DNA of 64,000 nt, taken from positions 186,001 to 250,000 of the forward strand of contig NZ_JACYXE010000003.1 of assembly GCF_014857905.1 (NCBI RefSeq), in the 5' to 3' direction. Made by a program: the position numbers and the translations under genes. Shown here piece after piece: positions 1-64,000 of this stretch. The stretch is from Agilicoccus flavus. GTDB lineage: Bacteria > Actinomycetota > Actinomycetes > Actinomycetales > Dermatophilaceae. Numbering within the stretch: position 1 is the first letter of the stretch; every line of letters starts with the position of its first letter. The notes under the pieces were generated by a model. The model had not been told where the DNA came from. It was given only the letters and a program-made list of their open reading frames with translations, and did not search any database.

Positions 1-30
1 AAGCCGGAACGGCGAGAGGCGGGGGGAGCG

Positions 31-1272
31 ATGAGCCGTCGTCAGTTCCCCCGCCCGCGGCTGACCTCCGACGACGACACCGGGTGCCACGTCCTGCACG
101 TCGACATGGACGCGTTCTACGCGTCGGCGACGCTGCTCGACCACCCGCACCTGCGCGGGACCCCGGTCATCATCGGCGGCGGGCACCGCGGGGTCGTGCT
201 CTCGGCGACCTACGAGGCCCGGGCGTTCGGGGTGAGCGCGGCCATGCCCATGTCGCGCGCCGTGCGATTGTGTCCGACGGCCACGGTCCTGCCGCCCGAC
301 CACGACCGCTACCAGGCCATCTCCGAGGCCGTCATGGCCGTGTTCGCGCAGGTCACGCCGTTCGTCGAGCCACTGTCCCTCGACGAGGCGTTCCTCGACG
401 TCGCGGGGGCGATCCGCCGGCTCGGGCCCCCGGCGACCATCGCGGCGACCCTGCGCGACACGATCGCCGACGAGCAGGGCATCACGTGCTCGATCGGGGT
501 CGCGCCGACGAAGTTCGTCGCCAAGCTCGCCTCGGGCCTGGCCAAGCCCGACGGGATGATCGTCGTGCCCGTCGACGAGGTGGTCCCGTTCGTGCAACAG
601 CTTCCCGTCGGCGCCCTGTGGGGGGTGGGGGAGCGCACCGAGGAGGCGCTCCATCGGCTCGGTCTGCGCACCGTCGCCGACATCGCCCACACCCCGGTCG
701 AGACGATGCGGCGGGCCCTCGGCGAGACGGGGGTCCACCTGCACGCCCTCGCGTGGGGGCGCGACGAGCGGACGGTGACGCCGACGCGCCGCGAGAAGAG
801 CATCTCGAGCGACGAGACGTTCGCCCACGACATCGACGACCCGCAGGAGATCAGGCGCCGGTTGCTGCGCCTCGCGGAGCGGACGAGCGCCCGGGCCCGG
901 GCCGCCGGTTACGTGGGGCGGACCGTCTCGATCAAGGTGAGGTTCGCCGACTTCACGACGATCACGCGGGCGACGACGCTCTCGCAGGCCACCGACGTCA
1001 GCCGGGAGGTGTACGCGGCCGCCGTCCGGCTCTTCGACGCCCTCGCCCTCCAGCGCGCCCGGGTCCGCCTCGTCGGGGTCAAGCTCGAGGGGCTGGTCGA
1101 GGCCGACCGCGCGCCCATGCAGGGGATGCTCGGCGAGCCCGACCACGGGTGGCGTGAGGCCGATCGGGCCGTGGACCGCGCCGGGGCCCGGTTCGGATCG
1201 GGCGTGGTGCGCCCCGCCAGCCTCGTCGGGCTCTCCGGACGGCGTCCGCCCCCGCGTGGGGGCCGCGCGTGA
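31..1272 (+). CDS. dinB: DNA polymerase IV (Y-family, translesion)
   Basis: Error-prone Y-family polymerase that copies past damaged bases. The 413-residue protein has the normal family length. The palm signature HVDMDAFYAS carries the metal ligand D25, and SLDEAFLDV carries the catalytic pair D118-E119. A helix-hairpin-helix thumb follows (around residues 175-230), then the little-finger domain. The ATG is preceded by a strong GGGGGAG ribosome site. A DUF3040 gene lies 343 bp downstream on the same strand, a pairing I recall from Micrococcales, where it usually leads into the mraZ cell-wall cluster; that cluster is absent here. DinB of this type normally works with the beta clamp; I did not find an obvious clamp-binding peptide at the Gly/Pro/Arg-rich C-terminus. 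Confidence 0.95.
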   Translation: MSRRQFPRPRLTSDDDTGCHVLHVDMDAFYASATLLDHPHLRGTPVIIGGGHRGVVLSATYEARAFGVSAAMPMSRAVRLCPTATVLPPDHDRYQAISEAVMAVFAQVTPFVEPLSLDEAFLDVAGAIRRLGPPATIAATLRDTIADEQGITCSIGVAPTKFVAKLASGLAKPDGMIVVPVDEVVPFVQQLPVGALWGVGERTEEALHRLGLRTVADIAHTPVETMRRALGETGVHLHALAWGRDERTVTPTRREKSISSDETFAHDIDDPQEIRRRLLRLAERTSARARAAGYVGRTVSIKVRFADFTTITRATTLSQATDVSREVYAAAVRLFDALALQRARVRLVGVKLEGLVEADRAPMQGMLGEPDHGWREADRAVDRAGARFGSGVVRPASLVGLSGRRPPPRGGRA

Positions 1273-1615
1273 GGGGGGCGATGCGGTCGGTTCCGGCGTC
1301 GATCCGCGTCCGATCCGGGCGCAACCGCGTCTGAGGTCGGGCTCATCCGGGCGTGGGCCCGGCCCCCGGGCGACGGCGGCGGATGGATGATCGAAAGAAT
1401 GTCGCAGATCGGGCAGTCCGGACCGTCGGCCCCGCTATCCTTCCCGCCGTCGGGGGCTTATCCTGGCATGAGGGACCGTCGTAGGTTCGGGTCCGTACGG
1501 TCGATGACGCGATGCGGCGTCGGCGGGGCGGCCACGCGTTCTACGGGGATCGGTCAGGTCGGCGGCGTACGCCCCGGGGTGGGGTTGTCCGTCGTGAACG
1601 TCATGGAGGTGCAAG
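1273..1615. other. Intergenic region between dinB and DUF3040
   Basis: No gene is supported in these 343 bases; the open frames are GC shadows lacking a ribosome site. Two TATCCT hexamers (about 1436 and 1459) resemble actinobacterial -10 boxes, but neither has a convincing -35 element 16-18 bp upstream. The DUF3040 promoter is probably here because dinB is too far away for close coupling. Confidence 0.4.
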
Positions 1616-2047
1616 GTGCCGCTTTCCGAGAACGAACAGAAGCTCCTCGAGCAGATGGAACGCGCGCTGTACGCGGAGGATCCGCGCTTCGCCTCCCAGA
1701 TGAAGGGCAGCCGGATGACCTCGGCGTCCAAGCGCCGCATCGTCGTCGGGTCCTGTGCGGTGCTCGCGGGCCTCGGCCTCGTCATCGGCGGTGTCGCCGC
1801 CGAGCTCGTGGCGCTGGGGGTCGTCGGCTTCGTCGTCATGGTGGCCGGCGTGGCCTGGGCCGTGACGCCCGCGCGGCAGAGCGGCGGGCCGGCCTCGGTG
1901 GGCCCCGACGGCACCACCTCCCGCCCGCGCCGCTCCAAGCGTGGCTCCTCGACCAAGGGAGCCAAGGGAGCCGCGTCGTCGGAGTCGTTCACCCAGCGCA
2001 TGGAGGGCCGTTGGGAGAAGCGCCGCCGCGAGGGCCAGGGCTTCTGA
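1616..2047 (+). CDS. DUF3040 domain membrane protein
   Basis: Small actinobacterial membrane protein of unknown function, 143 residues. It opens with the family hallmark PLSENEQKLLEQMERALYAEDPRFA, in which an acidic helix precedes the membrane part. Two hydrophobic helices follow (around residues 42-84), then a basic, Ser/Arg-rich tail. I chose the GTG at 1616 because GGAGGTG lies a few bases upstream and the conserved N-terminus begins exactly there. In many actinobacteria this gene sits just upstream of mraZ; here the next gene is convergent, so it appears to be transcribed alone or with dinB. Confidence 0.85.
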   Translation: MPLSENEQKLLEQMERALYAEDPRFASQMKGSRMTSASKRRIVVGSCAVLAGLGLVIGGVAAELVALGVVGFVVMVAGVAWAVTPARQSGGPASVGPDGTTSRPRRSKRGSSTKGAKGAASSESFTQRMEGRWEKRRREGQGF

Positions 2048-2052
2048 GCCGG

Positions 2053-2077
2053 GGCCTCGTACCCTCGTACGGAGGCC
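2053..2077. terminator. Imperfect hairpin between convergent genes
   Basis: GGCCTC pairs with GAGGCC, and an inner GTAC pairs with GTAC across a single-base bulge. It lies six bases after the DUF3040 stop and before the convergent DUF456 gene, as expected of a terminator. There is no U-tract, which is common in high-GC actinobacteria. Confidence 0.4.
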
Positions 2078-2200
2078 GGAGTCCGGAGCCTCGTATCGAC
2101 ACACGGCCACGATGCCTGGACCGTGTACATCCGCGATGACCAGGCACGATCATCAGCGACGACCGGGCCACGACGTCGCTGCGGGTCAACGTCGGTGCGG

Positions 2201-2701
2201 TCAACCGCCCCGCGCGGCGACGATCACCGCGACAACCCAGGTGGTGGCCATGGCGAGCCCGCCGACGACCTCGATCCCGTAGCTGAGCAGCGCCGCCCGG
2301 ACCGCCGCGAGCGTCGAGGTCCACGCCGATCCTGATCCGACGCGGGCCAGCTCGCACAGGTACACCCCGAGCACGAAGAAGAGCGGCAGGCCGACGACGG
2401 GCACCACGAAGAACCCGATCAGTCCGGCCACGAGGCCGACGACCGTCGTCCGATCGGGTACCCCGGCGGCGCGTAGCCGTCGCCCGGGGAGCAGGTACTG
2501 CAAGCCCCAGCCGAGCGCGAAGATCACGGTCGCGACGCCCGCCACGGTCCAGGCGAATGCCGCCCCCGTCGACGAGGCCGTCACGAGGGCCCACACGACG
2601 ACGGCGCCCCACACGAGCAGGGCGCCGGGAAGAACGGGGACGACGATCCCCACCAGACCCACGAGAATCGCGAGGCCGGCGAGGGTCGTCGCCACCGCCA
2701 T
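2201..2701 (-). CDS. DUF456 domain membrane protein
   Basis: Integral membrane protein of 166 residues matching the DUF456 pattern: about five hydrophobic segments with glycine-rich turns (VGLVGIVVPVLPGALLVWGA near the start, VAGLIGFFVVPVVGLPLFFV in the middle). No enzymatic motif is visible and the family has no established function. It starts 14 bases after the stop of the zinc-ribbon gene on the same strand, so the two probably share a transcript. The ribosome site is weak, which fits translation coupled to the upstream gene. Confidence 0.8.
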   Translation of the reverse strand: MAVATTLAGLAILVGLVGIVVPVLPGALLVWGAVVVWALVTASSTGAAFAWTVAGVATVIFALGWGLQYLLPGRRLRAAGVPDRTTVVGLVAGLIGFFVVPVVGLPLFFVLGVYLCELARVGSGSAWTSTLAAVRAALLSYGIEVVGGLAMATTWVVAVIVAARGG

Positions 2702-2715
2702 GTCGTCCGGACCGA

Positions 2716-2937
2716 TCAGCCGGCGGTCTCGGGGGTCTTCGAGTCCTCGTGGAGACGGTCCGTCTCGTCGTGGATCTCGACCGCGACGTTCGCCAACTTC
2801 GGGGCGTGCTCACGGCCGTGGTGAGCACAGAACAGCAGCTCGCCGCCGCTCTCGAGGCGGGCGCGGACGTAGGCCTGGGCTCCGCAGCGGTCGCAGCGGT
2901 CGGCCGAGGTCAGGGGCGTTGCCAATGCAGCGTTCAC
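2716..2937 (-). CDS. DUF7455-type small zinc-ribbon protein
   Basis: A 73-residue protein with the arrangement CDRCG then FCAHHGREH, which gives two Cys and further Cys/His ligands for a zinc ribbon; this is the pattern of the DUF7455 proteins found beside the principal sigma factor and parE in actinobacteria. The tail is acidic. The GTG at 2937 is preceded by GGAAGG at good spacing. It is divergent from parE, with 417 bases between, and leads into DUF456. No enzymatic role is suggested; nucleic-acid or protein binding is likely for a ribbon of this size, but that is inference. Confidence 0.75.
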   Translation of the reverse strand: MNAALATPLTSADRCDRCGAQAYVRARLESGGELLFCAHHGREHAPKLANVAVEIHDETDRLHEDSKTPETAG

Positions 2938-3354
2938 GTCAGCCTTCCATTCGTTCTCCGGAACCCGAGCCGCCGTACTGCGGCCCGGAGGACGTTCCGG
3001 CTCACCTGTGCCAACAGTGAAGCACGCTCGTTCGTTCCCGCCTCGCCAGGGCGGTCGCCGTGTCGGGCGGAAGCGTGCGCCGGTGTCGGTCACCGATGCG
3101 GCGCGAGCAGGTGCCGACGCCGCGATCACGGTTCCTATCGGCCGGCCCGTCGCGGGCATCGACCCTTTTCGTCCCCCGCATCCCCCGCATCCCGCCCCAG
3201 GCCGTGGCCGCTCCCACGCCCGTGCCGGCGGCCCACGACGACCGGCCACCGCGTGGCGCGGCGGGGGCTGTCGGTGCCGCGCGTTAGCCTGACGAGCGAT
3301 CCGCCCCGCGCGCGACGCGCGGGGCCGCACCCGGCGAACGGCAAGGGAGAACAC
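2938..3354. other. Divergent promoter region, DUF7455 / parE
   Basis: This 417-base stretch carries no supported gene and should hold the promoters of two divergent units. A TAGCCT hexamer about 65 bases before the parE GTG is the best -10-like element seen. Two tandem copies of CCCCCGCAT occur near 3175. Nothing resembles an RNA gene. Confidence 0.4.
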
Positions 3355-5487
3355 GTGGCCTCGGCTCCGACGACGACCAGGCGAGGTGGGGGGACCGACT
3401 ACACCGCCCGCCACCTCCAGGTGCTCGAAGGGCTCGAGGCGGTGCGCAAGCGTCCGGGCATGTACATCGGCTCGACCGACGGCCGGGGCCTCATGCACTG
3501 CCTGTGGGAGATCATCGACAACTCCGTGGACGAGGCCCTCGGTTCCCACGCGAGCACCATCGTCGTCACCCTCCACGACGACGGCTCGGTCGAGGTCAGC
3601 GACGACGGCCGCGGCATCCCCGTCGACGTCGAACCCCGCACCGGCCTCTCCGGCGTCGAGGTCGTCTTCACCAAGCTGCACGCGGGCGGCAAGTTCGGCG
3701 GGGGCTCGTACACCGCCTCCGGGGGTCTGCACGGCGTGGGCGCGTCCGTCGTCAACGCCCTGTCCGAGCGGCTCGACGTCGAGGTCGACCGCGGCGGCAA
3801 GGTCTACCGGATGTGCTTCCACCGCGGGGAGCCCGGCACGTTCGAGGACGGGCAGGGCCGCGGCCCGGCCAGCCCGTTCACGCCGTTCGTCGAGCGCAGC
3901 GAACTGCCCGTCGTCGGGAAGGCGCCGCGCGGGCGCACCGGAACGCGGATCCGCTACTGGGCCGACCGGCAGATCTTCGGTCGGGACGCCGAGTTCTCCT
4001 ACGGAGACCTGATCGACCGGGCCCGCCAGACGAGCTTCCTCGTCCCCGGCCTGTCGCTGACGATCCGCGACGAGCGGGGCCTGCCGGGCACGCCCGGCGC
4101 GGACGGACCGCACGAGGAGGTCTTCCTCCACGACGGCGGCATCAGCGAGTTCACCGAGTACCTGGCCCCCGACCAGTCCGTCACCGACGTCTGGCGCCTG
4201 CAGGGCAGCGGCACGTTCACCGAGACGGTCCCCGTGCTCGACGAGCGCGGCCACATGAGCCCCCAGGAGGTGACGCGCGAGGCGGCCGTCGACGTCGCCC
4301 TGCGGTGGGGGATCGGGTACGAGACCAAGGTGAGGTCGTTCGTCAACATCATCGCCACCCCCAAGGGCGGCACCCACCTCGCGGGGTTCGAGGCGGCGCT
4401 GCTCAAGGTGGTCCGCAAGCAGGTCGAGGAGCGCTCGCGCGCCCTGAAGTCCGGCTCCGACCGGCCCGAGAAGGAGGACGTGCTCGCCGGCCTCACCGCC
4501 GTCGTCACCGTCCGGCTCGCCGAGCCGCAGTTCGAGGGGCAGACCAAGGAGGTGCTCGGCACGAGCGCGGTCCGCGGCATCGTCTCCCGCGTCGTCGAGC
4601 GCGAGCTGGGGGCCCTGCTCCGCTCGGTCAAGCGGGGCGAGAAGCAGCAGGCGGCGGCCGTCCTCGAGAAGGTCGTCGCCGAGATGAAGGCGCGGGTGTC
4701 GGCCCGGGCCCACAAGGAGGCGCAGCGGCGCAAGACGGCGCTCGAGTCGAGCTCGCTGCCGAGCAAGCTCTACGACTGCCGCACCTCGGACGTCGACCGG
4801 ACCGAGTTGTTCATCGTCGAGGGCGACTCGGCGATGGGCACCGCGAAGGCGGCGCGCAGCAGCGAGTTCCAGGCCCTGCTGCCGATCCGCGGGAAGATCC
4901 TCAACGTCCAGAAGGCGTCGATCACGGACATGCTCGGCAACAAGGAATGCGCGTCGATCATCCAGGTGATCGGCGCCGGGTCCGGGCGCACGTTCGACCT
5001 CGACGCCGCCCGGTACGGCAAGGTCATCATCATGACCGACGCCGACGTCGACGGCGCTCACATCCGCACCCTGCTGCTCACCCTGTTCTTCAGGTACATG
5101 CGGCCCCTCGTGGCGGCCGGACGCGTCTACGCGGCCGTGCCCCCGCTGCACCGCATCGAGGTCGTCAACGCCGGCGCCAAGAAGAACGAGCTCGTCTACA
5201 CGTACAACGAGGCCGAGATGCGACGCACCGTCGCGTCCCTGCACAAGCGCGGCAAGCGGATCAAGGAGCCGATGCAGCGGTACAAGGGTCTCGGCGAGAT
5301 GGACGCGGACCAGCTGCGGGACACGACGATGGACCCGCGCCATCGGTTGCTGCGCCGGGTGACCCTCGCCGACGCCGAGGCCGCCGAGCGCGTGTTCGAC
5401 CTGCTCATGGGCACCGACGTGGCCCCGCGCAAGGACTTCATCGTCGACGCCGCCGACCGGCTCGACGCCGAGCGCATCGACGCCTGA
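3355..5487 (+). CDS. parE: DNA topoisomerase IV subunit B (GyrB-type ATPase)
   Basis: ATPase subunit of a type IIA topoisomerase that decatenates daughter chromosomes, 710 residues. The GHKL ATPase domain shows WEIIDNSVDEAL (catalytic base E52, Mg ligand N56), DDGRGIP (84-89) and the ATP lid GGLHGVGAS (about 123-131). The TOPRIM domain has EGDSAMG with E489 and the D562-x-D564-x-D566 triad. I chose the GTG at 3355, preceded by AAGGGAG; the open frame continues upstream but that part is low complexity and not conserved. I call it topoisomerase IV rather than gyrase because its partner at 19994-22678 lacks the GyrA box and because both lie in the order typical of actinobacterial parE...parC. 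Confidence 0.9.
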   Translation: MASAPTTTRRGGGTDYTARHLQVLEGLEAVRKRPGMYIGSTDGRGLMHCLWEIIDNSVDEALGSHASTIVVTLHDDGSVEVSDDGRGIPVDVEPRTGLSGVEVVFTKLHAGGKFGGGSYTASGGLHGVGASVVNALSERLDVEVDRGGKVYRMCFHRGEPGTFEDGQGRGPASPFTPFVERSELPVVGKAPRGRTGTRIRYWADRQIFGRDAEFSYGDLIDRARQTSFLVPGLSLTIRDERGLPGTPGADGPHEEVFLHDGGISEFTEYLAPDQSVTDVWRLQGSGTFTETVPVLDERGHMSPQEVTREAAVDVALRWGIGYETKVRSFVNIIATPKGGTHLAGFEAALLKVVRKQVEERSRALKSGSDRPEKEDVLAGLTAVVTVRLAEPQFEGQTKEVLGTSAVRGIVSRVVERELGALLRSVKRGEKQQAAAVLEKVVAEMKARVSARAHKEAQRRKTALESSSLPSKLYDCRTSDVDRTELFIVEGDSAMGTAKAARSSEFQALLPIRGKILNVQKASITDMLGNKECASIIQVIGAGSGRTFDLDAARYGKVIIMTDADVDGAHIRTLLLTLFFRYMRPLVAAGRVYAAVPPLHRIEVVNAGAKKNELVYTYNEAEMRRTVASLHKRGKRIKEPMQRYKGLGEMDADQLRDTTMDPRHRLLRRVTLADAEAAERVFDLLMGTDVAPRKDFIVDAADRLDAERIDA

Positions 5488-5526
5488 CCCGCCACCTCTC
5501 GGGTGCCCCGGCCGCCCGCGGACGAC

Positions 5527-6525
5527 TCAGAGCGCGGTGACGTCGGCGTCGAAGCAGGTCGAGGGGACGGGGGCGGCCCCGCACGAGCCGGGCCGGGCGG
5601 GCCCGCCGACGCGGTGGGAGACCTCGACGGCCCAGCGGCGGCCGTCGGCGTGGGTGACCTCCACCCGACGCGTCGGGCCCGACGGATCCGACGGCCGGGT
5701 GCGCACCCGCAGCGCGAGGAGGTCGTCGACCCCGGCGTGCTCGCGGACGGCGGCGTCGGCGACCTGCTCGACCAGGCCGAGGTAGGACAGCCCCCGCAGG
5801 CCCGATCTCACGTCCAGGCCCGCGGGAAGCCGGTCGCCGGCGGCGGCGTCGACGGCCTCGACCGCGACGCCGGCGTCGAGCCGACCGAGGGTCGTGCCGT
5901 GGGGCAGGAGCACGGCCGTCGGGGCGAAGCGGTGCCCGCCGGTGTGACTGCACTCCCACACCTGGCCGGGCCGGGCCGCGGCGGCGTCCCGGGCCACGGG
6001 CCGGCCGCGCACTGCGCAGCACACGTCACGCTTGCTGTGGGCGCAGACGAGCAGCACCGGCTCCGCCCGGGGGGTGAGCCAGGGGGCGGCGGCGAGCACG
6101 GCCGGGGCGTCGCCCGCGGCGATCGCGGCCCACGGCAGGTCGATCACCCGCGCGGGGTCGGTGACGGTCCCGGCGAGGAGCCACGGCCGCCCCTGCGGCA
6201 TGCCCCCCGCGACGAAGACGGTCCGCTCGTCCGGCCCCGGCGACCGCGGCGTGCCGTCACGGCCGGCCGGTCGGCCGCCCCGGTCGGCGGCGGCGTCGCG
6301 CCCGGACACCGCGCGCACGAGCAGCGCGCGTCCGCCCGCTGCAGCGGACTCGCGTTCGAGGGCCGAGCCCACCCGGGGGTCGAGACGCGAGGAGTCGAAG
6401 GCGGTCCGGCCCCACGGCCCCGGCTGCTCGAGCGCCACCCAGAACCCGGCGATCGACGCGGTACCCCACGCGGGCTCGTCGGCCGCGTCCCACGCCATCG
6501 AGCAGGCGTCGGCGGAGAGAGGCAT
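5527..6525 (-). CDS. Sucrase/ferredoxin-like family protein
   Basis: A 332-residue protein of the sucrase/ferredoxin-like family, which has a thioredoxin-fold [2Fe-2S] ferredoxin domain. The diagnostic motifs are CAHSKRDVCCAVRGRP and, about 25 residues later, WECSHTGGHRFAPT; the Cys and His residues are the likely cluster ligands. The C-terminal third is an additional domain that includes a RRVEVTHADGRRWAVEVS strand pair. The ATG at 6525 begins just before the conserved region; the ribosome site is weak. It converges on parE with 39 bases between stops, an order common in actinobacteria. Probably a cytosolic electron carrier; its partner is unknown. Confidence 0.8.
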   Translation of the reverse strand: MPLSADACSMAWDAADEPAWGTASIAGFWVALEQPGPWGRTAFDSSRLDPRVGSALERESAAAGGRALLVRAVSGRDAAADRGGRPAGRDGTPRSPGPDERTVFVAGGMPQGRPWLLAGTVTDPARVIDLPWAAIAAGDAPAVLAAAPWLTPRAEPVLLVCAHSKRDVCCAVRGRPVARDAAAARPGQVWECSHTGGHRFAPTAVLLPHGTTLGRLDAGVAVEAVDAAAGDRLPAGLDVRSGLRGLSYLGLVEQVADAAVREHAGVDDLLALRVRTRPSDPSGPTRRVEVTHADGRRWAVEVSHRVGGPARPGSCGAAPVPSTCFDADVTAL

Positions 6526-6651
6526 GGCGCCCAACCTAGCGCGCGGGCCCGCCGTGCTCAGGACGCCCCGGGGAGGTTGCGGTTCGGCAAAGACTGGGTG
6601 TGGACCGGGTCCGCGCTGGACCTGCGCCCGACGCAGGGCCAGGGTGTCTCC

Positions 6652-8091
6652 ATGACCGCACACAGTTCAGGATCGGCGGCCGCCCCGTCCGAGTCCTCCC
6701 AGCACCCCGGGGAGGAGGAGGGACACGGCCTCGTCCGCCGGATCGGCCCGGGCCTGCTCCTCCTCTTCATCGTCGGCGACATCCTCGGCACCGGCGTCTA
6801 CGCGCTCACCGGCAAGGTCGCCAAGGAGGTCGGCGGCGCGGTGTGGCTGCCCTTCCTGTGCGCCTTCGTCGTGGCCATGCTCACCGCGTTCAGCTACCTC
6901 GAGCTCGTGACGAAGTACCCGAAGGCGGGCGGCGCCGCCGTCTACACGCACCGCGCGTTCGGGGTGCACTTCATCACGTTCCTCGTCGCGTTCACCGTCA
7001 TGTGCTCCGGCCTGACGAGCGCCTCCAGCGCGTCCAAGGCGTTCGCCGGCAACCTCGGCGAGGTCATGGGCTGGAAGTCCGGGGCCGTCCTGCTCCTCAT
7101 CGCGTTGCTCTTCATGACGGCCATCGCGCTCGTCAACTTCCGCGGCGTCGCCGAGAGCGTCAAGCTCAACGTCGTGCTCACCCTCATCGAGCTCACCGGT
7201 CTGGCCATCATCATCGTGATCGGCTTCTACGCGATCGGTCTCGGCAAGGGCGACACGTCCAAGCTCATGGAGATCAGCATCCCCGAGGGCGAGACGGCGT
7301 TCACGGCGGTCACCGCCGCCACGGCGCTCGCGTTCTTCGCCATGGTCGGGTTCGAGGACTCCGTCAACATGGCCGAGGAGACCAAGGACCCGGTACGGAT
7401 CTTCCCGAAGATCATGCTCATCGGCCTGACGATCACCGGCGTCATCTACGTCCTCGTCTGCATCTCCTCGGTGGCGCTCGTGCCGCCCGCCGAGCTCGGC
7501 GAGGGGGACGCCCCGCTGCTCAAGGTCGTCGCCGCGGGCGCCCCGAGCTTCCCGGTGTCGATCTTCGCCTTCATCACGATGTTCGCCGTCGCCAACTCGG
7601 CCCTCATCAACATGCTCATGGCGTCGCGGCTGCTCTACGGCATGGCGCACGAGGAGGTCCTGCCCAAGGTTCTGGGTCGCGTGCACCGCACGCGCCGCAC
7701 GCCGTGGGTCGCGATCATCTTCACGACCGTGCTCGCCTTCGGGCTCATCTGGTTCGCCGACCTCACCGCCCTCGGTGGCACGACGTCGTTCCTGTTGCTC
7801 GTCGTCTTCACGATCGTCAACATCGCCGTGCTCGTCCTGCGCAAGGACCGGGTCGACCACAAGCACTTCCGCGCGCCCACGGCCGTCCCCGTCATCGGGG
7901 CCGTCGTCTGCGCCTACCTCGCCAGCCCGCTCTCGGGTCGCGCGGTGCGCGACTACCAGGTCGGTGGCGTGCTCCTCATCGTCGGCATGGTCCTGTGGGC
8001 CCTCACGTGGTTCATCAACCGGGCGATCTACTCCAAGCCCACGTACGCCAAGCACCCCGAGTCCCTCGGCGGGCACGTGGACGAGGACTGA
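6652..8091 (+). CDS. APC-family amino acid permease
   Basis: Twelve-helix amino acid/polyamine/organocation transporter of 479 residues. Helix 1 has the unwound substrate-binding signature GDILGTGVYALTGKV, and helix 6 has FFAMVGFEDSVNMAEETKDP, both typical of the cationic and neutral amino-acid APC branch. The first 30 residues are a hydrophilic, cytoplasmic Ser/Glu-rich tail. The start is the ATG at 6652; only a weak GGGT lies upstream. The gene stands alone, divergent from the ferredoxin-like gene and followed by a strong terminator. The substrate cannot be deduced from context. Confidence 0.85.
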   Translation: MTAHSSGSAAAPSESSQHPGEEEGHGLVRRIGPGLLLLFIVGDILGTGVYALTGKVAKEVGGAVWLPFLCAFVVAMLTAFSYLELVTKYPKAGGAAVYTHRAFGVHFITFLVAFTVMCSGLTSASSASKAFAGNLGEVMGWKSGAVLLLIALLFMTAIALVNFRGVAESVKLNVVLTLIELTGLAIIIVIGFYAIGLGKGDTSKLMEISIPEGETAFTAVTAATALAFFAMVGFEDSVNMAEETKDPVRIFPKIMLIGLTITGVIYVLVCISSVALVPPAELGEGDAPLLKVVAAGAPSFPVSIFAFITMFAVANSALINMLMASRLLYGMAHEEVLPKVLGRVHRTRRTPWVAIIFTTVLAFGLIWFADLTALGGTTSFLLLVVFTIVNIAVLVLRKDRVDHKHFRAPTAVPVIGAVVCAYLASPLSGRAVRDYQVGGVLLIVGMVLWALTWFINRAIYSKPTYAKHPESLGGHVDED

Positions 8092-8119
8092 GCCCGAGTC
8101 CGAACGCCCCGCCCCGGAC

Positions 8120-8150
8120 GGGGCCGCGCCCCACGAAGGGGCGCGGCCCC
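8120..8150 (+). terminator. Strong hairpin after the APC permease
   Basis: A perfect 13-bp stem, GGGGCCGCGCCCC paired with its complement across an ACGAA loop, begins 28 bases after the permease stop. It separates the permease from the cupin and glycerol genes. No U-tract follows. Confidence 0.7.
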
Positions 8151-8234
8151 GTTCGCCGTTCGCCGTACCGGGGACGGGCTCTCCCGCTAGCGTCGAGGCA
8201 TGCGAGCGGACGTTCGAGGCGGACGGAGATGGCG

Positions 8235-8648
8235 ATGAGCAACGAGAGCGACCACCCCGACGAGGTCGGACCCGCCGGGCCCGGTGCAGCGGGCCGGCGG
8301 CGCCCGGGCACGGACGTGGGCACGGCCACCCCCACCGGTGGCCTGTCCGGCCGGGCGGCCTCGCGCGGCGGGCGGCCCGGCGCCGCGACCGTGCTCGACG
8401 TCGACACCGCGAAGGTGGTCGTGTTCGAGTTCGACACCGGCGACGCGCTCGCCGAGCACGCCGCCCACCACCCGATCCTCGTGCAGGTGATCCGCGGGCG
8501 CGTGGGCTTCGACCTGCCGGATCGCTCGATCGAGCTGGCGCCGGGGGAGGTCCTGCACCTGACCCCGCTGCTCCGGCACGGCGTGCGGGCCCTGGAGCCC
8601 ACCACGCTCACGGTGACGATGCTGCGGGGCTCGGCCGAGCGCGGCTAG
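8235..8648 (+). CDS. Small cupin-domain protein
   Basis: A 137-residue protein with one cupin barrel (about residues 60-130). The segment HHPILVQVIRGRVGFDLPDRS followed by LAPGEVLHLTPLLRHGVRAL matches the two cupin motifs, and the His residues are potential metal ligands. The first 50 residues are Gly/Ala/Arg-rich and probably disordered. ATGs occur at 8229 and 8235; I prefer the second because GGAG lies six bases before it. It precedes glpD by 87 bases but shows no evident link with glycerol use. The ligand is unknown. Confidence 0.75.
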   Translation: MSNESDHPDEVGPAGPGAAGRRRPGTDVGTATPTGGLSGRAASRGGRPGAATVLDVDTAKVVVFEFDTGDALAEHAAHHPILVQVIRGRVGFDLPDRSIELAPGEVLHLTPLLRHGVRALEPTTLTVTMLRGSAERG

Positions 8649-8668
8649 GTCCCCGACCCGGCCCCGTG

Positions 8669-8676
8669 TTGCGCAA
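8669..8676. promoter_or_regulatory. Small palindrome upstream of glpD
   Basis: The 8-bp palindrome TTGCGCAA sits 60 bases before the glpD start in the only intergenic space in front of the glycerol genes. It could be half of an operator for a glycerol regulator (IclR/GylR or DeoR type), but no regulator gene lies nearby and so short a palindrome may be chance. Confidence 0.25.
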
Positions 8677-8735
8677 TTCGGAGCGGGCAGAAAGGGTGGA
8701 GGACCGCACGCCGACGCAGCGCCGAGGAGATCGTG

Positions 8736-10526
8736 ATGACGACGGACCGACTGACCGTGCAGAGCCGAGACGCGGATCTGCGCCGCATGGCGCAGGAGGG
8801 CGTCGACGTCCTCGTCGTCGGCGGGGGCGTGACCGGGGCGGGGATCGCGCTGGACGCGGCCGGGCGCGGACTCTCCGTCGGGCTGCTCGAGGCGCAGGAC
8901 TGGGGGGCCGGCACCTCCAGCCGGTCGAGCAAGCTCGTCCACGGGGGGCTGCGCTACCTGCAGATGCTCGACTTCAAGCTCGTCGCCGAGGCCCTCACGG
9001 AGCGCGGCCTGCTCATCGACCGCCTCGCGCCGCACCTCGTGCGGGCGGTGCCGTTCCTCTACCCGCTCGAGAAGCAGTGGGAACGCCCGTACGTCGCTGC
9101 CGGCGTGGGCCTGTACGACCTCCTCGCCACCGTCGGCACCGACAACCGCGCGGTGCCCACCCACCGTCACCTCGGGGCCAAGGGCATGAAGGAGGCGTTT
9201 CCGGGCATCCGCTCCGACGCGGCGATCGGCGCGATCAAGTACTACGACGGCCAGGTCGACGACGCCCGGCTCGTCCTCGGCCTCGTGCGCACGGCGCGCC
9301 AGTACGGTGCCGCCGTGGCCAACCGCGCCGAGGTCGTCGAGCTGACGACGAACCCCCAGGGCCGGGTCGACGGGGCCCGGGCCCGCGACGCGGAGTCGGG
9401 GGAGGAGTTCCACGTGGCCGCCGGCACCGTCGTCAGCGCGGCCGGCGTGTGGACCGAGCGCACCCAGGACCTCGCGCAGGCCTCGACCGGGCTCCACGTC
9501 CTCGCCTCGAAGGGCATCCACATCGTCGTGCCGCGCGACGCGATCGACGGGCAGAGCGGGATCATCCTGCAGACCTCGTCGTCGGTCCTCTTCATCATCC
9601 CGTGGTCGCGCTACTGGGTCATCGGCACGACCGACACGGCCTACCACGAGGACCTCGTGCACCCGGTGGCCACCGCGAAGGACATCGACTACGTCCTCGA
9701 GCAGGCCAACCGGATCCTCGCGCGCCCGCTGACCCGCGGCGACGTCGTCGGCACGTGGGCGGGGCTGCGGCCCCTCCTGCAGCCGAAGGCGAAGGGCGAC
9801 GGCGGCTCCTCCAAGGTGTCGCGGGAGCACACCGTCATGGAGTCGGCCCCCGGGCTCGTCTCGATCGCCGGCGGCAAGCTGACGACCTACCGGGTCATGG
9901 CCAAGGACGCGATCGACTTCGTCCTCGGCAAGGAGGTCGCCGCGCAGCGCCCGTCGCTGTCGCACACGACGCCGCTCGTGGGCGCCGTCGGCTTCCCGGC
10001 GTACGCCACCCGGGCCGACCAGGTCGGCGCCGCGTACGGGTGGGACCGCTTCCGAATGGCCCACCTGCTGCACCGGTACGGGTCGTCGCTGCCGGAGCTG
10101 CTCGCCCTCGTCGACGAGCGCCCCGACCTCGCGCGCCCGCTGGAGGGGGCCGACGCCTACATCCGCGCCGAGATCGTCTACGGGATGACGCACGAGGGGG
10201 CGGCCCACCTCGAGGACCTCATGGTGACGCGCACGCGCCTGACCTACGAGGTCCGCGGCCACGGGCTCAGCGCCATCGACGAGATCGCCGATCTCGCCGC
10301 CGAGACGCTCGGATGGGACGACGCCCGGCGCGCCGCCGAGGTCGAGGCCTACCGCGCCCGGTGCGCCGCCGAGGACGAGGCGTCGCAGCTCACCGACGAC
10401 GAGGACGCCGCGGCCGTCCGGGGCCGCCGCGGCGACGTCGCGCAGGTCCTCGCGACGAACGCCGAGGCGCCGGACGAGTCCGCCACCGAGACCGACCCGA
10501 GCACCCCGGGGGAGGCGGTGCGCTAG
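8736..10526 (+). CDS. glpD: Glycerol-3-phosphate dehydrogenase (FAD)
   Basis: Membrane-associated flavoenzyme that oxidises sn-glycerol 3-phosphate to dihydroxyacetone phosphate and passes electrons to quinone. The 596-residue protein has the FAD-binding dinucleotide fold at the N-terminus (VVGGGVTGAGIALDAAGRG, glycines 29-31, 34 and 36), the conserved GTSSRSSKLVHGGLRYL substrate/FAD stretch, GTTDTAYH, and the GGKLTTYR motif before the C-terminal helical domain. The last 40 residues are acidic and variable. GTG (8733) and ATG (8736) are adjacent; GAGGAG six bases before the ATG favours the latter. First gene of a glpD-glpF-glpK set. Confidence 0.95.
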   Translation: MTTDRLTVQSRDADLRRMAQEGVDVLVVGGGVTGAGIALDAAGRGLSVGLLEAQDWGAGTSSRSSKLVHGGLRYLQMLDFKLVAEALTERGLLIDRLAPHLVRAVPFLYPLEKQWERPYVAAGVGLYDLLATVGTDNRAVPTHRHLGAKGMKEAFPGIRSDAAIGAIKYYDGQVDDARLVLGLVRTARQYGAAVANRAEVVELTTNPQGRVDGARARDAESGEEFHVAAGTVVSAAGVWTERTQDLAQASTGLHVLASKGIHIVVPRDAIDGQSGIILQTSSSVLFIIPWSRYWVIGTTDTAYHEDLVHPVATAKDIDYVLEQANRILARPLTRGDVVGTWAGLRPLLQPKAKGDGGSSKVSREHTVMESAPGLVSIAGGKLTTYRVMAKDAIDFVLGKEVAAQRPSLSHTTPLVGAVGFPAYATRADQVGAAYGWDRFRMAHLLHRYGSSLPELLALVDERPDLARPLEGADAYIRAEIVYGMTHEGAAHLEDLMVTRTRLTYEVRGHGLSAIDEIADLAAETLGWDDARRAAEVEAYRARCAAEDEASQLTDDEDAAAVRGRRGDVAQVLATNAEAPDESATETDPSTPGEAVR

Positions 10527-10584
10527 CCGACCCGACGCCCGGCCGTTCGGGCCGTCCTCCGTCCGACCCCAGAAAGGTCCCACC

Positions 10585-11346
10585 GTGAACGCACTCGCCA
10601 CCGCCGCCGAGGCGCCGCTGTCCCTGACCCAGGTCTTCGCCTCCGAGGTGCTCGGCACCGCGTTCCTCACCCTCTTCGGGGTCGGGGTCGTCGCCGGCGT
10701 CCTGCTGCCGAAGTCGAAGTCGTTCGACTCCGGGTGGATCGTCATCACCTTCGGCTGGGGACTCGCCGTCTTCGTCGGCGTGTGCGCCGCCTGGCGCTCC
10801 GGGGCCCACCTCAACCCGGCGGTGACGCTGGGCCTGCTCGCCTCGGGAGCGGAGGAGTACTCGAAGGGGGGCGTCCCGGTCACGCTCGGCAGCACGCTCG
10901 TCTACCTGTCCGCGGAGATGCTCGGGGCGTTCCTCGGAGCCGTCGTCGCCTGGGCGGCGTTCCGCAAGCACTACGACGAGGAGTGCGACCCCGCGCTCAA
11001 GCTCGCGACGTTCAGCACCGGCCCCGAGATCCGCTCGTACGGCTGGAACGTCGTCACCGAGATCATCGGGACGTTCTCGCTCGTCTACATCATCCTCACG
11101 TTCGCGCACACCCCCGCCGAACTCGGCCCGCTCCCCGTGACGTTCCTCGTCCTCGCCATCGGCATCAGCCTCGGCGGGCCGACCGGGTACGCCATCAACC
11201 CCGCCCGCGACCTCGGCCCCCGCATCGCCCACGCCGTGCTCCCGTTCCGGGGCAAGGGCGGCAACGACTGGGGCTACGCGTGGGTCCCGATCGTCGGGCC
11301 CATCGTCGGCGGCGTCCTCGCCGGCCTCCTCTCCCGCATCTTCTGA
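10585..11346 (+). CDS. glpF: Glycerol uptake facilitator (aquaglyceroporin)
   Basis: Channel of the major intrinsic protein family that lets glycerol cross the membrane, 253 residues with six membrane spans and two half-helices. Both NPA boxes are intact: HLNPAVT (N77-A79) and INPARDLGPR (N205-A207). The Arg-Asp after the second NPA box is the glycerol-facilitator signature; water channels have other residues there. The start is GTG, with AGAAAGG upstream. It lies 58 bases after glpD and 63 before glpK, so the three genes very likely form one operon. Confidence 0.95.
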   Translation: MNALATAAEAPLSLTQVFASEVLGTAFLTLFGVGVVAGVLLPKSKSFDSGWIVITFGWGLAVFVGVCAAWRSGAHLNPAVTLGLLASGAEEYSKGGVPVTLGSTLVYLSAEMLGAFLGAVVAWAAFRKHYDEECDPALKLATFSTGPEIRSYGWNVVTEIIGTFSLVYIILTFAHTPAELGPLPVTFLVLAIGISLGGPTGYAINPARDLGPRIAHAVLPFRGKGGNDWGYAWVPIVGPIVGGVLAGLLSRIF

Positions 11347-11409
11347 CCGGGCCGCACCCGCGCCGGTACCTCGCACCACGCCCCACCACAACGACGTGAA
11401 AGGCCGCTC

Positions 11410-12945
11410 ATGAGCACCTCCGACACCCAGTACGTCCTCGCCATCGACCAGGGCACGACGAGTTCGCGGGCCATCGTCTTCGACCACGACGGGTCGATCG
11501 TCTCGACGGGGCAGCTCGAGCACGAGCAGATCTTCCCGCGCGCCGGGTGGGTCGAGCACGACCCCCTCGAGATCTGGAAGAACACGCGAGAGGTCGTGGC
11601 CCGCGCGCTCGCGGACGCCGAGATCGACCGCGACCGGATCGAGGCCGTGGGCATCACCAACCAGCGCGAGACGGCCGTCGTCTGGGACAAGAACACCGGA
11701 AAGCCCGTCTACAACGCGATCGTCTGGCAGGACACGCGCACCGGCAAGATCTGCGACCGGCTCGCCGGCGACGACGGCCCCGACAAGTACAAGGACCGGG
11801 TCGGGCTGCCGCTGGCCACCTACTTCGCGGGCCCGAAGGTCGCGTGGATCCTCGAGAACGTCGACGGCGCGAAGGAGAAGGCCGAGTCCGGCGACCTCCT
11901 CTTCGGGACGACGGACAGCTGGGTCGTGTGGAACATGACCGGCGGCCCCAACGGCGGGGTCCACGTCACCGACGTGACGAACGCGTCGAGGACCATGCTC
12001 ATGAACCTCGACACCCTCGACTGGAACGAGGACATCTGCGCCGACATGGGGATCCCCGTCTCGATGCTCCCCGAGATCCGGTCGAGCAGCGAGGTGTACG
12101 GCGAGGGCCGCGAGAAGGGGCCCCTGGCCGGCGTCCCGATCGCCGGGATCCTCGGCGACCAGCAGGCGGCGACGTTCGGGCAGGCCTGCTTCGAGGTCGG
12201 CATGGGCAAGAACACGTACGGGACCGGCAGCTTCCTGCTCATCAACACCGGCACCGAGATCGTCCGCTCCGAGCACGGGCTCCTCACGACCGTGGCCTAC
12301 CGGATCGGCGACGCCGACCCCGTCTACGCCCTCGAGGGGTCTATCGCCGTCACGGGTTCGCTCGTGCAGTGGGTCCGCGACAATCTCGGCCTCATCAAGG
12401 ACGCCGCCGAGATCGAGACCCAGGCCAAGAAGGTGGAGGACAACGGCGGCGCCTACTTCGTCCCGGCGTTCTCGGGCCTGTTCGCGCCGCACTGGCGCTC
12501 CGACGCGCGCGGCGCTCTCGTCGGCCTCACGCGCTACGTCAACAAGAACCACCTCGCCCGGGCCGTGCTCGAGTCGACGGCCTTCCAGACCAAGGACGTC
12601 GTCGACGCGATGAACGCCGACGTCGACGGCAAGCGGGCCGAGCTGAGCGAGCTCAAGGTCGACGGCGGCATGACCGCCAACGAGACGCTCATGCAGTTCC
12701 AGGCCGACCTGCTCGGGGTGCCCGTCATCCGCCCGAAGGTCGTCGAGACGACAGCGCTCGGCGCGGCGTACGCCGCCGGTATCGCCGTCGGGTTCTGGAA
12801 GGGTGAGGAGGACGTGACGAAGAACTGGTCCGAGGACAAGCGGTGGGAGCCGCAGATGGACCCCGCGGAGCGCGACCGCCTCGTCCGCAACTGGCAGAAG
12901 GCCGTGACGAAGACCTTCGACTGGGTCGACGACGACGTCTCCTGA
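11410..12945 (+). CDS. glpK: Glycerol kinase
   Basis: FGGY-family kinase that phosphorylates glycerol to sn-glycerol 3-phosphate, the substrate of GlpD. The 511-residue protein has the usual length, with the N-terminal ATPase fold motif [16 protein letters not shown], the substrate region [29 protein letters not shown], and the C-terminal FGGY block [25 protein letters not shown] precedes the ATG. Last gene of the glycerol operon, followed by a GC-rich hairpin. No residue looks abnormal. Confidence 0.96.
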
Positions 12946-12946
12946 C

Positions 12947-12968
12947 GCGCCGGGGGTCCGGTCGGCGC
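12947..12968 (+). terminator. GC hairpin after glpK
   Basis: A 6-bp perfect stem (GCGCCG / CGGCGC) with a 10-base loop starts two bases after the glpK stop. It is a plausible end of the glycerol operon, but it is short and lacks a U-tract. Confidence 0.35.
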
Positions 12969-12995
12969 GGCGGGGCGGGTGGTTGAATCGACGAC

Positions 12996-14189
12996 ATGTC
13001 CGATTCCACCCCCGCCTCGCTGCCCTGGATCGAGCGGCTCGTCGCCTTCGACACGACGAGCCGCAACTCCAATCTCGAGCTCATCGACGCCGTCGCCGAC
13101 GAACTGCGCGGCCACGGCCTCGAGCCGCACGTCTTCCCCGACGACGAGGGCCGCAAGGCCAACCTCGTCGTGACGGTCCCCGCGGCCGACGGCTCCCGCT
13201 CCGGGGGCGTCATGCTCTCGGGGCACACCGACGTCGTCCCCGTCGACGACCAGGAGTGGAGCAGCGACCCGTTCCGGGCGCAGATCCGCGACGGCCGGCT
13301 CTACGGCCGGGGCACGTGCGACATGAAGGCGTTCAGCGCCGTGGCGATCAGCCTGCTGCCGCGGATGGTGTCGGCGCGGCTGCGTGAGCCCATCCACCTC
13401 GCGCTCTCCTACGACGAGGAGGTCGGCTGCGTGGGCGGGGCCCGGATCGTGAAACAGATCGCCGACCTCGGCCTCGCTCCCTCGGCGTGCATCGTCGGTG
13501 AGCCGACCAACATGGCCGTCGTGCGGGCCCACAAGTCCATCAACCTCGTGCGCGTGACGTTCACCGGCGTCGCGGCCCACTCCTCGCTCACGCCGCAGGG
13601 CGTCAACGCCGTCGAGCACGCGGCCCGGTTCGTCACCCGCGTGCGCGACATGGCCGACGCGTGGCGCGAGCACGGACCGTTCGACGACGCGTACCCCGTT
13701 CCCTACACGACCTCGAGCGTCAACGTCGTGTCCGGCGGCATCGCGACGAACACGGTGCCCGACCGCTGCGTCGTCGAGCTCGAGTACCGCTCGATCGCGG
13801 CCGTCGACCCCGCCGAGGTCCTCGACCGGATCCGCGGGTTCGCCCAGCAGGCGCAGGAGGCCATGCGGCGCGAGAACCCGGCGGCCCACGTGGACGTCGA
13901 GGTACCCGCCCAGGTGCCCGGCCTCGACGCCGACCCCGACAGCCCCGCGGCCGCGCTGGCGGTCGGGCTCGGCGCGCTCGACGACGGCGGCAAGGTCACC
14001 TACGGCACCGAGGCCGGGCAGTTCGCGGGCTCCGGCATCGAGACCGTGGTGTGCGGACCGGGCGACATCGCCCAGGCCCACGCCCCCGACGAGTACCTCG
14101 AGCTCGAGCAGGTGCAGGCGTGCGAGCGGTTCGTCGCCGCGCTCGTCGAGCACCTCTCGCTCCCGGCCGAGGGCGAGGTGCGCGCGTGA
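12996..14189 (+). CDS. M20-family deacylase, acetylornithine deacetylase (ArgE)-like
   Basis: Zinc-dependent amidohydrolase of the M20 family, 397 residues. Metal and catalytic residues are in place: SGHTDVVPVD (H77, D79), GRGTCDMKAF (D109), and YDEEVGCVGG with base E141 and ligand E142. A dimerisation lid domain lies at about residues 180-295. Overall it resembles ArgE, which removes the acetyl group from N-acetylornithine. However, no arginine genes are nearby, and it overlaps a metabolite transporter, so a catabolic role on an imported N-acyl amino acid is equally possible. No clear ribosome site precedes the ATG, so the message may be leaderless. Confidence 0.82.
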   Translation: MSDSTPASLPWIERLVAFDTTSRNSNLELIDAVADELRGHGLEPHVFPDDEGRKANLVVTVPAADGSRSGGVMLSGHTDVVPVDDQEWSSDPFRAQIRDGRLYGRGTCDMKAFSAVAISLLPRMVSARLREPIHLALSYDEEVGCVGGARIVKQIADLGLAPSACIVGEPTNMAVVRAHKSINLVRVTFTGVAAHSSLTPQGVNAVEHAARFVTRVRDMADAWREHGPFDDAYPVPYTTSSVNVVSGGIATNTVPDRCVVELEYRSIAAVDPAEVLDRIRGFAQQAQEAMRRENPAAHVDVEVPAQVPGLDADPDSPAAALAVGLGALDDGGKVTYGTEAGQFAGSGIETVVCGPGDIAQAHAPDEYLELEQVQACERFVAALVEHLSLPAEGEVRA

Positions 14190-15472
14190 GCTCCCCCGCG
14201 GCCGCGACGCCGTCGACCGGGACAGACGCCGCGGGGCGGGCGCGGGCCCGGCGGGCCGTCGTCGCCGCCTCGATGGGCAACGCCCTCGAATGGTTCGACA
14301 TCATCGTCTACGCCTTCATGGCGCCCGTCATCCAGAAGCTGTTCTTCCCCGCGTTGGGCGACACGCTCGGGCTCGTCGTCACGTTCGGCCTCTTCGGCGT
14401 CTCCTACCTCATCCGCCCGCTGGGGGCGATCGTCCTCGGCAGCTACGGCGACCGGCGCGGCCGCAAGGCCGCCCTGACGCTGACCATCGCGCTCATGACG
14501 TTCGGCGTCGCGCTCATGGCCTTTGCCCCCACGTACGCGACGATCGGCATCGCGGCGCCGCTGCTCATCGTCGTCTCCCGCCTCGTCCAGGGGTTCTCGG
14601 CGGGCGGCGAGTTCGGCTCGGCGACCGCGTTCATGACCGAGAACTCACCCGATCGCAAGGCCTTCTACGCGTCGTGGCAGGTGGCCACGCAGGGCGCGTC
14701 GATGTTCCTCGCCGCGACGGCGGGCTTCCTGCTCAACACGGTCGTCTCGCCGGAGACGCTGCTCGCGTGGGCGTGGCGGCTGCCGTTCGTCTTCGGGCTG
14801 CTCATCGGCCCCATCGGCCTGTGGATCCGGTTGCACATGGACGACACCCCGGAGTTTCTCGCGGCGGAGACCGTGGATTCCCCCCTGGGCACGACCTTCG
14901 TGCGGCACATGCCGCGGGTGCTCGTCGCGGCGATGTGCGTCGGCGTGGCGACGATGAGCGTGTACCTCATCACGTACCTGCCGACGTTCGCGCAGCGCAA
15001 CCTCGGGCTGCCGCCGTGGAGCGGGTACGCCGGGGCGATCGTGGCCGGGCTCATCGCCCTCGTCGGCTCCCCGTTCGTGGGGCGGCTGGCCGACCGGGTC
15101 GGCCAGACCCGGATCATGCTCACGGCCGCGCTCGTCGGCCTCGTCGTCGCGTTCCCGATGTTCGCGCTGCTCACGGGCACGCCCCGGGTGAGCACGCTCA
15201 TCGTCGCCGAGATCATCCTCGGCGCGCTCATGGCCGCGTACTTCGCGCCGCTGCCGTCGCTGCTCGCGGCGATGTTCCCCGTGCAGATCCGGACGACGGG
15301 GATGTCGTTGGCCTACAACATCGGCGTGACGCTGCTCGGCGGGTTCGCGCCGACGGTGCTCGCGTGGCTCGTCACGTACGACCTGCGGGCCCCGAGCTTC
15401 TACTACATCGGCGTCGCCGTCCTCTCCATCGTCGGCCTCGTGCTCGCGCGGCGCGTCTACGGTCAGCGCTGA
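14186..15472 (+). CDS. MFS transporter, metabolite:proton symporter type
   Basis: Twelve-helix major facilitator transporter of 428 residues. The opening ASMGNALEWFDIIVYAFMAP and the loop GSYGDRRGRKAALTLTIALM are characteristic of the metabolite:H+ symporter branch (alpha-ketoglutarate, citrate, shikimate and proline/betaine permeases). SRLVQGFSAGGEFGSA follows in helix 4. Its GTG start overlaps the stop of the M20 deacylase by 4 bases, so the two are translated together and probably share a substrate. The ligand cannot be read from the sequence. Confidence 0.87.
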   Translation: MSSPAAATPSTGTDAAGRARARRAVVAASMGNALEWFDIIVYAFMAPVIQKLFFPALGDTLGLVVTFGLFGVSYLIRPLGAIVLGSYGDRRGRKAALTLTIALMTFGVALMAFAPTYATIGIAAPLLIVVSRLVQGFSAGGEFGSATAFMTENSPDRKAFYASWQVATQGASMFLAATAGFLLNTVVSPETLLAWAWRLPFVFGLLIGPIGLWIRLHMDDTPEFLAAETVDSPLGTTFVRHMPRVLVAAMCVGVATMSVYLITYLPTFAQRNLGLPPWSGYAGAIVAGLIALVGSPFVGRLADRVGQTRIMLTAALVGLVVAFPMFALLTGTPRVSTLIVAEIILGALMAAYFAPLPSLLAAMFPVQIRTTGMSLAYNIGVTLLGGFAPTVLAWLVTYDLRAPSFYYIGVAVLSIVGLVLARRVYGQR

Positions 15473-15491
15473 GGCGCGCCGTAGGTCGAAC

Positions 15492-15507
15492 CGCCCCGAC
15501 AGGGGCG
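15492..15507. terminator. Short hairpin between convergent genes
   Basis: CGCCCC pairs with GGGGCG across a GACA tetraloop, midway between the transporter stop and the stop of the convergent response regulator. Weak by length but in the right place. Confidence 0.35.
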
Positions 15508-15519
15508 CGGCCGCGCCGC

Positions 15520-16155
15520 TCAGCGCACGAGGCCGCTCGACCACGCGAGGGCGGCGATCTCGACCCGATTGCGCACGCCGAGGCGGCGCGAGGCGTTGAC
15601 CAGGTGGGTCTTGACCGTCGCGACCGAGAGGGACAGGTCCGCGGCGATCTCGGCGTTCGTGCGCCCCCGGGCGACGAGGGCGACGACGTCGAGCTCGCGG
15701 TCCGACAACCCCGCCAGTCGCGGGTCGGTCGCCGGCCGACCCGTCGGGCCCCGTCGCTTCAGCAACGCCACCGTGACCTCGGGGCTGATGAGCGCGTCGC
15801 CGGCGGCGGCCGCCCGCACCGCGGCGAGCAGGATGGGCGGGCCGGCGTCCTTGAGGACGAAGCCGGCGACCCCGACGTCGAGGGCCCGGTCGACGAGGTC
15901 GTCGTCGCCGAACGTCGTGACGATGACGACGCGGGTGTCCTGCGCCACGAGGCGGGCGGCCTCGAGACCGTCGAGCCGGGGCATCCGGATGTCGAGGAGC
16001 GCCACGTCGGGGCGCAGCCGGCGGACCGCCTCGACGGCGGACGGGCCGTCGTCGCACTCGGCGACGACCTCGATGTCGTCCTCGCCGCGCAGGATCATGC
16101 TCAGCCCGAGGCGCACCATCTCCTGGTCGTCCGCGACGACCACCCGGATGGTCAT
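15520..16155 (-). CDS. NarL/LuxR-family response regulator
   Basis: DNA-binding half of a two-component system, 211 residues. The receiver domain has the acidic pocket VADDQ, the phosphorylation site D55 in LLDIRMPR, and the conserved Lys in VLKDAG. The C-terminal LuxR helix-turn-helix reads LSDRELDVVALVARGRTNAE then SVATVKTHLVNASRRLGV. Its ATG overlaps the stop of the kinase gene by four bases (ATGA), so the pair is co-translated. Target genes are unknown; no obvious repeat occurs in the kinase promoter. Confidence 0.92.
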   Translation of the reverse strand: MTIRVVVADDQEMVRLGLSMILRGEDDIEVVAECDDGPSAVEAVRRLRPDVALLDIRMPRLDGLEAARLVAQDTRVVIVTTFGDDDLVDRALDVGVAGFVLKDAGPPILLAAVRAAAAGDALISPEVTVALLKRRGPTGRPATDPRLAGLSDRELDVVALVARGRTNAEIAADLSLSVATVKTHLVNASRRLGVRNRVEIAALAWSSGLVR

Positions 16156-17327
16156 GCCGTCGGCCCCGCGCTCGGCAGGACGGCCCGCACCCGCCAGCCT
16201 CCCCCGGGGGCCGGCCCGGTCTCCACGGTGCCGCCGACGAGGTCGGCCCGCTCGGCGATGCCCGTCAGACCCCACCCGGCGCTGCGCGCCGGCCCGGCGG
16301 GGGTCGACGCCTCGCGGCCCGGGTCCCGGGGCGACGTCGTCCCGCTCCCGTCGTCGCGCACCTCGAGGACGAGCTCCGGGCCGGTCGTGTCGAGGACCAC
16401 GTCGATCCGCGACGCGTCGGAGGCGTGGCGGCGCGCGTTGCTCAGCGCCTCGGCGACGATCCGGTAGGCCGCGCCCGCGGTGGAGGCGCTCACCTGGCCG
16501 TCCCCGCGCACGTCGAGGTGCGTGCGCGCGTCCGTCGTCGGGGCGAAGTCCGCGACGAGCCGCTCGAGGTCGGCCAGACCCCTCGGGTGCACCGAGGTCG
16601 AGCCGGTGCCGCGGGTGTCGTCCCGGGAGGCCGCGACGATCGCCCGGATGTCGCGCAGGGCCCGACGCCCGGCCGCCTCGATGCGGGCCATCGCCTCGTC
16701 GTCGGCCCGGTCGTCCGGTTGCCGGCGCACGGCCTGGGCGAGGACGACGATCCCCGTCACCTCGTGCGCGATGACGTCGTGCAGTTCCCGCGCCATCGCC
16801 TCCCGCTCCCGGTCCCGGACGTCGAGCCGTTGGCGCGCGAGACGGTGGGTCTGGGCGCGGTGCAGCAGGCCGGCGCCGACCGCCGCGGCGGAGAACAACA
16901 CCATGATCGGGACGAGCTCGACCGCCGCGGGGCCCTCGAGGAGGGGTGAGGCGGCCGCCACGACGGTGAGGGCCGCGGTGGCGAGCAGGCGGGGGGTGAC
17001 CCGCCGCCGCGGACCCAGGGGCTCGATCCCGCTCGCCGCGACGCCGGCGACGACCGCGAGCGTCCACGAGGTCGCGACGGGCCAGCGGGTCAGGGCGTCG
17101 GGTGAGCGCAGCGCGGCGGCCAGGGCGACCCACACGAGCGCCGCCGCGACCAGCCACGGCGTCTCGGATCGACCCCGGCCGCGGCGTCGGACGGCGAGGC
17201 CGACGAAGCCCGCGGCGAGGAGGGCGGCGAGCAGGTCGAGGACGAGGGACGGCTCGGGATCGCGCAGCACGGGATACGCGAGCAGAAGGATCGGCCCGAC
17301 CACGGCGAGGGAAAGGGCCGGGCGCAC
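16152..17327 (-). CDS. Sensor histidine kinase, HisKA_3 type
   Basis: Membrane histidine kinase of 391 residues. The N-terminal 150 residues contain about five hydrophobic segments without a large extracellular domain, so the signal is probably sensed in or at the membrane. The dimerisation helix MARELHDVIAHEVTGI carries the phospho-acceptor H183, followed by an HATPase domain with EALSNARRHA (N box) and RDDGSG (G1 box). The start is GTG; no good ribosome site is seen, so the message may be leaderless. Partner of the overlapping response regulator. This is the DesK/NarX-like class common in actinobacteria. Confidence 0.9.
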   Translation of the reverse strand: MRPALSLAVVGPILLLAYPVLRDPEPSLVLDLLAALLAAGFVGLAVRRRGRGRSETPWLVAAALVWVALAAALRSPDALTRWPVATSWTLAVVAGVAASGIEPLGPRRRVTPRLLATAALTVVAAASPLLEGPAAVELVPIMVLFSAAAVGAGLLHRAQTHRLARQRLDVRDREREAMARELHDVIAHEVTGIVVLAQAVRRQPDDRADDEAMARIEAAGRRALRDIRAIVAASRDDTRGTGSTSVHPRGLADLERLVADFAPTTDARTHLDVRGDGQVSASTAGAAYRIVAEALSNARRHASDASRIDVVLDTTGPELVLEVRDDGSGTTSPRDPGREASTPAGPARSAGWGLTGIAERADLVGGTVETGPAPGGGWRVRAVLPSAGPTA

Positions 17328-17490
17328 CCCGTCAGCTTAGGCGCGCTCCGGGCCTCCACCGTTCGGTTGAGGCGCAGCCACGCCGTTCCGTCCCCGGGCC
17401 GACGCGCCCCCGCCCCGCCGCGGGCGAACCTGGAGCCCGGACGAGGGGGAGCATGCGTGCCCTCCCGAGAGCGTGAGGGAGCAGCACATC

Positions 17491-18941
17491 GTGAGCACGA
17501 GCACCGGGGTCGGCACGGACCGCCCAGCGGCGGCCGCGGACCGGCCGGTCGACGGGCCGGCGCCGACCGAGGCGGACGTCGCGACGTCGACGGCGCGCGA
17601 GGGCCGCCGGCTCGTCGCGCTCGACGTCCTGCGCGGCATCGCCATCCTCGGCACCTTCGGCATGAACGTCGGGGTGTTCCTCTCCGGCGACTCGGGCGGT
17701 TCCCTCACCCCGTTCGACGACGCCATCGGCACCGCCCTCGGCCTCGTCACCGACGGCAAGTTCATCGGGCTGCTGACGATCATGTTCGGCATCGGACTGG
17801 AGATCCAGCGCCGGTCGGCGGTGCGGCGCGGCGAGACGTGGCTCGGCAGCTACCCGTGGCGGGCCGCCCTGCTCGTCCTCGACGGCCTGCTCAACTACGT
17901 CTTCCTCGTCGAGTACGACGTGCTCATGGGGTACGGGATCACGGGACTCATCGTCTGCGTCGTGCTCGTCGCCTCGCCGCGGGTGCAGGCGTGGGTGATG
18001 GGGCTCGGGCTGGCCGCCCACGTCGCCTACTTGACCTACATGTCGCTGCCCATGTGGGGTGCGTCTGCGGTGGTGTCCCGCGGCACGGTCGACCTCCTCC
18101 ACCGGGATCCGGCCTCCCTGACCCCCGCGCAGGTGCAGCAGGCCGCGGCGGAGCTCGGCCTGCCCCGGGAGGAGGTCCTGCGCATCGCGGCGGAGAACGC
18201 CGGAGCGGCCGGGAACGCGGCGGGGACCGACCCGGGCGCGGTCGCCGCGGGCGCCGGTCTGCCCGGCCCCGGGGCCGGGACGACGACTCCGACCGACTCC
18301 TACTGGGCCGGGGTCACCGGGCGCGTGGACAACTTCTGGGAGGGCCGCGGCGAGATCCCCATCATGATCCTCATGGGCCTCGGCCTGTTCCTCGTCGGCG
18401 CCCACCTGTATCGGGCCGGCCTGTTCGAGGAGCGCGGGGCCCAGTTGCGGCGGTGGGTCATGATCCTCGCGTTCGGCGTCGGGCTGCCGCTGGACTGGGG
18501 CACGCGGCTGTGGCTCTCGGAGTACACGATGACCTTCAACCGCTACCTCACCTCGACCCTGGTCTCCTTCGGCCTCCTCGCCGTCGTCGCCGCGTTCTAC
18601 GCGGGCGGGCGCCGCCCGGGCCTCGTGGGGCGGGCGGTCTCCAACGTCGGCACGATGGCCCTGACCTGCTACATCGGCCAGAACCTCATCGCCTCGGTCC
18701 TCTTCTACGACTGGGGGTTCGGCCTGGCCCGCCACATGACGTGGGGGTGTGGAACACCATCGTCGGCTGGCTCGTCGTGAGCGCGCTCCTGCTGCTCGGC
18801 AGCGCGCTGTGGCTGCGGTTCTTCCGACGCGGGCCGATCGAGTGGGCCTGGCACGTGTGCCACGCCTGGCTCGTGGCGCGCACGCAGGGCCTGGCCGCGT
18901 GGTGGCGGGAGCGGCGGGGCGAGGGGGCCGGCGCCCGATGA
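17491..18941 (+). CDS. DUF418-family membrane protein, frame broken near its C-terminus
   Basis: Polytopic membrane protein of the DUF418 family. The body has RRLVALDVLRGIAILGTFGMN and many hydrophobic helices, and reads from 17491 to a stop at 18780. The end of the family, including the conserved RFFRRGPIEWAWH segment, is encoded in the next frame up to 18941. The switch lies in a run of five G at 18743-18747; one extra G would restore a single frame with TWGVWNTIVGW across the join. It is therefore either a sequencing error in the homopolymer or a recent frameshift. I prefer GTG 17491 (GGGAG nine bases upstream) to GTG 17473. The function of the family is unknown. Confidence 0.75.
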
Positions 18942-18965
18942 GCGGACGGCCCGGGCTCGCACCGA

Positions 18966-18991
18966 CCGCCGGTCTCTTGGGGGACCGGCGG
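18966..18991. terminator. Hairpin between convergent DUF418 and aldo/keto reductase genes
   Basis: A perfect 9-bp stem (CCGCCGGTC / GACCGGCGG) with an 8-base loop lies 25 bases after the DUF418 stop and about 100 bases before the end of the convergent reductase. It could terminate from either side. Confidence 0.55.
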
Positions 18992-19092
18992 CCGGTGGGG
19001 GTCCGGGCCGCTCGGCGTCGCGGGCCCGCCGAGGGACCGTCGTGCGGCCCGCCGGCCGGGGCCGGCAGGCAGGGCCGGGGTGACGGGCCGGC

Positions 19093-19962
19093 TCAGAAGG
19101 GCATGGCCAGGAAGGGGGAGCTGTACCCCTCCACGGCCCGCAGGACCTCGCGCGAGCGCTCGGGCGTCGTGCCCGCGCGGTCCCGCTCGGCCGCGATCAT
19201 CTCCCGCAGCAGGCCCGTCTCGCCGGCGGTGGCGATGCCCGTGACCTCCGGATGGCCGTCGAGGACCCAGGAGCAGGCGGCGGTGAGGTGGTCCTGCTCG
19301 GTGAGCGGCTCGTACCAGGTGGACAGGCGGCGCTCGCCCGGCCAGTTCCGGCGGGCGAACGCCTTGATCGTCATGAGGCCGACGTCGGCGGCCCGCACGG
19401 CCGCGACCAGGGCCTCGTAGGCGTCGCGGTAGCCGGGGCGATCGTCGAGGGCGACGTTGAGGGGCGTGAGGACCGTGTCGAAGTCGAAGCGGCGGAGCGC
19501 CTCGGCGTGGACGACCGGGGCGTCGTGGGTGTGGCCGGTGATGCCGATGCCGCCCACGAGGCCCTCGTCGCGGGCCCGGACGGCCGCCTCGAGCGCGCCC
19601 CCCGGCCCGGTGACCCGGTCGAGGTCGGCGAGGTCGCACACGGCGTGCAGCTGGAGCAGGTCCACGTGGTCCGTGTCGAGTCGCTCCAGCGAACGGTTGA
19701 TCTGCGCCCACGCGGCGTCACGGTCGCGCTGCCCGGTCTTGGTCGCGAGGAAGACGCGGTCCCGGATGTGGCGCATCCGATGGCCGAGGCGCAGCTCGGC
19801 GTCGCCGTAGTCGGCGGCGACGTCGAGGTGGTTGATGCCGGCCGCCAGGGCGAGGTCGAGCGCCTCGTCCGCCACGTCCTGGGACACCTCGGCCAGGGCC
19901 GCCGCGCCGAAGACGAGCACGCTGCTCTCGTGGCCGAGTCGTCCGAGTCTCCGGGTCTCCAT
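19093..19962 (-). CDS. Aldo/keto reductase
   Basis: NAD(P)H-dependent oxidoreductase with a TIM-barrel fold, 289 residues. The catalytic tetrad is visible: D47 and Y52 in HLDVAADYGDAELRLG, K75 in LATKTG, and H106 in LLQLHAV. The C-terminal part (YEPLTEQDHLTAACSWVL, then GIATAGE) resembles the AKR subgroup whose members carry short cofactor loops. The ATG at 19962 has GGAAG about eight bases upstream. It lies 31 bases downstream of parC on the same strand and may be read with it. The substrate is unknown. Confidence 0.88.
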   Translation of the reverse strand: METRRLGRLGHESSVLVFGAAALAEVSQDVADEALDLALAAGINHLDVAADYGDAELRLGHRMRHIRDRVFLATKTGQRDRDAAWAQINRSLERLDTDHVDLLQLHAVCDLADLDRVTGPGGALEAAVRARDEGLVGGIGITGHTHDAPVVHAEALRRFDFDTVLTPLNVALDDRPGYRDAYEALVAAVRAADVGLMTIKAFARRNWPGERRLSTWYEPLTEQDHLTAACSWVLDGHPEVTGIATAGETGLLREMIAAERDRAGTTPERSREVLRAVEGYSSPFLAMPF

Positions 19963-19993
19963 TCGACGTCTTCCTCTCCGGCGGCCGGGCCGC

Positions 19994-22678
19994 CTACTCG
20001 TCCCCGGTCTGGACGACGTCGTCGAGCGAGTCCGGGTCGTAGTCCTCGCGATCGACCTTAGGCCGCGGCCGGCGCGGTGTCGCGGGGGGCAGGTCGAACA
20101 GCCCGCCGGGGTCGGTCGCGAGGCCCGGCCCGGGGTGGGCGGCTCCGCCCGTGTCGGCCCCCGCCGGGTCGTCGTCCTCCGGCGTCGGCGAGCCCGGCGT
20201 GGCGGCGGAGGTCTGCCCGGCCGAGAAGGCTCCCGCCACGGCCGCGATCGGCGCGTCGAGCGGCGCGCCCGACCCGTCGCGCCGACCCTGCGCGGGTGGC
20301 AACGTGCGGGGCACGCCGTTCGAGGACGCAGCCCGGGCGGGCAGTGGGCCCACCCACGCGAGGACGAGCTCGACCTCGCCGCGGACGAACCGGTGGCAGC
20401 GCACGCCCCCGGTCGCGCGGCCCTTGGCCGGGTACTCGGCGAACGGGGTGACCTTGAGGGAGGACGCCGCCGATCGGGCGTCGGGCCCGGCGCCGGTGAC
20501 CACGGCCACGTATTCGGCGTCGGGCCCGACGGCGCCGAAGAACACGACGTGGGCGTCGGCGGCGAGCTTGATGCCGGCCACCCCACCCGCGGGCCGCCCC
20601 TGGGCGCGCACCTTGTCGGCGCCGAACCGCAGGAGCTGCGCGTCGCTCGTGACGAAGACGAGTTCCTCGTTCCCGGTGGCCAGTTCGACCGCCCCGACGA
20701 CCTCGTCGCCGGCCCGCAGGCCGATGACCTCCCAGTCGTCGCGGCCGGCGGGCACGTCGGGGGTGACCCGCTTGACGACGCCCGCCCGGGTGCCGAGCGC
20801 GAGGCCGATCGAATCGGGGGACAGGGTGGTCAGTCCGAGCGCGCGCTCCCCGCCGGCCAGCTCGGTGAACAGCCCGAGTGGGGCGCCGCCCGACAGGTGC
20901 GGGGACCCGTTCGTCGGCGGCAGGGCCGGCAGGTCGAGCACGGACAGGCGCACGACGCGGCCCGCCGACGTGAGCAGTCCGACCTCGCCGCGGGCGGTGG
21001 CGCGGACCGCGGAGACGACGGCGTCGTGCTTGCCGCGGCCCCCCTCGTTCGACAGCGGCCCCCCGTCGCTCGTGCGGGCGAGCAGCCCCGTGCTCGAGAG
21101 CAGGACCCAGCACGGGTCGTCGCCCACCTCGAGCGGCAGCGCCGCCGAGGCGGGGGAGTCGCCGGCCGGGCCGCCGGCGGACTCGAGGAGCACCGTGCGT
21201 CGGGGCGTCCCGTGGGCGGCGGCCACCTCGGCGAGCTCGGCGGAGACGACGCCCCGCAGGACGGCGTCGTCGCCGAGGATCTCGCGCAGCCGCACGATCT
21301 GCTCGACGAGGTCGTCGCGCTCCTTCTCGAGCTCGATGCGGCTGAACTTCGTCAGCCGGCGCAGTTGCAGCTCGAGGATGTACTCGGCCTGGGCGTCGGA
21401 GAGGTCGAACACCTCGATGAGGCGTGCCTTGGCGGCGCCGGCGTCGTCGCTGCCGCGGATGAGCTGGATGACCTCGTCGATGTCGAGGATCGCGACGAGG
21501 AGCCCTTCGACGAGGTGCAGCCGGTTCTCCTTGCGCCGCAGGCGGTACTGCGTCCGGCGACGCACGACGGCGATGCGGAAGTCGACGTAGACCCGGAGCA
21601 GGTCGAGCAGGCCCAGCGTCTGGGGTCGGCCCTCGACGAGGGCGACGTTGTTGATCCCGAAGCTGTCCTCGAGCGGGGTGAGGCGGTAGAGCTTCTCGAG
21701 CACGGCCTCGGGGTTGAACCCGTTCTTGACCTCGATGACGAGGCGCAACCCCTGCTTGCCGTCGGTGAAGTCGTCGAGCCCGCTGATGCCCTGGAGCTTC
21801 TTGGCGCGGACGAGCTCCTGGATCTTCGTCGTCACCTTCTCGGGGCCGACGAGGTAGGGCAGCTCGGTGACGACGATGCCCTTCTTGCGCGGGGTGATGT
21901 TCTCGATGCGGCACGTCGCGCGCGTGCGGAACGTGCCGCGGCCGGTCCGGTAGGCGTCGCGGATGCCGTCGAGCCCGATGATGCGCCCGCCGCCGGGCAG
22001 GTCGGGGCCGGGCACGAAGCGCATGATCGCGTCGAGGTCGGCGTCGGGGTGGTCGATGAGGTGCCGCGCGGCGCCGATGACCTCGACGAGGTTGTGCGGC
22101 GGCATGTTCGTCGCCATGCCGACGGCGATGCCGGCGGCTCCGTTGACGAGCAGGTTCGGGAACGCCGCCGGCAGGACGCCCGGCTGGGTGAGCTGGTCGT
22201 CGTAGTTGGGGACGAAGTCGACGGTGTCCTCGTCGAGTCCGGCGACCATCTGCAGCGCGGCCGGCGCCATGCGCGCCTCCGTGTACCGGGAGGCGGCCGG
22301 GCCGTCGTCGAGGGAGCCGAAGTTGCCGTGGCCGTCGACGAGCGGGAGGCGCATCGTGAACGGCTGCGCCACGCGCACGAGGGCGTCGTAGATGGCGCCG
22401 TCGCCGTGCGGGTGGTACTTGCCCATGACGTCGCCGACGATGCGGCTCGACTTCACGTGCCCGCGGTCCGGCCGCAGACCCATGTCGTGCATCCCGTAGA
22501 GGATGCGACGCTGCACCGGCTTGAGCCCGTCGCGGGCGTCGGGCAACGCCCGCGAGTAGATGACGGAGTACGCGTACTCGAGGAACGCGCCCTGCATCTC
22601 GTCCTCGACGTCGATGTCGACGATCCGCTCCTCGAAGTCGTCGGGGAGGGTGGGCTCGCTCGTTCGCCTGCGCGCCAT
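19994..22678 (-). CDS. parC: DNA topoisomerase IV subunit A (GyrA-type)
   Basis: DNA-cutting subunit that pairs with ParE, 894 residues. The breakage-reunion domain has the active-site tyrosine Y132 in [12 protein letters not shown], the quinolone pocket [20 protein letters not shown] (about 87-106), and the coiled-coil tower. The C-terminal beta-pinwheel lacks a GyrA box (Gln-Arg-Arg-Gly-Gly-Lys-Gly), which argues for topoisomerase IV rather than gyrase. The last 150 residues are a disordered Pro/Gly/Asp-rich tail. At the position of E. coli GyrA Ser83 there is a glycine (G94), while the acidic quinolone contact (D98) is retained. The ATG at 22678 fits the conserved N-terminus. Confidence 0.92.
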
Positions 22679-22804
22679 GCTCGGTGCTCGTCCTCTCGGT
22701 GGGCGGCGGTGCTCGACCCCCCATCCTCGCCGATGCCCGCGGTCGGTCCGCGCACGGCTCGCCGGGGGCTCCGATCGGACCGCGGCCGGCCGGCCGCCGG
22801 GTCG

Positions 22805-24097
22805 TCAGCGGCCGCAGGTGAAGTCCGGCCTCGCGACGAAGCGCGAGGACGCGGTCTCCTTCGGGGTGACCTGCACCACCGTGACCTTCGTCCTGCCGTG
22901 GGCCAGCGTCCAGGCCTGCGATGCCGTCTCGACGGGGCCCATCGGCGCCCGCCCGACCTCGACCGGCGTGCCCGGCGAGGTGCGGCGGGCCAGGTCCAGG
23001 ACGGCGACGCGCGGCGTCATCCCTCGTCCTTCGGCGCCGGTGTCGAGCTTCGCCATGGCGGGGCACCACAGCTGCGGCGGTCCCCCGAGCGTCGTCCCGT
23101 CGGTGTCGACGACGTCCGGGGTGTCGGCGGGTGCGGCCCGCGATCCTGCCGTCCCCCGGTCGCAGATCCGATCGGGCGCCGCTTCGTACCGATTGGGCCC
23201 CAGGGGCCGGACCGACACGACGGTCGCGACGGTGCCGGAGGTCGCGCCGGTGACGTCGATCGTCCACGTCTGCGTCGCCGATCCGACGTAGCCGACGGGG
23301 GCGCGGCCGATGGCCGCGACCGGCCTGTCGGTGTTCATCCGGGCCGAGAGGGCCTCGACCGCCCCCCGCCGGGTCGTGCCGGTGGCGGGCCCGACGACCC
23401 AGGACGGCTGCGCGATCCCGCCGAGGCAGACGAGGTTGCCGGCGCCGCCGAGCCAGGAGCCGCCCGGATCCACGACCTGCAGGTCCGCCGAGCTCGTCGG
23501 CGCGGTGCCGGTGACGCTGCAGCTCAGGGTCACCTTCCCGGGCGTCGCGTCGACGACGACGTCGCTCGTGCCCACGGGGACCGACCCACCGCCGTCAGGC
23601 GTGTTGAACAGCGTGCCCGGCACCGCGGCCGTCACCCGCAGGTGCACCCCGTCGCGTCGGGCCCGCACGACGGGTGTCGCCACCCGGATCCTGCCGGTGG
23701 AGCTGCAGGTCACCGCGCCCGTCTCCGGTCCGCTGACCCTGCCGGGGGCCATGGGACGGTCGGCGTCCGGTGCCAACGGGAAGGACGGGTCGCTGCTCGC
23801 GGCCGTCGGGGCCGCCGTCTGCTCGGGCGATCGAGCCTGCAGCTGCGCGAACGCCCCGACGGCCAGGGCCAGGCAGGCGGCGACGGAGGCGGCCATGAGG
23901 GGCACGGCCCAGCGGGGGCGTCGCGGCGTCGACGCGGCGGCGTCGCGCGCCGGGAGGGGGCGAGACGTCGCGGACCCTTCCAGGACGCGGTCGACGAGGC
24001 GCGCGGCGTCGACGCGGTCCTCGTCCGTCGGACGAAGGGCGGCCCGAAGGCGGGCGTCGGCCCGGGTGCCGCGCGGGTGGGGATCGGTGGGGATCAC
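22805..24097 (-). CDS. Membrane-anchored protein encoded with a SigE-type sigma factor
   Basis: Unrecognised 430-residue protein. A cytoplasmic N-terminal segment of about 65 residues (rich in Arg/Asp, LVDRVLEG) is followed by one hydrophobic helix (MAASVAACLALAVGAFAQL) and a large extracellular part. The extracellular part holds a C-x12-x-rich first domain and then two copies of a related module: one around VAAIGRAPVGYVGSATQTWT and one around VEVGRAPMGPVETASQAWTL, each with Cys residues near both ends. The GTG start overlaps the stop of the sigma factor by four bases. That coupling and the single membrane helix suggest an anti-sigma or signal-sensing partner, though no canonical zinc-binding anti-sigma motif is seen. 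Confidence 0.65.
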   Translation of the reverse strand: MIPTDPHPRGTRADARLRAALRPTDEDRVDAARLVDRVLEGSATSRPLPARDAAASTPRRPRWAVPLMAASVAACLALAVGAFAQLQARSPEQTAAPTAASSDPSFPLAPDADRPMAPGRVSGPETGAVTCSSTGRIRVATPVVRARRDGVHLRVTAAVPGTLFNTPDGGGSVPVGTSDVVVDATPGKVTLSCSVTGTAPTSSADLQVVDPGGSWLGGAGNLVCLGGIAQPSWVVGPATGTTRRGAVEALSARMNTDRPVAAIGRAPVGYVGSATQTWTIDVTGATSGTVATVVSVRPLGPNRYEAAPDRICDRGTAGSRAAPADTPDVVDTDGTTLGGPPQLWCPAMAKLDTGAEGRGMTPRVAVLDLARRTSPGTPVEVGRAPMGPVETASQAWTLAHGRTKVTVVQVTPKETASSRFVARPDFTCGR

Positions 24098-24618
24098 GGC
24101 TGCCTCGCTTCGACGGTGAGCGCGTCGCGCAGGTGCGCCAGCGCTCGGGAGGACTGGGAGCGCACGGTGGCGACGGAACACCCGAGGGCGGCGGCGATCT
24201 GCGCGTCGGACAGGTCGTCGACGTGGCGCAGGAGGACGACGGCGCGCTGCCGGGCGCCGAGGCCGGCGAGCGCGGCCTGCAGTTCGGAGCGGTCCTCCAC
24301 GGCGTGCCCGGGATCGACGGACTCCGGGGCCGCGGCCAGGCGCAGCCGCCTCGTCTCGCGGCCCGCGCTGCGCCGGGCCGCCAGGTGCCGATGGACGAGG
24401 GTCCGCACGACGTACGCCCACGGATGCTCCATCGCGCCGATCGCGTCCCAGCGCTGGTAGGCGACGAGCAGGGCGTCCTGGGTGAGGTCCTCGGCGAGCT
24501 CACGCCGGCCGGTCAGGAGCGTGGCGAAGCGCAGCAGGCGCGGGGCGTGCTCGCGCGCCCACTGCTCGAAGTCGAGGGTCGCGGTAGGTGCCGCGACCGA
24601 CGGGAGGCCACTCTCCAT
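24094..24618 (-). CDS. SigE-family RNA polymerase sigma factor
   Basis: Small extracytoplasmic-function sigma factor of 174 residues. Region 2 reads LLRFATLLTGRRELAEDLTQDALLVAYQRW, with the expected core-binding and -10 recognition helices; region 4 reads LGARQRAVVLLRHVDDLSDAQIAAALGCSVATVRSQSSRALA, a helix-turn-helix for the -35 element. It matches the SigE family, abundant in actinobacteria. The start codon ATG at 24618 has no strong ribosome site. It is the first gene of a two-gene unit with the membrane-anchored protein that follows. Its regulon is unknown. Confidence 0.9.
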   Translation of the reverse strand: MESGLPSVAAPTATLDFEQWAREHAPRLLRFATLLTGRRELAEDLTQDALLVAYQRWDAIGAMEHPWAYVVRTLVHRHLAARRSAGRETRRLRLAAAPESVDPGHAVEDRSELQAALAGLGARQRAVVLLRHVDDLSDAQIAAALGCSVATVRSQSSRALAHLRDALTVEARQP

Positions 24619-24783
24619 ACCCGTTCAATGTCGCCGACGGCCCATCCGTTGCACGCGGACGCGCCGAGACACAACAGAGGCGCTTCACCGGGACCGCACC
24701 GGGCGTCGATCCGGGGACGACGGCGACGCGAGGCCGATCACGTCGAGCTCGAGGCACTGCGGCCGGTCGACCCGGCGCGTCGC

Positions 24784-25548
24784 TCAGCGGGGCGGCATGC
24801 GCAGTGCGCCGTCGAGGCGGATGACCTCGCCGTTGAGCATGGGGTTGTCGACGATGTGCGCGACGAGCGAGGCGTACTCCTCCGGCTTGCCCAGGCGCGA
24901 GGGGTGGGGGACGCCCGCGGCCAGCGAGTCCTTCACCGCGTCCGACATGCCGGCCATCATCGGCGTCTCCATCGTGCCGGGAGCGATGGTGTCGACGCGG
25001 ATCGCCTTGTCGGCGAGGTCGCGGGCGGCCTGGATGGTCAGGGCGGCGACGCCGCCCTTGCTCGCCGAGTAGGCGGACTGGCCGAGCTGGCCCTCGAAGG
25101 CCGCCACCGACGCCGTCATGACGACGACGCCGCGGTCGCCGTCGACCGGCTCGTTCTCCGCCATGGCCTGGGCGGCGAGGCGCAACGTGTTGAACGTGCC
25201 GACGAGGTTGATGTCGACGACGTCCTTGAACAGCTGCAGGGGGTGCAGGCCCTTGCGGCCCAGGATGCGGGCGCCGGGGGCGATCCCGGCACACGCCACG
25301 GCCACCCGCAGGGTGCCCAGCTCGGTCGCGGCGGTCACGGCCGCCCCGAGCCGGTCCTCGTCGCGGACGTCGGCGGCGACGAACCGGGCGCGCTCGCCCA
25401 GCTCGGCCGCCAGGGCGGCACCGTTCGACGACTCGAGGTCGACGAGGACGACGGACGCGCCGCCCTCGTGGAGGCGGCGGGCGGTCGCGGCGCCGAGGCC
25501 GGAGCCTCCACCGGTGACGAGGGCGACGTCGGTCGCGGTCAGCTTCAT
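24784..25548 (-). CDS. Short-chain dehydrogenase, 3-hydroxyacyl-CoA dehydrogenase type 2-like
   Basis: NAD(H)-dependent SDR enzyme of 254 residues. The cofactor motif TGGGSGLG (12-19), D37 for NAD over NADP, and the catalytic set S147, Y160 and K164 (SAYSASKGG) are all present. The stretches KGLHPLQLFKDVVDINLVGTFN and DTIAPGTMETPMM match the type 2 3-hydroxyacyl-CoA dehydrogenases that act on fatty and branched acyl-CoA intermediates. AAAGGCC precedes the ATG. It is not linked to other beta-oxidation genes here, so the natural substrate remains open. Confidence 0.87.
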   Translation of the reverse strand: MKLTATDVALVTGGGSGLGAATARRLHEGGASVVLVDLESSNGAALAAELGERARFVAADVRDEDRLGAAVTAATELGTLRVAVACAGIAPGARILGRKGLHPLQLFKDVVDINLVGTFNTLRLAAQAMAENEPVDGDRGVVVMTASVAAFEGQLGQSAYSASKGGVAALTIQAARDLADKAIRVDTIAPGTMETPMMAGMSDAVKDSLAAGVPHPSRLGKPEEYASLVAHIVDNPMLNGEVIRLDGALRMPPR

Positions 25549-25661
25549 CGCAGGCCTTTCGGGACGCGGTCGGGGGAGCGGTGCGGTGGGGCGGAGGCGT
25601 CGGGACCGCGGTGCGATCCTCGTGCGGGCCGGTCGGCAGGAGGCCGGTCGGCCGACGCGGG

Positions 25662-26108
25662 TCAGGCGCCGAGCTGCTCGGTCAGGAGGTCGCTCACGGC
25701 GGCGGGGTCGTCGAGCGTCAGCAGGGCCTGCCGGAACGAGGGGCGGGTCAGGCGCCGGGCGAGCTTGGCGAGCACGGCGAGGTGGTCGGTGTGACCGGAG
25801 TCGGGGACGGCGATGAGGAACACCAGCCGCGTCGGCCCGTCGGGTCCGCCCCAGTCGATGCCGTCGGCGCTGCGCCCGAACGCCAGCCCGGCCTTGCGGA
25901 CGTGCGCGCTGCGGCTGTGGGGGATCGCGACCGCGCCGGGGAGCGCCGTCAGCATCTTCTCCTCACGGTCGCGGACGTCCGCCAGGAACGCGTCGAGGTC
26001 GCTGAGGCGGTCGTCGTCGAGCAAGGACTGCGCCAGGATCTGCGTGGCCTGCACGCGGTCGCCGGCAGCGAGGTCCAGGTGCACGAAGGCGGGAATGGTG
26101 AGCGGCAT
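25662..26108 (-). CDS. Stand-alone PTS fructose-type EIIA protein
   Basis: Single-domain EIIA of the fructose/nitrogen-regulatory PTS class, 148 residues. The phosphorylatable histidine is H64 in VAIPHSRSAHVRKAGLAF, followed by LVFLIAVPDSGHTDHLAVLAKLARRL, both standard for this fold. ATG 26108 has AAGGA nine bases upstream and begins exactly at the domain; an open frame extends upstream but is not conserved. No EIIB, EIIC, HPr or EI gene is nearby, so it either completes a transporter encoded elsewhere or acts as a phosphorylation-dependent regulator like PtsN. Confidence 0.82.
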   Translation of the reverse strand: MPLTIPAFVHLDLAAGDRVQATQILAQSLLDDDRLSDLDAFLADVRDREEKMLTALPGAVAIPHSRSAHVRKAGLAFGRSADGIDWGGPDGPTRLVFLIAVPDSGHTDHLAVLAKLARRLTRPSFRQALLTLDDPAAVSDLLTEQLGA

Positions 26109-26288
26109 CGGCTTCCTTCGACGGTGATCGTCCGGCCCGGGACGGGCGGTGACGGGGCGGTGACGACGGATGGTGCGCACCACGGTGTGACGGCCGGACC
26201 GGGTCAGCTTAGGCGGAAACCCGAGCAGGGTCGCGTGCGTGGGGGGTCTGCGGACGTCGCGCCCGCCCCGGCCGCAGCGCCGGCGACG

Positions 26289-26957
26289 TCACCCGTCACG
26301 TTCGTCGGCGCCCTCGACCGGTGATCCGGTGGGACCGGTCAGGCCCTCGCTCGCGGCCAGGGGGCGGCCGAAGCGGCCCACGTGGAGTCGGTCGCGGTCG
26401 GGGCGCCGCCGCGTGTGGGAGCTGCCGCCCGCGCGCCGGGCGTCGGCGGCCGGGTGTCCCAGGGCGAGCACGCCCACGAGGCGGCGGTCGGCCGGGGCGT
26501 CGAACTCCGCGAGCACGCGGGCGTGCCGCCGCGTCGGCACGCCGAAGAAGAGCGCGCCCCACCCCTCGTCCACGGCGGAGAGCAGCACGAGCAACGCGCC
26601 CATCCCCGCGTCGACGTCCCAGTAGGGGAAGGGCGGCGGTCGGTCGGCCTTGTCGGGGCGCGCGTAGCGGTCGCGGTAGGCGCCCGGGTCGGCGAGGACG
26701 AGCACGAGGGCGGGCGCGGCGCTCACACCGGCCAGCCACGCGTCGGCCGGTCCGGGCCGGTCCGAGGCCGCCGCCCAGAATCGGGCCCGGTCGTCGGGGT
26801 GGCGGAGCACGAGCAGGTCGAGGCCCTGGCTGAAGCCTGCGCTCGGCCCCCGCAGTCCGCGCGCGACGATCCGCCGGAGCGCCTCCGGGTCGAGCGGGGC
26901 GTCGGGGTCGAACCGGCGCACCATCCGGCGGCGCCGCACGACCGCCTCGAACTCCAT
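26289..26957 (-). CDS. Nitroreductase-family flavoprotein
   Basis: FMN-dependent oxidoreductase fold, 222 residues. The start RRRRMVRRFDPDAPLDPEAL with a following GPSAGFSQGLDLLVL is the FMN-phosphate-binding signature (Arg pair and Ser), and ALGHPAADAR near the end is the usual second FMN contact. The middle segment VDAGMGALLVLLSAVDEGWGALFFGV forms the dimer core. The last 45 residues are a variable tail. GAAGGTGA precedes the ATG. The physiological substrate is unknown; relatives reduce nitro compounds, quinones or F420-type cofactors. Confidence 0.82.
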   Translation of the reverse strand: MEFEAVVRRRRMVRRFDPDAPLDPEALRRIVARGLRGPSAGFSQGLDLLVLRHPDDRARFWAAASDRPGPADAWLAGVSAAPALVLVLADPGAYRDRYARPDKADRPPPFPYWDVDAGMGALLVLLSAVDEGWGALFFGVPTRRHARVLAEFDAPADRRLVGVLALGHPAADARRAGGSSHTRRRPDRDRLHVGRFGRPLAASEGLTGPTGSPVEGADERDG

Positions 26958-27095
26958 CCGGTCACCTTCTCACCCGGGCCGGGACACCCGGCACGGGGCG
27001 GCGCGGGGCCGGGAGGTCCCCCGGGCGCCCGGCGCGGATCGGGCCGGGGGCGGGCTTGCCCCGTCGTGAGGGACCCGTCGTGGGACCATGGCGGC

Positions 27096-29984
27096 ATGGA
27101 CGACGCGCGACCGGTGGGGGATCCGGCAGGGCAACAGCCGAGGCGGACCGGGCAGTCCGAGCAGCCCGACAGAGCCGGCCAGGGGGCGGCCGCCGCGGGC
27201 GATGCACCCGCCGCGTCGCCGGGAACGGGGGAGACGGCGCCCGCGGCCGGCGGCCGACCGGAACCGGCGCCCGGATCGGCGACGCCGCCCGGAACGCCGA
27301 CGGCCTCGGAGCCGGTCCGGGTCGATCCGACCCCGCCGGGCGAGTGGGAGGCCGACGTCGTCCTGCGCGACGGATCGCTGGCCCGCGTGCGTCCCATCAC
27401 CCCGGCCGACGCGCCCGCGGTCCACCGCTTCCACGACGCGCAGTCGGCGGAGTCGGTCTACCTGCGCTTCTTCGCCCCGATCAAGCACCTCTCCGAACGC
27501 GACGTGCACCGCTTCACCCACGTCGACCACGACCAGCGGGTCGCGCTCGTCGCCGTCGTCGGCGACGACATCATCGGGATCGCCCGCTACGACCGCCTCG
27601 ACGACCCGACCGTCGCCGAGGTCGCCTTCAACATCTCCGACCACTTCCACGGCCGCGGGGTGGGATCGGTGCTGCTCGAGCACCTCGCCGCCATCGGCAA
27701 CGAGGGCGGCGTACGCCGGTTCGTCGCCGACGTGCTCCCGCAGAACCGCAAGATGATGAAGGTCTTCACCGACGCGGGCTACCAGGTCGAGCACCACTTC
27801 GACGACGGCGTCATCTCGGTCTCGTTCACGATCGAGCCCACCGCGGAGTCGCAGGCCGTTCAGCTCGCGCGCGAGCACCGCGCCGAGGCCCGCAGCATCG
27901 GCGCACTGCTCAGCCCCTCGGTCATCGCCGTGGTCGGCGTGAGCCGCCGCCCGGAGGCCATCGGCTCGGTCGTCCTCGACGCGATCCTCGACGGCGGGTT
28001 CACCGGCACCGTCCACGTCGTCAACTCCGAGGCGAGGACCTTCCGCGGGCTGAAGGCGGTCCCGCGGGTGAGCGACATCCCCGAGACGGTCGACCTCGCC
28101 GTCGTCGCCGTGCCCGCCGAGGCCGTCCTCGACGTCGTCGACGACTGCGGCGCGGCCGGCGTCAAGACCCTCGTCGTCGTCTCCTCCGGGTTCGCCGAGA
28201 CCGGCCCGGAGGGGGAGGAGCGCCAGGCCGGGCTGCTGCGCCGGGCCCGCGCCCACGGGATGCGCGTCGTGGGCCCCAACTCGATCGGGTTGGTCAACAC
28301 CCGACCCGACGTGCGCCTCGACGCGACGACGGTGCGGATCGCGCCGCAGCCGGGGACGGTGGGCCTGTACGCGCAGAGCGGGGGCATCGGCGTCGGTCTG
28401 CTCGATCAGGCCTCGCGGCGGTCGATGGGCGTCAGCGTGTTCGCCGCCGGCGGCAACCGCATCGACGTCTCCGGCAACGACCTCATGCAGTTCTGGATCG
28501 ACGACGAGCACACCGAGGTCGTCGGGATGTTCCTCGAGTCCGTCGGCAACGCGCGCAAGTTCAGCCGCATCGCGCGCCAGCTCTCGCTGCGCAAGCCGGT
28601 CGTGTGCGTCACCTCCGGCTCGGGCCGGCGCGTCCCGCCGGGGCACCGCGCCCGGGCCACCCGGGTCGGGTCCGCCGCCTTCGACGCGATGCTCGAGCAG
28701 GCGGGGGTCATCCCCGCCGCGTCGATCCACCGGCTCCTCGACGTCTGCGAGTTCATGAGTCACCAGCCCCTGCCCGCCGGGTCGCGCCTCGCGGTCGTCG
28801 GCAACTCGCCGGGGCTGGCGGCGATCATCGCCGACTCGGCGGCCCAGGCCGGGCTGCGCGTGACCCACGGGCCCGTCGACCTGCCCACGGACGTCCGGGC
28901 CCGCGACGTCGTCGTCGCCGTCGAGAAGGCCCTCGCCGACCCCGAGGTGGACACGGTCGCCGCGTGCTTCGTCGCGCCCCTCGCCTCCGGCGAGGAGGAG
29001 GTCGCGGCGGCGTTGTCGCACGCGTCCTGGGGCTACGACAAGCCGTGCATCAGCGCCTTCATCGGCACCCGCGACGTCAACCCGGTCATGCGCCGGACGG
29101 GTCGGCTCGTGCCCGGTTCCCAGGCGGGGCGCCGCGTCGTGCCCGTCCACGACTCGCCCAACTCGCTCGTCGAGGTCGTCGCCGCGGCGGCGACGTACGC
29201 GGCGTGGCGGGACGCCGACCACGGCGAACGCATCCGACCCACGGGGATCGACCGGGCCGCCGCGCAGGCCCTCGTGGCCCGGGTCCTCGCCGAGGCCCCC
29301 GACGGACGCGAGCTCACCGACGACGAGGCGAGCGACCTCCTGCGCTGCTACGGGGTGCACGTCTGGCCCCGCGTCGCGGTGGCTGACGCCGACGCCGCGG
29401 TCGCCGCGGCGGAGGAGCTCGGGTTTCCCGTGGTCCTCACCTCGGCCATCCCGAGCGTGCAGTCGCGTCCCGGGGCGGGCGGCCTGCGCGCCGACCTCTA
29501 CTCGGGCGCCGCGGTGCGGGAGGCGTTCGCGTCGCTGAGCACCCACCTCGCGGCGTTCGGGGACCCCCGCATCCGGGTCCAGAAGATGCCGCCCCACGGG
29601 GTCGGCACGGTGCTGCGGACGACCGAGGACCCCCTGTTCGGACCCGTCGTCAGCTTCGGGCTGTCCGGGGCGCCGTCGGAGCTCCTCGGCGACGTGGCGC
29701 ACCGGATCCCCCCGCTCACCGACGTCGACGTGCACTCCCTGGTCACCTCCATCGCGGCGGCCCCGCTGCTGCTCGGCCGCGACGGGGAGCCCCCGGTCGA
29801 CCTGCCCGCTCTGCAGGACGTCGTCACCCGCGCCTCCGTGCTCGCCGACGAGATCCCCGACGTGCGCTCGATGGTCCTCGCGCGGCTCAACCTCCACCCC
29901 GGCGGCGCCGACGTCCTCGGCGCCAGGGTCGAGGTGGCCCCCGCGGACGCCCGCACCGACGCCGGACGGCGGGCCCTGTCGTGA
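27096..29984 (+). CDS. GNAT acetyltransferase fused to an ADP-forming acyl-CoA synthetase-like region (Pat-type)
   Basis: A 962-residue multidomain protein. Residues 1-85 are a Pro/Gly/Ala-rich disordered tail. A GNAT domain (about 90-247) has the acetyl-CoA loop HGRGVGS (185-191) and a candidate catalytic E175. A CoA-binding Rossmann domain (about 270-400, opening VIAVVGVSRRPEAIGSVVL), a succinyl-CoA-synthetase-like domain (QSGGIGVGLLDQA onward) and a C-terminal ATP-grasp-like domain (about 740-960) follow. This architecture belongs to protein lysine acetyltransferases of the Pat/PatZ group, which acetylate and inactivate acyl-CoA synthetases; direct acyl-CoA ligase activity cannot be excluded. 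The start ATG lacks an obvious ribosome site. Confidence 0.87.
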   Translation: MDDARPVGDPAGQQPRRTGQSEQPDRAGQGAAAAGDAPAASPGTGETAPAAGGRPEPAPGSATPPGTPTASEPVRVDPTPPGEWEADVVLRDGSLARVRPITPADAPAVHRFHDAQSAESVYLRFFAPIKHLSERDVHRFTHVDHDQRVALVAVVGDDIIGIARYDRLDDPTVAEVAFNISDHFHGRGVGSVLLEHLAAIGNEGGVRRFVADVLPQNRKMMKVFTDAGYQVEHHFDDGVISVSFTIEPTAESQAVQLAREHRAEARSIGALLSPSVIAVVGVSRRPEAIGSVVLDAILDGGFTGTVHVVNSEARTFRGLKAVPRVSDIPETVDLAVVAVPAEAVLDVVDDCGAAGVKTLVVVSSGFAETGPEGEERQAGLLRRARAHGMRVVGPNSIGLVNTRPDVRLDATTVRIAPQPGTVGLYAQSGGIGVGLLDQASRRSMGVSVFAAGGNRIDVSGNDLMQFWIDDEHTEVVGMFLESVGNARKFSRIARQLSLRKPVVCVTSGSGRRVPPGHRARATRVGSAAFDAMLEQAGVIPAASIHRLLDVCEFMSHQPLPAGSRLAVVGNSPGLAAIIADSAAQAGLRVTHGPVDLPTDVRARDVVVAVEKALADPEVDTVAACFVAPLASGEEEVAAALSHASWGYDKPCISAFIGTRDVNPVMRRTGRLVPGSQAGRRVVPVHDSPNSLVEVVAAAATYAAWRDADHGERIRPTGIDRAAAQALVARVLAEAPDGRELTDDEASDLLRCYGVHVWPRVAVADADAAVAAAEELGFPVVLTSAIPSVQSRPGAGGLRADLYSGAAVREAFASLSTHLAAFGDPRIRVQKMPPHGVGTVLRTTEDPLFGPVVSFGLSGAPSELLGDVAHRIPPLTDVDVHSLVTSIAAAPLLLGRDGEPPVDLPALQDVVTRASVLADEIPDVRSMVLARLNLHPGGADVLGARVEVAPADARTDAGRRALS

Positions 29985-30054
29985 CGCGCCCCGCGCCGCG
30001 CCCCCGCGGCCCGGCGGCCCCGGTCGGGGATGATGGAGCCATGAGGACCCCCGC

Positions 30055-30636
30055 ATGAGCCCCTTCCGCTCCGGTGAGCGCGCGTCGCTGCCGGCGTCGC
30101 TCACCCGCGACATCGAGCGCGCCGGGTACTACCCCGCGCTCGTCCGGGACGTCGTCGCCACGGCCCTCGCGGGCGACGACATCACGGCGCACCTCGTGCA
30201 CCAGGAGACGACGTTCGACCACGACACGGTGCGGCGTCACGCCACCGTCCTCGCCCTCACGCAGGCGCGGCTCGTGGTCGTGCACGCCGACGACGACGAC
30301 GGCGGGGTGGGCTCGGCGACGGCCACCTCCGAGAGCGTCCCGCTCAGCGGCGTGCGGGGGGTCATGCTCACCCACGTGGTGGCCGAGCCGTCGAGCTACG
30401 AGCCGGGGCGGCTCGGGCACGAGCTCACCGTGACGATCGGATGGGGCTCGGTGAGCCGCATCGACCTGCTCCCCGCGACGTGCGGCGATCCGCAGTGCGA
30501 CGCCGACCACGGCTACGAGGGGACGCTCACGGCCGACGACATCAGCGTGCGCGTCAGCGCGGTGGCCGACGGCGAGGACGCCCTCGCCCGGGCCACCGCC
30601 TTCGCGCACGCCCTCCAGGCCGCCATCGCCCGGTGA
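30055..30636 (+). CDS. DUF5998 family protein
   Basis: Soluble 193-residue protein of the actinobacterial DUF5998 family. The N-terminus SLTRDIERAGYYPALVRDVVATALAG and the central CGDPQCDADHGYEGTLTADD are the most recognisable parts; two Cys and a His there could bind metal. Function is unknown. The gene is preceded by AGGA and overlaps the downstream phosphodiesterase by four bases (GTGA), a pairing that I recall as conserved in actinobacteria. A role linked to that enzyme is therefore likely but untested. Confidence 0.8.
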   Translation: MSPFRSGERASLPASLTRDIERAGYYPALVRDVVATALAGDDITAHLVHQETTFDHDTVRRHATVLALTQARLVVVHADDDDGGVGSATATSESVPLSGVRGVMLTHVVAEPSSYEPGRLGHELTVTIGWGSVSRIDLLPATCGDPQCDADHGYEGTLTADDISVRVSAVADGEDALARATAFAHALQAAIAR

Positions 30637-31781
30637 CCTCCGCGCCGCAGGGCCCGTCCTACGACCGCGGGGGCCTGGCCGCCGTCCTGCCGTCGGTGGC
30701 GGCCGCCCTCGGGGTCGCTCCGGCCGAGCTCGGGCGGGACGCCGACGGGCTCCTGCCCCTGGCGCCGTCCCGCAGCGCGGTCGTCGTCCTCGTCGACGGA
30801 CTCGGCGACGAGCTGCTGCGCCGCCGCGGCGGCCACGCCCCGTTCCTGCGCTCCCTGCTGGCCGACGGGCGGCGTCTGACCGCGGGGTTCCCGACGACGA
30901 CCGCCACGAGCATGGCGACGTTCGGGACGGGGCGTCCGCCGGGCGCCCACGGGCTGGTGGGGTACGAGGTGCTCATCCCCGGCGCCGACCGGGTCTTCAA
31001 CGAGCTGAGCTGGAAGGACGGGCCCGAACCGCACGTCTGGCAGCCGCACCGGACGATCTTCGAGTCCGCGGCCGCCGCGGGGATCCACGTGACCCGCGTC
31101 GGGCCGCGGTTCTTCGACGGCTCCGGCCTGACCGAGTCCGCGCTGCGCGGCGGGGCGTTCCTCGCCGGATCGACCCTCGCGGACCGCGTCGACGCGACGC
31201 TGTCGGTCCTGCGCCGTCCGGGCGGCCACCTCGTCTACCTGTACTGGGGCGACGTCGACAAGATCGGGCACGAGCACGGGTGCGCCTCGTGGCAGTGGGG
31301 GAACGAGCTCGAGGCGGTCGACGCCGAGCTGCACCGCCTCGCCCGGTCCCTGCCCGGCGGCACGGCCCTGCACGTCACGGCCGACCACGGCATGATCGAC
31401 GCCCCCTCCGAGACGCGCCTGGACGTGGCCCACGAACCGGTCCTCGCCGCGGGGGTGCGGCACGTGGGTGGGGAGCCGCGCTCACCGCAGCTCTACTGCG
31501 AGGAGGGCGCCGCCGACGACGTCCGCGCCGCCTGGGCGCAGACGCTCGGCGCCGACGCGTTCGTCTCCACGCGCGAGGAGGTCGCCGACCTCGGCTGGTT
31601 CGGCGGTCTCGAGGACCGGGTGCGGCCCCGCATCGGCGACGTCGTCGTCGCGATGCGCGGCGCCCGCGCCGTCGTCGACTCCCGCGTCCACCGCCCCCAG
31701 GTGCTGCGGCTGCTCGGCGTCCACGGGTCACTCAGCCTCGACGAGGTGTCGGTGCCGCTGCTGAGCGTGCCCGCGCGCTGA
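30633..31781 (+). CDS. Alkaline phosphatase-superfamily phosphodiesterase/nucleotide pyrophosphatase
   Basis: Metal-dependent hydrolase of the type I phosphodiesterase/nucleotide pyrophosphatase family, 382 residues. VVVLVDGLGDE gives the first metal ligand D55, GFPTTTATSMATFGTG holds the nucleophilic threonine (about T88-T91), YWGDVDKIGHEHG supplies the second Asp/His set, and TADHGMID the third. No signal peptide is seen, so it is probably cytoplasmic. It starts inside the stop of the DUF5998 gene, so the two are translationally coupled. The natural substrate, a phosphodiester or nucleotide, is unknown. Confidence 0.85.
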   Translation: MTSAPQGPSYDRGGLAAVLPSVAAALGVAPAELGRDADGLLPLAPSRSAVVVLVDGLGDELLRRRGGHAPFLRSLLADGRRLTAGFPTTTATSMATFGTGRPPGAHGLVGYEVLIPGADRVFNELSWKDGPEPHVWQPHRTIFESAAAAGIHVTRVGPRFFDGSGLTESALRGGAFLAGSTLADRVDATLSVLRRPGGHLVYLYWGDVDKIGHEHGCASWQWGNELEAVDAELHRLARSLPGGTALHVTADHGMIDAPSETRLDVAHEPVLAAGVRHVGGEPRSPQLYCEEGAADDVRAAWAQTLGADAFVSTREEVADLGWFGGLEDRVRPRIGDVVVAMRGARAVVDSRVHRPQVLRLLGVHGSLSLDEVSVPLLSVPAR

Positions 31782-31808
31782 GGTCTGCACCTGCCGCGCG
31801 CGGCCGAC

Positions 31809-33899
31809 TCACTCGTCGGGGTGCTTGGCGCCGAACATGATGTCGTCCCACGACGGCACGCTCGCCCGGCTCTTGCGTCGGGAGGACGGACGCGGCGCCG
31901 GCCGCGGGGCGGAGGTGGCGTCGGTCGGGTCCGCGGCGGCCTCGGGGTCCGACGTCGTGGACGGGGCGGGGGCGGCAGGGGCGGCCGTGCCGTGGGCGGC
32001 CGGTCGGGTGTTCGGGGCCGACGTCGTCGCCGGAGAGGTCGGAGTGGCCGTCGCCGTGGGCTCGTCGGCCTGCCCGGGGGTGGCCGACGACGGCGACTGC
32101 GGCGTCGACGGCGTGTTCGGCGCCGAGGGCGTGTTCGGCGTCGGCGCCGCGGGGGTCGCGGCGGGCCGGGCGGAGCCCGTCGCGGCGGGTGAGCCCGACC
32201 GGGAGCGTGAGCGGGTCGTCCCGCCCGGGGCGGCCTTCTTCGCCGTGCGCCTGCGGGTGCGTGGGCCCGGCGCCGGTGTCGGTGCCGCGGGCGGCGTCGT
32301 GGTCGGAGCGGCGACCGTCGGGTCGTGGTCCACGACCTCGGGGTCGGGTGTGCCCGCCGCCTGCGAGCGGGTCCCCGTGACGGGGGCGGGACGGTCGACC
32401 GCCGCATCGTCACCGGCGTCGAGCGGCTCGGCGTCGGCGACCTCCGTGTCGTCGGTGACGTCGGTGTCGTCCATGACGTCTGTGTCGTCGGTGACGTGGG
32501 ACTCCTGCCCGAGGGGCAGCTCCGGCTCGTGCACGTTCGCGGAGGCGACGGAGCGTTCGCGGACGGGTGCCGCGTCGGCGGCGACCCGCGGCCCCGGCTC
32601 CGATCCGGGCTCAGGGCGGGCGCCCGACGATCCGGGCCCGGACGCGGCGTCGGACACGGCATCGGATCCCGAGGGAACGGGGTCGAGATGGGTCTGCGGC
32701 GCGGTCACCCGGCGCGCCGACACGTGCTCGACGTGCGGGTCGATCTCGACGTGCGGCTCGTGCTCGACGTCCTCACGCTCGACGTCCTCGCGCTCGACCG
32801 CCCCCGGGCGGACCTCGCCACGACCGGCCTGCGCGGCCGGCTCGGGGTGCGCGTCGGGCCCGTCGGGGAGCGGGGCGTCGTGCGCCGCGGGCGGGGGGCC
32901 GTCGCGGCCGGGGTCGTAGCCGAAGGGCTCGAGGGGGACGGTGTCCGAGTCCGGCTCGACCCCCACGGTCGGCACGTGCGCGGGGGACCGGACCGTCGTC
33001 GGCGCGGCACCCGGTTCGAGGGCCGGGTCGACCAGGGGGCGGGGGTCCGCCGATCCCGGCAGGTCGAGCGACGGCGTCGCGCCCCGCCCGGTCCCGCCGG
33101 TGGCGAGACGGCGTGCGCCGCGTCGCCGCGAGAGAGCGGCGCTGCGCTCGCGCAGGTCGGTCATGAGGTCGCGGTCCTCGCCCCGCGGGCCCCGCGCCGG
33201 CTCGACCTCGGCGGCCCGAGGGCGATCGTCGTCCCCGCCGCGCGTCGCCGGGCCCTGCGGCCGGAGCGGACCGCGCGGGCCGGTGGCCGGGGCGATGACG
33301 TGGTCGGTCGCCGGACGGGCGGGCGGGGAGTCGTCTCCGCTGAGCCACCTCGCCTCGTCGTCGACGGGATCGGCCGTCATCGCGCTGCGGCTGAACGCCC
33401 ACGAGGCGACCCGCGAACGCCCGCCCGCGGCGAAGCGCAACTCGACGGTCCACCGACCGTCCTCGCTGCGCCACGAGTCCCACTCGGCGCTGTCGGGGTC
33501 GACGCCGCGGGCCTCGAGGCGGTCGGCCACGCGGTCGCGCAGGGTGGTCACCGGCCCGCCGGAGGTACGCCCCCGCACGTGGGAGTCGCCGGCGATCGTC
33601 GCGACGTGGGCCCGTTCGGCGAGGATCGGGCCCTCGTAGCGGTGGACCTTCTCGATGGGCCAGCCGGCCCGCTCGGCGGTCTCCTGGGCGCTCGCGCCCG
33701 CGCGGATCATGGCCTGCACGTCCCGCGGCCGCAGGGGCTCGTCGGGAGCCGAACCGGTGGAGCGCACGCCGTGGTCGCGACGCAGCGCCGCCCGCAGCGC
33801 GTCGTCGAGGGGGAGCCGATACTCCGTGTCGCTCCCGTCCGCGCGGAGGAGGAGGTGTCGACCGTCCTCCTGGACGCCGATCAGGTGCAGGTCGGGCAT
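31809..33899 (-). CDS. sepH: Septation protein SepH (DUF3071)
   Basis: Actinobacterial cell-division protein that promotes FtsZ assembly, 696 residues. The conserved N-terminal DUF3071 domain (about 1-175) includes a helix-turn-helix-like segment, RPRDVQAMIRAGASAQETAE. A very long disordered region rich in Pro, Ala, Asp and Thr follows, with short acidic repeats (EREDVEREDVEHE, and DDTDV repeated three to four times around residues 470-490). The protein ends with the short conserved motif SWDDIMFGAK. It is longer than the SepH proteins I know because of this linker. The ATG at 33899 begins at the conserved MPDLHLIGVQEDG. It converges on the phosphodiesterase and diverges from hemH. Confidence 0.88.
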   Translation of the reverse strand: MPDLHLIGVQEDGRHLLLRADGSDTEYRLPLDDALRAALRRDHGVRSTGSAPDEPLRPRDVQAMIRAGASAQETAERAGWPIEKVHRYEGPILAERAHVATIAGDSHVRGRTSGGPVTTLRDRVADRLEARGVDPDSAEWDSWRSEDGRWTVELRFAAGGRSRVASWAFSRSAMTADPVDDEARWLSGDDSPPARPATDHVIAPATGPRGPLRPQGPATRGGDDDRPRAAEVEPARGPRGEDRDLMTDLRERSAALSRRRGARRLATGGTGRGATPSLDLPGSADPRPLVDPALEPGAAPTTVRSPAHVPTVGVEPDSDTVPLEPFGYDPGRDGPPPAAHDAPLPDGPDAHPEPAAQAGRGEVRPGAVEREDVEREDVEHEPHVEIDPHVEHVSARRVTAPQTHLDPVPSGSDAVSDAASGPGSSGARPEPGSEPGPRVAADAAPVRERSVASANVHEPELPLGQESHVTDDTDVMDDTDVTDDTEVADAEPLDAGDDAAVDRPAPVTGTRSQAAGTPDPEVVDHDPTVAAPTTTPPAAPTPAPGPRTRRRTAKKAAPGGTTRSRSRSGSPAATGSARPAATPAAPTPNTPSAPNTPSTPQSPSSATPGQADEPTATATPTSPATTSAPNTRPAAHGTAAPAAPAPSTTSDPEAAADPTDATSAPRPAPRPSSRRKSRASVPSWDDIMFGAKHPDE

Positions 33900-34338
33900 C
33901 GTGGGCTCCGTCGGTTCGTCGGTCTGGGCTGCCGCGGGGAGTCCGTCCTGGTTCCCCCGGCGGCGTCCTCGTCTGCGTACGCGGTCCGGGTGATCGGTCG
34001 TGTGCCACCTCTCGGCAGTGCCGACTCTGCCACCCCTGCGCGCGCCGCGCCGGTGGCGCGCCGTCGGAAGGCAGGGTATCGGACACCGCTCCGTCGCCGT
34101 CGCGACCGCTCCCGCCCCGTCCCGCCACCCCTGCTATCCCTGCCACCCGTCCCGCCACCCCTGCTATCCCTGCCACCCGTCCCGCCGCCGTCTGCCACCC
34201 TCCCGCCATCGGCCCCACCCTCCCCCCGGTGTTCACCGTGGCCACGCAGGTCGACAATGGTGGACGTCGGCGGGTCGTGCGGCACGACCCCGGCGTCGCC
34301 GGACGACGCCCACGCGCCGGCGCCAGGAAGAGGAGCCG
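33900..34338. other. Divergent region sepH / hemH
   Basis: 439 bases without a supported gene, expected to hold promoters for sepH (minus) and hemH (plus). It contains an exact 30-bp tandem duplication (see 34121-34180) in a C-rich tract and little else recognisable. Confidence 0.4.
34121..34180. repeat. Two exact 30-bp tandem copies
   Basis: Two identical, directly adjacent 30-bp units (34121-34150 and 34151-34180) start with CCCGCCACCCCTGCTATCCC; a partial third copy (CCCGCC) follows. The tract lies about 160 bases before hemH, between divergent genes. Confidence 0.9.
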
Positions 34339-35610
34339 ATGACCGCCCCCCAGGACCCCCTGCACCCCTACGACGCCGTGGTGCTCGTCTCGTTCGGCGG
34401 GCCCGAGGCGCCGCAGGACGTCATGCCGTTCCTCCGGCGTGTCACCGCCGGCAAGAACATCCCCGACGAGCGCCTCGCGGAGGTCGCCGAGCACTACGAC
34501 GCCCGCGGCGGGCGCAGCCCGATCAACGACGAGTGCCGTGCCCTGCTCGCCGGCCTACGCGCCCGGCTCGACGAGGAGGGCAGCGCGACGCCGTTGGCGT
34601 GGGGCAACCGCAACGGGCCGCCCGAGCTGGACGAGACCCTCGCGCAGCTCCGCGCCCGGGGTGCGCACCGCGTGCTCGCCCTGCTGACGAGCGCCTACTC
34701 CTCCTACTCCTCGTGCCGGCAGTACCGCGAGAACCTCGCCGATGCGCTCACCGCGGCGGTCGCGGCCGACGCCACGCAGGGCGTGGCGGCCGGGCAGGAC
34801 GCGTCCGGCCCGGCCGGCAGCGGCGCGCCGGCCGATCCGCTCGAGGTCGCCGCCGGGATGCGGATCGACAAGCTCGCGCCGTACGCCACCGACGCCGCCT
34901 TCGTGGACCCGAACGCCCGACTCGCGGCGGCGGCGTGGGAGCGGCTCACCCGGCGCACCCCCGGGCCCGCCCACCTCGTCTTCGTCACCCACTCGATCCC
35001 GCTCGCGATGAACGACGCGTCGGGCCCGGCCGGCACGTCGGGCGCCTACGTCGCGCAGCACGAGCACGTGGCCGCGCTGATCGCGCAGCGGGTGTCCGCC
35101 GAGGTCGGGACGGAGGTGCCGTGGACCCTCGCCTACTGCTCGAGGTCGGGCCCGCCGTCGCAGCCGTGGCTCGAGCCCGACGTCAACGACGAGATCCGGC
35201 GGCTCGCCGACGCGGGGGTGGCCGGCGTCGTCGTCGCGCCCATCGGCTTCGTCGCCGACCACATGGAGGTCGTGCACGACCTCGACGACGAGGCCGCGGG
35301 GACGGCGCAGGAGGCGGGGGTCGCGTTCGAGCGCGTGCCCACCGTCCGCGACGACCCCGAGTTCGTCGCCGGCCTCGTGCGGCTCATGCGCGAGCGGGCG
35401 GCGCTGGCGCGCGCGCAGGACGCGCCGGGCCGCCTCGGAGCAGGGGGCCCTGCCCAGTCCGCCGCGAACGCCGCGAGCGGGGACGGCGACGTCGACGTGC
35501 TCGCGCTGCCGCCGCGCTGCCTGCCGGGGTGCTGCGCCAACCTGCGCGGGGACCGGCCCGCCCTGTGCGGCAGCGAGCCCGTGGCGGCCCCGGCCGGGGT
35601 GACGGCGTGA
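34339..35610 (+). CDS. hemH: Ferrochelatase (coproporphyrin III type)
   Basis: Inserts ferrous iron into a porphyrin late in haem synthesis; in actinobacteria the substrate is coproporphyrin III (the enzyme is also called CpfC). The 423-residue protein has VLVSFGGPEAPQDVMPFLRRVT at the start, RNGPPELDETL, SAYSSYSSCRQYRENL, the catalytic histidine in VFVTHSIPLAMND, and APIGFVADHMEVVHDLD with the conserved Glu. The C-terminus carries four closely spaced cysteines in RCLPGCCANLRGDRPALCG, the likely ligands of the [2Fe-2S] cluster known in this lineage. AGAGGAG precedes the ATG. It overlaps the next gene by four bases. Confidence 0.92.
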   Translation: MTAPQDPLHPYDAVVLVSFGGPEAPQDVMPFLRRVTAGKNIPDERLAEVAEHYDARGGRSPINDECRALLAGLRARLDEEGSATPLAWGNRNGPPELDETLAQLRARGAHRVLALLTSAYSSYSSCRQYRENLADALTAAVAADATQGVAAGQDASGPAGSGAPADPLEVAAGMRIDKLAPYATDAAFVDPNARLAAAAWERLTRRTPGPAHLVFVTHSIPLAMNDASGPAGTSGAYVAQHEHVAALIAQRVSAEVGTEVPWTLAYCSRSGPPSQPWLEPDVNDEIRRLADAGVAGVVVAPIGFVADHMEVVHDLDDEAAGTAQEAGVAFERVPTVRDDPEFVAGLVRLMRERAALARAQDAPGRLGAGGPAQSAANAASGDGDVDVLALPPRCLPGCCANLRGDRPALCGSEPVAAPAGVTA

Positions 35611-36443
35611 GCGCCGCGTCGGCGGGCGACCTCGCCGCCCTCGAGGCGCTCGCCGCCGACCTGGCGCGCAGTGCCGGACGACTCGTCGTCGACGAGCGCC
35701 CGGAGCGGCTCGCCACGTCGACGAAGTCGAGCGACTCCGACGTCGTCACCGAGATGGACGCCCGGGCGGAGGCCTACCTCGTGGCGCGGCTCGCGGCGGA
35801 GCGCCCCGGGGACGGTGTCCTCGGCGAGGAGCGGGGCACGACGAGCGGCGACGGTCCGATCACGTGGGTCCTCGACCCCATCGACGGCACGGTCAACTAC
35901 CTCTACGGCTCGCCCGAGTTCGCCGTGTCGGTGGCGGCGGTCGTCGGCGACCCGTCGCGGGACGGCGCCTGGGAGCCCGTCGCCGGCGCCGTCGCACAGC
36001 CCTCGACCGGCGTCGTCTTCCACGCGAGCCGGGGCGGGGGAGCGTGGCGCGAGGGCCCCGACGGGCGACGCGCGCTGCACGTGGGCCGGACCGACCGCCT
36101 CGACCTCACCCTGCTCGGGACGGGCTTCGGCTATCAGGCGCAGCGACGACGCGAGCAGGCGCAGGTGCTGCTCGAGCTCCTGCCGGTCGTGCGCGACATC
36201 CGCCGGGGCGGCAGCGCCGCGCTCGACCTGTGCGCCGTCGCCGACGGGCGGCTCGACGCCTACTACGAGCGGGGCGTGAACGCCTGGGACATCGCCGCGG
36301 GCTGGCTCGTCGTCACCGAGGCCGGGGGGCGCCTGGCCGGGGTGGGTTCGCACCGGCCCAACGCCGACGGCGTCATCGCCGCCGGGCCGGCCGTGTTCAA
36401 CGACCTCGTGGCCCTCGTGGACCGGGCCGTGGGCCGCCCCTGA
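35607..36443 (+). CDS. Inositol monophosphatase-family phosphatase
   Basis: Mg-dependent, Li-sensitive-type sugar phosphatase fold, 278 residues. The three metal-site motifs are intact: GEERG (E74, E75), DPIDGTVNY (D90, D93) and NAWDIAAG. D51 in VVTEMD is the upstream conserved Asp. The enzyme may dephosphorylate inositol 1-phosphate, but members of this family also act on other sugar phosphates, so SuhB-type naming is not certain. Its GTG overlaps the ferrochelatase stop by four bases; this hemH-IMPase pairing is conserved in actinobacteria. Confidence 0.88.
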   Translation: MSAASAGDLAALEALAADLARSAGRLVVDERPERLATSTKSSDSDVVTEMDARAEAYLVARLAAERPGDGVLGEERGTTSGDGPITWVLDPIDGTVNYLYGSPEFAVSVAAVVGDPSRDGAWEPVAGAVAQPSTGVVFHASRGGGAWREGPDGRRALHVGRTDRLDLTLLGTGFGYQAQRRREQAQVLLELLPVVRDIRRGGSAALDLCAVADGRLDAYYERGVNAWDIAAGWLVVTEAGGRLAGVGSHRPNADGVIAAGPAVFNDLVALVDRAVGRP

Positions 36444-36447
36444 GTCC

Positions 36448-36639
36448 TCAGCCCGCCCGGGGACGGAACGGCTCGAGCTCGGGGATGTCGACGTCGTGCT
36501 CGAGCGCCGTGCGGGCGAGGGACTCGAGCTCGCCGAGGCGGATGCCCTCGAGGTGGTCGTCGTGTTCGTCGTGGGCAGTCCGCAACGACGACAGGGCGTC
36601 GTGGGTACGGGCGCGGAGCTGGGCGGTCAACATGGGCAC
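36448..36639 (-). CDS. Small uncharacterised protein (63 residues)
   Basis: An unrecognised helical, His/Glu-rich protein (HDEHDDHLEGIRLGELESLA). Support for a real gene is a perfect ribosome site, AGGAGG, seven bases before the GTG at 36639; a downstream ATG at 36633 is an alternative start. It converges on the phosphatase with only four bases between stops. No motif, membrane helix or signal peptide is visible, and no function can be proposed. Confidence 0.6.
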   Translation of the reverse strand: MPMLTAQLRARTHDALSSLRTAHDEHDDHLEGIRLGELESLARTALEHDVDIPELEPFRPRAG

Positions 36640-37071
36640 GGGGGCACCTCCTGGGAACGGATCGGACGGCGACACGGTGGAACGGGCGGGGACGATCCGG
36701 CCCGAGGAACCGACCCCGCCGCGACGGGTCGAGCGCCTCGCGGACGGCCCCACCGGACGCCCGTCGAGCCGGTGGCGTCCTGCGCCCGAGCCTACGGGCC
36801 ACCACCGACACGGCGGGTCCGGGCGCCCGCACTGTGGACGAGCGACCGGCTCGGCGGACACGACTCGACATTCGGGGTGATGTGGGCCACAATCACGCGA
36901 ATTCGCGCGGTTTCGAGGCGGTCTGAGGGGGTTGAAAGGGCCGGCTGCACGATCCGACCCCGCCGATGAGGCACAATCCCCGCGGCGGGCACATATTCGG
37001 GCCCCGGCGCGTTGTCACCGCTCCGCGGGTCACGCGGAGCACAGACCGGTTCGACAAGGAGAAGAGTATCG
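36640..37071. other. Divergent region upstream of DUF4193
   Basis: 432 bases with no supported gene; AT content is higher than around it (for instance near 36890 and 36970-36995). It should hold promoters for the small minus-strand gene and for the DUF4193-dut unit. No clear -35/-10 pair could be assigned. Confidence 0.4.
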
Positions 37072-37374
37072 ATGGCCACTGACTACGACGCGCCACGAAA
37101 GACCGAGGACGACGACCTCAACGAGGACTCCATCGAGGAGCTGAAGTCGCGTCGGGTCGACCGCACCACCTCGAGCGTCGACGTCGACGAGGCGGAGCAG
37201 GCCGAGGGCTTCGAGCTGCCCGGCGCGGACCTGTCCGGGGAGGAGCTCTCCGTCCGGGTCATCCCCAAGCAGGCGGACGAGTTCACCTGCGGCAAGTGCT
37301 TCCTCGTCCACCACCGCAGCCAGTTGGCCCGTGAGGACCACGGCCTGCTCATCTGCTCGGAGTGCGCGAGCTGA
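37072..37374 (+). CDS. DUF4193 zinc-ribbon protein
   Basis: A 100-residue protein of the actinobacterial DUF4193 family. The first half is acidic and rich in Asp/Glu; the second half ends in a zinc ribbon, [16 protein letters not shown] then ICSECAS, with two CxxC pairs. Members resemble the RNA-polymerase-associated DUF4193 proteins, but no biochemical role is established from this sequence. AAGGAGAAG precedes the ATG. The last codons overlap the proposed start of dut, suggesting coupled translation. Confidence 0.87.
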
Positions 37375-37850
37375 GCGTGCGCGTACCCATCCGGCGCCTC
37401 GAGCCGGACCTCGAGCCGCCGTCGTACGCCCACCCCGGCGACGCGGGTCTCGACCTGCGAGCGGCGCGGGCCGTCCGCCTCACGCCGGGGGAGCGGGCCC
37501 TCGTCCCGACCGGCGTCGCGCTGGCCCTGCCGCCGGGGTACGTCGGGCTCGTCCATCCGCGCTCGGGCCTCGCCGCCCGGCACGGGATCACGGTGCTCAA
37601 CGCGCCGGGCACGGTCGACGCGGGGTACCGGGGCGAGATCCTCGTCAACCTCGTCAACCTCGACCCGACGCAGACCTTCGAGGTGAGCCGGGGTGACCGG
37701 ATCGCCCAGCTCCTCGTCCAGGAGGTGGCCCGGGTCGAGCTCGTCGAGGTCGACTCGCTCCCCGACAGCGTCCGGGGGGACACTGGACACGGGTCGACCG
37801 GCGGGTTCGCCGACCGGCTCGCGGACGGGTCCGCCGCATCCCCGGCCTGA
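37362..37850 (+). CDS. dut: dUTP diphosphatase (dUTPase)
   Basis: Trimeric enzyme that hydrolyses dUTP to dUMP and pyrophosphate, keeping uracil out of DNA and feeding thymidylate synthesis. All five motifs are present in 162 residues: [27 protein letters not shown] (catalytic Asp), GDRIAQLLV and the glycine-rich [12 protein letters not shown]. Two GTG starts are possible, at 37362 and 37377; I use the first because it gives the N-terminal length seen in related proteins before IRRLEP, and GGAG overlaps it. It lies inside the DUF4193-DUF3710 unit, as in most actinobacteria. Confidence 0.93.
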
Positions 37851-37952
37851 GGGCCGCGGCACGACCGCACCACCCGCGCGGGCACTCCTCCCGCGCGCGG
37901 ACCGGCGCCGCCGCCCGGCGGCGCGACGACGACACGAAGGACACGAGACGTC

Positions 37953-38822
37953 ATGGCATGGTTCCGCCGCAAGCGACGCGACGACGGGGCGACCCCGCCG
38001 CGGCAGACCTCGACCGCCGCCGACGGGACCGGGGCCGACGCCGCCGCGCCCGCCCCGGAGGCGGGGGAGCGCCCGGACGCGACGACGGAGCGTTCCCCGG
38101 CCCCGGCCCCCGCGACGGGCGCCGACGCCACGTCCGCCCCGACGTCGGCGGATCCCGCCCAGGGCGCCCCGGGATCGGCCGACCCCGAGCTCGGCCCCTT
38201 CGACCGCGCGCAGATCGACGACGACGGCGGCTACGTCGACCTCGGCGCCGTCTGGGTGCCCGGGTTCGAGGGGCTCATGCTGACGATGGAGGTCGACGAG
38301 ACGACCGGCGACGTCACGGCCGTGCGCGTCCACCACGGCGACTCGCTCCTGCAGCTCCAGGCCTTCGCCGCCCCCAAGTCCTCCGGCATCTGGGACGAGA
38401 TCCGCGAGGAGCTCGTCGCGGGGGTCACCGGGCAGGGCGGCAGCGCCGAGACCTCCGACGGCCGGTTCGGCACCGAGGTGCTCGCCCGCATCCCCGGCCG
38501 GGGTGCCGACGGCCGCACGATCGTGCAGCCGATGCGGTTCGTCGGCGTCGACGGGCCCCGCTGGTTCCTGCGCGGCGTCCTGTCCGGGCCGGCGGCCTCC
38601 GACCCGGCCGTCGCCGCGCCCCTGCTCGACCTCTTCTCCCTCGTCGTCGTCGTGCGCGGCGACGAGCCGATGGCGCCGCGCGAGCTGCTCCCGCTGCAGC
38701 TTCCCGCGCAGGAGCCCGCCCCCGAGCCCGCCGGGCAGGACGAGGCCGCCCCCTCCGCCGCCACCGGGACCGACGACCTGCGCCCCTTCGAGCGCGGCCC
38801 CGAGATGACCGAGACCCGGTAG
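37953..38822 (+). CDS. DUF3710 family protein
   Basis: Soluble 289-residue protein of the actinobacterial DUF3710 family. A short basic start (MAWFRRKRRDD) and a long Ala/Pro/Asp-rich linker (15-75) precede the conserved domain, which begins GPFDRAQIDDDGGYVDLGAVWVPG and includes SGIWDEIREELVAGV and RWFLRGVLSGPAA. Function is unknown. AAGGA precedes the ATG. The gene lies between dut and an OB-fold protein in the order typical of the phylum. Confidence 0.87.
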   Translation: MAWFRRKRRDDGATPPRQTSTAADGTGADAAAPAPEAGERPDATTERSPAPAPATGADATSAPTSADPAQGAPGSADPELGPFDRAQIDDDGGYVDLGAVWVPGFEGLMLTMEVDETTGDVTAVRVHHGDSLLQLQAFAAPKSSGIWDEIREELVAGVTGQGGSAETSDGRFGTEVLARIPGRGADGRTIVQPMRFVGVDGPRWFLRGVLSGPAASDPAVAAPLLDLFSLVVVVRGDEPMAPRELLPLQLPAQEPAPEPAGQDEAAPSAATGTDDLRPFERGPEMTETR

Positions 38823-38833
38823 GCGGTGGCGAC

Positions 38834-39244
38834 GTGTCCTTCGTGAGCCGCCTGCTCCATCGGCTGTCCGCGCCGTCGGAGGAACTCGAGACCGACGAGA
38901 TCGTCGACCGGTGCCGCGCCTCCCACACGAACATCGGCGACCTCGCGGACCGCTCGCTCGTCGACGTCGTCGGGGTGGTGCGCGCCTTGACCTTCCCGCC
39001 GCGCCAGCGGGTGCCGGAACTCGTGGCCGACCTCTCCGACGGCACGGGCACGCTCGTGCTCGTGTGGCTCGGACGGCGCTCGATCCGCGGCATCGAGCCC
39101 GGCACCCTGCTGCGGGTCCGCGGGCGCGTCTGCCTGCGCCGCGGGCGCCCCACCGTCTTCAACCCCGCCTACGAGCTGCTGCCCGAGGGATCGGGTGGCG
39201 CGCCGGGCGGTGCGGACACGGGCGAGGCGTCGGCCGTCGCCTGA
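38834..39244 (+). CDS. OB-fold nucleic acid-binding protein
   Basis: A 136-residue protein with one OB-fold, the domain found in RecG-like and single-strand-binding proteins. The core runs LVDVVGVVRALTFPP, ELVADLSDGTGTLVLVWLGRR, and GTLLRVRGRVCLRRGRPTVF, giving five beta strands. The start GTG at 38834 lies 11 bases after the DUF3710 stop, so both are probably on one message. No catalytic residues are apparent. It may bind DNA or RNA; the partner is unknown. Confidence 0.8.
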   Translation: MSFVSRLLHRLSAPSEELETDEIVDRCRASHTNIGDLADRSLVDVVGVVRALTFPPRQRVPELVADLSDGTGTLVLVWLGRRSIRGIEPGTLLRVRGRVCLRRGRPTVFNPAYELLPEGSGGAPGGADTGEASAVA

Positions 39245-39282
39245 GCGGACACCCGGTCGCGAGGACACCGATCCGGTCCGGC

Positions 39283-39307
39283 GAGCTCACCGCGGCTCGG
39301 TGGGCTC
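39283..39307. terminator. Hairpin between convergent OB-fold and trkA genes
   Basis: A 10-bp stem (GAGCTCACCG against CGGTGGGCTC, one G-T wobble) with a 5-base loop ends two bases before the stop of the convergent RCK gene. It probably ends the dut-DUF3710-OB transcript and may serve both directions. Confidence 0.6.
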
Positions 39308-39308
39308 C

Positions 39309-39998
39309 CTAGTCGTCGTCGTCGTCCTCACGGGCGGGCGCAGCCGGGTTGAGCAGCAGCTCGAGTTCGCGCTCGGTCTCGGTGTGGGTCACGAGGATGA
39401 GTTCGTCGCCGGGCTCGAGGAGGTCGTCGGGGGAGGGGGCGAGCGCCCGCTGTTCGCGCACGATGCACGTGAGCACCGTGTCGGCCGGCCAGGGGACGTC
39501 GGCGACGAGCCGGGTCGCCCAGGGGCTCGCGGCCGGCAGGGTCATCTCCACGAGCACGGCCTCCGACTGCTGGAACTCGAAGATCCGGACCAGCTCGCCG
39601 ACGCTCACGGCCTCCTCGACCAGCGCCGTGATGAGGCGTGGGGTCGAGACGGCCACGTCGACGCCCCACCCCTCGTCGAACATCCACTCGTTCTTCGGGT
39701 TGTTGACCCGCGCGACCGTGCGCGGCACCCCGAACTCCGTCTTCGCGAGCAACGACACGACGAGATTGGCCTTGTCGTCGCCCGTCGCGGCGACGACGAC
39801 GTCGCAGTTCTCGAGGCCGGCCTCGTGCAGCGCCGTGATCTCGCACGCGTCGGCCAGGAGCCAGGACGCGTCGGGGACGCGGCTGCTCTGGACGTCGTCG
39901 GCGTCGCGGTCGATGAGCAGCACCTCGTGCCCGTTGCCGAGGAGTTCGCGGGCGATGGACCGGCCGACGCTGCCGGCCCCGGCGATGACGACGCGCAT
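39309..39998 (-). CDS. TrkA-type RCK potassium-channel regulator (second copy)
   Basis: Cytoplasmic NAD(H)-binding regulator of K+ transport, 229 residues. The TrkA-N Rossmann domain begins VVIAGAGSVGRSIARELLGNGHEVLLID (GxGxxG), with the conserved DACEITALHEAGLENCDVVVAATGDDKANL, and ends in a TrkA-C domain (about 150-220) containing LEPGDELILVTH. The last residues are a poly-Asp tail. It is the second gene of a two-gene RCK unit; the upstream copy starts at 40712. In mycobacteria such a pair is known as CeoB/CeoC. It probably controls the divergent permease. Confidence 0.88.
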   Translation of the reverse strand: MRVVIAGAGSVGRSIARELLGNGHEVLLIDRDADDVQSSRVPDASWLLADACEITALHEAGLENCDVVVAATGDDKANLVVSLLAKTEFGVPRTVARVNNPKNEWMFDEGWGVDVAVSTPRLITALVEEAVSVGELVRIFEFQQSEAVLVEMTLPAASPWATRLVADVPWPADTVLTCIVREQRALAPSPDDLLEPGDELILVTHTETERELELLLNPAAPAREDDDDD

Positions 39999-40046
39999 GG
40001 TGGTTTCCTCTCGCGGCTGCTCTGGATGTCGTGCGGACGGGCGCGG

Positions 40047-40712
40047 TCAGTCGAGCGGGGCGGGCGGGCGCTCGAGGATCCGCTCGACCTCGGTGAGCCG
40101 ATCGGAGGCGGTCACGACGTGCACGATGTCGGATTCCTGCAGGATCGTGCCGGGCTGGGGTACGAGGCCCTGGCCGAGGCGCGACAGGAAGGCGACGCGC
40201 GTGTCCGCGGCCTCCTCGACGGCGGTCACCGACCGCCCGACCCACTCGGCGTGCGTGGCCACCTCGGCGACGACCACGTTGCCGCTCGGGTCGGTGTACG
40301 CCGGGACGGCGCCGTGGGGCAGCAGCCGGCGCAGCATACGGTCGGCGGTCCAGCGGACGGTGCCGACGGTGGGGATGCCGAGGCGCTGGTAGATCTCGGC
40401 GCGACCGGGGTCGTAGATGCGGGCGACGACGTTGGCCACGCCGTACGTCTCCCGCGCGACGCGCGCGGCCAGGATGTTCGAGTTGTCGCCGCTGCTCACC
40501 GCAGCGAACGCGTAGGCGTGTTCGATGCCGGCCCGGACGAGGGTGTCGCGGTCGAAGCCCACCCCGGTGACGCGGCGACCCTCGAACTCGGGACCGAGTC
40601 GGCGGAACGACTCCCGTTCACGGTCGACGACGGCCACGTCGTGGCCGCGCGCCTCCAGGCTGAGCGCCAGCGTCGACCCCACGCGGCCGCAGCCCATGAT
40701 CACGAAATGCAC
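40047..40712 (-). CDS. TrkA-type RCK potassium-channel regulator (first copy)
   Basis: RCK protein of 221 residues with the same two-domain design as its neighbour: TrkA-N (VIMGCGRVGSTLALSLEARGHDVAVVD, GxGxxG; DRDTLVRAGIEHAYAFAAVSSGDNSN) and TrkA-C (about 140-215, with LQESDIVHVVTA). I chose GTG 40712 because the Rossmann strand starts within four residues; GAGAG lies directly in front, and TAGCGT nine bases further up could be a -10 box, so the message may be leaderless. Divergent from the permease, with 119 bases between. Confidence 0.88.
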   Translation of the reverse strand: MHFVIMGCGRVGSTLALSLEARGHDVAVVDRERESFRRLGPEFEGRRVTGVGFDRDTLVRAGIEHAYAFAAVSSGDNSNILAARVARETYGVANVVARIYDPGRAEIYQRLGIPTVGTVRWTADRMLRRLLPHGAVPAYTDPSGNVVVAEVATHAEWVGRSVTAVEEAADTRVAFLSRLGQGLVPQPGTILQESDIVHVVTASDRLTEVERILERPPAPLD

Positions 40713-40819
40713 TCTCGAAACGCTACACCGCGGCGCGCGGTGGGCCCCCGCGCCGCGACGACGACCACCGGGTCGGCGGGCGCGCACGGTGGCGGTCCGA
40801 TCTTGTCGGCGACGGGTCC

Positions 40820-40825
40820 TACAGT
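40820..40825 (+). promoter_or_regulatory. Possible -10 box of a leaderless message
   Basis: TACAGT lies six bases before the GTG of the permease gene, the distance expected if transcription starts at the first base of the start codon. No ribosome site separates them. The -35 region is poor, so this is a weak call. Confidence 0.35.
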
Positions 40826-40831
40826 GAGCGG

Positions 40832-42865
40832 GTGCCGAACGTCAGTCGCGCTCTGAAGCGCGTGCTCGTGGGCCGGGCGATGCGCAGCGACCGTCTCGGA
40901 GAGACGCTCCTGCCCAAGCGGATCGCCCTCCCCGTGTTCGCCAGCGACGCCCTGTCGTCGGTGGCGTACGCCCCCGACGAGATCCTGCTCACCCTCGCGG
41001 TCGCGGGCGGCGCCCTCGCGGCGATCCACTCGTGGCAGATCGGCGTCGCCGTCGCGGTCGTCATGCTCGTCGTCGTCGCGTCGTACCGGCAGAACGTCCA
41101 CGCCTACCCCTCCGGCGGCGGCGACTACGAGGTCGCGACGGAGAACCTCGGCGGCCGGGCCGGCGTGACGGTCGCGAGCGCGCTGCTCGTCGACTACGTG
41201 CTCACCGTCGCCGTCTCGGTGTCGTCGGGGGTCCAGAACGCGGGGGCCGCGCTGCCGTTCGTCCGGGGTCACGAGATGCCCGTCGCCGTCGGCGTCATCG
41301 TCGTCCTCACGACCGTCAACCTGCGTGGCGTGCGGGAGTCCGGCGCCGCGTTCGCCATCCCCACGTACGCGTTCATGATCGGCATCCTCGGCATGGCCGC
41401 GTGGGGCCTGGTGCGCCACCTGAGCGGCACCCTGCCCCCCGCCCCCAGCGCCGGCTTCGAGATCGCCCCCGAGCCCGGTCACGAGGCCCTCACCGGCGTC
41501 GCCCTCGTCTTCCTGCTGCTGCGCGCGTTCTCCTCGGGCTGCGCGGCCCTCACCGGCGTCGAGGCCATCTCGAACGGGGTGCCGGCCTTCCGGACCCCCA
41601 AGAGCCGAAACGCGGCCACGACGCTCCTGCTCATGGGCTCGCTGTCGGTGACGATGCTCCTGTCGATCATCGCGCTGGCCAAGGTGACCGGGCTGCAGTT
41701 CGCGGAGGACCCGGGCACCCAGCTCTTCCGGGACGGCGTGCCCGTGGGCGACGGCTACGTCCAGGAGACCGTCATCGGCCAGCTCGCGCACACCGTCTTC
41801 GACGGTTTCCCGCTCGGCGTCCTCTTCATCGCCGCCGTCACCGGCATCATCCTCGTCCTCGCGGCCAACACGGCCTTCAACGGCTTCCCGGTCCTCGCCT
41901 CCGTGCTCGCCCGCGACGGGTACCTGCCCCGGCAGCTCTCGCAGCGCGGCGACCGGCTCGCCTACAGCAACGGCATCGTCATCCTCGCCGGGGCGGCGAT
42001 GATCCTCGTCGTCGCCTACGACGCCCAGGTGACCAAGCTGATCCAGCTCTACATCGTCGGGGTGTTCGTCTCGTTCACCCTGAGCCAGATCGGCATGGTC
42101 CGGCACTGGAACCGGCTGCTCGAGGCCGAGGACGACACCAAGGCCCGAGGCCGCATGACCCGGGCGCGCGCCGTCAACGCCGTCGGCGCCACGATGAGCG
42201 GGACGGTCCTGCTCGTCGTCCTCGTCACGAAGTTCACCCACGGCGCCGGGTACGCGGTCGTGGCGATGATCCTGCTCTTCTTCCTCATGCTCGGGATCCG
42301 CCGCCACTACGCGGCCGTCGCCCGCGAGCTGGCCCTGTCGGACGACCCGCGCGACGAACGGGCGATGCCCTCGCGGGTGCACGCCATCGTCCTTGTGAGC
42401 AAGATCCACAAGCCGACGATGCGCGCCCTCGCGTACGCGCGCGCCTCACGACCCTCCTACCTCGAGGCGCTGACGGTGGCGGTCGAGCCCGACGGCACCC
42501 GCGAGCTGCTGCGCGACTGGGACCGCCGGGGCATCCCCGTGCCGCTCAAGGCCCTCGACTCGCCGTACCGCGAGATCATCCGTCCCGTGCTCGAGTACGT
42601 GAAGGGGCTGCGGGCCGAGCACCCGCGCGACGTGCTCACCGTCTACGTGCCCGAGTACGTCGTCGGCCACTGGTGGGAGCACGTCCTGCACAACCAGAGC
42701 GCCCTGCGGCTCAAGGCGGCGCTGCTGTTCACCCCCGGCGTCATGGTCGTCAGCGTGCCGTGGCAGCTCGCGAGCTCCGAGGGAGGAGAGGCGATGTACA
42801 CCGAGATGCGTGGCGTCGGCCGGGCCTCGGCGGCCGCGGGCGCCCACGGGGAGGACGCGTCGTGA
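40832..42865 (+). CDS. KimA-like APC-superfamily potassium transporter
   Basis: Integral membrane protein of 677 residues: about 12 helices (35-490), then a soluble C-terminal domain of about 170 residues resembling the universal-stress-protein fold of KimA. The start KRVLVGRAMRSDRLGETLLPKR followed by FASDALSSVAYAPDEILLTL matches KimA, the high-affinity K+/H+ symporter first studied as YdaO in Bacillus; GGGDYEVATENLG is another shared block. Ordinary amino-acid permeases lack this tail. Its position, divergent from two RCK regulators of potassium transport, supports a K+ role. Amino-acid transport remains the alternative. Confidence 0.75.
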   Translation: MPNVSRALKRVLVGRAMRSDRLGETLLPKRIALPVFASDALSSVAYAPDEILLTLAVAGGALAAIHSWQIGVAVAVVMLVVVASYRQNVHAYPSGGGDYEVATENLGGRAGVTVASALLVDYVLTVAVSVSSGVQNAGAALPFVRGHEMPVAVGVIVVLTTVNLRGVRESGAAFAIPTYAFMIGILGMAAWGLVRHLSGTLPPAPSAGFEIAPEPGHEALTGVALVFLLLRAFSSGCAALTGVEAISNGVPAFRTPKSRNAATTLLLMGSLSVTMLLSIIALAKVTGLQFAEDPGTQLFRDGVPVGDGYVQETVIGQLAHTVFDGFPLGVLFIAAVTGIILVLAANTAFNGFPVLASVLARDGYLPRQLSQRGDRLAYSNGIVILAGAAMILVVAYDAQVTKLIQLYIVGVFVSFTLSQIGMVRHWNRLLEAEDDTKARGRMTRARAVNAVGATMSGTVLLVVLVTKFTHGAGYAVVAMILLFFLMLGIRRHYAAVARELALSDDPRDERAMPSRVHAIVLVSKIHKPTMRALAYARASRPSYLEALTVAVEPDGTRELLRDWDRRGIPVPLKALDSPYREIIRPVLEYVKGLRAEHPRDVLTVYVPEYVVGHWWEHVLHNQSALRLKAALLFTPGVMVVSVPWQLASSEGGEAMYTEMRGVGRASAAAGAHGEDAS

Positions 42866-44094
42866 GCGGGCCCTCGCTCGTCGGCCGCCGCCTGACGCTC
42901 GACTGCGGCGCGGTCGCGCACGGCGGGCACGTCGTGGCCCGCGACGACGACCGGGTCGTCTTCGTGCGCCACGCCCTTCCGGGCGAGCGCGTCGAGGCCG
43001 TGGTCACCAAGGGCCGCGAGCGGGACTCCTACCTGTTCGCCGACGCCGACCGGATCCTCGTCGCGGCTCCCGGGCGGGTCGAGCCCCGCTGTCCCGTCTC
43101 GGGTCCCGGGGGGTGCGGCGGGTGCGACTTCCAGCACGTCGACCTCGAGGTGCAGCGGAGCCTCAAGTCGGACGTCGTCACCGAACAGCTCGCGCGCCTC
43201 GCCGGGCTCGACCGCCGCGTCGAGGTCGCGCCGCTCCCGGGCGACGAGGACGGCCTGCGCTGGCGCACGCGCGTCGAGTTCGCCGTGGGTCGGGACGGGC
43301 GGGCCGGCCTGCGCCGCCACCGCAGCCACGACGTGGTGCCCCTGGCGGACTGCCCCATCGCCCGTCGCGAGGTGGTCGCCACCGGTGTGCTGGAGCGCCG
43401 GTGGCCCGGCCTTCGGGCCCTCGACGTCGTCGAACCGGGCGTGGGGGAGCCGGTCGTCGTGCCGATCCGCCCGAAGACGCCCGTCGACGCGCCGGTCGTC
43501 ACCGAGCGCGTCACGGCCGGCGGCCACACCTACGACGTCGACGTCGACGCCCGCGGCTTCTGGCAGGTCCACCCCGGTGCCGCGACGACGTTCGTCACCC
43601 GGGTGCTCGACCTTCTCTCCCCACGCGGGGGGGAGCGGGCCCTCGACCTCTACGCCGGCGTCGGCCTCTTCGGCCGCGCGCTCGCCGACGCGGTCGGGCC
43701 GGACGGCGCCGTCCTCGCCGTCGAGACCGACGAGCGCGCCGTCGAGCTGGGGGCGGCGGGGGCCGCCGGCATCGACCAGCTCGAGTTCCGCGCCCAGCCC
43801 ACGCACGAGGCGCTCGCGCCCCTGCTCGCCGGCGGCGACGAGGTCGACCTCGTCGTCCTCGACCCGCCCCGCTCCGGGGCCGGACGCGCCGTCATGGCCG
43901 ACGTCCTCGCCCTCGGCCCCCGCGCGGTGGCCTACGTCGCCTGCGACCCGGCGGCGCTCGCCCGCGACCTGCGCGACGTCGGCGAGCACGGGTACGTCGT
44001 GGCGGAGATCGAGGCGTACGACGCCTTCCCCATGACGCACCACGTCGAGACGATCGCCGTGCTCCGTCCGGGTGTCGCGGACCCCGCGGTTTGA
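42862..44094 (+). CDS. TrmA/RumA-family SAM-dependent RNA (uracil-5-)methyltransferase
   Basis: RNA methyltransferase of 410 residues that makes 5-methyluridine. An N-terminal TRAM RNA-binding domain (about 1-65, AVAHGGHVVARDDDRVVFVRHALPGERV) is followed by an iron-sulphur region with Cys in RCPVSGPGGCGGCDFQH, the SAM fold LDLYAGVGLFGRALAD, LDPPRSGAGR and the catalytic cysteine in VAYVACDPAALARDL. Its GTG overlaps the permease stop by four bases. Whether the target is tRNA or 23S rRNA cannot be read from the sequence; gene annotations in this family often differ. Confidence 0.88.
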   Translation: MSGPSLVGRRLTLDCGAVAHGGHVVARDDDRVVFVRHALPGERVEAVVTKGRERDSYLFADADRILVAAPGRVEPRCPVSGPGGCGGCDFQHVDLEVQRSLKSDVVTEQLARLAGLDRRVEVAPLPGDEDGLRWRTRVEFAVGRDGRAGLRRHRSHDVVPLADCPIARREVVATGVLERRWPGLRALDVVEPGVGEPVVVPIRPKTPVDAPVVTERVTAGGHTYDVDVDARGFWQVHPGAATTFVTRVLDLLSPRGGERALDLYAGVGLFGRALADAVGPDGAVLAVETDERAVELGAAGAAGIDQLEFRAQPTHEALAPLLAGGDEVDLVVLDPPRSGAGRAVMADVLALGPRAVAYVACDPAALARDLRDVGEHGYVVAEIEAYDAFPMTHHVETIAVLRPGVADPAV

Positions 44095-44098
44095 TAGA

Positions 44099-44120
44099 AT
44101 TATCTCGACATCGAGATAAT
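44099..44120. promoter_or_regulatory. Perfect inverted repeat upstream of aconitase
   Basis: Two 10-bp arms, ATTATCTCGA and TCGAGATAAT, flank a 2-base centre. They begin five bases after the methyltransferase stop and about 185 bases before the aconitase start. It is AT-rich within a GC-rich neighbourhood and has the size and symmetry of a dimeric repressor operator. TAGAAT and TAATGT next to it could act as -10 boxes. The cognate regulator is not in the window. Confidence 0.7.
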
Positions 44121-44305
44121 GTGGCGGATCATGCGGATCGCGGCAGACCGCCGACCCGATCCACGGGACGTCACCGCAGGGCGACGGTCGTCGACGTCGC
44201 GGCGGGACGGCCGCCGCCGGCACCGCAGAGCAACCCGGACCGCAGGCCCACCGGGACAGCAGAGCCACCCGTACCGCAGTCAGCACGTAGCGAAGGAGCC
44301 AATTC

Positions 44306-47083
<2,778 letters not shown>

Positions 47084-47158
47084 GCAGATCGGCTCGGATC
47101 CCAGAGAAGCTGGTCGCTGACTCGCTGCCATCGGCGATCGCACTGGGGTCTCGCACAC

Positions 47159-47190
47159 GCGCCCCGTCAGGTTTCGGCCTGGCGGGGCGC
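47159..47190 (+). terminator. Hairpin after aconitase
   Basis: A 13-bp stem (GCGCCCCGTCAGG against CCTGGCGGGGCGC, one wobble) with a TTTCGG loop begins 76 bases after the aconitase stop. The likely end of the acnA message; no U-tract. Confidence 0.65.
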
Positions 47191-47249
47191 GCATCGTGTC
47201 GGTCCGTATTCGTCCTGTGTCTGCGCAGTTCGTGACGTCGGGGTCGGGC

Positions 47250-47495
47250 CTACGGACGCCCGTCAGGGCGGTCGGCACGTCCGCGGCCCGACCCGCAGTG
47301 GCTCACTGCGTGGCAACGGGCAGAACACGGGACGGCCGAGACCGGCGACGACGTCTCGGAGGGGTGTGCGGTGTGGACCTGCTCCAGGTAGACGGTGCTG
47401 TCGTCCACGTAGACCTTCTCGGCCTGCTTCGTGGCGTACTTCAGCACGTACTCCGACCTCGTCGCCGGTCGCGGGACCAGCATCTTCTTGGGCAT
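47250..47495 (-). pseudogene. Internally deleted RelE-like toxin remnant
   Basis: An 81-codon frame that begins like a small actinobacterial RelE/ParE-type toxin (VPRPATRSEYVLKYATKQAEK) and then jumps directly to the family's C-terminal block (VYVDDSTVYLEQVHTAHPSET). From memory of that family, about 50-60 residues between these blocks, including the ordinarily conserved GW...RNA..DAW and W..KP regions, are missing; the join lies near 47414. After the final block, where relatives usually stop, the frame runs on through 33 unrelated residues. The start is two bases after the antitoxin-like gene, as in an operon. A dead toxin is the simplest reading. Confidence 0.6.
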
Positions 47496-47497
47496 GA

Positions 47498-47824
47498 TCA
47501 GGGACGCTGCACGACCGCACGACCGACAGGATCGTCGTGCTCGTCGAGCCACACGACCGGTCGGGAGGCCAGGCCCGCGGCGATCGCCGCGGCCGTCTCG
47601 CGCCAGCTCGTGAGCGTCGCAATGGCCAGGTGCGGCTGATGCGTGGAGAAGGACGCCCGCGCGGCGTCGACGGGGTCCCGAGCGCACTCGTCCCGATCCC
47701 GCGCGCTCAGCGCGTACATCCACGGGTAGCGGTCGGCGACAAGCTCGGTCAGGGGGCCGTCCTCGAGGGACACCGTGATGAGTGTCGCCGCGATGTGCAG
47801 GAGCTCGGACCGGGTTCCTCCCAC
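47498..47824 (-). CDS. Antitoxin-like protein of a decayed toxin-antitoxin pair
   Basis: A 108-residue protein with RYPWMYALSARDRDECARDPVDAARASFSTHQPHLAIATLTSWRETAAAIAAGL broken only by ordinary loops; I recall this segment (the YPW, ARASFSTHQPHLA and SWRETA blocks) from antitoxin partners of the RelE-like toxins just described. GTG 47824 has GGGGGAGGG directly upstream. It may be a complete short antitoxin, or its N-terminal DNA-binding part may have been lost where lycopene cyclase now ends (27 bases away). No DNA-binding motif is seen. Confidence 0.5.
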   Translation of the reverse strand: MGGTRSELLHIAATLITVSLEDGPLTELVADRYPWMYALSARDRDECARDPVDAARASFSTHQPHLAIATLTSWRETAAAIAAGLASRPVVWLDEHDDPVGRAVVQRP

Positions 47825-47851
47825 CCACCCTCCCCCGGAGCCGGCGTGGCG

Positions 47852-49138
47852 TCACCGGTATCGGGGCCACGGGCGGGGCTCTGTGAGGCGTGAGCGGGGG
47901 TCGTCGTGCCCCAAGGTCGCCCGGACGAGGTCGGCCTTCCCCCGCGGGGGCATGGTCGCGAACATCCGCCACATCGAGCCCAGGAGCGGGCCCGGGCCGG
48001 CGGAGCGGCTCAGGAACGCGCGCTGGGAGTCGGCGGGCAGGCGGCCGAAGGCGTCGAAGAGGTCGAGGGTGCCGTCGACGCTCAGGCGCAGCAGGGCCCG
48101 CAGGCCCGCCTCGCGCAGGGCCTGCGCGCCGGCGGGCGCGGTCGGCGGGCGCGGCTCGCCCCCGGCGGCGAGGGTCGCCGCGAGCGCCGGGGCCGTGCGC
48201 AGGGAGTGCGCCACCGAGTAGCCGGTGACGATGTTGCCGCCGCGGCCGCCGACGCCGACGGCGATCGTCCCGGCCGGCGGCGGGGCGTCGCGGCCGCGCA
48301 TGGGGATGACCACGTGCTCGGTCGCGAGGGGGTGGTCCACGGCGGCCGGGTCGACACCGCGTCGCAGGAGCCGGGTCCGCAACCGACGTCGGAGCTCGGG
48401 CAGGTCCACCGCGGGCGCGGCGGCGAGCGCGGTCTCCTCCAGGAGGACCCGTCCCGCCCCGAGCGGCACGGCGTACAGGAACGTCGGCACCCCGGCCGCG
48501 GGGCCGCCGTCGGCTCCCGCCGCATCGGCCCCCGCCGCGCGCCGCGCGCCGCCGGTCGAGTCCGATCGCCAGTCGGTGCGCCAGTCCATGAGCAGGGCGG
48601 GATGTCCGTCGAGGGCGGGGGCCGCGGCGGCCTCGGGGACGACGACGCCGTAGGCGGTCTGAGCCGGGGCCGCGTCGGTGACCTCGACGCCCCGCCGGTC
48701 GGCGCCGAGGGAGCCGCCGTCGCCCGACGGCCTGGCTCCCCGGGCGTCCACGACCACCGGCACGTGGGCCGCCAGGGCGCTCACGTCGTCGTCGGTGAGC
48801 CGGCGCGCGCGGATGTCCACCCCGTCCAGGTGCAGATGCCGCTGGAGGGCGGCGTTGTCGAGGACGACGTACGTGCGGGGGAGCGGGTGCGCGCCCCGGG
48901 CCACGATGACGGGTCCGTCCGTGCGGGAGCGGGCGACGTGCCCCGGCAGGTCGTCGATCTCGTCGGCCCAGACCCCGTACGTCGGGCGCCACGGGGCGTC
49001 GGGGGCCGGGTCGAGGGCGAGGACGCGCAGCCCGGCGGCGGCGCAGTGGTGGGCGAGCGCCCGCCCCGCCGGCCCGAGGCCGACGACGGCGACGTCGTGG
49101 CCCCCGACCGGGATGGGCCGCTCCGCGCCGTCGCTCAC
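47852..49138 (-). CDS. Lycopene cyclase family protein
   Basis: FAD/NAD(P)-dependent lycopene cyclase of the CrtL/CrtY type, 428 residues, which converts linear lycopene to cyclic carotenes. The dinucleotide fold is VAVVGLGPAGRALAHHCAAAGLRVLALD, followed by the family marker PTYGVWADEIDDLP; GVGGRGGNIVTGYSVAHSL is the C-terminal FAD contact. The start GTG overlaps the thioesterase stop by four bases. No phytoene synthase or desaturase gene lies in the window, so the rest of the pathway must be elsewhere or absent. Confidence 0.88.
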   Translation of the reverse strand: MSDGAERPIPVGGHDVAVVGLGPAGRALAHHCAAAGLRVLALDPAPDAPWRPTYGVWADEIDDLPGHVARSRTDGPVIVARGAHPLPRTYVVLDNAALQRHLHLDGVDIRARRLTDDDVSALAAHVPVVVDARGARPSGDGGSLGADRRGVEVTDAAPAQTAYGVVVPEAAAAPALDGHPALLMDWRTDWRSDSTGGARRAAGADAAGADGGPAAGVPTFLYAVPLGAGRVLLEETALAAAPAVDLPELRRRLRTRLLRRGVDPAAVDHPLATEHVVIPMRGRDAPPPAGTIAVGVGGRGGNIVTGYSVAHSLRTAPALAATLAAGGEPRPPTAPAGAQALREAGLRALLRLSVDGTLDLFDAFGRLPADSQRAFLSRSAGPGPLLGSMWRMFATMPPRGKADLVRATLGHDDPRSRLTEPRPWPRYR

Positions 49139-49698
49139 GCCGCTCCCCGGCCCTCGTCGCCGCTGTCGGCACCGTCGCCGCCCTCATCCTCGTCCTCGCC
49201 TCCGCCCCCGCCCCGGCCGTCGCCGATCTCGCCGCTGCGGCGGTCGAGCGAGGGGCGGGCGGCCGCGGCCGCGAACGCCTCCGGTGCGCTGACGACGCGC
49301 CGCTGGGCGTAGTCGAAGAAGACGATGCCGGTCTTCGCGGTGGCGACGACCGCGTCGTCGGCCTCGCGGACGACGCGGTAGAGGACGTCGCCGCCGACAC
49401 GCGTGAGGTCGTCGAGGCCGAGGTCGAACCGCAGCTCGTCGCGCAGGCCCACCTCGCGGCGGTAGGTGACCGCGAGGTCGACCATGATGACGCCCGGCGT
49501 GGGGGCGCCGTCGGGGCCGGTCCCGCCCTCCTCGGGGACGCCGAGGTCGTGCAGGAACCGGCTGCGCGCCTCGCCGAGGAGGCTGACGAGCCGGTCGTTG
49601 CCGAGGTGGCCGCCGAGGTTGACGTCGTCGAAGCGGACGACGAGCCGGGTCGAGTACGTGAAGCGCGCGTCGGAGTGGTCGAGGCGGAGGCGGGGCAT
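49135..49698 (-). CDS. Acyl-CoA thioesterase family protein (hotdog fold)
   Basis: A 4HBT-type hotdog protein of 187 residues: TRLVVRFDDVNLGGHLGNDRLVSLLGEARSRFL has the active-site Asp/His region, and VDLAVTYRREVGLRDELRFDLGL with TAKTGIVFFDYAQRRVV completes the fold. The last 30 residues are a Gly/Asp/Glu-rich tail. Starts at 49698, 49707 and 49710 are all in frame; I use 49698, where conservation begins. It precedes and overlaps lycopene cyclase, but no biochemical link is obvious. Substrate unknown. Confidence 0.8.
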   Translation of the reverse strand: MPRLRLDHSDARFTYSTRLVVRFDDVNLGGHLGNDRLVSLLGEARSRFLHDLGVPEEGGTGPDGAPTPGVIMVDLAVTYRREVGLRDELRFDLGLDDLTRVGGDVLYRVVREADDAVVATAKTGIVFFDYAQRRVVSAPEAFAAAAARPSLDRRSGEIGDGRGGGGGEDEDEGGDGADSGDEGRGAA

Positions 49699-49854
49699 GC
49701 CGCTCATCATCGCCGGTCCGACCCCGTCGGCGACGCTCGGGTGCGTCGGTGCGGGCCGGTGGTCGGGCGGCGCCCGTGGACCGCATCCGCGGGCTCCGGG
49801 CGGTCGGCCGGGCGGTCGGGGGAGGCTGTCGGTGCCCGCGGGCACACTGGCGTC

Positions 49855-50226
49855 GTGAACGAACGCCGGACCCCGCCCGGGTGGCCGCCGGGCGTCCCGC
49901 CGCCCGGTAGCCCCGGGTGGCAGGACGCCGCCGTCGCCTGGCTGCTCGACCAGTGCCCCGCCGACTACCGCGCCTACGGGGCCTGGCGGCGCCATCCCGT
50001 CGCGCTCGCGTGGATCGCGGCGCGGCACGTCGAGGGGCAGGTCGTCGTCATGCGGGACGCCTACCGGCAGGTCCGCGTCGAGCTCGGTGAGCACGTCGAG
50101 CCGCGCGCGCTGCCCGAGATCCTCGGGGCCCTGGAGCGGGAGGGCCTGCGGCTGAGGGCGAACGCCCACGCGGCCGCGCTCGTCCGCGACGCGCTCCAGG
50201 GTGTGCCGTACACGCCGCGGCTCTAG
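49855..50226 (+). CDS. Uncharacterised protein (123 residues)
   Basis: An unrecognised actinobacterial-type protein. The start is Pro/Gly-rich (RTPPGWPPGVPPPGS); the rest is mostly helical (VAWLLDQCPADYRAYGAWRRHPVALAWIAARH, then QVVVMRDAYRQVRVELG). No catalytic motif, signal peptide or membrane helix. The GTG at 49855 has no ribosome site, but CACACT just upstream could be a -10 box of a leaderless message. It is divergent from the thioesterase. Codon bias and length fit a real gene. Confidence 0.65.
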   Translation: MNERRTPPGWPPGVPPPGSPGWQDAAVAWLLDQCPADYRAYGAWRRHPVALAWIAARHVEGQVVVMRDAYRQVRVELGEHVEPRALPEILGALEREGLRLRANAHAAALVRDALQGVPYTPRL

Positions 50227-50255
50227 GAGACTGATCGACGATCCCGTCGGCCGGC

Positions 50256-50272
50256 CCGCCGCTGATCGGCGG
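50256..50272 (+). terminator. Short hairpin with CTTT tail
   Basis: CCGCCG pairs with CGGCGG across a five-base loop, followed by CTTT, 30 bases after the small gene. A weak terminator candidate placed between convergent genes. Confidence 0.4.
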
Positions 50273-50395
50273 CTTTGCTCAGCGCCCTCCTGGCATGGGG
50301 CGAGGGCCGCGGCCCGGAACGTACACCCACCGAGCGGCGAGACGGGTCGACACGGTGCGTCTCGGCCCACGTCGGACAGGTGGGCGGGCCGCCGG

Positions 50396-50851
50396 TCAGG
50401 ACGTGGCGGCGGAGTCCCCGGGCTCGGCCGGCACGGACGGCGCCGTCCGGGCGTCGGCCCTCAGCCGCGCCCGGAGCCGGGCGGCGGCGTCGTCGAGGCG
50501 CGCCGGGTCCGGGTCGTGGTCGGCGTTGTGGAGGTCGAAGTCCGCGGGCCCCCACGCCGGCCACACGTGGACGTGCGTGTGGGGCACCTCGAACCCCTCG
50601 CACAGCAGGCCCACGCGCGGGGACTCCCACTCGGCCTGCGCGGCGCGGCCGACGTGCCGCGCGACCTCCGTGAGGTGGGCCCACAGGTCGGGGTCGGTAT
50701 CTGTCCACTGGGCCGTCTCCCCCCGCGGGACGACCAACGTGTGCCCGTCCCGCAGGGGGGCGATGGTGAGGAACGCGACGCAGCGCTCGTCGGCCCAGAC
50801 GAATCGTCCGGGGATCTCGCCGTCGATGATCTTGCTGAACAAGGTCGCCAT
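50396..50851 (-). CDS. HIT-family nucleotide-binding protein
   Basis: Histidine-triad hydrolase/transferase of 151 residues. The N-terminus ATLFSKIIDGEIPGRFVW is the classic HIT opening, and the catalytic triad is H91-T-H93-V-H95 in VPHTHVHVWP. The tail is Ala/Arg-rich. It lies downstream of the GGCT-like gene with nine bases between, so they may be read together. Likely acts on nucleoside phosphoramidates or dinucleotides; exact substrate unknown. Confidence 0.9.
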   Translation of the reverse strand: MATLFSKIIDGEIPGRFVWADERCVAFLTIAPLRDGHTLVVPRGETAQWTDTDPDLWAHLTEVARHVGRAAQAEWESPRVGLLCEGFEVPHTHVHVWPAWGPADFDLHNADHDPDPARLDDAAARLRARLRADARTAPSVPAEPGDSAATS

Positions 50852-50860
50852 GGCCCGAGC

Positions 50861-51634
50861 CTACGGGCCGGGCCGGCCGGCGTCCCGGCCGGTTTCGGTC
50901 GTCCAGGCGCGGGCGAGGCCCCCGTCGGCGAGCGCGGCGCGGACGCGTTCCCGGGCGCGGGGGTCCGCGGCCAGACGCCGCGCCGCGTCGGCCGGCGACC
51001 CGCCCACGAGGTGGGTCAGCGTGGGGACGCCGGCGAGCGCCGTGAGGATCGCCGCCTGGGGGCCGAGGGCCGCCGGGCCGCCGCCGAGGTCCACGACACC
51101 GTGGCGGGACACGTACAGCTCGGCCGCCGCGATCTCCGCCCCGGCCACGACGAGCCGCGCGCCGCCGGGCAGCGGGAGCCGGTCGTAGTTGGGCTCCGTC
51201 GCGTCGAGCGCGGCGAGACCGGCCGCGTCGAGCCAGGCCACGACGACGTCCGAGACCGCGTGCGGGTCGCGGTAGGGGGCGGCTGCCACGTAGCCGCGCA
51301 GGCTCACGTGCGCGGAGTGCCCGACGCCAAGCCCCTGCAACCGCCCGGGCGCGACGACCACGGCCGGCCCGTCCGCCGGAAGCTTGGCCGCGAGCACCTC
51401 GGGGGAGGCGTTGGACCCGACCGCGACGACGGCGCGCAGGTCCGGATCCCGCGGAGGGGTCACCGGCCCCGGGACGAAGCGCCCCTCCCGCAGCACGCCG
51501 GGGCGCCCCGGCAGGGTCCACCAGGGGTAGTCCGAGGGCGAGAGGGCCGCCCGGTCGCCGCCGCCCGCCGGCGACGCGGTCCGGGCGCAAGGATGAGGCG
51601 GCGTCCCGGCCGGGACGGCTCGGGGCCGGCTCAC
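50861..51634 (-). CDS. Gamma-glutamylcyclotransferase-like protein
   Basis: A 257-residue protein I cannot name exactly. LRAVVAVGSNASPEVLAAKL resembles the GSN loop of gamma-glutamylcyclotransferases, and RLPLPGGARLVVAGAEIAAAELYV fits the rest of such a fold, but the usual catalytic Glu could not be placed with confidence. It begins PSDYPWWTLPGRPGVL. The GTG start overlaps the stop of the upstream gene by four bases, so the pair is translationally coupled. No signal peptide. Confidence 0.55.
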   Translation of the reverse strand: MSRPRAVPAGTPPHPCARTASPAGGGDRAALSPSDYPWWTLPGRPGVLREGRFVPGPVTPPRDPDLRAVVAVGSNASPEVLAAKLPADGPAVVVAPGRLQGLGVGHSAHVSLRGYVAAAPYRDPHAVSDVVVAWLDAAGLAALDATEPNYDRLPLPGGARLVVAGAEIAAAELYVSRHGVVDLGGGPAALGPQAAILTALAGVPTLTHLVGGSPADAARRLAADPRARERVRAALADGGLARAWTTETGRDAGRPGP

Positions 51635-52485
51635 GTCGGCCGCCGCTCGAGGCGGTAGTGCAGCCGGGCGGCGCGGCGGGAGCCGAACGCGAGGTCGTGG
51701 TCGGTGCGCAGGACGCCCTCGTCGTCGACGAAGACGCGGAACTCCTCGTGGATGGGCGCGCGGGCGGCGTGCGCGCCGCCCCGGTGCCGGACGACGACGT
51801 AGGCGCCGTCGGCCCCGAACGGCCCGGCGGGGGAGGAGAGGACGAGCGAGCCGTCGGGGTCCGCCCGCGGGCGCAGGAACACCTGCACGTTGCCCTCCTC
51901 GAGGGGGAAAGCGACGTGGACGCTCGGCCGGTCCGAGCCGGGCAGCGGCCGGACCGAGTAGCACCCGCTGTAGAGGGTGGCGCCGCTCGCGCGCAGGCGC
52001 CGCAGCCAGGCGGCCGCGACCTGTTCGCCCGATCCGTCGAGGAGGAGGCGGACGTCGCTGTCGACGCCCCGGGCCACGTCCAACGGGCGGGTCGGGAGCG
52101 CGAGCTGGCCGACGCGGCGCCCGAACCAGCGCGCGACGAGGGCCCCGCCGGGGGCGAACAGCGGGCTCCACTGCGTCCACACCTCCATGCGCCACGCGCC
52201 GGTGTGCTCGTAGAAGTCGCGGACGAGCGGATGGAGGTCGCTCGCCGCGAACCCGGGCCCGTCGAGATCGGCCATGTCGCGCAGCAGGCCGCCGTCGGCG
52301 ACGCGCCGGACCCGCCCACCCAGCCGCTGCGCGTAGGCCTCGACCCACGTGTCGTCGACGCGGGAGGCGCTCACCCACGGGGCGTCGAGCCAGGCGTGCG
52401 CGCCGCGCAGGTCGACGGGCCGACCCACCGTGCGCCAGAACGCCCGGGTCGCCGCGTCGAGGCGGGCGGCGGCCGGGGTGCTCAT
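51631..52485 (-). CDS. Uncharacterised protein (284 residues)
   Basis: Not recognised. Soluble, without signal peptide or membrane helix. Notable blocks are HPLVRDFYEHTGAWRMEVWTQW, WFGRRVGQLALPTRP, and SGCYSVRPLPGSDRPSVHVAF, with a C-terminal VRHRGGAHAARAPIHEEFRV. The FYEHT and WTQWS part suggests a specific actinobacterial family rather than random coding. Starts with ATG; it is the first gene of a unit reading into the GGCT-like and HIT genes. No function proposed. Confidence 0.6.
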   Translation of the reverse strand: MSTPAAARLDAATRAFWRTVGRPVDLRGAHAWLDAPWVSASRVDDTWVEAYAQRLGGRVRRVADGGLLRDMADLDGPGFAASDLHPLVRDFYEHTGAWRMEVWTQWSPLFAPGGALVARWFGRRVGQLALPTRPLDVARGVDSDVRLLLDGSGEQVAAAWLRRLRASGATLYSGCYSVRPLPGSDRPSVHVAFPLEEGNVQVFLRPRADPDGSLVLSSPAGPFGADGAYVVVRHRGGAHAARAPIHEEFRVFVDDEGVLRTDHDLAFGSRRAARLHYRLERRPT

Positions 52486-52506
52486 CCCGCCAGGGTAGGC
52501 GCGGAC

Positions 52507-55224
52507 TCAGCCGGTGTTCTGCAGCCCGGCGGCCGCGCCGTTGACGGTGAGCAGAAGCACCCGGCGCCACTCCTGCCGGTCGGGGCGCGTCTGCCCGCTC
52601 GTCGGGTCGGTGGGCAGCCGGAGCACCCGCAGCGCGCGCAACTGGAGGTGGTTGAGGGCGTCGACGTACGGCAGGCGCACGCCGATGGCCCGCTCGAGGT
52701 GCGGCTTGTGCTCGAGCAGCTCCTCCTGGTCGAGGACCGCGAGGACGAGCCTCTTGCTCAGGTCGAACTCGGTGAGGATCTGCTCGGTGAGGTCGTGGCG
52801 GCCGCCGAGCTCGAGGTAGGCGCGCCCGATCTCGCGGTCGGACTTGGCGATGCTCATCTCGGCGACGTCGATGAGGGACGCGAACAGCGGCCACTCCCGG
52901 TAGGCGGCCCGCAGCGCGTCGAGGTCGTCGACGGCCGCGAGACCGGAACCGATGCCGTACCAACCGGGCAGGGTGACCCGGGTCTGCGCCCACGAGAACA
53001 CCCACGGGATGGCCCGCAGGGCGTCCAGGCCGCGGCCGCTGTTCGCGCCGCTGCGGCGGGCCGGGCGGGAGCCGAGGCGCAGCTCGCCGATCTCGTCGAG
53101 GGGCGAGACGTCGGCGAGGAGGTCGGCGAAGCCGGGTTGTTCGACGAGCGCCCGGTAGCAGCCGCGGCTCTGCGCGTCGACGACGGCCGCGACGTCGGCG
53201 AACCGGCGGGCGGCGGCGTCGCGCGCCGCGGCCCGCTCCGGCTCGTCGGCGAGCAGGACGGCGGAGGTGAGGCGCTCGAGGTGCCGCTGGCCGATCGTCC
53301 GGTCGCCGTACCGGGCGAAGATGACCTCGCCCTGCTCGGTGACCTTGAACCGGCCGTCGACGGACCCGCTCGGCTGCGCCATGATCGCGCGGTGCAGGGG
53401 GCCGCCGCCGCGGCCGAGGGAACCGCCGCGGCCGTGGAACAGGGTGAGCTGTACGCCCGCCTCGCGCGCCCAGGCGACGAGCTCCTCCTCGGCCCGGCCG
53501 AGGGTGAGCGTCGCGGACGCCGGGCCCACGTCCTTGGCGGAGTCGCTGTACCCGACCATGACCTCCACCACCCGCCCGGACGACTCGAGGTGCTCGATCG
53601 TGGCGGGCAGCGCCGCCCAGTCGCGCAGGATGCGGGGGGCGTTCTCGAGGTCGGCGCCGGTCTCGAAGAGGGGGACGACGGTCAGGCGCAGCGGCCGGGT
53701 CCCGACGGCCAGGCGGGCGAGGGCGCGCACGGCCGCGAGGTCGGCGGCGTTGCGGCTGAAGCTGACGATGTAGCGCCCGCAGGAGCGCGGCCCCCACCGT
53801 TCCTGCAGCCAGGCCATGACCCGGATCGTGTCGAGCACCTCCTCGGCCCGCTCGCCGGTGGGGTGCACCCCCGTCGGCCAGCCGTCGCGCGCGAGGCGGT
53901 CGAGCAGGTGCGCGTCCTGGGCCGCGGCCGCCGGGTCGGTGACGTCGGGCAGGCCGGCGAGCAGCTCGGTGAGCACGGCCTCGTGGACGGCCGAGTGCTG
54001 GCGCACCTCGAGTTCGGCGAGGTGGAACCCGAAGGTCTCGACGAGCCAGATCAGGTGCTGCAGGTCGCCGTACGCGCTGCGCAGGTCGCCGGCGGCGACG
54101 AGGCTGTCCTGCACGAGGGCAAGGTCGGCGAGCATCTCGTCGGGGTCGGTGTATCCCGCCCCCGCGCGCTGGGCCCGCGTGGCCTCGACGCGGAACGCGA
54201 CGATGAGCATCTTCTGCCGGTGCGGTTCGCCCGGTGAGCTCTTCTCCACCTGCGCGAACCGTTCCGGGAAGGCGACCGCGTCGTTGGCGAGCGCCTCACG
54301 CAGCGCGTCCGAGGGCGGGCTCCACGCGGCGTCCACGGTCATCGCGCGCGCCACGGCGTCGACGGCCCGCGCGAGCTGCGTGAGGGCCTGCTCCGCGTGC
54401 AGCCCGACGGTCTCGCGGGACACGGCCGCGGTGACGTGCGGGTTGCCGTCGCGGTCGCCGCCGACCCACGAGCCGAAACGCAGGAACGCGGGGACCCGGG
54501 GCGGGCTCACCCCCGGGTCGGCGCCGGGCAGCGCCGCCTCGACGGAGCGGTACAGCCGCGGCACGATGTCGAAGAGCGTGTGGTCGAAGATCGACATGAC
54601 GGTGCGCACCTCGTCGCCCGGCTCCGGCTGGGTGCTGCGCAGCGAGGCCGTCCGGGTCAACGTCGAGATGTCCTCGAGGAGCAGCCGCCGCGCGAAGGCC
54701 CGCCCGGCGGGACCGTTCGCCGGGTCGTCGTGCAGGTCGAGGTGGGTGGCGATGCGGCGCAACGCCGCGGTCACGGCCCGCCGCCGGGCCTCCGTGGGGT
54801 GCGCGGTGAGGACGGGGTGGATGCGCAGCCCGTCGAGCAGCTCGGGCGCCTCCCCGCGCAGCCGCGACAGCGCGGGCGAGACGCCGCCGGACTCGATGCC
54901 CTCGCCGGACTCCGCGTCCTCGGCCCGCAGGCCCCGCGCACGCTGGCGCTCCTCGGCGAGGGTCGTCAGGTGCAGGTGGACGGTGACGGCGCGGGTGACC
55001 GCGGCCGTGCTCGCCGCGTCGAGGTCGCCGACGATGGCCTGCGCCGACGCCATCGACTCCGCGGTGCTCGGGTTCGCGCACGCGGCGACGAGCGCCTGGA
55101 CGAGGTCGAGCAGCGTGTCGCCGCCGGCCTCGCGCAGGACCTGCTCGTGCAGCCCCCGCAGGAACGCCAGATCGTCCTCGAGGGTGACCGGACGGGTGGG
55201 GGGCAGCGCGGTCTCGTTCGCCAT
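52507..55224 (-). CDS. ppc: Phosphoenolpyruvate carboxylase
   Basis: Carboxylates PEP to oxaloacetate to replenish the TCA cycle, 905 residues. The catalytic histidine is in HPVLTAHPTEARRR; FGSWVGGDRDGNPHVT, VMVGYSDSAKDVG, FHGRGGSLGRGGGP and the C-terminal QNTG are all conserved. The ATG at 55224 has no ribosome site; TAGACT seven bases upstream suggests a leaderless message. Divergent from dxs. An unusually short, otherwise normal bacterial-type enzyme; no defect seen. Confidence 0.95.
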   Translation of the reverse strand: MANETALPPTRPVTLEDDLAFLRGLHEQVLREAGGDTLLDLVQALVAACANPSTAESMASAQAIVGDLDAASTAAVTRAVTVHLHLTTLAEERQRARGLRAEDAESGEGIESGGVSPALSRLRGEAPELLDGLRIHPVLTAHPTEARRRAVTAALRRIATHLDLHDDPANGPAGRAFARRLLLEDISTLTRTASLRSTQPEPGDEVRTVMSIFDHTLFDIVPRLYRSVEAALPGADPGVSPPRVPAFLRFGSWVGGDRDGNPHVTAAVSRETVGLHAEQALTQLARAVDAVARAMTVDAAWSPPSDALREALANDAVAFPERFAQVEKSSPGEPHRQKMLIVAFRVEATRAQRAGAGYTDPDEMLADLALVQDSLVAAGDLRSAYGDLQHLIWLVETFGFHLAELEVRQHSAVHEAVLTELLAGLPDVTDPAAAAQDAHLLDRLARDGWPTGVHPTGERAEEVLDTIRVMAWLQERWGPRSCGRYIVSFSRNAADLAAVRALARLAVGTRPLRLTVVPLFETGADLENAPRILRDWAALPATIEHLESSGRVVEVMVGYSDSAKDVGPASATLTLGRAEEELVAWAREAGVQLTLFHGRGGSLGRGGGPLHRAIMAQPSGSVDGRFKVTEQGEVIFARYGDRTIGQRHLERLTSAVLLADEPERAAARDAAARRFADVAAVVDAQSRGCYRALVEQPGFADLLADVSPLDEIGELRLGSRPARRSGANSGRGLDALRAIPWVFSWAQTRVTLPGWYGIGSGLAAVDDLDALRAAYREWPLFASLIDVAEMSIAKSDREIGRAYLELGGRHDLTEQILTEFDLSKRLVLAVLDQEELLEHKPHLERAIGVRLPYVDALNHLQLRALRVLRLPTDPTSGQTRPDRQEWRRVLLLTVNGAAAGLQNTG

Positions 55225-55410
55225 GCGCGCCAGTCTAGGAAGGGCGCCCGCGGGGCCTCCGACGTGTCCGACCGGCGGTCGGGGCGCCGCGGCGCTGTTC
55301 GAGCGGGCCGCCCGCCGGGTGGGCGCGCGGGCCCGGGGCGCGGGGAGCGGACGCCCAGCTCGGCGTCGTAGGGTCGGACGGTTACCCGTCACCGGAAGGA
55401 CCGAACGCCC

Positions 55411-57279
55411 GTGAGCCTGCTGTCGTCGATCACCTCGCCCGCGCGCCTGCGCGGGTTGTCTGCGGCGCAGCTGCCCGAACTGTGCGAGCAGGTGCGCTCG
55501 TTCCTCGTGTCGTCGGTCTCGCGCACCGGGGGCCACCTCGGCCCGAACCTCGGGGTCGTCGAGCTCACGGTCGCGCTGCACCGCGTGTTCTCCTCGCCGC
55601 GGGACTCCATCGTCTTCGACACGGGTCACATCTCCTACGTCCACAAGATCCTCACCGGTCGGCACGACTTCGACGGCCTCCGCTCGCGCGGTGGGTTGTC
55701 CGGCTACCCCAGCCGCACCGAGTCGGAGCACGACATCGTCGAGAACAGCCACGCGTCGACGTCGCTCGCGTGGGCCGAGGGGATCGCCCGCGGCCGGCGC
55801 CTGCGCGGCGAGACCGGGCGCCACACCGTCGCCGTCATCGGCGACGGCGCCCTCACCGGCGGCATGGCGTGGGAGGCGCTCAACGACATCGCCTCCGACA
55901 AGACGCTGCCGCTGGTCATCGTCGTCAACGACAACGCCCGCTCCTACGCCCCGACCACCGGCGGGCTCGCCGAGCACCTCGGCCTGCTCCGCACGACGCG
56001 TCGCTACGAGGACGTCATGTCGTGGGGGCGGCGGGTCATCACGCGGGCCCCGGTCGTGGGGGACCGCGCCTTCGACGCCCTTCACGGCGTGAAGAAGGGG
56101 CTCAAGGACATCGTCGCGCCGCAGGTCATGTTCGAGGACCTCGGTCTGAAGTACGTGGGCCCCGTCGACGGTCACGACCTCGACGCGCTGCAGACGGCGC
56201 TGCGGCGCGCGCGCGACTTCGGCGGCCCGGTCATCGTCCACGTGCTCACCGAGAAGGGGCACGGGTACGAGCACGCGACGAACGACTCCGACGACGCCTT
56301 CCACGCCGTGGGCGTCATCAACCCCGAGACGGGTCTCCCGCTCGAGATCGCCGGCCGGAGCTGGACGGCGAACTTCTCGGAGGAGCTGGAGCGGCTCGGC
56401 GCGCAGCGCGACGACATCGTCGCCATCACGGCAGCCATGCTCATCCCCGTGGGACTGCGCGGATTCGCGCAGAAGTACCCCGACCGCGTGTTCGACGTCG
56501 GCATCGCCGAGCAGCACGCCGTGACTATGGCGTCCGGGCTCGCCTACACCGGCCTGCACCCCGTCGTCGCGATCTACTCGACGTTCCTCAACCGCGCGTT
56601 CGACCAGCTCCTCATGGACTGCGCGCTGCACCGCGCCGGCGTGACGTTCGTGCTCGACCGGGCGGGTGTGACCGGCAGCGACGGCGCCTCGCACAACGGC
56701 ATGTGGGACTACTCCCTGCTCTCGATCGTGCCGGGGCTGCGGCTGGCCGCGCCCCGCGACGGCGAGCAGCTCGCGGCGGCGCTGCGCGAGGCGGTCGACG
56801 TCGACGACGCGCCCACCGTCCTGCGTTTCCCCAAGGGCACCGAGCCCGCCCCGCTGCCGGTCGTGGAACGCGCCGACGCCTTCGACGTCCTCGCGCGCCA
56901 CGGCGAGGGCGACGACCTCGACCTCCTGCTCGTCTCGGTGGGGGCGATGGCCGAGATCGCGGTCGGCGCGGCCGAGAAGATCGCCGCCCAGGGCCTGCGC
57001 GTCGACGTCGTCGACCCCCGCTGGGTGCTGCCCGTCGCCCCCGGTCTCGTCGGGGCCGCCGCCCGCGCCCGCCTCGTCGCCGTCGTCGAGGACCACGTCG
57101 CCGACAACGGCATCGGGTCGGCGGTCGCCGCCACCCTGGCCGCTCAAGGGGTCGACGTGCCGGTCCGGCGCTTCGGCCTCGCGAAGGAGTTCCTCGACCA
57201 CGACTCCCGCGGGGCGATCCTGCGCGGCGCCGGGCTGACGCCCGACGACATCGCCGACGACCTCATCGCCCGCCTCTGA
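55411..57279 (+). CDS. dxs: 1-deoxy-D-xylulose-5-phosphate synthase
   Basis: First enzyme of the MEP isoprenoid pathway, joining pyruvate and glyceraldehyde 3-phosphate with thiamine diphosphate; 622 residues. The TPP/Mg motif [42 protein letters not shown] (catalytic Glu) and [15 protein letters not shown] are intact. Two usually invariant places differ: GHI instead of GHQ in [15 protein letters not shown], and AMLIPVGL where relatives have AMPGPTGL. GGAAGGA precedes the GTG. The shifted motifs might mean a divergent or second-copy enzyme. Confidence 0.92.
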
Positions 57280-57349
57280 GCCGACGGGCGCCCGCCCGAC
57301 CCGCCCCGGCCGTCGCACCGCCGACCCCACCCGACCCGCAGGAGACGCC

Positions 57350-58462
57350 GTGACCGAGCCCACCGGCCCCGACCTTTCGACCGGCCCCTCGACCGGCCCC
57401 ACGGCCGAGCCCGCCGACACCGAGCTCCCCGACACCGAGCCCGCCGACACCGAGCCGGCCGACACCGAGGGCCGCGGCGTGCGCCGCGTCCCGGTCGAGG
57501 GCGGGTTCGTCGCCGTCCGCGACCTCAACCCCGGCGCGGCCGCCGACGCCCCGCTCGTGCTCCTCGTCCACGGCATCACCGCCAACGGTGCCGCGTGGAG
57601 CGTCGTCGGGGCGGAGCTGGCCCGTCGCCACGGGGAGCGCGTCCGGGTCTGGGCCCCCGACCTGCGCGGGCGCGCCATGTCGCGGGGCACGACGCGACCG
57701 GCCGGAATCGACGCCCACGTCGCCGACCTCGCCGCGGTCCTCGACGCCGCTCGCGGTGAGGCCGGCGACGCCCGAGCCGCCGCCGACACCGCCGACACGG
57801 GGGACGCCCACGGCGAGGCCGGCGAGGTCGACGACCGTTGCGTGCTCGTCGGGCACTCGATGGGCGGGTTCGTCACCGCGCTCGCGGCCGCGACGTACCC
57901 CTCCCGGCTGCGGGGCGCAGTGCTCGTCGACGGCGGCTTCGCCTTCCCCGCCCCCGCCGGCCTCGACATCGACGCGGCCCTCACCGCCGTCATCGGCCCG
58001 GCGATGCAGCGCCTGTCGATGCGGTTCCCGACGCCGGCGGCCTACCTCGACTTCTGGGCCGCCCACCCCGCGGTGGGCCCGCTGCTGCGCGGGGCGCACG
58101 CCGGGGCGGTGCGCACCTACCTGCTCTCGGACCTCGTCCCGACGGCGCAGGGCGACTACGTCAGCTCGTGCGTCGCCGACGTCATCCGCGCCGACGGCCG
58201 AGCGATCCTCGCGGACCCCGAGGTCCTGGGCGCCGGCCGCCGCGCGCTCGCCGAGGGAGTGCCGCTCCGGTTCGTCTGGGCCGAGCGGGGGCTGATGGAC
58301 GAGGCCGTCGGCCTGTACGACGCCGACCGGATCGCGGCCCTCGCGCTGCCGGAGGCCGTGGAGGTGACCGGGGCGGAGGGGGTCAACCACTACGGCGTCA
58401 TCCTCGACGACGCCGCCGTGACCGTCGTCGTCGACGCGATCGACGCCGCCCTGGTCGGCTGA
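57350..58462 (+). CDS. Alpha/beta hydrolase
   Basis: Hydrolase of 370 residues. LVLLVHGITANGAAW is the oxyanion strand, the nucleophile S170 sits in VGHSMGGFVTALA, and the catalytic His is likely in GVNHYGVIL. The first 45 residues hold a short repeat (PADTE/PDTE, five units), and a second acidic, Ala/Asp-rich insert (about 130-165) precedes the nucleophile elbow. AGGAG lies just before the GTG. It follows dxs by 70 bases and may be co-transcribed. Substrate unknown. Confidence 0.85.
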   Translation: MTEPTGPDLSTGPSTGPTAEPADTELPDTEPADTEPADTEGRGVRRVPVEGGFVAVRDLNPGAAADAPLVLLVHGITANGAAWSVVGAELARRHGERVRVWAPDLRGRAMSRGTTRPAGIDAHVADLAAVLDAARGEAGDARAAADTADTGDAHGEAGEVDDRCVLVGHSMGGFVTALAAATYPSRLRGAVLVDGGFAFPAPAGLDIDAALTAVIGPAMQRLSMRFPTPAAYLDFWAAHPAVGPLLRGAHAGAVRTYLLSDLVPTAQGDYVSSCVADVIRADGRAILADPEVLGAGRRALAEGVPLRFVWAERGLMDEAVGLYDADRIAALALPEAVEVTGAEGVNHYGVILDDAAVTVVVDAIDAALVG

Positions 58463-58476
58463 GCGCGTCCGACGCC

Positions 58477-58524
58477 GCCCGCCGGGCGCGACCCACCGGG
58501 TGCTCGAAAGGCCACCCGGCGGGC
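58477..58524. terminator. Nested inverted repeats between convergent genes
   Basis: An outer perfect 10-bp pair (GCCCGCCGGG / CCCGGCGGGC) encloses an alternative inner pair around CACCGGGTG. The structure fills the gap between the convergent hydrolase and MDR genes and probably terminates from both sides. Confidence 0.5.
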
Positions 58525-58531
58525 GCCCGCG

Positions 58532-59626
58532 TCAGAACGTGAAGACGGCCGTCAGCACGTGGCGTTCACGCGCGGCGACGGCGCGCATGAGGTCGGGAGC
58601 CTCCTCGAACGGCACGACGTCGGTGACGAGGTGTTCGCGGACGGCCGCGCCCTCCGCCTCGAGCAGGTCGAGGGTCTCCAGCGACAGCCGGCGCCGGTCC
58701 CAGGCGTGGGCGAGCCCGCGGGGGACCCGCCCGATCTGCGCGGACACCATCCGCAGGCCGTTGTGGTGGAACTCCTCGCCGAGGCGCAGGTCGTCGGCGC
58801 CGCCGGTGTAGAAGGCGAGGTCGACGACGCTGCCCTGCGGGCGCAGGCAGCGCAGGGCCTCGTGCAGCGCGGCAGACCGGCCGCGGCACTGGAAGACGAC
58901 GTCGGCGCCGTGGTCGCCGGGGCCGTGCCGCCACCGTGTCTTCAGCACGGCTCCGGGATCCTCGCCCAGGTCGAGCGCGGCGAAGCCGAGTCGGCGCGCG
59001 ACGGACAGCCGCCGGTCGTCGGCGTCGACGACGACCACCTCGGCCGCGCCGTGTCGCCGCGCGAGCAGTGCCACGAGCAGGCCGATCGGGCCGGCGCCGG
59101 TGACGACGACGAGCCGGCCGGCGACCCCGCGGCCCAGGTCGTCGGCGCTGCCGCCGGCCGCGTCCCACGCCGCGTGGAGCAGGCCGTTGGCGCAGATCGG
59201 GCCGAGGTGCGCGACGTACACCCCGAGCAGCGGGTCGAGTCCGTCGGGGAGGGGGACGACGTGCTCGCGCACGGGGTCGCTGACGTGGTGGGTCGCGTGA
59301 CCGAACGGGGTGGCCACGAGGTCGCCGACGGCGAAGGCGGGGGTCGCCGACTCGAGCACGCGCGCGACCTCCATGTAGCCGAGCCGGGTCACGGGGTAGG
59401 CGAAGTCCGGCTCGGCGCCGGGGTCGGGTACGAAGAGACCGAGCTCGGGGTCGAGGCGGGCGTGCAGAGCCGGATTGTCGCCCTTGAGGAACGTCAGCTC
59501 CGTCCCGGCGGACAGCCCCGAGGCGACCGCCTCGAGGAGCAGGCCGCCGTCGGGGACCGCGGGCAGGTCCCCCTCGACGATGCGCAGCTGCCCGGGCGCG
59601 GCGACCGTGAGGTTGCGGCGCCTCAC
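58532..59626 (-). CDS. MDR-family (zinc-binding type) dehydrogenase
   Basis: Medium-chain dehydrogenase/reductase of 364 residues. The nucleotide domain is VVVTGAGPIGLLVALLARRHGAAEVVVVDADDRRLSVA (Rossmann, acidic D for NAD). The N-terminal domain has no classical catalytic-zinc GHE motif, so it may act without zinc. It is the last gene of the gpgS operon, and its start overlaps the stop of the Gfo/Idh/MocA gene. Such MDR-Gfo/Idh pairs, sometimes fused, occur in sugar-modification clusters. Substrate unknown. Confidence 0.82.
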   Translation of the reverse strand: MRRRNLTVAAPGQLRIVEGDLPAVPDGGLLLEAVASGLSAGTELTFLKGDNPALHARLDPELGLFVPDPGAEPDFAYPVTRLGYMEVARVLESATPAFAVGDLVATPFGHATHHVSDPVREHVVPLPDGLDPLLGVYVAHLGPICANGLLHAAWDAAGGSADDLGRGVAGRLVVVTGAGPIGLLVALLARRHGAAEVVVVDADDRRLSVARRLGFAALDLGEDPGAVLKTRWRHGPGDHGADVVFQCRGRSAALHEALRCLRPQGSVVDLAFYTGGADDLRLGEEFHHNGLRMVSAQIGRVPRGLAHAWDRRRLSLETLDLLEAEGAAVREHLVTDVVPFEEAPDLMRAVAARERHVLTAVFTF

Positions 59627-60630
59627 GCGCTCGTCCCCGACCGCCGGGGCACGACGGGCTTGTCGGCCGCCGCGCTATCGGCCAGCGCCATCGCCAGCCG
59701 GTGGCTGCTCGCCGCATCGGCCCACGGGGCGATCGCGGCGGGGATCTCGCCGCGGACGGCGGCGACGAAGTTCTCGTCGACCGCCACCCGCGGGTCGGCC
59801 CCCCGCTCGTGCCGCTCGGGCTCGCCGGTACCGCGGTCGAGGACGAGGCCCTCCTCGCCGATGCTCACGTGGGCGCCGGCGGCGACGACGTCGAGCCCGG
59901 CCCCGAACTTCCGGGACAGCGCGCAGGAGGCCCCGATCGTGAGGACGGTGCCGGAGGCGAACCGGACGACGCCGCCCGTCGCGTCGTCGACGTCCGTCCC
60001 GGTCACGCCCTCGGGCAACGTCCCGGGTCGACGGTCCTCGTCCGCGAGACGCGCGCCGAACGCGTGTACCTCGACGGCCTCGCCGAACAGCGACCGCGCG
60101 AGGTCGAGGACGTGGGCGAGCTGCTCGACGACCTGCCCGCCCGACCGGTCACGCCGCTGCCACCACGTGACCGGCGGCCTCTTGTCGAGCCAGTAGCCGT
60201 GCGCGAGCAGGGGGCGGCTCGTCGCGAACAGCTCGCGCGCCACCGCGAGGTGGTCCAGGCACCGCCAGTGGTACCCCGTCCCGGTGACGACGCCGGCCTC
60301 CTCGACGAGCGACTCCAGGCGGTCGAGGGTGTCGAGGTCGAGGCCCACGGGCTTCTCGACGAACAGGGGCAGCCGCCGCGCGAGGACGGCCTCCTCGGGG
60401 GCGCCGTGCGCGAACGGGGGGACGCACACGTAGGCGGCGTCCACGGGCCCGTCGTCGAGGGCCGCCTCGACGTCGTCGAACGCGCGGGCACCGACCGTGT
60501 CGGCCAGGGCGGTGGCCGCCGGCAGCGACACGTCGGCGACCGCCGCGATCGACACGTCGGGCAGGTCCGACAGGACGCGGGCGTGGCGCTGGGCCACGCC
60601 GCCGGCGCCGATGAGGGCGATCCTCGTCAC
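59623..60630 (-). CDS. Gfo/Idh/MocA-family oxidoreductase
   Basis: NAD(P)-dependent sugar dehydrogenase family member, 335 residues. ALIGAGGVAQRHARVL is the Rossmann start, and VEKPVGLDLDTLDRLESL holds the family EKP motif whose Lys takes part in catalysis; GGQVVEQLAHVLDLAR supplies the downstream His. The GTG overlaps the glycosyltransferase stop by four bases, and its own stop overlaps the MDR gene. Together with the MDR enzyme it could oxidise and reduce one sugar position, but the substrate is unknown. Confidence 0.87.
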   Translation of the reverse strand: MTRIALIGAGGVAQRHARVLSDLPDVSIAAVADVSLPAATALADTVGARAFDDVEAALDDGPVDAAYVCVPPFAHGAPEEAVLARRLPLFVEKPVGLDLDTLDRLESLVEEAGVVTGTGYHWRCLDHLAVARELFATSRPLLAHGYWLDKRPPVTWWQRRDRSGGQVVEQLAHVLDLARSLFGEAVEVHAFGARLADEDRRPGTLPEGVTGTDVDDATGGVVRFASGTVLTIGASCALSRKFGAGLDVVAAGAHVSIGEEGLVLDRGTGEPERHERGADPRVAVDENFVAAVRGEIPAAIAPWADAASSHRLAMALADSAAADKPVVPRRSGTSA

Positions 60631-61775
60631 GGGTTCCTCCTAAGCAGCTCGTAGTACAGGGACAGGTAGTCCGCCGCCATCCTCTCCGGCTTCCAGGGCC
60701 GGGCCGAATCGCGGCACGCCGCCGGGGAGATCTCACCGACCCGGTGCAGCGCCTCGGCGATCCCGGCCTCGTCCTCGCGCAGGAAGCCCGTCACGCCGTC
60801 GGTGACGAGGGAGGGCAGGACCCCGAGGGGGGTGGCGACGACGGGGATCCCGCGCACCAGGGCCTCGACGACGCCGGTCGCGCCCGGCTCGGCCCACCGG
60901 TTGGTCGCGAGGAGGGCCACGGCGCCCCGCAGGAGGCGTTCCTTCTCCAGGCCCGCCACCCCGCCGGCCCAGCGCACGGCGCGCCCGTCGAGGAGCGGCT
61001 CCACACGCTCGCGGAAGTACTGGACGTCGGGGTGGCCCAGCAAGGCCTCGTCGCCGGCCGCGATGCGCGCGCCGAGCTCCTCGGGGTCGCCCACCCCCGC
61101 CACCGGCCCCGCGAGCACGAGCGGGACCCCGGCGGCGACGCAGGCGCGCGCCGCGATGTCCTGGCCCTTGTCGGCGGTGATGCGGGCGAGGAGCAGCGCG
61201 TGGGCCCCCTGCTCGATCGTCGACTCGACCTCCGGCCCGAGGACGGGCGGAGCGGGCACCGCGAGCGGGACGACACCGAGCGTCTGGGCACGGATGGCCT
61301 CGGGGGCACGGTCGAGCTGGGACTGCGACACCGCCGCGAACGCGACCCGCCCGCGCCCGTCGAAGCGCGAGTAGAAGTCGGCGTGCTTGCGCATGTCCCA
61401 GTGCAGGGTCTGCAGCGTCGGCGGGGCGTCGGTCCCCATCGCCGCGAGCGTGGCCACGCCGACGACCTCGAGATGGTCGTGGACGACGTCGTAGCGCCCG
61501 GACCGCAGGGCGGCGGCGACGCCGTGCATGTGGGCGTGGGCGATGCCGGAAACCTGGTTGTACGGGCGCGCGATGTCGGCGAAGCGTGGCGCGTCGACGA
61601 CCCGGATGACGTCGTCGACCTCGAGACCCGGCTCGCCGACGGTGGCCAGCGTCACGTGGGCCCCGGCGCGGCGCAGCTCCGGCACGAGGGTCGCGACGAC
61701 GGTCTCGATCCCGCCGTACCCGATCGGCGGGACGGGCAGCCACGGCCCGGCGTCGACGAGGACCCGCAGCGTCAT
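60627..61775 (-). CDS. GT4-family glycosyltransferase
   Basis: Retaining glycosyltransferase of the GT-B fold, 382 residues. The N-terminus VDAGPWLPVPPIGYGGIETVVATLVPELRRAG is a standard GT4 opening; TLHWDMRKH lies at the domain boundary, and AEPGATGVVEALVRGIPVVAT has the E-x7-E motif that binds the nucleotide sugar. ATG 61775 overlaps the gpgS stop (ATGA). It probably extends or decorates the product of GpgS, but donor and acceptor are unknown. Confidence 0.87.
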   Translation of the reverse strand: MTLRVLVDAGPWLPVPPIGYGGIETVVATLVPELRRAGAHVTLATVGEPGLEVDDVIRVVDAPRFADIARPYNQVSGIAHAHMHGVAAALRSGRYDVVHDHLEVVGVATLAAMGTDAPPTLQTLHWDMRKHADFYSRFDGRGRVAFAAVSQSQLDRAPEAIRAQTLGVVPLAVPAPPVLGPEVESTIEQGAHALLLARITADKGQDIAARACVAAGVPLVLAGPVAGVGDPEELGARIAAGDEALLGHPDVQYFRERVEPLLDGRAVRWAGGVAGLEKERLLRGAVALLATNRWAEPGATGVVEALVRGIPVVATPLGVLPSLVTDGVTGFLREDEAGIAEALHRVGEISPAACRDSARPWKPERMAADYLSLYYELLRRNP

Positions 61776-62764
61776 CGCGACCTCGACATCGGCTCCGGGC
61801 GCGGGCGCGGGCGCTCGAGGTAGGCGGGGACGTCGAGCATCCGGGGCCGCTCGCCGAAGCCGACGTCGCTGGTGCGGGCGACGTAGCCCGCGGTCCCGCG
61901 GACGAACTGGGTCATCTCGTGCGACGGCTGTTCGGTCGCGACGATCCGCCCCTGCCGCGCGAGGCGTTCGTGCGCCGTGAGCTGGATCTGCATCGCCATG
62001 CGGGCCAGCTGGTCGTCGGGGGAGTTGCGGTGCTCTCGCACGCCGAGGTCGACCTGGGCCAGCGCGTCGAGGCCGTACCGGTCGAGGAGGTCGACGAGCA
62101 GCCCGATCTCGACGCCGTAGCCCGAGACGAACGGGACCGACTCGAGGCACTCGCGGGTCGCGGCGTACTCGCCGGCCAGGGGCTGGACGAACCCGGCGAG
62201 GCAGGGCCAGTGGGCGTTGAGCAGCGGCCGGGCGACGAGTTCGGTGACCCGGCCGCCCCCGGCGGGCAGCACCGTCGCCCCGTTCGTCAGGGGCCGGTCG
62301 TAGCACCCCTTGGAGAAGTGCACGCCGTGGGCCAGCACGGGGCCGAGCAGCCCGACGACGAAGACCGGATCGAAGTTGCGCAGGTCGGCGTCGACGAAGA
62401 CGAGGACGTCGCCGCTCGTCGCGGCCAGGGACTTCCACAGGGCCTCGCCCTTGCCGGGCACGTCGCCGAGCTGCGGCAGGACGTCGCCCTGGGCCACGAC
62501 GCGGGCCCCGGCGGCCCGGGCCACCTCGACGGTGGCGTCGGTGGAGTTCGAGTCGACGACGAGGATCTCGTCGACGAGGCCGATCTCGTCGCGCAGCGTG
62601 CCGGCGATCGCCGCGACGATCGCGCCGACCGTGTCCTGTTCGTTGCGCGCCGGCAACACGACGCTCACGGCGCGGCCCGCCTTGGCCGCCGCGAGGGAGA
62701 CGGCGTCGAATTGCTGTGCGTCGTAAGAGCGCTGGCTGAGCCACGCGCTGACGTCGGGATGCAT
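61772..62764 (-). CDS. gpgS: Glucosyl-3-phosphoglycerate synthase
   Basis: GT81-family retaining enzyme that transfers glucose from a nucleotide sugar to 3-phosphoglycerate, the first step to glucosylglycerate and, in mycobacteria, to methylglucose lipopolysaccharide. The 330-residue protein has SVVLPARNEQDTVGAIV, VFVDADLRNFDPVFVVGLLG (the DxD-like metal site), GEYAATRE, FVSGYGVEIGLLVDLL and VREHRN, all diagnostic of GpgS. GGAGG precedes the ATG. First gene of a four-gene, overlapping operon and divergent from a GpgP-like phosphatase. Confidence 0.92.
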   Translation of the reverse strand: MHPDVSAWLSQRSYDAQQFDAVSLAAAKAGRAVSVVLPARNEQDTVGAIVAAIAGTLRDEIGLVDEILVVDSNSTDATVEVARAAGARVVAQGDVLPQLGDVPGKGEALWKSLAATSGDVLVFVDADLRNFDPVFVVGLLGPVLAHGVHFSKGCYDRPLTNGATVLPAGGGRVTELVARPLLNAHWPCLAGFVQPLAGEYAATRECLESVPFVSGYGVEIGLLVDLLDRYGLDALAQVDLGVREHRNSPDDQLARMAMQIQLTAHERLARQGRIVATEQPSHEMTQFVRGTAGYVARTSDVGFGERPRMLDVPAYLERPRPRPEPMSRSR

Positions 62765-62927
62765 GGTGCGACCTCCGTCTCACGGATCAGGCGGATCGGC
62801 CTGGCCGGGGTCGTGATGACCGCCGGGGGCGTCAACGTAACAATGTCTTCGGCACCACGCGCGTCGAACCCCCGCACCCGGACGCCGACCGGGTCCCGCC
62901 GGGCCCACCACCCCGAACAGGAGCGAG

Positions 62928-63590
62928 ATGACCCCCACGAGCCCGCGCCGCGTCGTCCTGTGGCGGCACGGCCGCACGGCCTGGAACGTCGAGAACCGGG
63001 CTCAGGGCCAGCGTGACGTCCCCATGGACGAGGTGGGGGTCGCCCAGGCCGCCGACGCCGCGCCGCACCTGGCCGCCCTCGACCCCGCCCTCGTCTGGTC
63101 CTCGGACCTGACGCGGGCCCGGGACACCGCCGACGCGCTGGCCCGGCTCACCGGGCTGCCGGTCGTCACCGATCCCCGCCTGCGGGAGTACGACGTGGGC
63201 CTGCGCGCCGGGTACACGTTCGAGGAGTTCCGGGCGGCCCACCCGGAGGTGCACCGCCGCTTCTTCGGCGACCCCCACTTCCACGTGCCGGGCGCCGAGG
63301 AGGTCGGGCAGGTCGCGCGGCGGGTGGGCGACGTGATCCGGGACGCGACCCAGGCGCTGCCGCCGGGGCGGGTCGGCGTCCTCGTCGGCCACGGCGCGGC
63401 GCTAACCAGCGGCCTCCTGGGCTTCTTCGACGCCCCGCCGCACCTGCGGGACATGTTCGCGGGCATGGGCAACTGCGCGTGGACCGTGCTCGCCGAGCAC
63501 GAGGCGCGCGGGTGGCAGATCGTCGACTACAACGCCGGCTCCACCGCGCACGCCCTCCGACCCACCGACAACGCCGACGCGCCGTTGTGA
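62928..63590 (+). CDS. gpgP: Histidine phosphatase, probable glucosyl-3-phosphoglycerate phosphatase
   Basis: Phosphoglycerate-mutase-fold phosphatase of 220 residues. The nucleophile is H14 in WRHGRTAWN; VGHGAALTSG has the second histidine. NRAQGQRDVPMDEVGVAQA and GMGNCAWTVL resemble mycobacterial GpgP, which removes phosphate from glucosyl-3-phosphoglycerate. Position supports this: it is divergent from gpgS with 163 bases between. AGGAG precedes the ATG. Other histidine phosphatases (for example of alpha-ribazole phosphate) cannot be excluded by sequence alone. Confidence 0.75.
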   Translation: MTPTSPRRVVLWRHGRTAWNVENRAQGQRDVPMDEVGVAQAADAAPHLAALDPALVWSSDLTRARDTADALARLTGLPVVTDPRLREYDVGLRAGYTFEEFRAAHPEVHRRFFGDPHFHVPGAEEVGQVARRVGDVIRDATQALPPGRVGVLVGHGAALTSGLLGFFDAPPHLRDMFAGMGNCAWTVLAEHEARGWQIVDYNAGSTAHALRPTDNADAPL

Positions 63591-63600
63591 TCCGCTGCCC

Positions 63601-63654
63601 CTGAACCCCCTGAACCCCCTGAACCCCCTGAACCCCCTGAACCCCCTGGACCCC
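63601..63654. repeat. Six tandem 9-bp repeats
   Basis: Six units of CTGAACCCC in direct succession; the last has one change (CTGGACCCC). They begin ten bases after the phosphatase stop and end before the terminator. Non-coding. Confidence 0.9.
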
Positions 63655-63664
63655 CCGAAACGGC

Positions 63665-63694
63665 GAGGCGCCACCCCGTGCGGGGTGGCGCCTC
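63665..63694. terminator. Perfect bidirectional hairpin before murA
   Basis: A perfect 13-bp stem (GAGGCGCCACCCC / GGGGTGGCGCCTC) with a GTGC loop, between the convergent phosphatase and murA stops. Among the strongest stem-loops in the window. Confidence 0.75.
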
Positions 63695-63721
63695 GTGGTG
63701 TGCGCGCGGTGGGGCGCGCCG

Positions 63722-64000
63722 TCAGATGTCGCGGAACGTCTCGACGGTCGCGCCGAGCGCGTTGAGCCGCTGCGCGAGGTCCTCGTAGCCGCGGTTGATG
63801 ACGTACACGTTGCGCAGCACCGACGTGCCGGGCGCGGCGAGCATCGCGATGAGCACGACCACACCGGGGCGCAGCGCCGGCGGGCAGATGACCTCGGCGG
63901 CGCGCCAGCGCGTGGGGCCGTCGATGAGGACGCGGTGCGGGTCGAGCAGCTGCACCTTGGCGCCGACCTTCGTCAGCTCCGTCAGGTAGATCGCCCGGTT
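63722..64000 (-). CDS. murA: UDP-N-acetylglucosamine 1-carboxyvinyltransferase, C-terminal part
   Basis: The last 92 residues of the enzyme that starts peptidoglycan precursor synthesis by adding enolpyruvate to UDP-GlcNAc. The visible part ends the inside-out alpha/beta barrel: VGAKVQLLDPHRVLIDGPT, ICPPALRPGVVVLIAML, the conserved RGYEDLAQRLNALGATVETFRDI at the C-terminus. The gene continues off the right edge, so the Cys-containing catalytic loop is not in view. Confidence 0.9.
   Translation of the reverse strand, partial: NRAIYLTELTKVGAKVQLLDPHRVLIDGPTRWRAAEVICPPALRPGVVVLIAMLAAPGTSVLRNVYVINRGYEDLAQRLNALGATVETFRDI

Follow-up and report, generated by a model that had tools for sequence, protein, structure and literature searches.

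An actinobacterial operon joining gpgS to a GT4 glycosyltransferase and two oxidoreductases, with a modified glucosylglycerate as its possible product

Why would the gene for glucosyl-3-phosphoglycerate synthase (GpgS) head an operon that continues with a glycosyltransferase and two oxidoreductases? Mycobacteria starved of nitrogen accumulate glucosylglycerate, and other bacteria use it as a solute when stressed by salt. We analysed such an operon in a 64,000-nucleotide stretch of the Agilicoccus flavus genome, henceforth referred to as the window, and asked whether its genes belong together and what they might make.

The four-gene unit and its distribution

The genes for GpgS, a GT4 glycosyltransferase, a Gfo/Idh/MocA-family oxidoreductase (Gfo) and an MDR-superfamily oxidoreductase (MDR) are four minus-strand open reading frames with a 4-nt overlap at each junction (Table 1). 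The junction sequence is TCAT (ATGA on the minus strand) between gpgS and GT4 (61772-61775) and TCAC (GTGA on the minus strand) both between GT4 and Gfo (60627-60630) and between Gfo and MDR (59623-59626); AGGAGG precedes the Gfo start. An earlier note on this DNA had described this layout and these families, and the sequence, together with matches to NF010496 and Pfam, agrees exactly with its positions and assignments. Absent from that note is a histidine phosphatase gene that diverges from gpgS across a 163-bp gap. This gap presumably holds the start signals of both the operon and the phosphatase gene. A sigma-70 consensus was sought within it and not found, and the promoter and terminator scans returned nothing. 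The gap is also short in related loci, and its sequence is not visibly conserved.

Table 1. Features of the gpgS operon and its divergent neighbour in the window
Feature	Positions	Strand	Basis
gpgS, first gene of the operon	61772-62764	-	NF010496, PDB relatives, active-site residues
GT4, proposed extender of glucosylglycerate	60627-61775	-	Pfam PF13439/PF00534; 7FG9/8X3Q; AlphaFold model
Gfo/Idh/MocA-family NAD(P)-dependent sugar oxidoreductase	59623-60630	-	PF01408, PF22725
MDR-superfamily oxidoreductase without catalytic zinc ligands, partner of Gfo	58532-59626	-	PF00107, model
Histidine phosphatase, candidate dedicated glucosyl-3-phosphoglycerate phosphatase	62928-63590	+	PF00300, GpgP 4PZ9
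Divergent intergenic region, 163 bp	62765-62927	.	sequence

We surveyed 197 genomes of the class for the four proteins. Gfo and MDR were present in an identical set of 10 genomes (hypergeometric P about 5e-17). GT4 was found in nine of these ten and nowhere else in the 197 (P about 1e-14), and was co-located with them. GpgS was present in all 10 operon genomes versus 106 of the 197 overall (P 0.002). We also gathered 80 named loci by MDR similarity, in which gene calling recovered MDR in 80, GT4 in 75, GpgS in 72 and Gfo in 71. These loci display at least seven gene orders, including two main arrangements, and gpgS adjoins GT4 in most loci of both. Between the four proteins, distance matrices correlate at r 0.90-0.94 across 77 loci, which partly reflects shared organism phylogeny. 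On the GpgS tree, the labels for operon and stand-alone copies change 5 times, versus 36.7 in shuffles. This clustering is strong, but the operon copies do not make up a single clade.

The operon occurs in Micromonosporaceae, Streptosporangiaceae, Geodermatophilaceae, Micrococcaceae, Nocardioidaceae and other families, several of which are known to live in soil and rock and to withstand desiccation. SecA2 is encoded next to the loci of Micromonosporaceae; we weighed it as a partner but attributed its position to local synteny. Exceptions comprise four loci with GT4-Gfo-MDR or Gfo-MDR and no adjacent gpgS (L058, L087, L107 and L109) and one with Gfo-MDR between other glycosyltransferase-like genes (L061). 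The earlier note would have taken separation of the genes in close relatives as evidence against an operon-wide pathway. We found them as a unit; close relatives mostly lack the whole set rather than carrying it split up. The four genes are thus a real, co-inherited unit and not a chance neighbourhood.

Predicted functions of the encoded enzymes

GpgS scores 419.6 bits against NF010496 (glucosyl-3-phosphoglycerate synthase), above the cut-off of 262, and its top PDB matches are solved GpgS structures (E 4e-84). No second gpgS copy was found in its own genome. Residues K105, D125/D127, T174, Y216, E219, H245 and M256 are invariant across 77 loci. They correspond, with consistent offsets, to K114, D134/D136, T187, Y229, E232, H258 and M269 of MtGpgS, for which the donor and acceptor positions are published (PMC2581804). 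The DXD metal site, the Asp-Lys-Glu ion-pair network, the acceptor residue Thr187 and His258 (MtGpgS numbering) are all present. Judged from these residues and the family match, the prediction that this protein is a glucosyl-3-phosphoglycerate synthase with all published donor and acceptor residues intact is well supported.

The divergent phosphatase matches PF00300 with 159 bits, and its best solved relative is GpgP (4PZ9, E 1e-22); it reached no equivalog cut-off. A phosphatase gene of this kind adjoins gpgS in 13 related loci. The genome encodes a second paralogue (C22:460397) beside nadD-like and rsfS-like genes.

The closest PDB relative of GT4 is 7FG9/8X3Q (E 2e-27). Its AlphaFold model (pLDDT 94) retrieved 7FGA/7FG9 at the top of the Foldseek matches (TM to target 0.87), and the structural alignment with the glucosylsucrose synthase TeGSS has about 26% identity. 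Other relatives by fold are BH4 glucosyltransferases, AviGT4 and MshA. W12, Y20, R198, K203, W294, E296 and E304 are conserved in 77 of 77 homologues. Homology supports the predicted donor side and retaining chemistry. The acceptor side differs: none of the six TeGSS rim residues (Tyr70, Glu74, Tyr97, Arg117, Thr119 and Asn122) is kept, the window protein having S76, H80, V107, D127, R129 and H131 instead, which speaks against a glucosylsucrose synthase in the strict sense. The family replaces this rim with a near-invariant H125-W126-D127-L128-x-K/R130-H131 motif and R143, a cationic rim of the kind that an acidic acceptor would need. TeGSS extends a compatible solute by alpha-1,2-glucose and is capable of adding several glucoses (PMC9909042). 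Because all its rim residues are replaced here, alpha-1,2 regiochemistry and the acceptor of GT4 are guesses; we infer that glucosylglycerate or its phosphate is accepted.

Both domains of Gfo score above Pfam cut-offs (PF01408, 78 bits; PF22725, 51 bits). Lys93 of its EKP motif and His173 are invariant, as is Glu169 at a position where Asp is usual. The closest solved relatives are 3EZY and inositol dehydrogenases; DgpA and sugar 3-ketoreductases match more weakly. The score against inositol 2-dehydrogenase IolG (TIGR04380) is 88.7 bits, far under the cut-off of 355, and we rejected that identity. MDR matches PF00107 with 55.6 bits and its model (pLDDT 92) has the MDR fold. In place of CGSDL and GHE it carries SAGTEL and GYM, with Y84 and M85 invariant, and Ala40 aligns with the Cys of 4CPD. 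As it lacks the catalytic zinc ligands Cys and His, it is predicted not to be a zinc-dependent medium-chain dehydrogenase. The fusion of such enzymes mentioned in the earlier note occurs in three loci (L012, L014 and L069), where Gfo and MDR share one open frame. The pair may act on one sugar, by oxidation or epimerisation.

A possible pathway and its alternatives

Twelve related loci encode a GH63 hydrolase, in two architectures, plus a sugar importer. Solved relatives of this hydrolase are MgH (E 8e-75) and GgH (E 4e-60), and all 12 proteins keep 18 of 19 checked MhGgH active-site positions (PMC6608630), including those for glycerate binding and catalysis. Position 434 is Phe, as in the MgH TTHA0978, rather than the Gln of 5OHC, and the L060 protein scores 308 bits against the GgH family NF047898 (cut-off 550). 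As independent neighbours, these putative glycosylglycerate hydrolases suggest a product of the glycosylglycerate type. We did not find a GH63 hydrolase in the window genome, which leaves other lineages as the sole source of the catabolic link.

It is quite possible, if somewhat short of probable, that the product of the operon is a modified glucosylglycerate, probably with two sugars, which GT4 extends and in which Gfo and MDR oxidise or epimerise one sugar. GpgS would convert UDP-glucose and 3-phosphoglycerate to glucosyl-3-phosphoglycerate, a step well supported by homology. Plausibly, the divergent GpgP-like phosphatase or its housekeeping paralogue then removes the phosphate to give glucosylglycerate. 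GT4, as a relative of glucosylsucrose synthase, would attach a second glucose in alpha linkage, by analogy at the 2-OH of the first, to yield glucosyl-glucosylglycerate or its phosphate. Finally, Gfo and the zinc-less MDR may be paired on one sugar: one enzyme would oxidise it to form a keto-sugar, the other would reduce or process this, and the resulting compound would carry an oxidised or epimerised sugar. In some lineages, linked genes for an ABC importer, GH63, a TIM-barrel isomerase and a second MDR may serve to import and split the same compound.

The earlier note had proposed a larger or oxidised glucosylglycerate-based glycoside. The conserved unit, the GH63 neighbours and the TeGSS-like GT4 support this in part, whereas loss of the ligands contradicts an MDR reaction that depends on zinc, and a glycolipid head group, its other suggestion, found no support here. 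We extend the proposal more tentatively: such glucosyl-glucosylglycerates, oxidised or epimerised by Gfo and the zinc-less MDR, may be undescribed, widespread actinobacterial compatible solutes, for whose uptake and hydrolysis some lineages have dedicated genes. If true, an entire family of glycosylglycerates has so far escaped notice, together with its dedicated, co-inherited extension and redox module. The operon also offers four enzymes with testable substrates, one of them from an MDR group in which the catalytic zinc site has been lost.

We considered it unlikely that Gfo and MDR instead start the breakdown or recycling, via keto-sugars, of a glycoside made by GpgS and GT4, as in IolG-IolM inositol oxidation or DgpA-type 3-oxidation. 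In favour of this reading, IolG, IolM and IolO are among the top family matches of Gfo, MDR and a TIM-barrel protein (TIM1), with scores far under the cut-offs, the Gfo profile matches DgpA and glucuronide-3-dehydrogenase, and MDR2-TIM-GH63-Gfo-MDR run in one direction in L038, L071 and L079. In the window, Micrococcaceae and Nocardioidaceae, however, Gfo-MDR are co-directional with gpgS-GT4 and no hydrolase, importer or isomerase is nearby; the window genome lacks such a hydrolase altogether, and a futile make-and-break operon is unlikely.

There is likewise a small chance that GpgS makes plain glucosylglycerate and that GT4, Gfo and MDR form a separate pathway with another acceptor (inositol, pterin, sugar alcohol or other), sharing only regulation. 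The fold relatives of GT4, the resemblance of Gfo to IolG, the loci L058, L087 and L107 without adjacent gpgS, and the setting of Gfo-MDR in L061 are consistent with this. Against it stand the adjacency of gpgS and GT4 in both arrangements, the presence of GpgS in every operon genome of the sample and the 12 linked GH63 hydrolases. Still less probable is that the product starts a larger polysaccharide inside the cell, as its primer or head, in the way that glucosylglycerate forms one end of the methylglucose lipopolysaccharide (MGLP) of mycobacteria. Mycobacterial GpgS is a key early MGLP enzyme (PMC2581804, PMC2674218) and TeGSS can add several glucoses (PMC9909042), but we saw no recurrent methyltransferase, acyltransferase or polymer gene beside the four genes. 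A chance neighbourhood, for which only the generality of the enzyme families speaks, has practically no likelihood and is already refuted by the association over at least seven orders with matching presence pattern and trees.

Comparison with known systems

Literature searches for the four-gene set (glucosylglycerate or glucosyl-3-phosphoglycerate with Gfo, mannosylglucosylglycerate and glucosylglucosylglycerate) found no description; since subscription journals lay mostly outside the search, the evidence of novelty is weak. A paper on glucosamine-kinase clusters (PMC6520443) and one on the Actinoplanes sigma-H regulon (PMC11205660) deal with other gene sets.

As in the GpgS/GpgP pathway of mycobacteria and others, the first enzyme here has every published active-site residue and is encoded beside a GpgP-like phosphatase. 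Unlike that pathway, GT4 and two oxidoreductases follow in one operon, and the adjoining phosphatase is an extra paralogue, the second being linked to nadD-like and rsfS-like genes. In the mannosylglucosylglycerate (MGG) pathway of Rhodopirellula, Petrotoga and others, a second glycosyltransferase likewise adds to the GpgS product and so forms a sugar-glucosylglycerate, a likeness of pathway logic; that pathway is not known to have a Gfo/MDR pair. MGG is a solute (PMC3694870).

The GH63 neighbours resemble MgH/GgH in their catalytic and glycerate-contacting residues and differ in their sub-cut-off score, Phe 434 and absence from the window genome. The IolG-IolM-IolO set similarly unites Gfo and MDR enzymes, in some loci with a TIM-barrel epimerase relative, whereas here scores fall far below family cut-offs, glycosyltransferases are associated and the MDR zinc ligands are gone. 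TeGSS (Tll1591), a GT4 alpha-1,2-glucosyltransferase encoded next to sucrose-phosphate synthase (SPS), shares the fold and the catalytic and UDP-binding residues; its gene also lies beside that of a compatible-solute synthase, suggesting the same solute-extension logic, although here the rim is cationic and near-invariant and the partner synthase is GpgS, not SPS.

Operon layout and the adjoining phosphatase

The earlier note described four minus-strand genes, each overlapping the next by four nucleotides. The open reading frame check found all four in place, and all three stop/start overlaps were read in the sequence (see the table). Family searches confirmed the names GpgS (glucosyl-3-phosphoglycerate synthase, well over the curated cut-off), GT4, Gfo/Idh/MocA (Gfo) and MDR. 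A search of the Agilicoccus flavus genome detected a single GpgS copy, that of the operon. A second histidine phosphatase of the genome, at C22:460397, adjoins nicotinate-nucleotide adenylyltransferase-like and RsfS-like genes (neighbours named by sequence), surroundings like those of mycobacterial gpgP.

Features of the window and of related loci from other genomes (L numbers)
Sequence	Feature	Positions	Direction	Remark
Window	gpgS	61772-62764	minus	overlap with GT4, 61772-61775
Window	GT4	60627-61775	minus	overlap with Gfo, 60627-60630
Window	Gfo	59623-60630	minus	overlap with MDR, 59623-59626
Window	MDR	58532-59626	minus	
Window	histidine phosphatase	62928-63590	opposite to operon	163 bp away; closest solved relative is glucosyl-3-phosphoglycerate phosphatase
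Window	repeats and hairpin	63600-63700		downstream of phosphatase gene; about five CCCCCTGAA units in a run, then long GC-rich hairpin (GAGGCGCCACCCCG...CGGGGTGGCGCCTC)
L038 (Amycolatopsis coloradensis)	626-aa protein	7041-8921		between GH63 hydrolase and Gfo; resembles amylo-alpha-1,6-glucosidase (weak alpha-glucosidase match)
L061 (contig binned as Methylococcaceae)	Gfo-MDR pair	~7997-12213		flanked by other glycosyltransferase-like genes, no gpgS
L105	two GpgS genes	9812-10732, 13698-14624		

Occurrence across genomes

Each operon protein was searched for in 197 sampled genomes of the class. MDR and Gfo occur in the same 10 genomes, and GT4 in nine of these and nowhere else in the sample (hypergeometric P ~5e-17 for Gfo with MDR and ~1e-14 for GT4). 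These three genes are adjacent wherever they occur together. GpgS is commoner (106 of 197); it is found in all 10 MDR/Gfo genomes (P ~0.002) and adjoins the other operon genes in eight. Only 2 of 297 genomes of the window's own order have MDR, so the set is sporadic. Relatives without it mostly lack it as a whole; splitting of the four genes in close relatives, which the earlier note named as a refutation, is not the pattern.

Scanning 84,980 species genomes turned up 438 places encoding MDR relatives, and the best 80 were retained as loci. Besides single Solirubrobacter and Methylococcaceae bins, the orders represented among these best 80 of 438 are Micromonosporales, Micrococcales, Streptosporangiales, Geodermatophilales, Propionibacteriales, Pseudonocardiales and Mycobacteriales. 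Of the 80 loci, gene calling recovered 75 with GT4, 72 with GpgS and 71 with Gfo; several loci lacking a call are cut by contig ends. There are two recurrent layouts: all four genes are co-directional in the window, Enemella, Kocuria, Arthrobacter, Nocardioidaceae and Antribacter, and GT4-gpgS is divergent from Gfo-MDR in most Micromonosporaceae, Streptosporangiaceae and Geodermatophilaceae. No stop separates Gfo from MDR in three loci (L012, L014, L069), and the window protein clusters with Enemella and Marmoricola. Across 77 loci, matrices of pairwise distance for the four proteins agree closely (correlations of 0.90-0.94). This agreement partly reflects the organism phylogeny that the loci share, and the 80 loci were picked by MDR similarity; the 197-genome profile is free of the latter selection.

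Some loci differ in their surroundings. The L061 MDR is ~56% identical to that of the window, and we read its Gfo-MDR pair as one that was transferred, or mis-binned, and sits in a different glycan context. The 'Rhodococcus rhodnii NRRL B-16535' contig (L071) is near-identical to Kibdelosporangium aridum (L079) across the region and may be mislabelled. Two GpgS genes lie within a few kb in some actinomycetes (L105, L049, L137, L138), as a convergent pair with no adjoining GT4 in the L137 and L138 genomes. A mycobacterial-type SecA2 gene adjoins the Gfo-MDR pair in 22 loci, recurring across genera; it lies downstream of MDR in L028, L030, L031, L047, L050 (TIGR04221, 1126 bits) and other Micromonosporaceae, and also in L106 and L108. 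This is probably local synteny.

Conserved residues and expected reactions

Eight named MtGpgS residues (Lys114, Asp134, Asp136, Thr187, Tyr229, Glu232, His258 and Met269; PMC2581804) match invariant residues of the operon GpgS at constant offsets in an alignment of 77 loci. Given this conservation, glucosyl-3-phosphoglycerate synthesis is the expected reaction.

Both by sequence and by fold (model pLDDT 94; Foldseek), the closest solved protein to GT4 is the glucosylsucrose synthase TeGSS, which was shown to transfer glucose from UDP-glucose onto sucrose, is described as an alpha-1,2-glucosyltransferase, and has its gene next to that of sucrose-phosphate synthase (PMC9909042). TeGSS Trp10, Tyr18, Arg179 and Lys184 are retained in all 77 GT4 homologues, but none of the six acceptor-rim residues checked is kept; in their place the family carries a near-invariant His-Trp-Asp-Leu-x-Lys/Arg-His and Arg143. 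On this pattern GT4 likely shares the donor and retaining chemistry of TeGSS, and its acceptor is a different one, plausibly anionic. Glucosylsucrose synthase was rejected as an assignment because of the acceptor residues.

Among solved proteins, Gfo is closest to 3EZY and inositol dehydrogenases; it matches DgpA and sugar 3-ketoreductases less strongly. Lys93 (in EKP) and His173 are invariant, and Glu169 occupies the usual Asp position. Inositol dehydrogenase was rejected, the score being far under the cut-off. A structure model confirmed the MDR fold. Ala stands at the zinc-Cys position and GYM replaces GHE; since the zinc ligands are absent, a zinc-independent reaction is expected, and assignment as a zinc MDR was rejected.

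Proposed pathway and linked hydrolases

The most likely mechanism is a four-step scheme. GpgS would make glucosyl-3-phosphoglycerate, a phosphatase would convert it to glucosylglycerate, GT4 would add an alpha-glucose, and Gfo and MDR would generate a keto-sugar, or convert one, on the GT4 product, so that a di-glycosyl glycerate in oxidised or epimerised form results. Homology supports the predicted first step and the donor side of the third; we infer which acceptor GT4 uses, when dephosphorylation takes place and the entire Gfo-MDR step.

Twelve loci, of two different architectures, add a GH63 hydrolase, a TIM-barrel isomerase/epimerase relative, a second MDR, a sugar ABC importer and a ROK-family regulator. 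Solved relatives of the hydrolase are the Thermus mannosylglycerate hydrolase (E 8e-75) and the mycobacterial glucosylglycerate hydrolase (E 4e-60), and 18 of 19 checked active-site positions (reference positions from PMC6608630) are kept in all 12 sequences. At position 434, which contacts the sugar, the hydrolase shares Phe with the Thermus enzyme, whereas the 5OHC chain has Gln. Although a genome search found no GH63 hydrolase of that type in the window genome, the link offers independent evidence that the operon compound would be a glycosylglycerate. The strongest rival, that Gfo-MDR is catabolic, arises from three of the loci (L038, L071, L079), where the pair runs in one direction with the hydrolase and the second MDR. 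No catabolic genes, however, adjoin the window-type operon.

Each operon enzyme is a member of a known family. The open literature that we searched holds no account of the gene combination, its conservation or its link to glycosylglycerate hydrolases, and we file the operon as a GpgS-based glycoside pathway with added extension and redox steps.
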